From contig JAFTKC010000004.1 of NCBI GenBank assembly GCA_017456055.1, forward strand, positions 1-39,079: DNA of 39,079 nucleotides, in the 5' to 3' direction. Source of the DNA: Clostridia bacterium. Its GTDB lineage: Bacteria > Bacillota > Clostridia > Christensenellales > Borkfalkiaceae. The notes under the pieces are model-generated. The model had not been told where the DNA came from. It made no database searches and was given only the letters and a program-made list of their open reading frames with translations. The position numbers and the translations under genes were made by a program. Below are positions 1 to 39,079 of this stretch, piece by piece; position 1 is the first letter of the stretch; each line of letters begins with the position of its first letter.

Positions 1-20
1 ATTTTTTTTATTTTTTTATT

Positions 21-49
21 TTGGGAATAAAATTCCTAAACATTATATA
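21..49 (+). promoter_or_regulatory. possible rubrerythrin promoter
   Basis: TTGGGA (21-26), a 17-nt spacer and TATATA (44-49) precede the rubrerythrin gene. The -35 box is weak, so the assignment is tentative. The -10 part lies in a 19-nt AT-rich string (36-54) that recurs at 38144-38162. Confidence 0.35.
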
Positions 50-129
50 TATAAAGAAAATATTTTTGTATAAAAAAAGAAAAAGTGGGTAAAATTTTTA
101 TAAAAATAATACTTTTTAGGAGATTTTTT

Positions 130-720
130 ATGAAACTTATTGAAAGTGAAACCTACGTTAACCTTGCAAAAGCGTACGCCGGTGAGTGCCAAGCGCGTGT
201 TAGATACGAGTTTATCGAGTACGGCGCTAGAAATGAAGGCTACGGTCAAGTTGCCGAAGCCATTGATAAAATCGTTTATAACGAATTTAATCACGCGCGT
301 ATGTTTTACACCAAACTTCAGGAGGCTAGTGAAGAAACTATTAAAAACGTTGATATTTCCGGAGGCTATCCCTTTAAGCAAAAATGGGATTTAATTGAAA
401 ACTTACGTCTTGCTGCAGAGGACGAAAAAGCCGAAGTAGAACTATATCCACAATTTGCCGAAATTGCTCGTCAAGAAGGATTTAAGGATGTTGCTATTTT
501 ATTTGATAATATCGCTAAAATTGAAAACTGCCACATGATGCTTTTTTCAGACCTTTATAATCAACTAAAAAAGGGGACTCTCTACAAAAAGAGCAAGCCT
601 GTTAAGTGGAAATGCGCCGATTGTGGCTACGAAGCCGTTTCAAAAGAAGCGTGGAAAAAATGCCCAGTTTGTTCTGAGCCTCAAGGCGACGTTATGATTA
701 TTTTAAGCGATAGTGAATAA
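130..720 (+). CDS. rbr: rubrerythrin
   Basis: Rubrerythrin, a cytoplasmic non-haem iron peroxidase that reduces hydrogen peroxide in anaerobes. The protein has 196 residues. The N-terminal ferritin-like four-helix domain shows the expected Glu and His ligands in blocks such as GECQARVRYE, YNEFNHARMF, AAEDEKAEVELYP and IAKIENCH. A C-terminal rubredoxin-like domain has two CxxC pairs (KCADC and KCPVC). The start at 130 is chosen because an AGGAG-type site lies just upstream (117-122) and the conserved domain begins there; the frame is open upstream to 85. It is monocistronic and ends at a hairpin shared with the convergent ypsA-like gene. Function is by family knowledge and is well supported. 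Confidence 0.93.
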   Translation: MKLIESETYVNLAKAYAGECQARVRYEFIEYGARNEGYGQVAEAIDKIVYNEFNHARMFYTKLQEASEETIKNVDISGGYPFKQKWDLIENLRLAAEDEKAEVELYPQFAEIARQEGFKDVAILFDNIAKIENCHMMLFSDLYNQLKKGTLYKKSKPVKWKCADCGYEAVSKEAWKKCPVCSEPQGDVMIILSDSE

Positions 721-734
721 TAAATTTAGGCATT

Positions 735-764
735 AAAAAAAGACTGAAAAAATCAGTCTTTTTT
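735..764. terminator. bidirectional terminator between rbr and ypsA-like gene
   Basis: The arms AGACTGA (741-747) and TCAGTCT (753-759) are flanked by A and T runs. The hairpin can therefore terminate both the rubrerythrin transcript and the convergent minus-strand transcript, whose stop codon overlaps it. Confidence 0.85.
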
Positions 765-1254
765 ACACTTTTATAATCTCTAGATTTTTGCGTTTAGCAT
801 AGTCTAGCGTGTACTTTGTTCCGCCACTATTTTGGCGAATATAACACACTAGCGCCGTACTATTATCCACCATAAATCTGTTTCTTTTTAGCATACAATA
901 TGGTGTATATTCTTTAGAAACTAGTATTACGTCATCGGCATTTTCTAATGCTTTTTTATACTCTTTTTTTTGCTCTTTATTAAATTTTTCGTCTTGTTTT
1001 TTACACGGAACGCAAGCGATAATTCTAAAGTTATACTCTTCCTTTAATTTTCTTAAAATTTTAAAACAGTAAAGATCAAAGCCAACTGCCATACCTACTA
1101 AAAAAGTATCGTATCCTTTTTCTATTAAGTAAACGAATTTTTCCCTTACGTCGCTTTCTAGTATATTGTCGTACGCTCTTCTATGCCCAGAAACGCAAGC
1201 AGTGTACTTTTTTACTAAATCTACTTCATCTCCAAGAACGTTTATAGCGGACAT
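763..1254 (-). CDS. YpsA-like SLOG family protein (DUF1273)
   Basis: A 163-residue cytoplasmic protein resembling the YpsA/DUF1273 branch of the SLOG (Rossmann-like nucleotide-binding) superfamily. Visible signs are the early SGHR motif after a short hydrophobic strand, a glycine-containing segment (FLVGMAVGFDLYCF) that matches the family's GxAxGxD pocket, and a late NSGGTKYT segment. In B. subtilis YpsA is linked to cell division, but the biochemical role of the family is not settled; SLOG proteins are thought to bind nucleotide-derived ligands. The start overlaps the end of rsmG by 13 nt and has a strong AAAGGAG site inside rsmG, so the two genes are co-transcribed and probably translationally coupled. 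Confidence 0.8.
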   Translation of the reverse strand: MSAINVLGDEVDLVKKYTACVSGHRRAYDNILESDVREKFVYLIEKGYDTFLVGMAVGFDLYCFKILRKLKEEYNFRIIACVPCKKQDEKFNKEQKKEYKKALENADDVILVSKEYTPYCMLKRNRFMVDNSTALVCYIRQNSGGTKYTLDYAKRKNLEIIKV

Positions 1255-1919
1255 TTTCTCTCCTTTCCCCTTCCTCTTGGATACTTTTCCGGTGTGTTTT
1301 TTATCTTTTTTATGTAAATAATTCCCCTTTTTGCACCTGCTAAAGTAAATTCTTCTACCTTTTCTATCTCTCCGCCAAGAACTTTTATTGCATTTTCGGC
1401 TTCTTTTAACTCTTCATTATAATCGCCCTTAAACGCAATAAATTTTCCACCGACTTTTACAAATGGAATACAATACTCACATAACGTATTAAGCCTTGCT
1501 ACCGCTCTTGCAGAAACAAAATCATAACTCTCTCTAAACCCTTCTTTTCTTGATAACTCTTCTGCTCTTTCACAAAAGATATCAACATTTTCTAAACATA
1601 AATTTTTTACTACTTCCCTTAAAAATTCACATTTTTTTCCCGTTGATTCTACTAGTGAAACCGATAGATTTTCATTAACTATTTTTAGTGGCAACGCAGG
1701 AAAGCCACCACCTGAGCCAACGTCTAATAACTTACCTTTTAACTTATCAACGTTTAAGATACTATCAACAAAGTGTTTAACGATAATTTCTTCTCTTTCC
1801 GTTATTGCCGTTATATTGAATTTTTGATTATAATCCACTAAAAGTGAGTAGTATTTTTCAAACTTTTCAAGTTTTTCTTTGTTTAATTTTATACCGTTTT
1901 TTTCAAAAATTTTTTCCAT
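1242..1919 (-). CDS. rsmG: 16S rRNA (guanine527-N7)-methyltransferase RsmG
   Basis: RsmG (GidB) methylates N7 of G527 in 16S rRNA using S-adenosylmethionine. The 225-residue protein has the family N-terminal region (YNQKFNITAI, HFVDSI), the SAM-binding glycine loop LLDVGSGGGFP, a SARAVA segment and the usual C-terminal ending around TPEKYPRGRG with a final PL. It is normally next to mnmG; here it is about 12.5 kb away and lies directly left of the presumed oriC, pointing outward. There is no ribosome binding site. A good promoter has its -10 box only 6 nt from the ATG, which predicts a leaderless transcript. Confidence 0.95.
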   Translation of the reverse strand: MEKIFEKNGIKLNKEKLEKFEKYYSLLVDYNQKFNITAITEREEIIVKHFVDSILNVDKLKGKLLDVGSGGGFPALPLKIVNENLSVSLVESTGKKCEFLREVVKNLCLENVDIFCERAEELSRKEGFRESYDFVSARAVARLNTLCEYCIPFVKVGGKFIAFKGDYNEELKEAENAIKVLGGEIEKVEEFTLAGAKRGIIYIKKIKNTPEKYPRGRGKERKCPL

Positions 1920-2273
1920 GTTTTTATTATATCATACTCTCTTTTTTTTCTCAACTCTATTTTTTATTCCACAATAAATTTTTTGCTTTTGTTTATTTCT
2001 ATTTCTACTTACTTTCTTACCACTTTTTTATGAATAAAATCTTTTTCTTTCTTCTTTTTATTCATCACTTTTAACTTTTCCACTTTTTTTACATTTATAT
2101 TAACTTTTCTTTCCACGTTGATTGTTTATAAAATTTTCTTTACTTTACTAGCGAAAAATAAGATATCAACAAATTCACACAGCCTACTATATATTACAAC
2201 TATTTTTAAAACTTTTAAATAAAAAATAACAACTTAAATAAAAAGTTTCAAATTTTAATAACACGGAAAAAAA
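1920..2273. other. oriC: candidate chromosomal origin region (oriC) left of dnaN
   Basis: A 354-nt gene-free AT-rich stretch between divergent rsmG and dnaN. Its right part (2173-2207) reads as a CACAG/CC element followed by CTACTATATATTACAACTA and a T run. This resembles, from memory, the DnaA-trio/unwinding element that lies just before dnaN in B. subtilis. To its left are weak DnaA-box-like strings in one orientation: TATTCCACA (1965-1973), TTTTCCACT (2076-2084) and CTTTCCACG (2109-2117). No perfect TTATCCACA is present, so the call is an inference from position, divergence of flanking genes and the trio-like string. Confidence 0.5.
1926..1954 (-). promoter_or_regulatory. rsmG promoter, predicted leaderless start
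   Basis: On the minus strand TTGAGA (1949-1954), 17 nt, and an extended -10 TGA-TATAAT (hexamer 1926-1931). Only six bases separate the -10 from the ATG at 1919, so transcription should begin at or next to the start codon. Confidence 0.7.
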
Positions 2274-2285
2274 ATGCTAAAAAAC

Positions 2286-2314
2286 TTGATTTTTAAGTGC
2301 TTCTATTATATAAT
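2286..2314 (+). promoter_or_regulatory. dnaN promoter
   Basis: TTGATT (2286-2291), a 17-nt spacer and TATAAT (2309-2314), 37 nt before the dnaN ATG. Confidence 0.7.
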
Positions 2315-2351
2315 AATTAAAGAGTATTATTTTACTATTAAGAGGTGTAAA

Positions 2352-3449
2352 ATGAAAGTTATTTGCGACGGTTTAGATTTATCAGACGGTGTGTTAAAGG
2401 TTAGTAAAGCCTTATCTATAAAAAGTCCTAATCCCGTTTTAGAAGGTATTAAGTTAGTTGCTAAGGGGGATACTTTAACTTTAACTGCTACCGATAACGA
2501 ATTAACCATCGAGAAAACTATTAAAGCGGACGTTTTGATGGAAGGAGAAACGGTTGTCGTTGGTAAGTATTTCGTTGATTTTACCAAAAAATTAGAAAAA
2601 GAGCAAGTGGAACTTTCTCGCCTTTACGATGGACAACTTCAAATTAAATATGCCGATTCTGAAAGTGAACTTCAAGTTTTTGGAGCGGAAAGTTTTCCCG
2701 TTATTAAAAAAGAAGAACAAGAAAATTTCTTTGAAATAGAAAAAAATCAATTTAAGGACTTAGTTGAGAGAATTACTCTCGCTTGTTCCACCGATTATAG
2801 TAGACCAATTCTAAAGGGTTGTTTATTTGAAATTAAAGACAATCTTTTAACTAGCGTTGCCCTAGACGGATTTAGAATGAGCGTTTGTAGAAAAAAAGTT
2901 AACTCAAGTGGTGACTTTTCGGCTATTATTCCTGCAAGAACGCTTAATGAAATAGTTAGACTTTTAGAAAAAGAAGATTCAATTAAGGTTTATATTCAAA
3001 AAAATACCCTTTTAGTTGAATTTGAAAATACCGTTGTTTATTCTAGACTAATTGAAGGGGAATTCGTTAAGTATTCTCATATTCTACCAAATAGTTTTGA
3101 AAACGTTGTGACCGTTAGAAAAGACGATTTAGTTGCTAGTATTGAAAGAGCGTCTATCGTTGCTAAAAATGATAAGTATAACGTTGTTAAGTTCGATATT
3201 AAGGAAGAGCAAATGAACGTTATCGCTAAATCGGAAGTTGGTTGCGTTAACGAAACTATTAACGTTAATCTTAGCGGTAAAGATATCTTTATTGCCTTTA
3301 ACGGAAAATATATTCTAGATTACTTAAAGATTATTGAAGAAGAATTTATCAAAATCAATCTCAATTCACCTATCGATCCTTGTATAATTTCTTCGATAAA
3401 TAGCGAAGAATTTATATATTTAATTCTTCCTGTTAGGATAAATGCTTAA
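2352..3449 (+). CDS. dnaN: DNA polymerase III sliding clamp (beta subunit)
   Basis: The processivity clamp, which forms a ring on DNA and tethers PolC/DnaE and other partners. The 365-residue length matches the family. Typical features are the opening MKVICDGLDLSDGVLKVSKA with the SPNPVLEGIKL block, TDYSRPILKGC in the middle, and a C-terminal ILPVRI that closely matches the usual LMPVR ending. The start at 2352 is preferred over an in-frame ATG at 2274 because AGAGGTG lies 5 nt upstream and homologues begin here. It follows the presumed origin directly, as in many Firmicutes, but dnaA is not upstream; rsmG is. Confidence 0.95.
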   Translation: MKVICDGLDLSDGVLKVSKALSIKSPNPVLEGIKLVAKGDTLTLTATDNELTIEKTIKADVLMEGETVVVGKYFVDFTKKLEKEQVELSRLYDGQLQIKYADSESELQVFGAESFPVIKKEEQENFFEIEKNQFKDLVERITLACSTDYSRPILKGCLFEIKDNLLTSVALDGFRMSVCRKKVNSSGDFSAIIPARTLNEIVRLLEKEDSIKVYIQKNTLLVEFENTVVYSRLIEGEFVKYSHILPNSFENVVTVRKDDLVASIERASIVAKNDKYNVVKFDIKEEQMNVIAKSEVGCVNETINVNLSGKDIFIAFNGKYILDYLKIIEEEFIKINLNSPIDPCIISSINSEEFIYLILPVRINA

Positions 3450-3465
3450 TTTTCCTTTATTTTAA

Positions 3466-3494
3466 TTGACAAAAACTTAATTTATCTATAAAAT
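3466..3494 (+). promoter_or_regulatory. rpmH operon promoter
   Basis: TTGACA (3466-3471), 17 nt and TAAAAT (3489-3494). This near-consensus promoter would drive rpmH and probably the genes through jag, since no terminator is seen until 7077. Confidence 0.75.
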
Positions 3495-3543
3495 AGATAA
3501 AGAAATTTAATAAAATACAAGCAAAACGCTTAGGAGAAATAAA

Positions 3544-3678
3544 ATGAAACAAACTTATCAACCAAAAAAAAGACAAAGAAGCAAAGTTCACGGATTTAGA
3601 GCAAGAATGAAAACTCGTTCTGGTAAGAACGTTTTAAAACGTAGAAGAAACAAGGGCCGTCATAAAATCTCGGCATAA
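3544..3678 (+). CDS. rpmH: 50S ribosomal protein L34
   Basis: A 44-residue, very basic protein beginning [18 protein letters not shown] and ending [11 protein letters not shown], the standard L34 sequence. A TAGGAG site at 3531-3536 sets the start. L34 is part of the large ribosomal subunit. The gene is followed after 5 nt by rnpA, the classical rpmH-rnpA arrangement. Confidence 0.97.
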
Positions 3679-3683
3679 TTAAA

Positions 3684-4019
3684 ATGTTAAAAACCTTACC
3701 TGATAGGTTAAAAAGAGAAAAAGATTTCAATCTTGTTTTTAAGAACGGCAAAAGATTGTATTCCGATAGTCTTACTTTGCTTTACTACCCTGCTAATCAA
3801 ATTAAGGTTGGCTTCGTAGTAAGCAAAAAACACGGAATCAGTGTAAAAAGAAATAAAATAAAAAGGCTTTTAAGGGAATCTTTCAGAAGTTTTGTGCCTA
3901 AACTACACAAAAACTTCTTTTTTGTTTTATTACCAAAGATTAGTGAAGAGTATTCCTTTGATAAATTTAGTAAAGATTTAGGGTATTTATTAAAAAAAGG
4001 CGATTTTTTAGATGCTTAA
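3684..4019 (+). CDS. rnpA: ribonuclease P protein component
   Basis: The protein cofactor of RNase P, which cuts 5' leaders from pre-tRNAs together with the RNA subunit (rnpB, found here at 16331-16688). At 111 residues it is the usual length. Recognisable parts are [40 protein letters not shown] (the RNR-like basic helix) and a hydrophobic C-terminal strand. There is no clear ribosome binding site; the start lies 5 nt after the rpmH stop, so coupled translation is likely. Its end overlaps yidD by 8 nt. Confidence 0.95.
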
Positions 4020-4245
4020 ATTTATTAGTATAAAACTTATTAGGTTTTATCAAAAATATATTTCAATAAAAAATTGTAGATTTATTCCAAGTTGTTCTCA
4101 ATATACGTTAGAGGCTATCCTTAAACATGGGTTTTTTAAGGGGGCTTTGCTCGGCGCTTGGAGAATTTTAAGATGCAATCCTTTTTCTAAAGGGGGATTT
4201 GACAAAGTTCCCGATAAAAAAAGTCTTTTAAAGTGGGTAATTTAA
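4012..4245 (+). CDS. yidD: membrane protein insertion efficiency factor YidD
   Basis: A 77-residue YidD-family protein (DUF37), a small membrane-associated factor that helps YidC-dependent insertion. The family signature is clear: [28 protein letters not shown], then [20 protein letters not shown]. It overlaps rnpA by 8 nt and ends 3 nt before yidC, the conserved rnpA-yidD-yidC order. Confidence 0.95.
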
Positions 4246-4248
4246 TTT

Positions 4249-6246
4249 ATGAATATTATAAATTTTGCACAACCGTTTACCGATAGTTTTTTAGTAGATA
4301 TCATGATTTGGCTGGTAGAAACTTTTGGTTCTATCGCAATGGGTATCGTTCTATTTACGGTGATTTTAAAACTTCTAACCTTGCCTTTCGACTTTATGTC
4401 AAGGTTTTCTATGAGAAAAAATTCTCTTCTTATGGAACAAATGAGGCCGGATTTAGAAAAACTTCAAAAACAATACGCTAATAATAAAGAATTATATAAC
4501 CAAAAAATGATGGCGCTCTATAAAAAGAACGGCTACTCTATGTGGGGGTCTTGCTTGCCTACCATTTTAACTTTGGTTATCTTTATCGTTGCTATTAACG
4601 GATTTAACGCTTATTCTCAATATCAAAATAAAGTTAATTTCTACGAAATGAGTAGAGCGTATAACAGCGTTATTTACGACGGATTTGAGTTAGACGATAA
4701 ATATATTACTAAAGATGCAAACGGAAATTTAGTATTTTTAGATAGTGATCTTTATCCTTTAGTTAAAGATGGCGTTGCTCAAACTGCTAATCATAATATC
4801 GTAGTTAACTATAAGCATAATGACAACGGCGTTATCGTTTCTACTGAAAACGGCTATACTAAAGTAATTTTAACGTTTGATAAAGAGTTAAAAAATATTG
4901 TTTCAAAAGAATATAAGATTATCGTGGAAAATTTATTTAGCGATAAAGCCTTTACCTTTGCAAACGATAAGATTTTTGCCGGCTTTGAACTTGACAACAC
5001 TTATATTTATAGAGACGACGTTAATAAGAAGTTAGTATTTAATGATTTAGAATTCTATAATCAAGCAAAAGATAATGGCGAAGCGGAAATAACCGCAGGC
5101 GATCACAAAATTTTCGTTTCAATTGTTGGTAGAACTATGACCGTTTATACCGAAAACGGATATATACGTTATCAAAAAGATTTTGTTTTAGAAAACGGAG
5201 TTCCAACCTTTTCTAATAATGTAAAGTATTCGGTTATAGAAAAACAATTATTTAATGAGGTTGCCATAGAAAAAGAAGGCGTTGATTTCTTCTTCGGTAT
5301 TGAAACGGACGATACCTATATTAAAGTAGACGCTGAAAAAAATATTGTTATAGACGGAGTTAAACTTTTAGAAAAAGCAGTCACTTCAGTTGAAAATACC
5401 AATATTAAAATTGCTAAAACCGATTTAGGCTATACCCTATTCACTAATACCGACGATAGTTATATGCAATACTTTAGAGAAGTTAGCGTAGATAACGGCG
5501 AAACTAAGTTTAATTCAGTTTCATTTATGGCAAGAAGCACAGTTCTTCTTAATAACGAGACTTTATTAGACGATTCTGGTAAAAAGTTTAGTGAAGTTGA
5601 AATTAGTGCTGATGAATTTTTACTTGGTATCGCTCAAACTCGCTCAGCAGAAGCTTTTAGAGCAAACGACGCAAGTTTCTTGTGGGTTAAAAATATTTGG
5701 GTTGCCGACGGCGCTCATAAACACCCCGTTTTAGAATACGATGAATTTAAGGGCTTAGTAGCAACTACCGACAATTCTGGTTGTGGCTGTGGTTGCGCTT
5801 GCGACGGCTCTACTATCGAAGCACCTATTTCTAAAGAAAATTACGATTCTTTAACCTTTAAGTTGGCAGAAGAAAAAACTTCACCTAACGGATACTATAT
5901 TTTATGTATCCTATCTGCAGGTATTTCTTTACTAACTCAACTCGTTATGAATAAAGGTCAAAAGGCGCAATTAGAACTTCAAACGGTTGACGGACAAGGC
6001 GCTCAAAACCAAAAGATGATGACTTATATGATGCCTATTATGATGGCAGTATTCTCGTTCATCTATACTTCGGCTTTCTCAATTTATATTATTATAAGTT
6101 CGCTTATTAGCGTACTTACTACTTTTGGAATTAACTATCTTGCGGATAAAAAGTTCAAAAAAGCAAATCCAACAAAGCAAGTAATTCGCGGTAGAGTTTA
6201 CGTAGAGCCCGAAAAAGAAAAGAAATCTAAATCAAAGAAAAAGTAG
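4249..6246 (+). CDS. yidC: membrane protein insertase YidC with large extracellular insertion
   Basis: YidC inserts and folds membrane proteins with SecYEG. The core is present: a first membrane helix (about 20-46), the charged cytoplasmic hairpin (52-100), a second helix (102-120), and C-terminal helices (about 548-568 and 590-632, with PIMMAVFSF), then a basic tail ending KSKSKKK. At 665 residues it is more than twice the usual Gram-positive length. The extra sequence lies between helices 2 and 3 (about 130-470). It contains three copies of a roughly 100-residue unit, each starting near GFELDDKYI (144), GFELDNTYI (245) and GIETDDTYI (349). A CGCGCAC motif (512-518) follows the conserved FLWVKNIW segment. 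The groove arginine of YidC is replaced by Lys41. There is no N-terminal lipobox. Confidence 0.9.
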   Translation: MNIINFAQPFTDSFLVDIMIWLVETFGSIAMGIVLFTVILKLLTLPFDFMSRFSMRKNSLLMEQMRPDLEKLQKQYANNKELYNQKMMALYKKNGYSMWGSCLPTILTLVIFIVAINGFNAYSQYQNKVNFYEMSRAYNSVIYDGFELDDKYITKDANGNLVFLDSDLYPLVKDGVAQTANHNIVVNYKHNDNGVIVSTENGYTKVILTFDKELKNIVSKEYKIIVENLFSDKAFTFANDKIFAGFELDNTYIYRDDVNKKLVFNDLEFYNQAKDNGEAEITAGDHKIFVSIVGRTMTVYTENGYIRYQKDFVLENGVPTFSNNVKYSVIEKQLFNEVAIEKEGVDFFFGIETDDTYIKVDAEKNIVIDGVKLLEKAVTSVENTNIKIAKTDLGYTLFTNTDDSYMQYFREVSVDNGETKFNSVSFMARSTVLLNNETLLDDSGKKFSEVEISADEFLLGIAQTRSAEAFRANDASFLWVKNIWVADGAHKHPVLEYDEFKGLVATTDNSGCGCGCACDGSTIEAPISKENYDSLTFKLAEEKTSPNGYYILCILSAGISLLTQLVMNKGQKAQLELQTVDGQGAQNQKMMTYMMPIMMAVFSFIYTSAFSIYIIISSLISVLTTFGINYLADKKFKKANPTKQVIRGRVYVEPEKEKKSKSKKK

Positions 6247-6263
6247 CATTAAGGAGATAAATA

Positions 6264-7073
6264 ATGGAATTTAGGGGCAAAACAGTTGAAGAGGCTACCC
6301 AATTAGGTCTTAGCGAATTGGGTTTAACCTTAGAACAAGTTGACGTTGTCGTTAAAGAAGAGCCAACTAAGGGCTTATTTGGAAGATTAAAAGGCAACGC
6401 AGTAGTTGAAATTACTAAAAAAGCAAACGATTTAGAAAGAGCGTCTACCTTTTTACAAGGAATTTTAGATATTTTAGACGTAAATGCCAAAGTAAATATT
6501 TCTAATGACGGCGAAAACGACGTGTTGACGTTAATTACCGACGATTCGGCTTCGATTATTGGATATAGAGGCGAAGTATTAGACGCACTTCAAACGTTGG
6601 CTGGAGCAATGGCTAACGTTGGCTCAACCGACTATAAAAAGGTTGTAGTTGATTGCGAAAATTATAGAGCAAAAAGAGAAGAAACTCTTATCAGTTTAGC
6701 GCATAAACTTGAATATAAGGCTACTCAAATGAGAAGAGAAGTTCAACTTGAGCCAATGAGTCCGTTTGAGAGAAGAATTATTCACACGGCGCTTGCTAAT
6801 AGCGAAACGGTCACCACCAAGAGCGACGGCAAAGAGCCTAATAGATTCGTAGTTATCGTTCCTAACGATAAAGACGAGTTCTCTACCCCATACAACGCAG
6901 GAAGAAATAAAGATTCTAATAGAAGAGATAGAAACCGCAACGCAAAGAAAGGTGGAAGAGACCAAAAAGGCAGAGGTCAAAAAAGACCACAAAATTCAAT
7001 AAGCGCTCCTAAAAAGACGAGCTTTGGATTTGGAACTTACCTTGGCAATAGCCTAAAAGATAAACAAGACTAA
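6264..7073 (+). CDS. jag: Jag/KhpB RNA-binding protein
   Basis: Jag (KhpB, EloR-like) is a cytoplasmic RNA-binding protein associated with cell elongation control and commonly encoded after yidC. The 269 residues show the Jag-N domain (MEFRGKTVEEATQLGLSELG, with KGLFGRLKG), a KH domain around IIGYRGEVLDALQTL, and an R3H-type domain (EPMSPFERRIIHTAL). A long basic, disordered tail rich in Arg, Lys and Asn follows. An AAGGAG site lies 12 nt before the start. It is the last gene before a strong terminator. Confidence 0.93.
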   Translation: MEFRGKTVEEATQLGLSELGLTLEQVDVVVKEEPTKGLFGRLKGNAVVEITKKANDLERASTFLQGILDILDVNAKVNISNDGENDVLTLITDDSASIIGYRGEVLDALQTLAGAMANVGSTDYKKVVVDCENYRAKREETLISLAHKLEYKATQMRREVQLEPMSPFERRIIHTALANSETVTTKSDGKEPNRFVVIVPNDKDEFSTPYNAGRNKDSNRRDRNRNAKKGGRDQKGRGQKRPQNSISAPKKTSFGFGTYLGNSLKDKQD

Positions 7074-7076
7074 AAG

Positions 7077-7106
7077 AAAAAGCGTACTTAACAAAGTACG
7101 CTTTTC
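7077..7106 (+). terminator. terminator after jag
   Basis: AGCGTACTT (7081-7089), loop AACA, AAGTACGCT (7094-7102), then TTTT. The A run on the left allows it to work on the minus strand as well, for the convergent zinc-ribbon gene. Confidence 0.85.
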
Positions 7107-7119
7107 AATTTTTAAATTT

Positions 7120-7644
7120 TTATTGTGCTTTTTTCATAGTTCCACAGTGAGAACAAAAGGTTTTTGAATTATGATTAAACGAGCCACATTTATGGCATTT
7201 CCATGTAGTAGCAGACGTTTGAGTAGTTGCTAGTTTAACTGCCGTTGTAGTCGTTTTTGGTGCTACTAAACTATTTACTGACTTTGTTGCTTCAAATGGT
7301 TTAACAAAGCAAGAAATAAATAACGCAACAATACTTAAGCAAAAGCCTAGGATAACCCAGCAATCAAAATCGTGACCTCTATTTTCAGCGTTTAATCCTG
7401 TTTCAAATGCAATTATTGCAAACACGTTAAGAAATAAACCTAAAACCGACCAAAGTGTTTGACTATGATTTTCTTCTTCTGCCGCATTTGAAACTTTTAA
7501 CGCAATAAAAGCGTTTATTCCAAACAAAAAGCCTAATAAAAACCAAGAGACCAAACTACGATTTTGTTTTGCTGCCTCTGTCATCGCTAAGAAGCCGAAA
7601 AGAGCATAAACTAAAATATAAACTACAATAATTAAAAAAGTCAT
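7120..7644 (-). CDS. four-helix membrane protein with C-terminal zinc ribbon
   Basis: An unrecognised 174-residue membrane protein. Hydrophobic segments lie at about 2-22, 33-53, 64-83 and 95-118. The C-terminal cytoplasmic tail ends in a zinc-ribbon motif with two CxxC pairs (KCHKCG and FCSHCG). The start at 7644 has an AAGGAG site; the frame is open further upstream but that part would run through the promoter. It is transcribed away from the XRE gene at 7749. A repressor operator occupies the promoter spacer, so it is probably the regulated target of that XRE protein. The design (membrane helices plus zinc ribbon, paired with an XRE gene) recurs at 9663-11830. Confidence 0.75.
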   Translation of the reverse strand: MTFLIIVVYILVYALFGFLAMTEAAKQNRSLVSWFLLGFLFGINAFIALKVSNAAEEENHSQTLWSVLGLFLNVFAIIAFETGLNAENRGHDFDCWVILGFCLSIVALFISCFVKPFEATKSVNSLVAPKTTTTAVKLATTQTSATTWKCHKCGSFNHNSKTFCSHCGTMKKAQ

Positions 7645-7686
7645 AAACCTTCTCCTTATAAAAAAAATATATTTGAAAACACTAAT

Positions 7687-7715
7687 ATTATATAGACAAA
7701 AAATGTCTATGTCAA
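7687..7715 (-). promoter_or_regulatory. consensus promoter whose spacer is a palindromic operator
   Basis: On the minus strand a perfect TTGACA (7710-7715) and TATAAT (7687-7692) are separated by exactly 17 bp. Those 17 bp (7693-7709) are a perfect inverted repeat of TAGACA and TGTCTA around a 5-nt A/T run. A repressor bound there would block RNA polymerase directly. It drives the zinc-ribbon membrane gene. Confidence 0.88.
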
Positions 7716-7721
7716 CAAAAT

Positions 7722-7742
7722 TAGACAAAAAATATCTATAAT
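7722..7742 (+). promoter_or_regulatory. second operator overlapping the XRE gene's -10 box
   Basis: TAGACA (7722-7727), 5 nt, TATCTA (7733-7738): the same operator with one mismatch. Its right arm overlaps TATAAT (7737-7742), which is 6 nt from the XRE start codon. This suggests autoregulation. Confidence 0.65.
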
Positions 7743-7748
7743 AATTGT

Positions 7749-7955
7749 ATGAAAAATGTGTTTTCCGAAAATTTGAGAAGATTAAGGATAGAAAAAAAAC
7801 TAAAACAGGAAGAACTTGCAAAAAGCCTTTGCACTACGCAAAGAAAAGTATCTTACTGGGAGAGTGGCAAGATCGAGCCTGATATAAATTCTTTATGGGC
7901 AATTGCCGATTTTTTTGAAATAAGCATTGACGAACTTGTAGGAAGAGAAAGTTAA
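7749..7955 (+). CDS. XRE-family transcriptional regulator
   Basis: A 68-residue protein that is almost entirely a Cro/C1-type helix-turn-helix: NLRRLRIEKKLKQEELAKSL, TTQRKVSYWESGKIEPD, INSLWAIADFFEISIDELVG. Such proteins bind palindromic DNA as dimers. Two matching palindromes lie just upstream (7693-7709, 7722-7738), between it and the divergent zinc-ribbon gene, so it probably represses both. TGTCTA/TAGACA half-sites also occur before the EndoU gene, so that operon may share its control. No ribosome binding site is present and the -10 box ends 6 nt before the ATG, predicting a leaderless mRNA. Confidence 0.88.
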   Translation: MKNVFSENLRRLRIEKKLKQEELAKSLCTTQRKVSYWESGKIEPDINSLWAIADFFEISIDELVGRES

Positions 7956-8010
7956 AATAAAAATCGTGAGAAATGCGCTCTTCTCTTAGGGATTTAAATA
8001 TTAAACAAGC

Positions 8011-8048
8011 AAAACGCTACATTTACTAAATGTAATACGGCGTTTTTG
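8011..8048 (+). terminator. terminator after XRE gene
   Basis: AAAACGC (8011-8017) and TACATTT (8018-8024) pair with AAATGTA (8028-8034) and GCGTTTT (8040-8046), with a 5-nt bulge on the right side, followed by T-rich sequence. Confidence 0.65.
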
Positions 8049-8103
8049 TGTTTTTAAGAAAACATGATTTATACAAAATTCACCGTCACTTTTAAAAATA
8101 TTT

Positions 8104-8197
8104 TGTCTATTATATACAATCTGTCTACCTGAAATTCAAGAAAATTCAGTAAATATATATTATATTGTCTACCCTATAGCATCAAACAGGGTAGACA
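8104..8197. promoter_or_regulatory. operator-like sites upstream of the EndoU promoter
   Basis: TGTCTA occurs at 8104-8109, 8122-8127 and 8166-8171. The last belongs to a perfect 10-bp inverted repeat, TGTCTACCCT (8166-8175) and AGGGTAGACA (8188-8197), 12 nt apart, ending 8 nt before the -35 box. The hexamers match the half-site of the XRE operators at 7693-7738, which suggests regulation by the same protein. Confidence 0.55.
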
Positions 8198-8205
8198 CGA
8201 TTTTA

Positions 8206-8234
8206 TTGAAAAAGGGTTTGCTTAGCGATATAAT
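8206..8234 (+). promoter_or_regulatory. promoter of the EndoU toxin operon
   Basis: TTGAAA (8206-8211), exactly 17 nt, TATAAT (8229-8234). It is followed by a 60-nt leader with a very strong AAGGAGGTGAT ribosome binding site at 8280-8290. Confidence 0.8.
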
Positions 8235-8294
8235 ATATTTGCAAGGATAAGCACGCTTGTTAACCTTGACTAATTAAAAAGGAGGTGATATAAT

Positions 8295-8744
8295 ATGAAA
8301 CATAGAAGAGAAAGAATTAGCAATACCGCTATTGATCATTCTTCTCGTGGAACTTTTACGACTGGTGATAAAAATCATAACCCAAGGCTATTAAGCGGTG
8401 GACATGGTGAAGAAAATTTACAAGCCCTAAAAAGATATGGTCGAGATTATAATATTGTTGCTAAGTATCCTAATGGTGTAAGATTAGGAAATATTCCATC
8501 TCATAAAGAAAGACAAAAAAGAAGTGGTGTTTGGCAAGTGTGGTTTCCAAAGTCTTGGACAAGAAAGACTATCAGGAAAGCGGGAGAAAAAACTATTAAT
8601 TCAATTCCTTATAAATTGCCAGATGGTTATCATATGTATGGTACATATAAAAAAGTTAAAGTGGGTGTTATAAGAACATACGGTAGAGTTGCTACAATTT
8701 ATCCTTATCATAAACAAAGTGGAGCGAAAAAATATGAAAGATAA
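8295..8744 (+). CDS. orphan EndoU-type ribonuclease toxin
   Basis: A 149-residue protein that looks like a bare bacterial EndoU domain, known as a C-terminal RNA-cleaving toxin in contact-dependent and polymorphic toxins. Supporting residues are GGH37 with N41 (SGGHGEEN), a second His70 (IPSH), Lys86 in FPKSW and a late TIYP block (134-137), matching the His-His-Lys-Thr/Tyr pattern of the fold. There is no signal peptide, membrane segment, repeat or trafficking domain, so it is not a full-length delivered toxin unless exported another way. The start has a near-perfect ribosome binding site. The stop overlaps the next gene by 11 nt, the usual layout for a toxin and its immunity protein. The family call is from motif reading and recollection. 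Confidence 0.72.
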   Translation: MKHRRERISNTAIDHSSRGTFTTGDKNHNPRLLSGGHGEENLQALKRYGRDYNIVAKYPNGVRLGNIPSHKERQKRSGVWQVWFPKSWTRKTIRKAGEKTINSIPYKLPDGYHMYGTYKKVKVGVIRTYGRVATIYPYHKQSGAKKYER

Positions 8745-9048
8745 AGTAAAAAAATTGGTTGAAGAAGTTGATTTATTAGACCCACAAAACGATGTGTTGT
8801 GGGAAATTAATTGGCGCAAAAGATTAGAATTACTGACTGTAGATTTAAGTCAAACCATAGAATACTTAGATGAATGTACTGAAAAAGAGTTATCCTACGC
8901 AACAGAATTATTAGAAGAACTCATGCAACATTTTAAATCCATAGAACTTATTGAGTGTGTAGAAAGAAATATTAAAAGATGTAAAGATGAAGAAACCATT
9001 AAATATTTAATATTTGAACTTGAAGGCATGAAAAAAATGCAAGTGTAG
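8734..9048 (+). CDS. putative immunity protein of the EndoU toxin
   Basis: A 104-residue, acidic, probably all-helical protein (LVEEVDLLDPQNDVLWEINW, ELSYATELLEELMQHF, EETIKYLIFELEGM). It matches no family I recognise. The start at 8734 is chosen for the GGAG site at 8721-8724 inside the toxin gene; an earlier in-frame ATG (8689) would add toxin-frame-overlapping residues with no ribosome site. The 11-nt overlap with the EndoU gene, the shared promoter and the acidic charge opposite a basic toxin suggest an immunity or antitoxin role. This is inference from context. Confidence 0.6.
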   Translation: MKDKVKKLVEEVDLLDPQNDVLWEINWRKRLELLTVDLSQTIEYLDECTEKELSYATELLEELMQHFKSIELIECVERNIKRCKDEETIKYLIFELEGMKKMQV

Positions 9049-9049
9049 C

Positions 9050-9084
9050 ACACTATACTTAACTTTGTTAAGTTGTGTGTTTTT
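9050..9084 (+). terminator. terminator of the EndoU operon
   Basis: CACAC and ACTTAAC (9057-9063), loop TTT, GTTAAGT (9067-9073) and TGTGT, followed by a T run. Confidence 0.75.
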
Positions 9085-9188
9085 ACAAAGTAAAAAGTAA
9101 AGAGTAGCAAAAATTTTGCCACTCTTTTATAATGGCTTAAAAAATTCCTATGGGAAGAGCAATAATCGTGATTTTTTTATTTTATCTA

Positions 9189-9216
9189 TTGTATTTATTT
9201 TAAAATAGAGTATAAT
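9189..9216 (+). promoter_or_regulatory. thioredoxin gene promoter
   Basis: TTGTAT (9189-9194), 16 nt, TATAAT (9211-9216), followed by an AAAGGAGAG ribosome site. Confidence 0.6.
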
Positions 9217-9243
9217 AAGAATAGAAATTAAAGGAGAGATATT

Positions 9244-9549
9244 ATGTTAGAATTAACGACTAAAAATTTTAAAGAAGAAGTTTTGGACTCTAATAAGCCC
9301 GTTTTAGTAGATTTTTGGGCTACTTGGTGTGGGCCTTGCAAGATGATTGCGCCGGAATTAGAAAAGTTTGCCACCTTAAACGCTGATAAGATAAAAGTTG
9401 GCAAGGTTAATATAGACGACGATACCCCTATTGCTCTAGAATACGGCGTAGAAGTTATTCCTACACTTATGCTTTTTAAGGACGGCAAGGTGGAAAAAAA
9501 GAGCGTTGGCTATATCACCGAAAAGGAAATGGAAGAAAAATTCTTATAA
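9244..9549 (+). CDS. trxA: thioredoxin
   Basis: A 101-residue thioredoxin, the usual length, with the canonical active site WCGPC (28-32) in VDFWATWCGPCKM and the cis-proline VIPTLMLFKDGK block. It reduces cytoplasmic disulfides with thioredoxin reductase, which is not in the window. It has its own promoter, a strong ribosome site and its own terminator. It lies between the EndoU island and the second zinc-ribbon module, and nothing links it functionally to either. The exact paralogue (trxA or another) cannot be decided here. Confidence 0.93.
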   Translation: MLELTTKNFKEEVLDSNKPVLVDFWATWCGPCKMIAPELEKFATLNADKIKVGKVNIDDDTPIALEYGVEVIPTLMLFKDGKVEKKSVGYITEKEMEEKFL

Positions 9550-9566
9550 AATTATATTTAAAACTA

Positions 9567-9617
9567 AAAAAAAGCCCACTATATTTCGCCATTTGCGGAG
9601 TAAAGTGGGTTTTTATT
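9567..9617 (+). terminator. terminator after thioredoxin gene
   Basis: CCCACT (9575-9580) pairs with AGTGGG (9604-9609), with a smaller CGC/GCG hairpin inside, then T5. Confidence 0.75.
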
Positions 9618-9662
9618 CTTTATTAAGTTTTTTAAAGAATATTATTAAAGTTAATAGATTTT

Positions 9663-10667
9663 TTATTCTCTATCTAGGTCTTTAAATAGGTTTTCTATTA
9701 TTTTATCTGAGTTTTTTACATAAACGTCATATACGTCGTAAAGTTCTGGCACGTTCTTTTTTGCCCAGGTATCTCGCTTGTTCTCTAGGGTTTTATTTAT
9801 TGATTTATTATGAATTTTTTGAATAATCATTAATACTACGCCACCTATTAACATCCACCAGTGACTTATCATAGAAAATTCAAAGTATTCTTTACCATAG
9901 ACAACTAGCGTTTCCATGTATTTTTCAACGTTTAGAACCATAAAAATTACCATTAAGCAAATTCCAACGACGAGAATTACAGAATTAACTAGTTTTGAAT
10001 TATAGGTTTTCTTTCTTTCTATAATATCGTTTGTGTGTATATCCGAGAAAATAGTTTCTTCAATTCCTACCGAGCAGGATAATACTTCGTCTGCTTCCAT
10101 TGCAGGAAAGTCAGCGTTTAAGGTTTTTTCTATTAATTCTTTCGGTTTTAATTTTTTGCGAATTAGATATTTGCCGTATAGTGTATGTTCAATGCATAAA
10201 TGATAACTACCAAAGAGTATGCCTACTGCCAATATTATTCCAAAGAAGATTATACATGTTTTAATACTTGAAAGTTTGTCTTCATAAGTAGTAAGGAAAG
10301 AAAAATCTCCACTTCCAATACTATCTGCCCAAGAGATAAGATTAACAATCCCAACCACTAATATTACTAATGCAACAACGATTGCGATAATCTTTATTAT
10401 AGGCGCGAAAAGAATGAGTTTAGATGTGCTCTCTTTTTCTTTCCAGTCTTCAAAGGCTTTTGGCGCATCATCTATTTTTTTATCAATGATTTGAGTATTA
10501 ATTTTAGATTTTTCAAGTTCATAACCACAGTTAGAACAAACTCTAGAATCTCCTGTCAAAACGTTTCCACACTCTTTACAAATAAACAATTCACAACCAC
10601 AATGTACGCATTGTTTTGCTTTATCAGAAATTTTCTCTCCACATTCTGGGCAACTTAATATAGCCAT
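9663..10667 (-). CDS. zinc-ribbon membrane protein
   Basis: An unrecognised 334-residue protein. The N terminus carries two zinc-ribbon units with CxxC pairs at 6/9, 20/23, 30/33 and 44/47. A charged linker follows, then four likely membrane helices (about 84-112, 134-156, 225-248 and 265-283) and a charged C-terminal region rich in Lys and Asp. It is the last gene of a three-gene minus-strand operon, 11 nt after the previous one, with a GGAGG site. Zinc-ribbon membrane proteins of this general kind are common in Firmicutes, mostly without known function. Co-regulation with an XRE repressor is likely (see 11497-11517). Confidence 0.72.
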   Translation of the reverse strand: MAILSCPECGEKISDKAKQCVHCGCELFICKECGNVLTGDSRVCSNCGYELEKSKINTQIIDKKIDDAPKAFEDWKEKESTSKLILFAPIIKIIAIVVALVILVVGIVNLISWADSIGSGDFSFLTTYEDKLSSIKTCIIFFGIILAVGILFGSYHLCIEHTLYGKYLIRKKLKPKELIEKTLNADFPAMEADEVLSCSVGIEETIFSDIHTNDIIERKKTYNSKLVNSVILVVGICLMVIFMVLNVEKYMETLVVYGKEYFEFSMISHWWMLIGGVVLMIIQKIHNKSINKTLENKRDTWAKKNVPELYDVYDVYVKNSDKIIENLFKDLDRE

Positions 10668-10678
10668 TTTTTCCTCCG

Positions 10679-11290
10679 TTATAAATCCATAGTTTTTAAA
10701 TCTATTTGTGCTAGTAATTTTTTCTCTGTATCGTCTAAGAAAGAGTAGTTATAATCAATGTCTTTTTCTTCTCTCAACCAATTCTTAAATTTCTTTATAT
10801 ATATCAAACGTTTTATACTTCTATCGTGAACTATATCAAAGATTAAGGATATAACAAAAATAGCCCCACAAAAGATCATAATGCCCTTAAATAAGGTGAC
10901 GGCTAAATTATACATTTCAACGTTGACTATTTCCATAGCGTTTATACCTGTTAAAAGTCTAACAATCAAGGAGGCGAAAAGGCACGCAAAAAATCCTACG
11001 TTAGCAATAGCTTCAAATTTTTTAAATTCAATAATTCTTCTTTTGTATTTAAAAGCCTTCGCGTCTGACTTTAAAAATTCAGTTTCTAATTTGTCTTGCA
11101 TTCCATAATCAAGAGAAAAGAATTTTCCAGACATACTCTTTGGACTTTTCCTTTCCTTTTTTACCTCTTGCATTTTTACTTCTTCTTTGACAATATTTTC
11201 TTCTTTTTTTATTTCTGCACCACAATGAATGCATTTTTTTACCGTGTCGCTTACATTCTTACCACACGCTTTACAAACTATTAAAGCCAT
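10679..11290 (-). CDS. zinc-ribbon membrane protein, second of operon
   Basis: An unrecognised 203-residue protein with one N-terminal zinc ribbon (CxxC at 6/9 and 20/23). A highly charged Lys/Glu linker to about residue 50 is followed by two membrane helices (about 96-116 and 131-153) and a charged C-terminal region. The ATG follows the stop of the upstream small gene with no gap (TAA then ATG), and GGGGGAAG serves as the ribosome site, so translation is coupled. Its N-terminal ribbon resembles that of the next gene (VKKCIHCG compared with AKQCVHCG), so the two may be paralogues that share a partner. Confidence 0.7.
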   Translation of the reverse strand: MALIVCKACGKNVSDTVKKCIHCGAEIKKEENIVKEEVKMQEVKKERKSPKSMSGKFFSLDYGMQDKLETEFLKSDAKAFKYKRRIIEFKKFEAIANVGFFACLFASLIVRLLTGINAMEIVNVEMYNLAVTLFKGIMIFCGAIFVISLIFDIVHDRSIKRLIYIKKFKNWLREEKDIDYNYSFLDDTEKKLLAQIDLKTMDL

Positions 11291-11476
11291 TTATACTTCC
11301 CCCACGTTTAAGGTTATTGATTGCTCAATAACTAGATAGCCCTCTTCCTTTTCTTCACTTTTAAGATCCATAAAAGAAAGAGCGAAACAAACATAAACCA
11401 TTAAAACACCCACTAGTATTAGAATTCTCGTAATTACTAATAATGGGCTTACACCTACCTTTATATCTCTTTTCAT
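11291..11476 (-). CDS. small single-pass membrane protein
   Basis: A 61-residue protein with one hydrophobic helix (about 10-34) and a short acidic segment (SEEKEEG) before a C-terminal strand-like stretch. It is the first gene of the three-gene operon, with a GTAGGAG ribosome site. It has no recognisable family. Its independent start signal and tight coupling to the next gene support it as real. Confidence 0.6.
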   Translation of the reverse strand: MKRDIKVGVSPLLVITRILILVGVLMVYVCFALSFMDLKSEEKEEGYLVIEQSITLNVGEV

Positions 11477-11496
11477 AATTTCTCCTACATATTATT

Positions 11497-11517
11497 TTGA
11501 CATTTAGTGAATGTCAA
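11497..11517. promoter_or_regulatory. palindromic operator of the second zinc-ribbon/XRE module
   Basis: Perfect 8-bp half-sites TTGACATT (11497-11504) and AATGTCAA (11510-11517), 5 nt apart, cover the predicted start of transcription of the minus-strand operon. They lie between that operon and the divergent XRE gene, whose product is the likely ligand. Confidence 0.75.
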
Positions 11518-11524
11518 CATTTGA

Positions 11525-11553
11525 ATTGTATCATAATATAATTAGTTTGTCAA
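11525..11553 (-). promoter_or_regulatory. promoter of the three-gene zinc-ribbon operon
   Basis: On the minus strand TTGACA (11548-11553), 17 nt, TACAAT (11525-11530). The operator at 11497-11517 follows immediately. Confidence 0.8.
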
Positions 11554-11581
11554 GCACTAGATAAAAAATAAGGATTAATAT

Positions 11582-11830
11582 ATGTTTAAGAATAAAGCAA
11601 GTCGAGGAAGAAACAATTTATCGGGGCAAAAAATTGCTCAACTTAGAAAAAGTAAGCAGCCTAAGGTATCCCAGCGCGCATTAGCCGATATGTGTCAACT
11701 TTATGGGCTAGACATAGATAAAAATGCTATTCAAAGAATTGAAAGCGGACAACGCTTTGTGACAGATATTGAACTTTGTTGTTTTTGTAAAATATTTAAC
11801 GTAGACGCCAATGAATTATTTTCTGATTAG
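11582..11830 (+). CDS. XRE-family transcriptional regulator
   Basis: An 82-residue helix-turn-helix protein: IAQLRKSKQPKVSQRALADMC, a LDIDKNAIQRIESGQRFVT recognition region and DIELCCFCKIFNVDANELF. It is divergent from the three-gene zinc-ribbon operon and separated from it by a perfect palindrome, which it probably binds. A possible TATAAT lies at 11537-11542 and an AAGGA site precedes the ATG. The arrangement repeats the module at 7120-7955, with a different operator sequence, so the two regulators should be specific for their own targets. Confidence 0.85.
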   Translation: MFKNKASRGRNNLSGQKIAQLRKSKQPKVSQRALADMCQLYGLDIDKNAIQRIESGQRFVTDIELCCFCKIFNVDANELFSD

Positions 11831-11892
11831 AAAGAATATTCAAGAATAGTAGTTATTGATAATTTTACCTTCATTAATATATTTAAAACTAA

Positions 11893-11918
11893 AAAAGGTC
11901 GCTTATTTGCGACCTTTT
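11893..11918. terminator. terminator at the 3' end of recF
   Basis: AAAAGGTCGC, loop TTATTT, GCGACCTTTT. The right arm lies within the last recF codons. Flanking A and T runs let it serve both strands. Confidence 0.75.
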
Positions 11919-13000
11919 ATTTTGCCTTGTTCTATTGTTATTTTGTTAAAATCTACGCCCTTAAAGACTGCCCTTTCAAATACTGCCGTTGTAAATATCG
12001 TTTGCATTTTATCGACAGCCGTAATTAGACGCTTTTGTCTGCCCTTATCTAGTTCACTCAAAACGTCGTCTAAAATTAGAATTGGATATTCTCTAAACTT
12101 ATTATAAAATAGTTCGGTTTCGGCTAGTTTTAAGGCTAACGCCACCGTTCTTTGTTGACCTTGCGAACCGTACACCCTTACGTCTTGATTATTTAGGCTA
12201 AACTTTATATCGTCCCTATGTGGTCCTATCGAAGTAAAACCTAGCCTTATATCCTTTTCAAACGCCGTTTTTAAGTCCTCTTTTATTGCGTAGGCTATCT
12301 CCTCTTCACTTCCCACGTAGCCGTCTTGACTTTTCATTTTTAACGTTTCTCTTCCACCCGTTAAATACGCTTGCTTTTCTTCTACTATTGGGGAAAGTTC
12401 ACTTAAAAAGTCGTTTCTTTGCTTTATGATTTTGCCTGCTTCTCTAGATAGTTGTATATCCCAAATCGGCAGAGTTTCCCTAATAATATCAACGTCTGGC
12501 GTCTTTAATAAATTATTTCTTTGCGATAAAATTTTATTATATCTTGATAGCGAGTAAAAATAACTTTTAGACATTTGCGAAAGAGATACGTTCATAAATC
12601 TTCTTCTATCTTCTGGACTTTCTTGAACGAGTTTTAATTCCATTGGGTTAAAGAAAACGCTGTGAATATTGCCTAAAAACTCGCCTATCTTTAGAACTTC
12701 TATATCGTTTACGAATACGCGTTTTTTATCCGTTTTATCAAAAATAATACGTGTTTTTATATCTCCGTAGTTAGATTTTGCTACTGCCGAGATATCTGCT
12801 AGAGAACAGTTAAAGTTTACCACTTGCTTATCTTTGTTTGCACGTGGCGAGTAGCCCGTGCATAAAAAGAATATGGCTTCAACCGCGTTGGTTTTACCTT
12901 GCGCGTTTTGACCGACTAAGATATTTATTCCGTTTTGGAAGGTAAATTCTTCCGTTTCGTAGTTGCGGAAATTTTTTAAGGATAAACTTTCTATAAACAT
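11903..13000 (-). CDS. recF: DNA replication and repair protein RecF
   Basis: RecF, an SMC-like ATPase that loads RecA at gaps with RecO and RecR. The protein has 365 residues and shows LKNFRNYETEEFTF at the N terminus, Walker A in GQNAQGKTNAVEAI, the signature YGSQGQQRTVALALKLAE, and Walker B in PILILDDVLSELD. RecF usually follows dnaN; here it points away from dnaA with a 101-nt gap. No ribosome site precedes the ATG. A TAAAAT box (13010-13015) ends 9 nt upstream, so a leader of only a few bases is possible. Confidence 0.95.
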   Translation of the reverse strand: MFIESLSLKNFRNYETEEFTFQNGINILVGQNAQGKTNAVEAIFFLCTGYSPRANKDKQVVNFNCSLADISAVAKSNYGDIKTRIIFDKTDKKRVFVNDIEVLKIGEFLGNIHSVFFNPMELKLVQESPEDRRRFMNVSLSQMSKSYFYSLSRYNKILSQRNNLLKTPDVDIIRETLPIWDIQLSREAGKIIKQRNDFLSELSPIVEEKQAYLTGGRETLKMKSQDGYVGSEEEIAYAIKEDLKTAFEKDIRLGFTSIGPHRDDIKFSLNNQDVRVYGSQGQQRTVALALKLAETELFYNKFREYPILILDDVLSELDKGRQKRLITAVDKMQTIFTTAVFERAVFKGVDFNKITIEQGKIKGRK

Positions 13001-13034
13001 ATTAAAAAAATTTTACAAAAATGGTCATATAACT

Positions 13035-13063
13035 TTGATTTTCTTTTAAAAATATTATATAAT
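13035..13063 (+). promoter_or_regulatory. dnaA promoter
   Basis: TTGATT (13035-13040), 17 nt, TATAAT (13058-13063). No DnaA-box-like sequence is seen in the recF-dnaA gap, so the usual DnaA autoregulation at this promoter is not visible. Confidence 0.7.
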
Positions 13064-13101
13064 GTTTTTTACTGAAAAGCAACAAAAAAGGAAAAGTACA
13101 A

Positions 13102-14433
13102 ATGGAAAGTTATCAAATTATTTGGAATTGCGCTATTCCCGAACTCGAAAAAACGGTTAGTTCAATTTCCTTCGATTCCTATATTTCTACCCTAGAGCCG
13201 GTTGATATTATAGGCAATAAAATTATCTTAAGGACGGAAACTAATATCTTCGCTCAAGCAGTTAACGGCAAAATGGGCGATAAAATTAAAGACGCTTTAA
13301 GAAAAACCAATGGGGAAATTATTGATTTTGACATAGTTGTTGCTTCCAGTAGAGACGAATACCTAAGACAAAGAGAAATCGAGCCCGTTGAAAAGTTTGA
13401 AAACTTCGGCTCGCCCGTTAATCCTAAGTTCACCTTTGATTCTTTCGTGGTGGGCTCTTGCAACGAGTTCTTATTCGCTGCTGCTAAGGCCGTTGCCGAA
13501 AACCCAAGTGGTAGTTATAACCCACTTTTCGTTTACGGTGGCACGGGACTTGGTAAAACCCACGTGTTAATGGCTATTGCTAACTACATTAAGAAAAATA
13601 AACCCACGCTTAACGCAATGTATATTACTTGCGAGCAATTCACTAATCAACTTATCGAGTGTATTTCTAAGGGTAAGGCTGCCGAATTTAAGAGAAGATT
13701 TAGAAAAGTTGACGTTTTACTCGTTGACGACGTTCAGTTCTTGGCGAAAAAACAAACTACGCAAGAAGAGTTCTTCCACACTTTCAACGAACTCGTTAAC
13801 CAAAATAAGCAAATCGTTTTAACTTCCGATCGTCCACCTAAGGAAATTGAAGTTTTAGAAGAAAGGCTTCGCAATCGCTTTGAGGGGGGCTTGCTTGCCG
13901 ACGTTCAGCCACCTACGCTAGAAACTAGAATCGCTATCTTAAGAAGAAAATCCGAAGAACAAAAAAACCCCGTAGACCTAAAAGTTCTCGCTCGTATCGC
14001 CGAGATGGACGACGGGGATATTCGTTCTTCTATCGGTAAACTAACCAGAGTTATATTCTTTTCTAAACTCCACGAAAGACCTATCACTAAAGAACTCGTT
14101 GACGAGGCGTTAAAAGAATCGGCAGGCGAGAAAAAGGAAGAAATGCAAGCAGAAGATATTATTAACTGCGTTTGCGACTTCTTTAAGGTTAGTAAAAACG
14201 ATATTTTAAGCAAGAAAAAGAACAAGGAATTCGTTGAACCTAGACAAGTTTGTATCTACGTTATTACTGATATGATGAGCAGTCTTCCTCTTCAAAAGGT
14301 TGGCGAAATTATGGGCGGAAAGGACCACTCGACCGTGATTTATTCACGTGATAAAATCGCTGAACTTATGAAAACGGACAAAAGACTTGCAACTCAAATT
14401 AGAGATATTAAAAAAATGCTACTTAAAGAATAA
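13102..14433 (+). CDS. dnaA: chromosomal replication initiator DnaA
   Basis: DnaA opens the origin and loads the helicase. The 443 residues include the N-terminal domain (ILRTETNIFAQAV region), Walker A GGTGLGKT (146-153), Walker B LLVDDV (206-211) and sensor and arginine-finger segments (LTSDRPPKEIEVLEERLRNRFEGG). The C-terminal DNA-binding domain carries the signature GGKDHSTVIYS. The DHSTV contact motif is intact, so standard DnaA boxes are expected as targets. The gene overlaps mnmG by one base (TAATG). It is not next to dnaN, which lies about 11 kb upstream. Confidence 0.97.
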   Translation: MESYQIIWNCAIPELEKTVSSISFDSYISTLEPVDIIGNKIILRTETNIFAQAVNGKMGDKIKDALRKTNGEIIDFDIVVASSRDEYLRQREIEPVEKFENFGSPVNPKFTFDSFVVGSCNEFLFAAAKAVAENPSGSYNPLFVYGGTGLGKTHVLMAIANYIKKNKPTLNAMYITCEQFTNQLIECISKGKAAEFKRRFRKVDVLLVDDVQFLAKKQTTQEEFFHTFNELVNQNKQIVLTSDRPPKEIEVLEERLRNRFEGGLLADVQPPTLETRIAILRRKSEEQKNPVDLKVLARIAEMDDGDIRSSIGKLTRVIFFSKLHERPITKELVDEALKESAGEKKEEMQAEDIINCVCDFFKVSKNDILSKKKNKEFVEPRQVCIYVITDMMSSLPLQKVGEIMGGKDHSTVIYSRDKIAELMKTDKRLATQIRDIKKMLLKE

Positions 14434-16289
14434 TGAATACTTATATAGAAGGAAAATTTGATGCTGTTGTAATCGGCGCGGGACACGCCGGTTGCGAAGC
14501 GGCGCTTGCCCTCGCTAGAACGGGCTTTAATACGGCTATGCTCACTCTAAATTTAGATAGTATAGCCTTTATGGCGTGCAACCCTTCTATAGGTGGAACG
14601 GCTAAGGGGCAAATCGTTAGAGAAATTGACGCGCTCGGTGGCGAAATGGGGGTTAACGCCGACAAGGCGCTTCTTCAAATTCGTATGCTTAACCGTGGTA
14701 AAGGGGCTGCCGTTCAATCACTTCGTGGACAAGAAGATAAAAACCTTTACCATACTTTAATGAAACAAACTTTAGAAAATACTAAAAATCTAAAGATTTT
14801 ACAAGGCGAAGCCGTAGAAATTTTAACCGATGGCAAGCGTGTGACCGGTGTTTTGACTGCCTTTGGTGGAATTTTAGAGTGCAAATCCGTTATCGTGGCT
14901 ACGGGCGTTTACCTTAACGGAAGCGTTATTGCAGGCGAGTGGCGTCAAGCAAGTGGACCTAACGGATTCCAACCTGCTAACGAACTAACAAAAAACCTAA
15001 TGGAATTAGGCTTTTCTATTAGAAGATTTAAGACGGGGACTCCTGCTAGAGTGGACGCTAAAACTATTGATTTTTCCGTTTTAGAAATTCAAGAAGGCGA
15101 AACGGACATTTATCCGTTTAGTTTGCTAACGGATGGTGTTCCACAAAAGCAAAGACCTTGCTATCTTACCTACACTAACGAAGAAACGCATAGAATTATC
15201 AAGGAAAATTTACATCGTTCACCATTATATTCAGGTAAAATTCACGGCACAGGCCCTAGATATTGTCCATCTATTGAAGACAAGGTGGTTAGGTTTGCCG
15301 ATAAAGACCGTCATCAACTATTTTTAGAGCCAGAGGGGGCTGATACCGACGAGATTTACGTTCAAGGCATGTCTTCTTCTCTTCCGCACGACGTTCAAAA
15401 GGCTATGTATAGAACGGTTAAGGGATTAGAGAATTGCGAAATTATGAGATACGCTTACGCTATTGAGTACGACGCGATTGATTCACTTGACCTTTACCCT
15501 ACTCTAGAGTATAAAAAAATAGAAAATCTTTTCACGGCAGGTCAAATTAACGGAACTAGTGGATATGAAGAGGCTGCTGCGCAAGGTCTTATCGCAGGGC
15601 TTAACGCATCTCTTAAAATGCGAAATGAAGAGCAACTTATTATCACTCGTGACAAGGCGTACATCGGCGTTTTAATAGACGACTTGGTGACTAAAGGCAC
15701 TAACGAGCCTTATCGTATGATGACTAGCCGTGCAGAATATAGACTTATTTTAAGGCAAGATAACGCCGACTTTAGATTGACTGAACTCGGTAGAAAAGCA
15801 GGGCTCGTTGACGACCAAAGATATAATATATATCTAAAGAGAAAGGAACTTTACGAAAAGGCAATCGAGCAAGTGGACGTGCTTCTTAAACCAAACGCTT
15901 TACTTCCAATTCTAGAAAGATATAACTTTACTAAGCCTGATAAAGCCCTTTCGGTTGGCGATTTAATTAGGCGTGGTATTCCACTTAACGAAATAAAAGA
16001 AGAGTTCTCTCTATTTTTAGATATTCCTAAAGAAATTTTGGATATGGTGGAGATAGACGCTAAGTATGAAGGGTATTTACAAAAGGGCTTAGAACAAATT
16101 GAAAAGACCAAAAAGTTAGAAGAAAAACTTCTCCCAGAAGACATAAACTATCTTGAAATTAAGGGGCTTAGAATTGAAGCAAGGCAAAAATTAGACAAGA
16201 TTAGACCTAAAAACTTAGGTCAGGCAGGTAGAATTTCGGGTGTTTCCCCCGCAGATATCGCCGTTTTGATGGTTTATTTAAAAAAATAA
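14433..16289 (+). CDS. mnmG: tRNA uridine-34 5-carboxymethylaminomethyl modification enzyme MnmG
   Basis: MnmG (GidA), an FAD enzyme that works with MnmE to modify the wobble uridine of several tRNAs. The 618-residue length is normal. Motifs include the dinucleotide fold VIGAGHAGCEAALALARTG, ACNPSIGGTAKGQIVREIDALGGEMG, RMLNRGKGAAVQSLRGQ and, near the C terminus, EARQKLDKIRPKNLGQAGRISGVSPADI. The start codon shares its A with the dnaA stop codon and has no good ribosome site of its own, so translation is probably coupled to dnaA. Its usual neighbour rsmG is elsewhere in the window; mnmE is not present. Confidence 0.97.
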   Translation: MNTYIEGKFDAVVIGAGHAGCEAALALARTGFNTAMLTLNLDSIAFMACNPSIGGTAKGQIVREIDALGGEMGVNADKALLQIRMLNRGKGAAVQSLRGQEDKNLYHTLMKQTLENTKNLKILQGEAVEILTDGKRVTGVLTAFGGILECKSVIVATGVYLNGSVIAGEWRQASGPNGFQPANELTKNLMELGFSIRRFKTGTPARVDAKTIDFSVLEIQEGETDIYPFSLLTDGVPQKQRPCYLTYTNEETHRIIKENLHRSPLYSGKIHGTGPRYCPSIEDKVVRFADKDRHQLFLEPEGADTDEIYVQGMSSSLPHDVQKAMYRTVKGLENCEIMRYAYAIEYDAIDSLDLYPTLEYKKIENLFTAGQINGTSGYEEAAAQGLIAGLNASLKMRNEEQLIITRDKAYIGVLIDDLVTKGTNEPYRMMTSRAEYRLILRQDNADFRLTELGRKAGLVDDQRYNIYLKRKELYEKAIEQVDVLLKPNALLPILERYNFTKPDKALSVGDLIRRGIPLNEIKEEFSLFLDIPKEILDMVEIDAKYEGYLQKGLEQIEKTKKLEEKLLPEDINYLEIKGLRIEARQKLDKIRPKNLGQAGRISGVSPADIAVLMVYLKK

Positions 16290-16291
16290 AT

Positions 16292-16319
16292 AAAGCAATC
16301 TAAATTAGATTGCTTTTTT
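16292..16319 (+). terminator. terminator after mnmG
   Basis: AAGCAATC and GATTGCTT arms around a short TA-rich loop, then T6. Confidence 0.85.
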
Positions 16320-16330
16320 AGTTCAAATTG

Positions 16331-16688
16331 CTTTTAAGTTAGTCGATAAGCCGAATTCTGTCGTGTACGGTCATTTATCTAGCGAATATGGTTTCCCATA
16401 TCGTCAAGCGATATTTAGTTAGGCTTTATCAGGCGAAACTCCCTATTCGATAAAACCTGTCAATCTTGCTTCAGGTGGGGTTTACACTGCTCCCCTCGTC
16501 ACCGAGAGGACGGTATGCTCTTACCATGCCTTTTCACCCTTACCGATTGTATCGGCGGTAATTTTCTGTTGCACTTTCCTTAAGGTCACCCTCACTGGGA
16601 TTTCTCCAGCACCCTGTTTCTAAGAAGTTCGGACTTTCCTCATTGACGGTTTCTCTCCGCCCCCGCGACCGTATAACCAACTTAAAAG
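16331..16688 (-). ncRNA. rnpB: RNase P RNA
   Basis: The catalytic RNA of RNase P. Minus-strand landmarks are GAGGAAAGTCCGAACTTC near the 5' end, GGGTGACCTTAAGGAAAGTGCAAC in two adjoining blocks in the middle, and GACAGAATTCGGCTTATCG near the 3' end. The ends are set by the P1 helix: CTTTTAAGTT (from 16688) pairs perfectly with AACTTAAAAG (ending at 16331), giving about 358 nt. The protein partner rnpA is at 3684-4019. Exact mature ends are inferred. Confidence 0.95.
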
Positions 16689-16924
16689 TACGCTAATTAT
16701 AAACCTTTTATCCCATTTTGTCAAGCAAAAGAAAAAGACGGAAAATTATATAAACTTTCTGTCTTTTCCATTTTATAAGGTTTTAATCTTTTAGATTAGA
16801 ACGTCTTTGCCAACTTTTATTAAATCTTGGATTGTGAAAAAATACTTTTTCATCTTCAAACTTAAATATTTATCTCAAAATTTTTATAATACCGATAAAA
16901 CTATCTTTATTATCTTAAAATTTC

Positions 16925-17102
16925 TTATAAATCGTCGGCATCTTGCGTAGGTATAGCGTACTTGTCGTCGCTACATACTCCCGTGTAAGAACCATTAGGA
17001 TCATAATTACTACTAATAAATGAGTTATTTACAATCTTTGGTAGTTTTTTCTTGACTGTTCTTCTTACTGGCAGTCTTGTTATTCTTATTCTGTTTCTTC
17101 AT
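16925..17102 (-). pseudogene. small conserved-type protein gene with a +1 frameshift near its start
   Basis: On the minus strand a GGGGG ribosome site precedes ATG at 17102, but that frame stops after 25 codons. The +1 frame is open to a stop at 16925 and reads like a real basic-then-acidic small protein: RITRLPVRR, NNSF, YDPNGSYTG, and a final QDADDL. Removing one A from the AAGAAAC at codons 2-4 joins start and frame into about 58 residues. I recall short Clostridia proteins with SYTG and QDADDL motifs, function unknown. Possibilities are a true mutation, a sequencing error, or frameshifting. Confidence 0.55.
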
Positions 17103-17181
17103 GATTTTCCCCCTTACAGTAATTACTATGGGCAATGTTATTTTTTCTATTCATATTTTTATAAAAAAATTTTAAAAGGTT

Positions 17182-17206
17182 AAGGGGCGAACTTTTTTCG
17201 CCCCTT
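17182..17206 (-). terminator. GC-rich hairpin, possible terminator
   Basis: AAGGGGCGA (17182-17190) and TCGCCCCTT (17198-17206). On the minus strand it is followed by AACCTTTTAAAATTTTTT, a broken T tract. It could end a transcript covering the mini reading frames upstream. Confidence 0.45.
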
Positions 17207-17288
17207 AGAATCTATGTTATTTAGTTTTTTGGCTTATCGTCACTACCGCTTACGGCAGATATTTTTTTAGATTACTAAAATGCTTTTT

Positions 17289-17450
17289 CTAAAGCGTCGT
17301 CGCCTGCCTTACGGGTTTTTTAAGATAAGCAAGATTACAGTTGATTGGTCTATACCCCCTTTTTTAATTTTAACGCTAATTTGTACATTGGACCTTCCCC
17401 CTTAATTTTATTTTTTTTGGGTTCTTCTGTTCATTGGTCCAACCCTCCTT
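17289..17450 (-). repeat. three short tandem repeats with ribosome-site-like G runs and start-like codons
   Basis: On the minus strand, GGAGGG..GGACCAATG (ATG at 17434), GGGGGAAGGTCCAATG (ATG at 17388) and GGGGGTATAGACCAATC (ATC at 17345) recur every 43-46 nt. The first two open reading frames of 8 and 12 codons; the third, if ATC could start, gives 18 codons. Products and function are unknown; this may be a decayed peptide-gene array. Confidence 0.4.
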
Positions 17451-17557
17451 TAGTGAAATCTTATTTTCAATTATATTTTAAACTATGATTTTCTCTCCGT
17501 CAATACGTTTTTTAAAAATTTTCTTTAATTTTTAAAACAAAATTTTTAAAAACTATA

Positions 17558-17621
17558 TTGATTTTACTATATATTATATGGTATAATAAATTTGTTGGGG
17601 AGATGAAATCTACCCTTTTTT
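17558..17621 (+). promoter_or_regulatory. promoter followed within about 30 nt by a terminator
   Basis: TTGATT (17558-17563), 18 nt, TATAAT (17582-17587). A hairpin of GGG and AGAT (17597-17604) with ATCT and CCC (17608-17615), containing one G-A mismatch, and then T6 follow. No gene lies between. It predicts a very short RNA. Confidence 0.45.
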
Positions 17622-17637
17622 CGTTTTAAATATAATT

Positions 17638-17668
17638 AAAAATCGCTAGCATTTTACTAGCGATTTTT
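17638..17668 (-). terminator. terminator of the kinase-pepV operon
   Basis: CGCTAG (17644-17649) and CTAGCG (17657-17662), flanked by an A run and a T run, so it can work on both strands. Confidence 0.8.
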
Positions 17669-17681
17669 GTTTGCGTTTGTG

Positions 17682-18503
17682 TTATCTAACACCTATTTTA
17701 GTGCATTTTGCTTTTCCAGATAAGATATCTTTAATTTTGTATTTTGAGTTGGCGATAATTACCGTTGTGCCGATTTTTACCGCTTCTTTAACGTATTCTA
17801 GTTTTGCTCTCGCCCCGTTTGCCCCTACTCTAGAAGCCCCGTTGCAGTAGTTTTCGCATAGAGTAATGTTTTCTAAAACTTCGTTTACGTCTTTTCCACT
17901 AATTTCCTCGATAAGAGTGTCGGGATTTTGACTATCTTTGTAAATTCCGTTAGCACTCGTTAGTATAAGCAAGGTTTTTGCTTTAACTAGGCAAGCAATT
18001 TGCGAAGCCGTTTCGTCGTTGTCTACGCACTCTACTACGTTTTTGTGGTCTTTTTTTAACGATTGAATTTCTAAACGCCTATTTTCTTCAATACTAACTG
18101 CGTCGTTATAGTTGATTATTGGTATTGCGTTTTGTTCTTTTGCACGAAGTAGCATTTCTTTTAAATGCTCTCTCTTAGAATCGTCGTTAAAGTGTTGGTG
18201 CTCGATTAATACTTGTCTTATTGAATATTTTGGATCTACGTATTGGCGATAAGTTGACATCAATATTGATTGTCCTTGTGCGGCGTAGTCGGTTTTTACG
18301 TCTTCAGGATTTCCCTTTAGTTCTTTCCCCGTTCTTTGAACGTAGTCGATTCTACCCGTTTCTACTGCTCCCGAAGTCACCCATACGTAGCCCGGCTTTA
18401 ATTCCCTACTAATTCTTGCTATAAGGGTGTAGTCGAGCATATTGTTTTCTTTGTTTATAAGCGCCATTGAGCCTATTTTTCCAACTAGTTCTACGTCAAA
18501 CAT
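17682..18503 (-). CDS. amino-acid kinase family protein (glutamate 5-kinase-like)
   Basis: A 273-residue cytoplasmic kinase of the amino-acid/carbamate/uridylate kinase fold. Clear elements are LVGKIGSMAL near the N terminus (in place of the usual KVGSS), VTSGAVETGR, a VDNDETASQIA segment resembling the ProB substrate loop, LLILTSANGIYKD and a GAKLEYVKEA-like helix written here as GARAKLEYVKEAV. ProB phosphorylates glutamate in proline synthesis, but no proA follows and the N-terminal loop departs from ProB, so the substrate is uncertain. It is 10 nt downstream of pepV in the same operon and ends at a strong terminator. Confidence 0.75.
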   Translation of the reverse strand: MFDVELVGKIGSMALINKENNMLDYTLIARISRELKPGYVWVTSGAVETGRIDYVQRTGKELKGNPEDVKTDYAAQGQSILMSTYRQYVDPKYSIRQVLIEHQHFNDDSKREHLKEMLLRAKEQNAIPIINYNDAVSIEENRRLEIQSLKKDHKNVVECVDNDETASQIACLVKAKTLLILTSANGIYKDSQNPDTLIEEISGKDVNEVLENITLCENYCNGASRVGANGARAKLEYVKEAVKIGTTVIIANSKYKIKDILSGKAKCTKIGVR

Positions 18504-18513
18504 AAATTTTTTC

Positions 18514-19782
18514 CTATTGTACTAAATTGTAAATTGCTTGTTTATATATTTCGTATGATTCAAGGAAGTGCTTTTTATCTACGAATTCGTTCGCTTGGTG
18601 GCAACTTCCTGGCCAAACGTCGTCCCCCACGCCGAAAGACGCGCCTTGTTCAAATACTCTTGCGTACGTTGATCCACACATTGCTTGGGGAGTTCCGTCC
18701 TTTTTGGTCACGCTACTATACGCATCGGTCAACGCTTTTATCATAAAGCAGTTCTTGTCGGTCATAAATGGTGGGTGTTTTTCAAAGATGGAATACTCTA
18801 GCCCTAATTTATCAATGCAGGACGTAAGGTCTTCAGCAGTTAGTGGAGCAGGAACTCTTAGGTCACACCAAAGTTCGTATCCCTCGTTTGTTTTTATTAC
18901 TAAGTTTGGCGAGATAGAAGTCACGCCTTGCTCGTTTTTATAATTAGAAAGTCCAATTCCGTCGTCAAACAACTTTTCTACTATGCCGTTTAAGTTAACG
19001 CCACGCTCTTGCATATACTTAAAGATTTGCTTAAACGCATTTTTGCCTTCTTCTGGGTGTGAGCCGTGAGCAGTTATGCCTACGCTCTCTAACGTGTTGC
19101 CGTCGATTAGTTTTAAGCCTAGTTTTTCTATTAGATTTTTATCCATTTGGCTCTCTTCCACGTTTACCGTAGCATAGTCGCAAACGGCGTTAAGCGCTTT
19201 TCCACCGAAAAGGTTTGTAAAACCCGTCATCTTAGGCAATTTAATTTTTAATATATACATTCCCTTTTCCGAATACGTTGCAGGAAAGTTTCCGTCAGGA
19301 GAAAATCCATATTTTGGGAAAGTGGTTTTGCTTTGCATATATTCAACGTCTTTCCATCCGTCTTCTTCGTTGCAACCTACGAAAAATCTAATTTTTTTAT
19401 TAAACTTTACGCCTTCGTCAATTAACTCCTTTAATGCGAAAAGGCAAAGAAGAGACGGACCTTTATCGTCCTCAACGCCTCTAGCAATGAGTTTTCCGTC
19501 TTTTTCGGTTAGTTCAAATGGTGGGGTGTTCCAACCTGAGCCTACGGGAACAACGTCTAAGTGCCCCATAATACCTATTTCGTCACCCTCTCCTACTATT
19601 ATTTCTCCACCATAGCCATCGTAGTTTATGGTCTTAAAGCCGAACTCATTTGCGAGAGATAAAAAGTAATCGAGTGCAAGTCTGTTTTGCTCGCCAAAAG
19701 GCGCTCCTTCTTTAGCCTCGCCCCTAACGCTTTCAAAAGCAATTAATTTTTTTAAACAAGGAAAAAATTTTGAATAATCCAT
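18514..19782 (-). CDS. pepV: M20 family dipeptidase, PepV-like
   Basis: A metallopeptidase that cleaves dipeptides in the cytoplasm. The 422 residues contain the metal ligands of the M20 family: H74 and D76 in GHLDVVPVG, D105 in RGVEDDKG, E139/E140 in NEEDGW and a late His in GSCHQANEFV. The lid domain (about 180-300) and the SYTARV-like CGSTYARVF segment fit PepV. The start at 19782 has a GGAG site; the longer open frame upstream is not used. It leads an operon with the amino-acid kinase gene 10 nt downstream. Confidence 0.9.
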   Translation of the reverse strand: MDYSKFFPCLKKLIAFESVRGEAKEGAPFGEQNRLALDYFLSLANEFGFKTINYDGYGGEIIVGEGDEIGIMGHLDVVPVGSGWNTPPFELTEKDGKLIARGVEDDKGPSLLCLFALKELIDEGVKFNKKIRFFVGCNEEDGWKDVEYMQSKTTFPKYGFSPDGNFPATYSEKGMYILKIKLPKMTGFTNLFGGKALNAVCDYATVNVEESQMDKNLIEKLGLKLIDGNTLESVGITAHGSHPEEGKNAFKQIFKYMQERGVNLNGIVEKLFDDGIGLSNYKNEQGVTSISPNLVIKTNEGYELWCDLRVPAPLTAEDLTSCIDKLGLEYSIFEKHPPFMTDKNCFMIKALTDAYSSVTKKDGTPQAMCGSTYARVFEQGASFGVGDDVWPGSCHQANEFVDKKHFLESYEIYKQAIYNLVQ

Positions 19783-19807
19783 AAGAAACTCCTTTTTTAC
19801 TATATTT

Positions 19808-19836
19808 ATTATATTATGTTTTTCGCCGTTTTGCAA
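19808..19836 (-). promoter_or_regulatory. pepV operon promoter
   Basis: On the minus strand TTGCAA (19831-19836), 17 nt, TATAAT (19808-19813). Confidence 0.7.
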
Positions 19837-19903
19837 ACTCTTTGACAAAAAATAATTATTATAGAAAAAAAACATAATAATTCTTTTAATTTTTTTATTC
19901 TTA

Positions 19904-19912
19904 TGGTAAAAT
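19904..19912 (+). promoter_or_regulatory. radC extended -10 promoter, predicted leaderless
   Basis: TGG-TAAAAT with the hexamer at 19907-19912, exactly 6 nt before the ATG at 19919. There is no ribosome binding site and no strong -35 box. Confidence 0.55.
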
Positions 19913-19918
19913 ATTCCT

Positions 19919-20644
19919 ATGGAAAAGGATATTCATAAAGGACATAGAGATAGAATGATGCAAAGGGCGTTTGACAATCCTCAAGGGCTTGCCGAACACG
20001 AACTCTTAGAAGTATTACTCTATCGCATTATACCAAGAGTAGACACTAATCCTCTCGCTCATAGGCTTCTAAGGGCTTTTGGAGATTTGAACGGAGTTCT
20101 ATCTGCTTCACCTAGTGAACTTGCTACGGTGGAGGGCGTTGGTAAAAAGGTTGCTGCCGAACTCGTTATTCTCGGCAAGATTTTTGAAAACGTAAAAGAA
20201 CAAAAGAAAAAGAAGGTTGTCGCTTGGTCTTTTCACGTTCTTAAAGACCAAATTATTGAGCAGTTTTCCAAGTTGACTAAAGAGAGTACGACGGTAATTA
20301 TGCTCGATAAAAAGTACAACATTTTACACGAATTGCCGTGGCTTAGTGGAACTGCAGATAATATTTCTATTAGCACTTTGGAAATCGTTAAAAGTTTTGC
20401 CGTTTTTAAGCCAAAATTTTTAATAGTCGTCCACAACCACCCTAGCGGAAGTCTTGATCCTAGTGATGAAGATGATTTCACCACCAAAAAACTCAACGTT
20501 TTGTGCGAAATTCACGGTGTTTCTCTAATTGACCATATTATAGTTGCTGGAAACGACGCTTATAGTTATTGTACTTCGGGTAGGCTTACTAAGGTAAAGG
20601 AAGTTTCTAGCCTTAATAAGATTATGGATAAAATTAAAGAGTAG
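19919..20644 (+). CDS. radC: RadC-family JAB-domain protein
   Basis: A 241-residue protein of the RadC (DUF2466) family. It has an N-terminal helix-hairpin-helix-like part (EHELLEVLLYRIIPRVDTNPLAHRLL, VEGVGKKVAAEL) and a C-terminal JAB/MPN metalloprotease-like domain with HNHPSG (172-177) followed by S182 and D185, the expected zinc-binding pattern. Despite its name the family has no proven repair role; some members occur on mobile elements, but this one is chromosomal. It has no ribosome site and the -10 lies 6 nt upstream, so a leaderless mRNA is likely. Confidence 0.92.
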   Translation: MEKDIHKGHRDRMMQRAFDNPQGLAEHELLEVLLYRIIPRVDTNPLAHRLLRAFGDLNGVLSASPSELATVEGVGKKVAAELVILGKIFENVKEQKKKKVVAWSFHVLKDQIIEQFSKLTKESTTVIMLDKKYNILHELPWLSGTADNISISTLEIVKSFAVFKPKFLIVVHNHPSGSLDPSDEDDFTTKKLNVLCEIHGVSLIDHIIVAGNDAYSYCTSGRLTKVKEVSSLNKIMDKIKE

Positions 20645-20689
20645 TGAAAGAAACTAAAACCTATTAAACTATTCATTATATATAATAAA

Positions 20690-20731
20690 AAAACTCACTA
20701 GTAAAAGAGCGTATCTTTGTTAGTGAGTTTT
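20690..20731. terminator. bidirectional terminator between radC and yyaC
   Basis: AAAACTCACTA (20690-20700) and TAGTGAGTTTT (20721-20731) form the stem between convergent genes. Confidence 0.8.
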
Positions 20732-20740
20732 GTTTTTATT

Positions 20741-21301
20741 TTATACGGCAATGGAATTTTGTCTTTCTTTTAGGAAAAGTTCTATCCCGTTTGAAATTTG
20801 CTCTGCCATTTTATATATTAAGTTTAGCCTAGTTGTCGATAGTAGTTTATAGGCGTTTTTTTCCTTTGGGGCTACTACCCCGATTATGCTTATATCACCT
20901 ACCGTTTTTAAGTTTTTATTTACGCCAAGACCTGGCTTTATTCCCTTGTTTATTACTCGAATTGCACCAACGTCTTCAAAATTGCCGACGGCAGCGTCTA
21001 TTGCTAAAACAATGCTATTTGGGTGAAAATTTTTTAGGTAAGATTTTGCATAATCTATCTCTTTTGCCGTGATAGGAAAATCTAACGTGCCGTACACGTG
21101 TGTTTTTACGTTTTTCTTTGTTAGGTTTGTGCCGACGAGTGGACCTAAACTATCACCCATTACTAAATCGCTACCAACACATAACACTACTACGGATTTT
21201 TCGCTTGCTAACCTTTCTAAACACGTAGAAATATTTTGACTTAGGTTTTTATTATAGACGCTAAAAGAATATATTTTTGCGTTTTCATTTGGCTTTTTCA
21301 T
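20741..21301 (-). CDS. yyaC: YyaC family spore protein
   Basis: A 186-residue protein of the YyaC (DUF1256) family, putative sporulation proteins structurally related to hydrogenase-maturation and Gpr-type proteases. Matching parts are VVVLCVGSDLVMGDSLGPLVG, VYGTLDFPITAKEI, IVLAIDAAVGNFEDVGAIRV, GIKPGLGVNKNLKTVGDISIIGVV. Its presence suggests that the organism, or its ancestors, could form spores. An AAAGGA site lies unusually far (about 17 nt) from the ATG, so initiation may be weak or depend on mRNA folding. Confidence 0.9.
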   Translation of the reverse strand: MKKPNENAKIYSFSVYNKNLSQNISTCLERLASEKSVVVLCVGSDLVMGDSLGPLVGTNLTKKNVKTHVYGTLDFPITAKEIDYAKSYLKNFHPNSIVLAIDAAVGNFEDVGAIRVINKGIKPGLGVNKNLKTVGDISIIGVVAPKEKNAYKLLSTTRLNLIYKMAEQISNGIELFLKERQNSIAV

Positions 21302-21384
21302 TGTTTTGATTTTAATTTTCCTTTAAGTTTTTCCTTTGTGTTATTCCCTAAACTCTTTATTTTTATACTTTTTTCTAGAAAGCA

Positions 21385-21413
21385 TTGAATTTTAGGCAAA
21401 TTTTTGGTATAAT
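21385..21413 (+). promoter_or_regulatory. cvpA promoter
   Basis: TTGAAT (21385-21390), 17 nt, TATAAT (21408-21413), followed by an AAAAGGGG ribosome site. Confidence 0.7.
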
Positions 21414-21441
21414 CTATTAAAATAGGTCAAAAGGGGCTTTT

Positions 21442-22203
21442 ATGAATTTATTATCTGCATCTTATGGCCTTATAACCGACGCTGTGTTAATTGTTTTATT
21501 GCTAATTTTCGTTGTCGTTGGGTGTAGAAAAGGGTTCGTAAAATCTTTTCTTTCTACCTTTGGCTCGTTCTTTAGTATAATACTTGCCGTCTTGCTTTGT
21601 TCTACTGTGGCGAACTTTTTAGAAACTAAGTATTCGCTGATTACTTCCATTTCTAATGGGGTTTCGGGTGTGCTTGCCGACATATTCGGCGCAGACCTTA
21701 TGGATCTCACTCTTGCAGAGGCTTCAAACGTTTCGCTAACTGAAACAAATCTTTCAAGGTGGTTAATTAAAATTATTATCGACGTGAAGGGTACGGGCAA
21801 CGTTCCTGCTGATACAACCATTAGTCAGGTTATTTCCCCTGTGTTTGGATACTATATCACGTGTATTCTTTCGGTTATAGGCTTGTATTTCATTTTTAGA
21901 ATAATTTTCTTTATTATCGGTGAACTAACTAAGGCGCTACACAAAGTTAAAGTCGTTGGAACTGTTGATAAACTTTTAGGCGCTGTGTTCGGGCTTGTTA
22001 AAGGTATTATTATAATTCAAATCCTTTTTATTACTATAAAAATTATTCCACTATCATTTGTTCAAGACCTTGTAGTATATATTGAAAGTTCAAGTGTTGC
22101 TAAAGTAATTGAAAGTATAAACGTATCGTCTTATATCTTACACGCAATGACTGAGGTTAATTTAACTGAGATAATACAAAAAGTAATTTCAAATAGTTTA
22201 TAA
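21442..22203 (+). CDS. CvpA family membrane protein
   Basis: A 253-residue integral membrane protein. Hydrophobic helices lie at about 8-28, 36-56, 134-160 and 180-205. The pattern VGCRKGFVKSF after the first helix and LDKLLGAVFGLVKGIII near the third matches the CvpA/colicin V production family (read here as VDKLLGAVFG). Family members are implicated in envelope homeostasis, without a settled mechanism. It is monocistronic and ends at a strong hairpin terminator. Confidence 0.85.
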   Translation: MNLLSASYGLITDAVLIVLLLIFVVVGCRKGFVKSFLSTFGSFFSIILAVLLCSTVANFLETKYSLITSISNGVSGVLADIFGADLMDLTLAEASNVSLTETNLSRWLIKIIIDVKGTGNVPADTTISQVISPVFGYYITCILSVIGLYFIFRIIFFIIGELTKALHKVKVVGTVDKLLGAVFGLVKGIIIIQILFITIKIIPLSFVQDLVVYIESSSVAKVIESINVSSYILHAMTEVNLTEIIQKVISNSL

Positions 22204-22210
22204 ATAATTT

Positions 22211-22243
22211 ATAGCGCTAGAAATATTATCTAGCGCTATTTTA
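22211..22243 (+). terminator. terminator after cvpA
   Basis: ATAGCGCTAGA (22211-22221) and TCTAGCGCTAT (22229-22239), then T-rich sequence. Confidence 0.8.
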
Positions 22244-22777
22244 TTTTGCGCGCTAAAAGACCAGTATTTTTAGATTTTTATATTTGATTGCGTTATTAAA
22301 ATTAAACTTCTTTCTTTGGTGTAAAGAAGATTTGTTAAAATTGCAAGCGTGAATAATTTGACGTATAAACTACCACTCGTTTACGCTTCAAACTTTAACA
22401 CATTATAATTAAACGTGTGCATTTTGTTATAATTCTAAAATTGCTATAATCATCTTGCGTTAGCGTTTTGTACTGCAAAGCGATTTAATTTTTGCTTTTG
22501 CTCTGGTTAAACTAGTTGTTTTATCAATTATACGTTGCGTTTTAATAAATATTGTTAAAAACAAATCTTGTGGCATTTTCTTGGTAAAAAAAGAAATAAA
22601 TGACATTTTGCTTGAGATTTTGAAATCTCTTCAAACATTTTTTACTAAGCCTTGTTAAAATCATAAAAAATTGCGAGAATATTTAAAAAACGCTTTGCGT
22701 CTGGCGAAAAACGACCAAAAATTACTGTTTTTTGGGCGAAAAATCCTAAATTTTTAGTAAAAAACCCAAAAAAGAAA

Positions 22778-22850
22778 TGTTTCACATGAAACATCAGTGT
22801 TTTTAAATTGTTTCCCGTGAAACATTTCTAAGGTTGTTTAACGTGGAACA
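22778..22850. other. parS: cluster of three parS-like ParB-binding sites
   Basis: TGTTTCACATGAAACA (22778-22793) and TGTTTCCCGTGAAACA (22809-22824) each differ by one base from the Bacillus parS consensus. TGTTTAACGTGGAACA (22835-22850) differs by two. Spacing is 31 and 26 nt. ParB (26611-27507) is encoded about 3.8 kb downstream. Confidence 0.9.
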
Positions 22851-23462
22851 ATCATGTGGCTTATATGTGATTTTATCTTACGTGTTATGAAAATTGCTTA
22901 AAATCTAGTAGAATTTGGCAAAAATATCTCAAAATAAGTATTAAAATTCGGTGGAGATTTTAAAAACCATTCTGTCTCACGGGCTAAAAATGGCTGTTTT
23001 AAAAGGCAAAGATAGTGTCTTTTACGGAAGTCTTTTAAATAAAAAAGCGAAAACGTTATTTTTTGCTTTATTTGTCATTATATTGGAGAGAGAAATATTT
23101 GTACTAATAGTCTTGTGCGTCTATGTGTTATTGTTTTGTGTTTTTTATGCGCGATTATTTTTTTTGGTAATTGATGCGTTAAGACGCAATTTAAATTATA
23201 TTTTTGACTAGCATAGCGCTAAACGTGTTTAATTTTTTGGAAAAATTTCAACAACGTCTTGTATTTTTTGCTTAGAACACAATCGATTGATTTTTATAAA
23301 GAGTTATATTTGAGTTTGTAATATGGGTGTGTGAGGATAGATTAAGCCACCATCTATTAGTAGTTTAATTTATATGGCCATGGTTTTTGAGTTTTATGTT
23401 TTTATTGCGTAAAAATATTTTAATCTGTTTAACGCATTAAAAAATTTATAGAAAAATAATAA

Positions 23463-23488
23463 ATGGCGCTAAAAAATAATTTAGCGCT
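23463..23488. other. hairpin of uncertain role
   Basis: TGGCGCTAAA and TTTAGCGCTA flank a 6-nt loop. No T tract follows on the plus strand; the minus strand is T-rich but interrupted. Its GCGCTA motif also occurs in the cvpA terminator and near 23214. Confidence 0.4.
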
Positions 23489-23525
23489 ACAAAAAAATAT
23501 TGGTAAAATAATTTTTAGTTTTCTC

Positions 23526-23554
23526 TTGTATTTTTTTTATTAATAATGTATAAT
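23526..23554 (+). promoter_or_regulatory. ftsH promoter
   Basis: TTGTAT (23526-23531), 17 nt, TATAAT (23549-23554), giving a leader of about 100 nt. Confidence 0.65.
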
Positions 23555-23663
23555 ATATTTGTATATATAAAATTTTAGTTTTTTATTAACGATTTTCAAG
23601 GTTGGTTTAATATTAACTTATTAAAATTTACTTGCACGATTAAACAACAAGGAGATTATTATT

Positions 23664-25742
23664 TTGGGTAAATCAAAGCGTAAATGGTTATGGATAATTC
23701 TTGCAGGCATTGTTTTGCTTGTTGGTGTATTATCCATTTCTAATTTCTTAAATCAAAAATACGAGGTTAACTATTCTGAGTTCGTTGAAATGGTTGACCA
23801 ATCTGTTCTGGCAGACGGTGTAATTTCGGGCTCTTATATTGACGAAGAGACTATGCCTACTATCGCTAAATTATTTAAAGAATATAAGTTTGAAGCGATG
23901 CAAATAGCCGACGTTGTGTTCGACGGGTACGTTATTACTTTTAAGGCAGTCTTTTTGGATGCAAACGAAAAACTTTCGTATTTGCCTTTTGAAACGGTGT
24001 TCTCTAGAGCGTCGGGAAGTATAGATGCTTTGGAGGCTAAACTTCAATCGTTTGGCTGTTCGTTCTCGTGGACTGATCCAAACGCAGGCTCTTTCTGGTC
24101 GAGCGTATTGCCAATCGTTGGATACGTTTTAGTTGCAGTCGTATTCATATTTATAATAATGCAAACGCAAGGTGGAACTAAGGGGGCAATGAATTTTGCA
24201 AAAACAAACGCTAGAGTAAATCAAAACCTTAAAGTTAGATTTACCGACGTTGCAGGGGCAGAAGAAGAAAAAGCCGAACTTGCAGAAGTAGTTGATTTCT
24301 TGAAAAATCCTAGAAAGTTCTCTGAACTCGGCGCTAGAATCCCTAAAGGCGTTTTATTAGTAGGTCCTCCGGGAACAGGTAAAACATTATTTGCAAAAGC
24401 AGTTGCAGGGGAAGCGGGCGTTCCGTTCTTCTCGATAAGTGGTTCGGACTTCGTGGAAATGTTCGTAGGTGTGGGTGCATCTAGAGTTAGAGATTTATTC
24501 GACTCGGCTAAAAAGAATATGCCGTGTATCGTGTTTATCGACGAAATAGACGCCGTTGGTCGTCAACGTGGAACAGGTATGGGTGGCGGACACGACGAAA
24601 GAGAGCAAACCCTAAACCAACTTTTAGTTCAAATGGACGGTTTTGCTACTAACGACGGAATTATCGTTATGGCTGCAACCAACAGAGCAGATATTTTAGA
24701 CCCTGCGCTACTTCGTCCTGGTAGATTTGATAGACAAATTTACGTTAACGTGCCAGACGTTAGGGGTAGAGAAGCAATATTAAAAGTTCACGCAAGAAAC
24801 AAACCGCTTGCTAAAGACGTTAGTTTCAAAACGGTTGCTCGTATGACTAGTGGTTTTTCGGGTGCAGACCTAGAAAACCTTCTAAACGAAGCGGCAATCT
24901 TAGCGGCTAGAGCAAACAGAAAGTATATTACCAATAAAGACCTTTACGAAGGTATAAATAAAGTGTTAATCGGTCCACAAAAGAAATCTAGACTCGTGAC
25001 CGAAACGGATAAGAGAATTACTGCTTACCACGAAGCAGGACACGCAATTTTAGCAAGATTGTTGCCAAATTGTGACCCTGTTCACGAAGTTTCTATTATT
25101 CCACGTGGTCAAGCGGCAGGCTATACTATGACTAGACCTGATAGCGACGACAATCACTTGACAAAGGCAAAACTTTTAGACGATATCGTTATGACTTTAG
25201 GTGGAAGAGTTGCCGAAGAACTAATCATTAAAGATATTTCGGCAGGGGCTTCTGGGGATATTCAAGCAGTCACCAAGCGTGCAAGACTTATGGTGACCGA
25301 GTGGGGTATGAGCGAAAAGGTTGGTCCTATCTCTTACGGCTCGGATAGAGAAGTGTTTATCGGTAGAGATATGGCTTCTCACGTGACTTATAGTGAAAAA
25401 ACTGCCGCCGTTATTGACGAAGAAATTAACGCAATCGTTAGTTCGTCGCTTGAAAAGGCAAGAAAACTATTAAAAGAAAACAAAAAACTTCTCGACAATA
25501 TGGCAAGGCTTTTAGTGGAAAGAGAAACTATCTTCACCGAAGAAGTCGATATGCTTATGGAAGGAAAGTCCGTTGAAGAGATTATGGAATTTATGGATAA
25601 TTCTACTGAGCCGGATAATCCGTTCGATAGAAAATCGGTTAAAGATATTATCGTAGACGAACCTAAAGCAAAAGAGCCTAAAGAAGAAAAAACCGAAGAA
25701 GAAACTAAAGAAACTGAAAAAACCGAAGAGGACAATAAATAG
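23664..25742 (+). CDS. ftsH: ATP-dependent zinc metalloprotease FtsH
   Basis: A membrane-anchored AAA protease that degrades misfolded and regulatory proteins. The 692 residues show a first membrane helix (9-27), an extracytoplasmic domain, a second helix (about 149-167), Walker A GPPGTGKT (234-241), Walker B IVFIDE (289-294), the second region of homology (about 338-356, [10 protein letters not shown]) and the zinc motif HEAGH (455-459). The last 35 residues are a Glu/Lys-rich low-complexity tail. The start is TTG, supported by AAGGAG 9 nt upstream and the N-terminal KSKRK before the helix. parA follows after 50 nt. Confidence 0.96.
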
Positions 25743-25792
25743 TCTAACAACCCAAACGGGCAGAAAATAAAAGCAAAAGAAGGGAAAAGAAT

Positions 25793-26572
25793 ATGGGCAA
25801 GATAATAGCGTTTTCAAATCAAAAGGGCGGTGTAGGAAAAACTACTTCGTGCGTAAACTTATCGGCGTACTTGGCGCAAAGAGGGTATAAGACACTTCTC
25901 GTTGACTTAGACCCACAAGGCAACGCGACGAGTGGACTTGGGTTTTCAAAAAGCGAAGTAAAAAATTCGGTGTACAACGTTATGATTGACGATATGCCGA
26001 TAGAAGATGCAGTTGCAAAAACGTGCGTCGACGGGCTAGACCTTTTGCCGTCTAACATTGATTTAGCAGGGGCTGAAGTTGAACTCGTTTATATTAAAGA
26101 TAGAGAACACGTTCTTAAAAAAGTGCTTGAAAAGGCAAGGGCTACCTACGAGTTTATCATTATTGACTGTCCGCCGTCTCTTGGGCTTTTAACCATTAAC
26201 GCTTTGGCGAGTGCAGATTCGGTTATTATTCCTATTCAAAGAGAATATTACGCGCTAGAGGGTTTAAGCCAACTTATGAACACCATTAAATTGGTCGTTA
26301 AACACCTTAACGCAAACCTTAAAATTGAAGGCGTTGTTCTCACCATGAACGATAATCGTGCCATTATTTCAAGACAAATTTCCGAAGAAATTAGGAAGTT
26401 CTTTGGAAAGAGAGTTTACGATACGGTTATTCCAAGAAACATTAGGCTCTCGGAAGCGCCAAGCCACGGCGTTCCAATTATGCTACACGATACAAAGTGT
26501 TCGGGAGCAAGGGCTTATTCGGCGTTTACTGAAGAGTTCTTGATTAGACAAGGAAAAATTAAAAAATCATAA
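25793..26572 (+). CDS. parA: chromosome partitioning ATPase ParA (Soj)
   Basis: The ParA/Soj ATPase, which with ParB moves the replicated origin and can modulate DnaA. The 259-residue protein starts at the deviant Walker A motif, FSNQKGGVGKTTSCVNLSAYLA, then has LLVDLDPQGNATSGLG and IIIDCPPSLGLLTINAL, with the C-terminal PRNIRLSEAPSHGVPI. A short N terminus is typical of chromosomal ParA. It is followed by parB after 38 nt. Confidence 0.96.
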   Translation: MGKIIAFSNQKGGVGKTTSCVNLSAYLAQRGYKTLLVDLDPQGNATSGLGFSKSEVKNSVYNVMIDDMPIEDAVAKTCVDGLDLLPSNIDLAGAEVELVYIKDREHVLKKVLEKARATYEFIIIDCPPSLGLLTINALASADSVIIPIQREYYALEGLSQLMNTIKLVVKHLNANLKIEGVVLTMNDNRAIISRQISEEIRKFFGKRVYDTVIPRNIRLSEAPSHGVPIMLHDTKCSGARAYSAFTEEFLIRQGKIKKS

Positions 26573-26610
26573 GTTATATAACCTAAATTAAACAACGGAG
26601 AAAAGGAAAA

Positions 26611-27507
26611 ATGAAACAGAGAGGATTAGGAAAAGGATTATCGGTGCTTTTTTCAGAGACCGAGGGGGATTACGGCAAGAGTTTATTGTTTGAAGAAACC
26701 GAAGAACAATCTCAAAAAGGGGTGACTGAGATAGATATTACTTCTATTTTCGCTAACCCTAATCAGCCTAGAAAGGCATTTGACCCAACGGCTTTACAAG
26801 AACTTGCCGACTCTATCGAAAAACACGGCGTGATTATGCCGATTATCGTTAATAGAAGCGGTGATAAATATATGATTATCGCCGGCGAAAGAAGATTTAG
26901 AGCAAGTAAAATTGCAGGCTTAAAAACCGTTCCGGTAATCGTTAAAAACTATACCGAAAGACAAATTAAAGAAATTTCTCTTATCGAAAACTTGCAAAGA
27001 GAGGATCTTAATCCTATCGAGGCGGCTAACGCAATGAAGTCGCTTATGAGTGATTACGGCTTGACGCAAGAAGATTTAGCCGATAGAATTGGTAAATCTA
27101 GACCTGCTATTGCAAACACCTTAAGACTTCTCTCTCTAACTCCCGACGTTAGAAAATTAGTTGAAACGGGCTCGCTTTCTGCAGGACACGCTAGGGCGCT
27201 TATCTCTATGCCGGATACCGACCAAACTAAGATGGCTAACGCTATCGTTAAGGAAGGGCTTTCGGTTAGAGAAGTTGAAAAGAGAGTTAAAGACTACTTT
27301 ATGACTCCTGAAGAAAAGGCTAGAAAAAAGCAAAAGATAGAACTTTCTGCCGAACTAAAGGAACTCGTTGCCGATATGCAAAGGGTGTTCGGCACTAAGG
27401 TTAACGCTATTGGAAACGATAATAAGGGTAGAATTTATATCGATTACTACACTCGTGATGATTTGGATAGACTTTCAGACATTATAGAATACTTAAAGAA
27501 TAAATAA
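26611..27507 (+). CDS. parB: chromosome partitioning protein ParB (Spo0J)
   Basis: ParB is a CTP-dependent clamp that loads at parS. The 298 residues contain KRGLGKGLSVLF-like RGLGKGLSVLF at the start (ParA contact), ANPNQPRKAFD, the CTP-binding GERRFRASK, the helix-turn-helix segment (LTQEDLADRIGKSRPAIANTLRLL) and SAGHARALI. Its targets are probably the three parS-like sites upstream of ftsH. A strong terminator closes the parA-parB transcript. Confidence 0.96.
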   Translation: MKQRGLGKGLSVLFSETEGDYGKSLLFEETEEQSQKGVTEIDITSIFANPNQPRKAFDPTALQELADSIEKHGVIMPIIVNRSGDKYMIIAGERRFRASKIAGLKTVPVIVKNYTERQIKEISLIENLQREDLNPIEAANAMKSLMSDYGLTQEDLADRIGKSRPAIANTLRLLSLTPDVRKLVETGSLSAGHARALISMPDTDQTKMANAIVKEGLSVREVEKRVKDYFMTPEEKARKKQKIELSAELKELVADMQRVFGTKVNAIGNDNKGRIYIDYYTRDDLDRLSDIIEYLKNK

Positions 27508-27513
27508 AAAGGG

Positions 27514-27538
27514 CAGGCACGGAAACGTGCCTGTTTTT
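27514..27538 (+). terminator. terminator after parB, 5 nt before the next start codon
   Basis: CAGGCACG (27514-27521), GAAA tetraloop, CGTGCCTG (27526-27533), then T5. It sits immediately before the ATG at 27544. Confidence 0.85.
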
Positions 27539-27543
27539 AAAAA

Positions 27544-28935
27544 ATGCTTCAATTTACACAACTAAAAGAAAACGTTAATATAATAAAGGAATATATGCCA
27601 CTATCTAAAGTGGAATTTTGTGATATAAGCATCGGCACGAAATATATGTGGCGAGACGAGTTTAGAATAGACTACGCCTTTATTGACGACACGCTAATTC
27701 TAAAAGAGAGTTCTAGTGGCTATCAAAACGCTTTCTACTACCCGATAGGTAAAAACATTGAAAAGGCTCTTGCCGAAATAGAGAACTATTGCGAGAAAAA
27801 GGGAATTCCCTTGCTTTTTTGCTGTATTGACAATGATAGGGCAGTGGAACTTTCCAAAAGATATCCCTTTTCTATTGTTTATAACGATAGGGATTTTAGC
27901 GATTATATTTACGACGCCGAAGAGTTTAAGAGTTTTTCGGGCAAAAAGTACGGTGGGCAGAGAAACCATATAAATAAATTCAAAAGACAATTCCCGAATT
28001 TTGAGTTTTCCGTTATAAAAAAGGAAGACTTAGAAGATATCGACAAGTTTTTAAGCGAATACGAGAGAAATATAGACTACTCCTTGTGGACTCAAAAACA
28101 AGAAGAAGAAAAAGTTAGAGATTATATTGAAAAATCCTTTAATCTAAATCAACTAGGTGCGTTAATTAGAGTGGACGGAAAGGTGGTTGCTATTTCTCTT
28201 GGCGAAGTGGTAAATTCTACTTTAATAGTGCACGTCGAGAAAGGGCTAAAAAATTATTCTGGCGTTTATCCAACAATGGCAAATTTGTTCGCTAAAGAGT
28301 TTGCTAAAGACGGGGTAAAATATATAAATCGTGAAGAAGACTGCGGGGATATGGGGCTTAGAATTTCTAAACTTCAATATCACCCGATTGAAGTTAAACA
28401 AAAGAATTTTATTAAGGCTAAAAGTTGTTTTTACAAAATTAAAGCACCTGTTTTTATTAAAACCGAGAGATTATCTATAGAAGAGATTTTAACTAGTGAC
28501 GGCGAGGATTACTGTAAACTTTATCTCGACGATAACTTAAATAAATATTGGGGATACGATTATAGAGAAGACCTAAAGGGAGAGCCGAATAGCGAGTATT
28601 TTATTTCCTTTATGCAAGGGTTAAAAGAAAGGGAAGCAGAATATTCTCTTGCCGTAAAAAAGGACGGCGTTATGATTGGCGAAGTGGTTATGCACGGCTT
28701 TGATTATTTAGGCAATCTTGAGATTGGGTTTAGAATAGAAAGGAAAAATCAAAAAAAGGGCTACGCTTTTGAAAGCGTTAGCGCCCTAATAGAGTATATT
28801 GAGAAAAACATTAAGCCCAAAAAGATAAAAGCCAAGTGTTATTTAGAAAACTTGGCATCCAAAAAACTTATAGAAAAACTTGGATTTTCTATGGTTAATA
28901 AAGATAAAACATATTATTACTTTGAAAAAAGTTAA
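27544..28935 (+). CDS. DUF2156 domain fused to GNAT acetyltransferase domain
   Basis: A 463-residue two-domain cytoplasmic protein. Residues 1-295 match DUF2156 (related to the C-terminal domain of MprF-type aminoacyl-phosphatidylglycerol synthases and to FemX-like acyltransferases): CDISIGTKYMWRDEF near 25-39, and the late YINREEDCGDMGLRISKLQYHP. Residues about 305-463 are a RimJ/RimL-type GNAT acetyltransferase (TERLSIEEI at the start, EIGFRIERKNQKKGYAFES acetyl-CoA region, NLASKKLIEKLGF at the end). The substrate is unknown. The start has no ribosome site and is 5 nt after a terminator; an internal ATG at 27595 has AAAGGA but would cut the DUF2156 domain. Confidence 0.82.
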   Translation: MLQFTQLKENVNIIKEYMPLSKVEFCDISIGTKYMWRDEFRIDYAFIDDTLILKESSSGYQNAFYYPIGKNIEKALAEIENYCEKKGIPLLFCCIDNDRAVELSKRYPFSIVYNDRDFSDYIYDAEEFKSFSGKKYGGQRNHINKFKRQFPNFEFSVIKKEDLEDIDKFLSEYERNIDYSLWTQKQEEEKVRDYIEKSFNLNQLGALIRVDGKVVAISLGEVVNSTLIVHVEKGLKNYSGVYPTMANLFAKEFAKDGVKYINREEDCGDMGLRISKLQYHPIEVKQKNFIKAKSCFYKIKAPVFIKTERLSIEEILTSDGEDYCKLYLDDNLNKYWGYDYREDLKGEPNSEYFISFMQGLKEREAEYSLAVKKDGVMIGEVVMHGFDYLGNLEIGFRIERKNQKKGYAFESVSALIEYIEKNIKPKKIKAKCYLENLASKKLIEKLGFSMVNKDKTYYYFEKS

Positions 28936-28941
28936 ATTTGT

Positions 28942-29220
28942 TTAGCGAAGAAGATTAGATTCCTTTTTAACTCTTCTCTCGATTTTTTCGTGATTGCGAA
29001 TTGTTAAAAGCATTTCGCTTTGAAGTGGAGGAGTTTCACTTTTTTGCTTTTTTTCTTTGTCTTGGCTCTTTTGAGGTGGAGAAGAAAAGGCCTTTCCCAA
29101 ATCGCCAAGTGAAAAATCAGTTGGGAAAGAGGAGGAAGAACTCCCCTCTTCCTTAGCAGAATTTTGCTTATAAAAATCGAAAAAAGAGTTTAGAAGTTTA
29201 AAAATACCGAATTTATCCAT
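28942..29220 (-). CDS. small hypothetical protein
   Basis: A 92-residue protein with an aromatic N-terminal helix (FGIFKLLNSFFDFY), a Ser- and Lys/Gln-rich low-complexity middle (30-65), and a C-terminal helix (MLLTIRNHEKIERRVKK) that looks like the conserved part. I recall similar short Clostridia proteins but no function. The start at 29220 is chosen because GAGGG lies upstream and the extension to 29454 would run through the promoter of the divergent lipoprotein gene. It converges on the DUF2156-GNAT gene with a 6-nt gap. Confidence 0.6.
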   Translation of the reverse strand: MDKFGIFKLLNSFFDFYKQNSAKEEGSSSSSFPTDFSLGDLGKAFSSPPQKSQDKEKKQKSETPPLQSEMLLTIRNHEKIERRVKKESNLLR

Positions 29221-29269
29221 AAATAACGCCCTCAAAAAAATAAAAACGCGTAAAAAATTAAGAAAATAT

Positions 29270-29305
29270 TTGCAAAAGTTCGCTTTATAGGTTATAATAT
29301 AACCT
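29270..29305 (+). promoter_or_regulatory. lipoprotein gene promoter with palindrome over the -10
   Basis: TTGCAA (29270-29275), 17 nt, TATAAT (29293-29298). A perfect inverted repeat, AGGTTAT (29289-29295) and ATAACCT (29299-29305), spans the -10 box and could be a repressor operator. Confidence 0.65.
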
Positions 29306-29362
29306 GTATAAAAATTATATTCGTGAACTTTCAAAAAGTTTACTAAAACATCTGGAGATTTT

Positions 29363-31276
29363 ATGAAAAAGATTTTGACAACGATTCTTGCCGTAATTTT
29401 ATCACTAGCAACGTTATTTTCGTTTACGGCTTGTAATGGAAACGGCAAAGCCACTACTACTATGACTAATTGGGGTGAAATTAAATCTGTAGGCGGTATG
29501 GTTGCCGAAACGGAAAATTATATCTATTTCATCAACGGCATTGGCGTTAGTACCGACGACAATACTTTCGGTACCCCGTTAAAGGGCGCTTTAATGGTTG
29601 CGGAAAAATCAACCTTAGCAAGCGAAGAAGTAAAAGTGGAAGTTGTAGTTCCAAAGTTGTTCGTTTCAAGTGATTACGGCGCAGGCGTTTATCTTTTTGG
29701 TGAAGGCGCTAACGCATACGTTTACTACGCAACCCCAACTCTAGAGAAAGATTCAAGCGGTGCTATCGCAAACACCTATCTTTCTTTTGCTAGAACTTCT
29801 TTAGACGGAAAGAAAACGGACACCTTCTTTACCATTTCTGGAATAGACACTAACTATAGAATGGGCGAAAAGGACGGCGTGGTTTATATCGCTTACTTTG
29901 ATAAAGAAGATAATGCGTTAAAAGTTTTCGATACTAAGACTAATGCGTCAGTCGTTATTGCTAAGCAAGACGCTGAAACTACTGAAAGCGCTACTATGGC
30001 AGACGGAAAGAAGGCTTGGTTATCTCTTAACGGATATAGATTCGTCGCTAACGGCGAAAAGTTAAACCTTTTATTCACCATGACTGCTTATGCCGAAAAC
30101 TACTATGCTGAAAAGGCTGAAAGTCAAGACTATGCTAGAGCAGAACACGCTTACAACGTATTATATTCTTACTCTTTCGGTGACGTTAAGGACGAAAACG
30201 GGGTAGTTGGTAAAGTGGTGGCTGAAGGAAGCGCTGACCAAGTTAAATATGATTTTACTTTAGTGGAAGACGGATTCTTGTTCTATAAAGAAACTTCTAT
30301 CACAAACAAAGTTAAAAACTACGCAGTTAAACTTGCTGAAATCGATTTAGGCTTAACCAAAAAGGTAAAGATTGATAACGAAACTAACGTTTTAGCTCTT
30401 TCAATCTTTAATAGCCTAGAAGAAGTTTACTATAAAGATTCTTCTGGCGAAAACCCAATTATCTATAAATCAACTCTAGTTGGAGACGATTCTAAGGTTA
30501 GAGAACAAGTTATGCCTAACTCTTCAGTTTCGAGTTTGTTGTTCATTAAAGGCGATTACATTTACTACTACAATTCTTCTACCAACCTTGCTAGATGCAA
30601 CTATAAGTTAGCAGATGCTAAAGAAGAATTGATTTCGGAAGATACCGTTTCTTCAACTTGGTACGATCCTGAAATTATTAAAGTTGGCGAAAAGGAATTT
30701 ATCGTTTACTGCGATAGTTCAACGGCAGGTAGTTCTTACCTTAAGTTCGTTGATATCAATTCGACCGTTAAAGAAGTAGTTGACGAAGAGAACGAAGAAA
30801 ATAATTACTTCACCTTAGAAGGTCAAAAACTTTTAGGTATTATGACCGACGTTGATAAGGCTAACCCAACTATCGTTGCAATTAACAATATCGCATCTAC
30901 TTCAATTGAATACGAAGTAATTGAAGGAGAAGTTAGATTTACTTCAGTTAGAGAAGCAAGAGAAATGTATAACGCATTGCCAGAGGCTAGCAAAGAAGCG
31001 GTAAACGACGTTGTTTTAGCAAAACTAGAAAATGCCGAAACTGCTGAAAAACTTGCTAACTACTACTACAAGTTGTCTAACTACGAAGAATATTCTAATA
31101 TGAACGAAGTAGAAAAAGCGGAATTTACTAGATTGTTTAACGAGGCAAAAGCATATCGTCAACAATTAGTTAACGAAGACCAAACTGCGTTCTCTACCAT
31201 TAGAGATATGATTGCAGACGATATTAAGATTTGCTATCAAGAAGCAAAGATTTTAGTAGAAAAAGCAGAGGCTTAA
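29363..31276 (+). CDS. large secreted lipoprotein, hypothetical
   Basis: A 637-residue protein with a lipoprotein signal peptide: KK, a hydrophobic core and FTAC, making Cys24 the lipid-modified residue. The mature part to about residue 510 is rich in short beta strands and aromatic repeats (NYIYFINGIG, NAYVYYATP, GDYIYYYNSSTN) that resemble a beta-propeller of the DUF5050/YncE kind, suggesting ligand or cell-wall binding. The last 110 residues are helical and charged. It has its own promoter, a possible operator and a GGAG site. The function is not identifiable; it precedes the proS T-box without an obvious terminator. Confidence 0.8.
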   Translation: MKKILTTILAVILSLATLFSFTACNGNGKATTTMTNWGEIKSVGGMVAETENYIYFINGIGVSTDDNTFGTPLKGALMVAEKSTLASEEVKVEVVVPKLFVSSDYGAGVYLFGEGANAYVYYATPTLEKDSSGAIANTYLSFARTSLDGKKTDTFFTISGIDTNYRMGEKDGVVYIAYFDKEDNALKVFDTKTNASVVIAKQDAETTESATMADGKKAWLSLNGYRFVANGEKLNLLFTMTAYAENYYAEKAESQDYARAEHAYNVLYSYSFGDVKDENGVVGKVVAEGSADQVKYDFTLVEDGFLFYKETSITNKVKNYAVKLAEIDLGLTKKVKIDNETNVLALSIFNSLEEVYYKDSSGENPIIYKSTLVGDDSKVREQVMPNSSVSSLLFIKGDYIYYYNSSTNLARCNYKLADAKEELISEDTVSSTWYDPEIIKVGEKEFIVYCDSSTAGSSYLKFVDINSTVKEVVDEENEENNYFTLEGQKLLGIMTDVDKANPTIVAINNIASTSIEYEVIEGEVRFTSVREAREMYNALPEASKEAVNDVVLAKLENAETAEKLANYYYKLSNYEEYSNMNEVEKAEFTRLFNEAKAYRQQLVNEDQTAFSTIRDMIADDIKICYQEAKILVEKAEA

Positions 31277-31297
31277 AATATTTCAATTAAAACTTAA

Positions 31298-31553
31298 AAG
31301 GCGATGAAGAGAAATAGTAAACTATGCTAGTTTTTAGAGAGAAGACGGGTGGTGAAAGTCTTTAACCAAGGTAGTTGAACCCATCTTAGAGCCACGCGTG
31401 AATAACCTAATGGTTAGTAAGCGTCGTCGGGTTCTCCCGTAATAGAGAAAAGGCGTTTTGCCGAAAGAGTGCGGAAAGCAACCGAATTTAGGTGGTACCG
31501 CGGACAAAAAAAGTTCGCCCTAAACTAATTGCAATTAGTTTAGGGCTTTTTAT
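31298..31553 (+). promoter_or_regulatory. T-box riboswitch, proline-specific
   Basis: A tRNA-sensing leader before proS. It opens with GATGAAGAG..TAGTA, shows a Stem I GGGTGGTGAAAG element, a specifier triplet CCC (31380-31382) in GAACCCATC, the T-box AGGTGGTACCGCGG (31490-31503), and a terminator with GCCCTAAACTAATT (31517-31530) pairing to AATTAGTTTAGGGC (31533-31546) followed by a T run. CCC is a proline codon, fitting the downstream gene. Uncharged tRNA-Pro would favour read-through. Confidence 0.93.
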
Positions 31554-31579
31554 TTATAAAAAAATGGAGGAGACTCACA

Positions 31580-33277
31580 ATGAAACTAGATAAATTAGTA
31601 GGCGAAAGATTTAAAGAAAGACCGTCTGATTGTACGGTAGATAGCCACGCTCTTATGGTTAGGGGCGGGTATATGAAATACGTTGCAAACGGTATTTTTT
31701 CTTCGTATATGCCCCTAAAACGCATTACTCGTAAAATAGAGCAAATTTTGCGTGAAGAAATGGACGCTATCGACGGGCAAGAAGTTCAATTCCCAGTAGT
31801 TATGCCGGCACAACTTTGGCAAGAATCGGGCAGATACGAGAGTATTGGCAAAGAATTAGTTCGTTTTAAGGATAGAAGTGAAGGACCACTCGTTCTCGGT
31901 ATGACGCACGAGGAGGCTGCCGTTCAACTTGTTAGAGAATATGCGCAAAGTTATAACAAATACCCCTTTATGATTTACCAAATTCAAACCAAATTCCGTG
32001 ACGAAGCAAGACCTAAGTCGGGACTTATGCGTGTGCGTGAATTTACTATGAAAGACGCTTATTCTTTCCACACTAGCCAACAAGATTTAGAGGAATATTA
32101 CGATAAGTGTCACAAGGCTTACGAGCGTATTTTTGCAAGAGTTGGTATTCCTGAAGTCGTTTCAGTTGCGTCTGACTCTGGTATGATGGGTGGAAACATA
32201 TCCCACGAATTTATGCTCTTAACCGATATTGGTGAAGACTCTATCGCTATTTGTACCGACTGCGATTATCGTGCTAACGTTGAGGCTGCTGAAAATATCG
32301 TAGAATACGTAAGGGACGAAGAATCACAAGAACTTAAAATGGTTCACACTCCCGACCAAAAGACTATCGAAGAAGTTTGCGCTTTCTTAAATAGCGACGA
32401 AAAGAAGTCTTGCAAGGCAGTAGTTTATCAAAGAAATATCGACGATAAATATATCGTTTTATTCTTGCGTGGAGATTTAGAAGTTAACGAAACTAAACTA
32501 ACAAACTTCTTAGGCTTTGAAATTCACCCAGCCCTTATCACCGAAGAGTGTGGTTTAACGGCAGGTTTTATCGGTCCATATAATCTAAAGGGCGACTATA
32601 TCGTTTTATTCGACCAATCGCTTAAGGGTATGAACAACGTTGTTTGTGGCGCAAATACTACCGATTATCATTACACCGGTTTAGATATGGAAAGAGATTT
32701 AGGCGAAGTAGAGTATTACGACTTTGCTAAAATTCAAGAGGGTGGAATTTGTCCAAAATGTGGCAAGAAAACCATAAAAGTTTCTCGTGGAATAGAAGTG
32801 GGCAATATTTTCCAACTCGGCACTAAATATACAAAGGCTATGAATATGACCTACGTTGATAGCGAAAGCAATATTCAAAATCCAATAATGGGTTGCTACG
32901 GAATAGGCGTTGGTAGACTTGCTGCGGCAATTTGCGAAGTTCACCACGACGATTACGGCCCAATTTGGCCAAAGGCAATAGCGCCTTACGAGGTTCACTT
33001 ATGCGCCGTTAGGGCAGATAATCCCGAAATAAAAGAATTTGCCGACAAACTCTACGAAGAATTAAGGGCAAAGGGAGTAGAGGTTATCTACGACGATAGA
33101 AACGTTAGCGCAGGAATAATGTTTTCGGATGCAGACCTTTTAGGCGTTCCTTGTAGGGTAATCGTAAGCCCAAGAAACATTAAGCAAGGCATTGTTGAAA
33201 TCGTGGCTAGAGATAAGAGTTTCTCAGTTAGCGCTCCAATGGAAAACGCTCTAGAAGAAATTATAAAGAAATTATAA
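31580..33277 (+). CDS. proS: prolyl-tRNA synthetase
   Basis: A class II synthetase that charges tRNA-Pro. The 565-residue length and architecture are those of the bacterial-type enzyme: motif 1 region around LPLKRITRKIEQILREEMD (MPLKRI here), motif 2 FRDEARPKSGLMRVREFTMKDAYSF in two adjoining parts, an inserted YbaK-like editing domain (about 220-390) and motif 3 GCYGIGVGRLAAAICE, then a C-terminal anticodon-binding domain. It has a GGAGGAG site and is controlled by the T-box leader. A strong terminator follows. Confidence 0.96.
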   Translation: MKLDKLVGERFKERPSDCTVDSHALMVRGGYMKYVANGIFSSYMPLKRITRKIEQILREEMDAIDGQEVQFPVVMPAQLWQESGRYESIGKELVRFKDRSEGPLVLGMTHEEAAVQLVREYAQSYNKYPFMIYQIQTKFRDEARPKSGLMRVREFTMKDAYSFHTSQQDLEEYYDKCHKAYERIFARVGIPEVVSVASDSGMMGGNISHEFMLLTDIGEDSIAICTDCDYRANVEAAENIVEYVRDEESQELKMVHTPDQKTIEEVCAFLNSDEKKSCKAVVYQRNIDDKYIVLFLRGDLEVNETKLTNFLGFEIHPALITEECGLTAGFIGPYNLKGDYIVLFDQSLKGMNNVVCGANTTDYHYTGLDMERDLGEVEYYDFAKIQEGGICPKCGKKTIKVSRGIEVGNIFQLGTKYTKAMNMTYVDSESNIQNPIMGCYGIGVGRLAAAICEVHHDDYGPIWPKAIAPYEVHLCAVRADNPEIKEFADKLYEELRAKGVEVIYDDRNVSAGIMFSDADLLGVPCRVIVSPRNIKQGIVEIVARDKSFSVSAPMENALEEIIKKL

Positions 33278-33290
33278 AACCAAAAAAATA

Positions 33291-33320
33291 AAAAAAGCAA
33301 GGTGAAAACCTTGCTTTTTT
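33291..33320 (+). terminator. terminator after proS
   Basis: AAGCAAGG and CCTTGCTT arms (33295-33302, 33309-33316), loop TGAAAA, then T4. Its last T overlaps the encoded CCA end of the convergent tRNA gene. Confidence 0.85.
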
Positions 33321-33395
33321 GGTGCACCCGATAGGAATCGAACCTATATCGACGGCGTCGGAGGCCGTAATTCTATCCAATTATACTACGGGTAC
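33320..33395 (-). tRNA. tRNA-Arg (anticodon CCG)
   Basis: A 76-nt minus-strand tRNA with encoded CCA. Acceptor GTACCCG pairs with CGGGTGC (one G-U), anticodon stem ACGGC/GCCGT encloses CTCCGAC with anticodon CCG, and the T arm is ATAGG-TTCGATT-CCTAT. It reads the rare codon CGG. The D stem is poor (GTAT against GAAT: one Watson-Crick pair, two wobbles and an A-A mismatch), although T8, A14, G18, G19 and A21 are conserved. Confidence 0.88.
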
Positions 33396-33405
33396 TTAAA
33401 AGTTA

Positions 33406-33442
33406 GCCGTCGCCTAAGAGGTTTTAAGCGACGGCAATTTTT
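33406..33442. terminator. GC-rich hairpin between tRNA-Arg and CNNM gene
   Basis: GCCGTCGC (33406-33413) and GCGACGGC (33428-33435), followed on the plus strand by AATTTTTTTA. On the minus strand, the direction of both neighbours, the following T tract is weak, so it may be a processing or partial termination point between the gene and the tRNA. Confidence 0.55.
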
Positions 33443-34756
33443 TTATTCTTCTTCAGTTGTTTTTGTAATTCTAACTTGTAATACTCTTTTTACCGTTGAC
33501 TTTAACACTTCAAAGTGAAGAGATAGATAATCAAACTTATAGCCTGCCGTTGGTATCTCGCCTAAGTACTCGATAATCCAACCACTAAGCGTATTTGCAT
33601 CGAACTTTTCTTCTTCACCTTCTAGTTCAAAGAACTCGAAAGTGTCGTCTACGGGGGCGTTTCCGTCTACCATATAAGAGTTTTCACCTGCTTTTTTGAA
33701 GTAGTTTATCTCTTCGTCGTGTTCGTCCCAAATTTCTCCAACTAATTCTTCTAAAATATCTTCTAGAGTAATTAGACCTAAAGTTCCGCCGTATTCGTCA
33801 AGAACTACTGCTATATGCACTTTCTTCTTTTGTAATTGACGAAGTAATACGGAAATCTTTGCGTGCTCGGTTGTGTAAAAGGCGTTTTGCAATATATCGT
33901 TTACGTTTTGTTTGCCGTTTAGATATGCTGTAAAGAAGTCTTTTTCGTGTATAGTGCCGATTACCGTGTCTATTCCGTCTTTATATACTAGAATTCTTGA
34001 GTAGCCTTCCTTTTCAAAAATCTTTTTGATTTCTTCCATAGGAGTACTAACTTCTACTGCTACCACGTTTACTCTAGGAACTAAAATATCGCCTACTTCC
34101 AAATCGTCAAACTCAATTACCGAGCGAATAAGTTCAGTTTCTTCTTCCTTTAGAGTTCCGTCTTCTTCTGCCTCTTCAACGATGGTCATAATCTCGTCTT
34201 CGGTGACAACTTCGGCATCTTTAAGACGGAATATTTTTGAAAGTAGCCATTTCCAGCCGCCGAATATTAAGTTTAGTGGATAGAAAAGAATATAGAAAAA
34301 TTTAATCAATGGATAAAATGCCATTGCCATTTTCTCTGGAAAGGTTTTAGCAATAAACTTTGGAGTGATTTCGCCGAACGTTAAAACGGCTAATGTCATT
34401 ACTGCCGTAGAAACTACCGCCGACGTGTTTTCATCTGCAATAAGCGATGCAAAAAAGATTGTCGCTAGGGTAGTCGCCGAAAGGTTTACTATATTGTTGC
34501 CTATTAAAACGGTTGAAATAAATTTATCGTATTTGTTTTCAGCAAGTATTAAAACCTTGTTTGCTCTAGCGTTTCCGTTAGATGCGAGTGCGCGCAATTT
34601 AATCTTGTTTGAACAAGAGAACGCCGTTTCCATTGAAGAAAAGAAAGCCGACATTAAAATTAGCGCTAGTATGGCTACAAAGAGCCAAGTGTTAAAGGTG
34701 GGCGAAAATGTTCCTGCTAACAAGTTTTGCAACGGAACAGAGCCGTCAGATGGCAT
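33443..34756 (-). CDS. CNNM/HlyC-CorC family membrane protein with CBS domains
   Basis: A 437-residue integral membrane protein. The DUF21/CNNM transmembrane domain covers about residues 20-170 (FSSMETAFSCSNKIKLR, STVLIGNNIVNLSAT, FGEITPKFIAK). A CBS-domain pair follows (about 210-340, ILVPRVNVVAVEV, VVLDEYGGTLGLITLEDILEELVGEIWDE), then a C-terminal CorC/HlyC domain (360-430). Such proteins are linked to magnesium or cobalt efflux and are often mislabelled hemolysins. An AGGAGG site precedes the start. It runs toward the tRNA-Arg gene. Confidence 0.92.
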   Translation of the reverse strand: MPSDGSVPLQNLLAGTFSPTFNTWLFVAILALILMSAFFSSMETAFSCSNKIKLRALASNGNARANKVLILAENKYDKFISTVLIGNNIVNLSATTLATIFFASLIADENTSAVVSTAVMTLAVLTFGEITPKFIAKTFPEKMAMAFYPLIKFFYILFYPLNLIFGGWKWLLSKIFRLKDAEVVTEDEIMTIVEEAEEDGTLKEEETELIRSVIEFDDLEVGDILVPRVNVVAVEVSTPMEEIKKIFEKEGYSRILVYKDGIDTVIGTIHEKDFFTAYLNGKQNVNDILQNAFYTTEHAKISVLLRQLQKKKVHIAVVLDEYGGTLGLITLEDILEELVGEIWDEHDEEINYFKKAGENSYMVDGNAPVDDTFEFFELEGEEEKFDANTLSGWIIEYLGEIPTAGYKFDYLSLHFEVLKSTVKRVLQVRITKTTEEE

Positions 34757-34856
34757 AATATCCTCCTAAAAATAAAAATTTTCTATCTAAAAGTATACCA
34801 AAGGTTAATAAAATAATCAAGTAAAATTACATATTTATCAAAACGGACGCATTTTA

Positions 34857-34885
34857 TTGATATTTTTTTATTCTTGTGTTAAAAT
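34857..34885 (+). promoter_or_regulatory. mnmA promoter
   Basis: TTGATA (34857-34862), 17 nt, TAAAAT (34880-34885) with an upstream TG (extended -10). A short GAGCA/TGCTC hairpin with a T6 run (34892-34913) lies in the leader and might attenuate transcription. Confidence 0.65.
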
Positions 34886-34945
34886 AAGTTTGAGCAAAAA
34901 TGCTCGCTTTTTTGCAGAGATTAACGCTTAAAAAGGATTTTGTAA

Positions 34946-36025
<1,080 letters not shown>

Positions 36026-36045
36026 GCGAAACAAGGGTTAAACTA

Positions 36046-36074
36046 TTGAAAAAGCCTTAAAATTATGATAAAAT
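36046..36074 (+). promoter_or_regulatory. promoter of the TIR-V4R/asparaginase operon
   Basis: TTGAAA (36046-36051), 17 nt, TAAAAT (36069-36074) with an upstream TG. It lies between mnmA and the TIR gene, so the pair is independently expressed. Confidence 0.7.
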
Positions 36075-36104
36075 AAACAAAAGAAATTATACGGTGGTTT
36101 TAGT

Positions 36105-37106
36105 ATGGAAAAGGAAATTTTTATAAGTTATACAACTAACGATAAGGCTGTGGCAGATTCACTAGTTGCTTATCTAGAAGGGCTAGGATACGACTGCTTT
36201 ATTGCGCCTAGAGATATTGACCCAGGTAAAGCCTACGCAGCTAACTTAATGACGGCTATTTCAAACTGCAAACTAGTAGTTCTAATTGCCTCCCAGTCAA
36301 TCAATAATTCCGAGCATTGCTTAAACGAGGTAGACGTTGTCACCGAGAGAAAAAAGCCAATACTTCCTATTTTTATCGAAGAATTTTCACTAAACGACGA
36401 TTATCGTTATTACCTCGGCAGAAAACAACAAATTTTTGCATACCCCGACAAGTTCGAAAAGTATTTTTCTAAGATTTTAGACGGAATCGAAGGCTACTGC
36501 CCAAGAACGAATAAAAAGGCAAAAATCGAAGAAGCAGAAGATGAAATCACCGAAAAGGCAACTAAAACCATCTTTGAATATATTCCAGAACGTGGAATTA
36601 TGATTAACCCTGAAGACCACCAAAGAAACGTAAGTTTTAGAAACGACACGCTAATTAACCTTATGGGTGGAATCTACGAAAAGGTTGCGGGACTAGTTGA
36701 CGAAACCACGGCTGAAGATATTTTCTATTCTAGTGGCTACGCAGGAGGCAAGAATTTCGGCGAAAGAATTAAAAATCAATGGAATTTTGGGTATTCTTTA
36801 GAAGAAATAAAGAAAAAACTCGATAAATGGTGTAAATTTGACTCGGCTGTAGGTTGGGGTAAATTTACTATCGAACTAAACTACAACGAACAAGAAGATA
36901 GTTTAACCGGTACTTTAAGTATAAGCGAGGCGTTTATCGTCGATAAAGTAAATAAACGTAAAATTTGCGGATTTATTCGTGGATATTGCACGGGTGTAAT
37001 TCAAACGCTTTTAGATTCGCCAAACGTGGAACTAAAATGTAAAGATTGCCCGCTTAAGAGTATGTTCAAAAACTCTTGCGTGTTTGAATTTTGCATTAAA
37101 GACTAA
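36105..37106 (+). CDS. TIR domain protein with C-terminal V4R-like ligand-binding domain
   Basis: A 333-residue soluble protein. Residues 1-130 form a bacterial TIR domain: IFISYTTNDKAVADSL, FIAPRDIDPGKAY, CKLVVLIASQSINNSEHCLNEV, with Glu75 at the place of the catalytic glutamate of NAD-cleaving TIRs. A charged linker follows (about 135-160). Residues 175-333 resemble the V4R (4-vinyl reductase, XylR/BchJ-type) small-molecule-binding domain: GKNFGERI, SLEEIKKKLDKW, GWGKFTIEL, then CGFIRGYCTGVIQTLL and a Cys-rich end with Cys at 312, 315, 325 and 330. A ligand-gated NAD-processing sensor is a plausible inference. An asparaginase gene follows after 16 nt. Confidence 0.78.
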   Translation: MEKEIFISYTTNDKAVADSLVAYLEGLGYDCFIAPRDIDPGKAYAANLMTAISNCKLVVLIASQSINNSEHCLNEVDVVTERKKPILPIFIEEFSLNDDYRYYLGRKQQIFAYPDKFEKYFSKILDGIEGYCPRTNKKAKIEEAEDEITEKATKTIFEYIPERGIMINPEDHQRNVSFRNDTLINLMGGIYEKVAGLVDETTAEDIFYSSGYAGGKNFGERIKNQWNFGYSLEEIKKKLDKWCKFDSAVGWGKFTIELNYNEQEDSLTGTLSISEAFIVDKVNKRKICGFIRGYCTGVIQTLLDSPNVELKCKDCPLKSMFKNSCVFEFCIKD

Positions 37107-37122
37107 TTAAAGGACTATAAAA

Positions 37123-38100
37123 ATGAAAATTTTAGTTATTTTTACGGGTGGAACTATCGGCAGTTCGGAGGGGAGAAAATGGATTTCTCTCGACAAATCG
37201 ACTAGTTTTACCTTGCTTGAAAACTACAAAAAAGAAAATGGGCTAGACGTGGATTTCGAGGTGGAAAATCCGTATAGTATTTTAAGCGAAAATCTTTCAA
37301 GTGAGGAATTAACTTCTCTTTGTAAATTGGTCAGCGAAAAGGCTAAAGGTGATTATAACGGAATTATCGTCACTCACGGCACGGATACTATTCAGTACAC
37401 GGCGGCGGCACTTGCTTACACGGTAAAAACTAAAATTCCTATTCTTTTGGTTTCTGCAAACTACCCACTAGAAAACCCAATGAGCAACGGCAATTCCAAT
37501 TTTAAAGGTGCAGTCGACTTTATTTCTAAAGGGGCTCAAAAGGGCGTTTTTGTGGCTTATAAAAACAAGGGCAGTGAGTTTGTAGACGTGCATCTTGCTG
37601 CTTCTCTAGTTGGTCATTTAGAGGGTAGAGACGAGATTTTTGGGCTTGAAGAAAAACCTTTCGCGCAAGTAAAAGATGGCGAAATTTTGCTCAATAAAAC
37701 CCCTATTATATATAATGTTTTAAAAAGGGAAGTGGAGTTTTGCGCTTCACCTAGTGTTTTGGTTATAAATAGTAGACCGGGCGATAACTTCGATTACGAT
37801 TTAGAAAATATTAAAGCCGCTCTAATTAAGCCCTATCACTCTGGTACTCTCAACACGGCAAACCAAGACTTAAAAGATTTTTGTAAGAGAGCAAAGGAAA
37901 AAGATATTCCCGTGTTTTTAGCAAACGTGTATGGTGGCTCGACTTACGAGAGTTCTAAAACTTATAAGGAATTAGGATTAACCGTTTTGCCTTTCTCGGC
38001 AATTCCCGCAATCTACGTTAAAATCTGGATTGCAATAAGTCTAAAAGAAAATATTAAAGAATTCGTTCTAAAAGAAATAGCGGGCGAATTTATAAAATAA
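37123..38100 (+). CDS. type I-like L-asparaginase
   Basis: A 325-residue cytoplasmic asparaginase-family protein. The two catalytic-threonine blocks are intact: TGGTIGS (8-14, Thr11) and THGTDT (84-89, Thr87-Asp88). A conserved SANYPLENPMSNGNSN region follows, and the C-terminal domain contains VYGGSTYES. It would hydrolyse asparagine to aspartate and ammonia, though activity toward glutamine or other amides is possible. No signal peptide is present. It is 16 nt downstream of the TIR-V4R gene with an AAAGGA site, so they form an operon, which is unusual for an asparaginase. Confidence 0.88.
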   Translation: MKILVIFTGGTIGSSEGRKWISLDKSTSFTLLENYKKENGLDVDFEVENPYSILSENLSSEELTSLCKLVSEKAKGDYNGIIVTHGTDTIQYTAAALAYTVKTKIPILLVSANYPLENPMSNGNSNFKGAVDFISKGAQKGVFVAYKNKGSEFVDVHLAASLVGHLEGRDEIFGLEEKPFAQVKDGEILLNKTPIIYNVLKREVEFCASPSVLVINSRPGDNFDYDLENIKAALIKPYHSGTLNTANQDLKDFCKRAKEKDIPVFLANVYGGSTYESSKTYKELGLTVLPFSAIPAIYVKIWIAISLKENIKEFVLKEIAGEFIK

Positions 38101-38106
38101 AGATTA

Positions 38107-38135
38107 AAACATCCGAAAAGCTTCGGGTGTTTTTC
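38107..38135 (+). terminator. terminator after the asparaginase gene
   Basis: ACATCCGAA, loop AAGC, TTCGGGTGT, then T5. Confidence 0.85.
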
Positions 38136-38258
38136 TATTTTCTCTAAACATTATATATATAATATATAGAAAGTGAAGAAAAAAGGTGAAAGACTTAGGG
38201 TAAAAAACAATTAAAAAATAAAAAGAAAAAGATTTTGTAATTTTTTTGTTAAAAATGC

Positions 38259-38287
38259 TTGACAACTTTGAGATTTTCCTATATAAT
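38259..38287 (+). promoter_or_regulatory. rRNA operon promoter P1
   Basis: Consensus TTGACA (38259-38264), 17 nt, TATAAT (38282-38287), about 450 nt before 16S rRNA. Confidence 0.85.
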
Positions 38288-38482
38288 CTCAATTACTCTC
38301 ACAAAAAAAGTGAGTGAGCCATACTGAAAATCGTTAGAAAATATATAACGATTATATAGAAAGCAGAAAATCAAAATGTAGTGGTCAAAAGCAAAAAAAA
38401 CACAACATTTAGTGGGCAAAAAAAACTTTAAAAAAAAGTTCAAAAAAAGTTAAAAAAACTTTAAAAAACCCTTGAAAAATGC

Positions 38483-38511
38483 TTGACTTAAGATTTTAGG
38501 TATGGTAATAT
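38483..38511 (+). promoter_or_regulatory. rRNA operon promoter P2
   Basis: TTGACT (38483-38488), 17 nt, TAATAT (38506-38511) with an upstream TG. The leader then has a CGTCAAC/GTTGACG hairpin (38540-38557) and an antitermination-like ACTTTGAAAAC string (38651-38661). Confidence 0.75.
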
Positions 38512-38734
38512 ATGTAGGCTGTCGCGAAAAGATGGCAAGCGTCAACCGCAGTTGACGGAAGGTTGTTTAAAAATTGAATAGAAGGAAATAAGACAAAATA
38601 ATAGTTATTTTGAAAGTTTCTGTCAAAATCTTTGAAGTATGAAATATGTACTTTGAAAACAGTCATAAAATGACAAAACGCTAAACAAAGCGAAATTCGT
38701 TAGAGCAGTTGAGCGAAAGCTCGGCTTTAAAATA

Positions 38735-39079
38735 TTAAACTCAAGAGTTTGATTCTGGCTCAGGACGAACGCTGGCGGTGTGCTTAATACATGTAAGTCG
38801 AGCGGAGTTAAAGGGGCTTGCTCCTTTAACTTAGCGGCGGACGGGTGAGTAACGCGTGAGCAACCTGCCTATATCAGGGGAATAACACAGAGAAATTTGT
38901 GCTAATACCGCATAAGACCACAGTAGGGCATCCTACAGGGGTAAAAGATTTATCGGATATAGATGGGCTCGCGTGCCATTAGATAGTTGGTAGTGTAACG
39001 GACTACCAAGTCGACGATGGCTAGCCGACCTGAGAGGGTGATCGGACACATTGGAACTGAGATACTGTCCAGACTCCTA
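38735..39079 (+). rRNA. rrs: 16S ribosomal RNA, 5' part (truncated by window end)
   Basis: The AGAGTTTGATTCTGGCTCAG start, GACGAACGCTGGCGG, a GGCGGACGGGTGAGTAACGCGTG block and the CAGACTCCTA near the end are standard 16S landmarks. About 345 nt are present. The exact 5' end is inferred from alignment by eye. Helical regions near the end carry changes in otherwise stable positions (GATACTGTCC rather than GACACGGTCC). Confidence 0.97.

Follow-up and report, generated by a model that had tools for sequence, protein, structure and literature searches.

A patchily distributed TIR-V4R fusion gene and its asparaginase-like neighbour in Clostridia: a candidate sensor-effector module with exchangeable outputs

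In the genome of a Clostridia bacterium, a TIR domain protein whose C-terminal half resembles the sensor domains of catabolic regulators is encoded immediately upstream of an asparaginase-like protein. This arrangement raises the question of whether the two genes form a functional unit and, if so, what such a unit could sense and which response it could trigger. The window, i.e., the whole stretch of DNA that was analysed, comprises 39,079 nt (GCA_017456055.1, contig JAFTKC010000004.1, positions 1-39,079). The TIR-XylR_N/V4R fusion gene (36105..37106, plus strand) codes for 333 amino acids and is separated by 16 nt from the partner gene (37123..38100, plus strand), whose product of 325 amino acids belongs to PF00710 and lacks the triad-II lysine. 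The pair is preceded by a predicted sigma-70 promoter, TTGAAA-17-TAAAAT with a TG ahead of the second hexamer (36046..36074, plus strand, 10/12 matches), and followed by a terminator-like hairpin with 12 pairs, four of which are G-C (38106..38133, plus strand). Both signals are consensus predictions only, and the window contains 12 promoter-like sites compared to 7.2 (sd 2.7) in shuffled sequences and three terminator-like sites compared to 2.2 (sd 1.4). The gene mnmA is located upstream of the pair, and the downstream contig end falls inside a 16S rRNA gene. Other gene families of the window are dnaA, dnaN, gidA, gidB, parA, parB and the 60-kDa membrane insertase. A T-box leader is found at 31295-31525, ahead of a gene at 31580 that was assigned by eye as proline-tRNA-ligase-like. 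The same genome contains two further TIR-like matches (G000:C11:146898-147266 and G000:C24:1054-1464), which are located in open frames of 620 and 361 amino acids, respectively.

The TIR domain encompasses amino acids 1-130 of the fusion protein (36105..36494, plus strand). It is matched by TIR_2 (PF13676) over amino acids 5-113 (8.6e-19, 68.7 bits, cut-off 28) and by PF01582 with 40.8 bits (cut-off 21.3). The glutamate E75 (codon GAG, 36327..36329, plus strand) is invariant in 14/14 TIR-V4R proteins, a count that takes in the protein of genome G137, and is presumed to be the catalytic glutamate. In a profile search of the PDB, E75 was aligned opposite a glutamate of the plant TIR protein Roq1, which we take to be the catalytic one of that protein; further matches include the SPARTA TIR-APAZ protein (4.1e-5), Cat1 (9.5e-5) and SpbK (0.0076). 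The sequence-only reading had described a TIR domain that keeps this presumed catalytic residue, and the description was confirmed, with coordinates, lengths and the 16-nt gap being exact. NAD+ cleavage is possible for TIR domains of defence systems (PMC12847820).

The C-terminal half of the fusion protein had been read as a V4R domain. This assignment stands by profile-profile homology; however, the scores stay below the Pfam thresholds. The XylR_N and V4R sensor domain spans amino acids 154-333 (36564..37103, plus strand) and was delimited using hhalign and subthreshold Pfam matches in relatives. The window protein itself has no V4R match in Pfam, even at E 10 for the C-terminal half. Among 15 aligned relatives (alignment A4), V4R matches ten (best 7.0e-4) and XylR_N matches nine (best 7.2e-4), all of them below the curated cut-offs; the best relative, L009, reaches 20.1 bits for V4R (cut-off 31) and 19.7 bits for XylR_N (cut-off 23). 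As an independent comparison set, 11 sensor domains of XylR-type regulators were taken from plasmid records (A5). hhalign aligned the 15-row A4 with A5 over 147 columns (A4 positions 5-163) with a score of 38.7, a P of 2.2e-5 and a probability of 76%, and the 13-row alignment A3 with a score of 34.3 and a probability of 56%. The controls gave a maximum of 22.9 in 100 column shuffles, 16.6 for the reversed profile, 11.9 for a TIR profile and 13.8 for an asparaginase profile. Since the score of 38.7 stands against controls of at most 22.9, the V4R call is backed by sequence, and homology of this half to the XylR_N-V4R sensor half of XylR-type regulators is supported by the profile comparison. 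A search of the PDB with the V4R profile returned 5t3b (0.27) as the only match, which was taken as chance.

Two conserved features characterize this sensor half. The motif RGIMINPEDHQRNVSFR at amino acids 163-179 (36591..36641, plus strand) is invariant in 13/13 proteins and becomes RGIMINPSDQHRNVSFR in G137, with three positions differing; MIN..D...N[VI]SFR is retained by V4R-like relatives that lack a TIR domain. Furthermore, the cysteines C288, C312, C315 and C325 (36966..37079, plus strand), all of which are present in 18/18 V4R-like rows, constitute a candidate metal site. In the XylR-type domains of A5, C149, E172, C175 and C183 are invariant (11/11), and this Cys-Glu-Cys-Cys set presumably has a zinc role in MopR. 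The cysteine spacing of 24/3/10 resembles the 23/3/8 of XylR, yet both hhalign and MAFFT align C312 with C175 and not with E172. The similarity could point to a four-cysteine version of the XylR set, although the position of C312 in the two alignments makes this tentative, and the four cysteines at the V4R end may likewise bind a metal. The likeness to XylR of pWW0, MobR and DmpR-type sensors consists of the homology over 147 columns, the domain order and the cysteine-rich V4R end. In contrast to these sensors, whose output is a sigma-54 activator, the output here is a TIR domain or a separate membrane protein, and the domain scores under the Pfam cut-offs. GPxxH, a motif of these aromatic sensors whose histidine presumably touches the ligand, is absent, and FDSxVGWG is found at the corresponding place.

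The partner protein is matched by PF00710 with 108.5 bits (cut-off 22.5), and its nearest PDB chain is the asparaginase 9ufr (1.8e-28); TIGR00519 reaches 95.5 bits compared to a cut-off of 260.5. T11, T87 and D88, which represent the nucleophile threonine and the Thr-Asp pair, are invariant in 13/13 TIR-linked partners. By contrast with the type I (cytosolic) L-asparaginases and GatD, with which it shares PF00710 and the GGT and HGTD motifs, the partner lacks the triad-II lysine, which we take to be K162 of E. coli AnsB. The corresponding column contains a glycine in the window partner, and none of the 13 TIR-linked partners has a lysine at this position. Among 57 aligned rows, the lysine is missing in 42 and present in 15/15 canonical rows; after addition of four rows from the genus g98, it is missing in 46/46 rows of the clade and kept in 15, with an indel lying close to this column of the alignment. 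The 42 lysine-less rows form one group in the tree (support 100/100), of which 41 have kept the GGT threonine, the remaining one being clipped by a contig end, and 42/42 the Thr/Ser-Asp pair; a subgroup of ten rows carries a glutamine at the triad-II column. Because the clade is devoid of the canonical catalytic lysine, the partner is probably not an ordinary asparaginase. The earlier idea that amide or ammonia metabolism is involved as a partner or target of the TIR protein is weakened by the missing lysine in 13/13 partners. The idea that these genomes carry the partner in addition to a conventional asparaginase found no support, as the 12 partner genomes each contain one match to the A2 profile (E 0.001), namely the linked one.

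A pattern-limited contig scan of genomes yielded 15 loci, which comprise 12 full-length relatives with 48-78% identity and three TIR-only matches (L013-L015) that were left out of the pair count. The asparaginase-like gene is located directly 3' of the TIR-V4R gene in 12/12 named contigs, with spacings that lie between an overlap of 1 base and a gap of 75 nt, depending on the starts chosen. Together with the window and G137, in which no partner gene was found within about 8 kb of the TIR-V4R gene, the pairing is present in 13 of the 14 full-length TIR-V4R loci, so that the linkage, whose recurrence had been proposed as a check, extends beyond this genome. In this count, L009 and L011, near neighbours with identical flanking genes, represent two of the 13, and G057, the same locus as L012, was not counted. 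The other neighbours mostly differ between the loci, apart from those shared by L009 and L011, and several contigs end close by. By eye, an additional ABC-transporter-like ORF was seen upstream of the pair in L002.

Distances between the 13 pairs correlate with 0.92 for fusion and partner, 0.90 for V4R and partner, 0.70 for TIR and partner and 0.58 for TIR and V4R; these values were equalled by 0, 0, 0 and 1 of 5000 label permutations, respectively. Common descent alone can be sufficient for such correlated divergence; the ranking of the correlations suggests that V4R and the partner may form the core. The linkage is not strictly one-to-one, a model that was rejected on the basis of 28 unpaired rows of the lysine-less clade and the fusion gene of G137, which has no partner nearby. 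No V4R or TIR profile match at 0.01 was detected in 43 stretches around these 28 rows, which cover 1.5 kb flanks and, for 14/28, also longer stretches, with the stretch of G724 being cut at the 5' side and neighbours in the longer stretches being named by eye. Therefore, the partner is more widespread than the module. The 13 TIR-linked rows are found within one subgroup of 18 rows (support 94/85, second tree 97/91), which includes five unpaired ones; the linkage was therefore lost or gained several times. ORFs of the lysine-less clade were observed in Clostridia at L057-L060, L082-L105 and L155-L158, mostly with no V4R or TIR beside them.

The module has a patchy distribution. The V4R profile matches 1/391 genomes of the class sample, which is the window genome, and 3/396 genomes of the order sample (window, G137, G197); around two partner genomes, it matches 2/98 and 1/146, which added no new ones. 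The asparaginase profile matches 27/391 genomes of the class sample at 1e-30, including the window genome and one lysine-bearing protein. In a sample of 101 relatives, which should contain at least 40 genomes of the window genus, 20 match the asparaginase profile including the window genome, and none of the other 19 is marked as the same genus. The same-genus genomes of this sample contain no full-length TIR-V4R protein, and TIR-only matches were found in three. Inspection of 19 same-genus mnmA loci, most of them from incomplete genomes, revealed that in L119, L125 and L128 the interval from mnmA to the rRNA leader, which continues into 16S, contains no ORF longer than 73 amino acids, while the rRNA leader is reached in L136 and L137 after a different gene, which fills the gap. 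The empty mnmA-16S site in three same-genus genomes and the lack of a same-genus partner thus suggest that the two genes were gained or lost jointly. The two-gene unit that the sequence-only reading had suggested is supported by the pairing in 13/14 loci, the correlation of r=0.92 and the empty site. The boundary after mnmA (window 36023-36104; L119-L137) holds different genes across the genus and may therefore be a site of gene turnover.

A second architecture, in which the TIR domain is missing, was found in the genus g98. Around G197, the V4R profile matches 7/298 genomes (G137, G197, G994, G996, G998, G440 and G158). The TIR-less V4R-like open frames of G197, G994, G996 and G998 consist of 236-253 codons, and in 4/4 intact g98 loci, a gene encoding a membrane protein comes before the V4R-like gene and one for a lysine-less asparaginase-like protein after it. 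These upstream proteins are homologous, have a length of about 200 amino acids, possess one N-terminal hydrophobic segment and share 54-60% identity with that of G998; by eye, they have coiled-coil character. The three-gene units were observed at L042:7085-8418, L155, L156:4081-6418 and L157. In G440, a C-terminal V4R remnant (L158:2143-2478) lies beside an open partner frame of the lysine-less type. The match in G158 (2.5e-4) is located in an apparent CRISPR locus, with cas genes recognized by eye, and was taken as chance. Library matches of the g98 proteins are weak and were discounted: PD-Lambda-1 (5.9e-4) in one of two scanned upstream proteins, RT_UG25 (5.6e-4) for the V4R-like protein, and ATG17_like (0.0028). 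The g98 loci indicate that the TIR domain and the membrane protein substitute for one another; judged by gene content, the constant core is the V4R domain and the lysine-less asparaginase, and the output part is swapped. The TIR-linked and the g98 partners are separated in the trees; therefore, the association between V4R and the partner is either old or has arisen twice.

A role of this apparently horizontally moved, patchy module in defence is plausible but unproven. The surroundings of the pair in the window are housekeeping genes (dnaA, dnaN, gidA, parAB) rather than a defence island. Pattern-limited scans for the fusion revealed one TIR-only match in phage records and none in plasmid records or IMG/VR, and scans for the partner revealed three half-length matches in phage records and none in IMG/VR. 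PADLOC and NCBIfam give no defence-system membership: PADLOC had no match for the partner, and the NCBIfam Thoeris model ThcB4 reached 32.1 bits compared to a cut-off of 220. The patchiness (class and order samples, empty site) and the exchange of effectors would favour phage protection, whereas the housekeeping site and the missing fusion copies in phages and plasmids lend it no support. As separate observations made by eye, a Cas9-like ORF of 1359 amino acids (L001:656-4735) lies near the locus whose pair is most closely related to that of the window, and a second TIR-like ORF of 695 amino acids (L008:8193-10280) immediately follows the pair in another locus.

We propose, at somewhat short of an even chance, that the genes encode a small, patchy and apparently mobile sensor-effector module in which a core of V4R and partner gates a TIR or membrane effector. 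From the sequence comparisons, this proposal takes the domain homology, the conserved linkage, the change in the partner's active site, the output exchange and the empty site. The constant part would consist of a sensor of the XylR_N/V4R type, which may contain a structural metal site, and the lysine-less asparaginase-like protein encoded next to it; the variable effector would be either the TIR domain, which is joined to the sensor in the window, the 12 named contigs and G137, or, in g98, the separate protein with one N-terminal hydrophobic segment. The ligand in the V4R pocket might be a small molecule or else the partner itself, and the asparaginase-like protein would set the ligand state by making, removing or sequestering the ligand. 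A change of this state during infection or stress would free the TIR domain, which is probably an NADase and could cleave NAD+ and halt growth, while the membrane variant of g98 would exert its effect at the envelope. In this scheme, the asparaginase-like protein would be the gate and not the effector, because TIR-V4R lacks a nearby partner in only 1/14 loci, the partner is often unpaired, and the V4R domain has decayed in G440. A nicotinamide link was also considered, in which the TIR domain would release nicotinamide, V4R would bind small rings and the partner would deamidate.

The wide distribution of the unpaired partner clade, which suggests a general role, the housekeeping surroundings and the absence of the fusion from the plasmid and IMG/VR searches would also be expected of a metabolic regulator outside immunity, in which the TIR domain is an interaction or slow NAD-consuming module and the protein controls the pathway of its partner. 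V4R proteins are chiefly linked to regulation and signal transduction (PMC2253512). We nevertheless consider such a regulator unlikely, though a serious contender, since presence in 1/391 genomes of the class sample and the swap between TIR and membrane protein fit conflict systems better. A role of the partner as the effector is conceivable as well: in a Thoeris-like order, V4R would sense the trigger, the TIR domain would produce an ADP-ribose-type signal and the partner would be the nucleotide-activated effector. Type I asparaginases are allosteric. The TIR gene and its partner lie in one apparent transcription unit, similar to the operon of NADase and effector in Thoeris (PMC12847820). However, the partner stays beside a V4R protein without a fused TIR domain in g98, 28 members of the clade lack any adjacent TIR or V4R match and PADLOC does not recognize the partner, which renders a Thoeris-like order improbable in our view. 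The asymmetric dependence, with 13/14 fusions being paired while the partner often stands alone, the decay of V4R in G440 beside an open partner frame and the divergence of V4R and partner in step are reminiscent of a toxin-antitoxin pair, in which the partner would physically neutralise a TIR NADase whose default state is toxic and V4R would be a mere dock. The fusion of G137 does without a nearby partner, however, and a ligand-sensor fold would be odd as a pure dock; we therefore give this possibility very little weight.

No TIR-V4R protein and no TIR-asparaginase unit was found to be described in the open-access papers searched. Like Thoeris (ThsB and ThsA), the module encodes a TIR protein beside a second conserved gene and is patchily present; however, the second gene of Thoeris is of the SIR2-SLOG, Macro or caspase-like type and not asparaginase-like. 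SpbK, for which NADase activity was shown (PMC12847820), also joins a TIR domain to another domain within one protein, but its TIR domain is located in the second half (chain 137-218), whereas the fusion described here starts with the TIR domain, continues with V4R and has a partner gene. The TIR output is of a known kind, and, as far as searched, the V4R-asparaginase core and the exchange of its output are new.

The presence of a membrane protein in place of the TIR domain in g98 points to a so far undescribed sensing module whose outputs can be exchanged. It is possible, although we hold it only tentatively and with less confidence than the module itself, that V4R and the lysine-less asparaginase represent a new signalling core, distinct from all cores known in immunity or stress, that gates interchangeable effectors, with the asparaginase fold having been turned from an amide hydrolase into a ligand-handling gate. 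Bacterial TIR systems differ by their trigger, and a metabolite-sensor fold of catabolic regulators that is combined with a TIR domain and an altered amidohydrolase would constitute a trigger of a new type. The analysis also provides a first lead on the lysine-less asparaginase-like proteins that form a clade in Clostridia. The swap between the TIR domain and the membrane protein makes the question testable: if the proposal is true, the core rather than the effector would define the signal.
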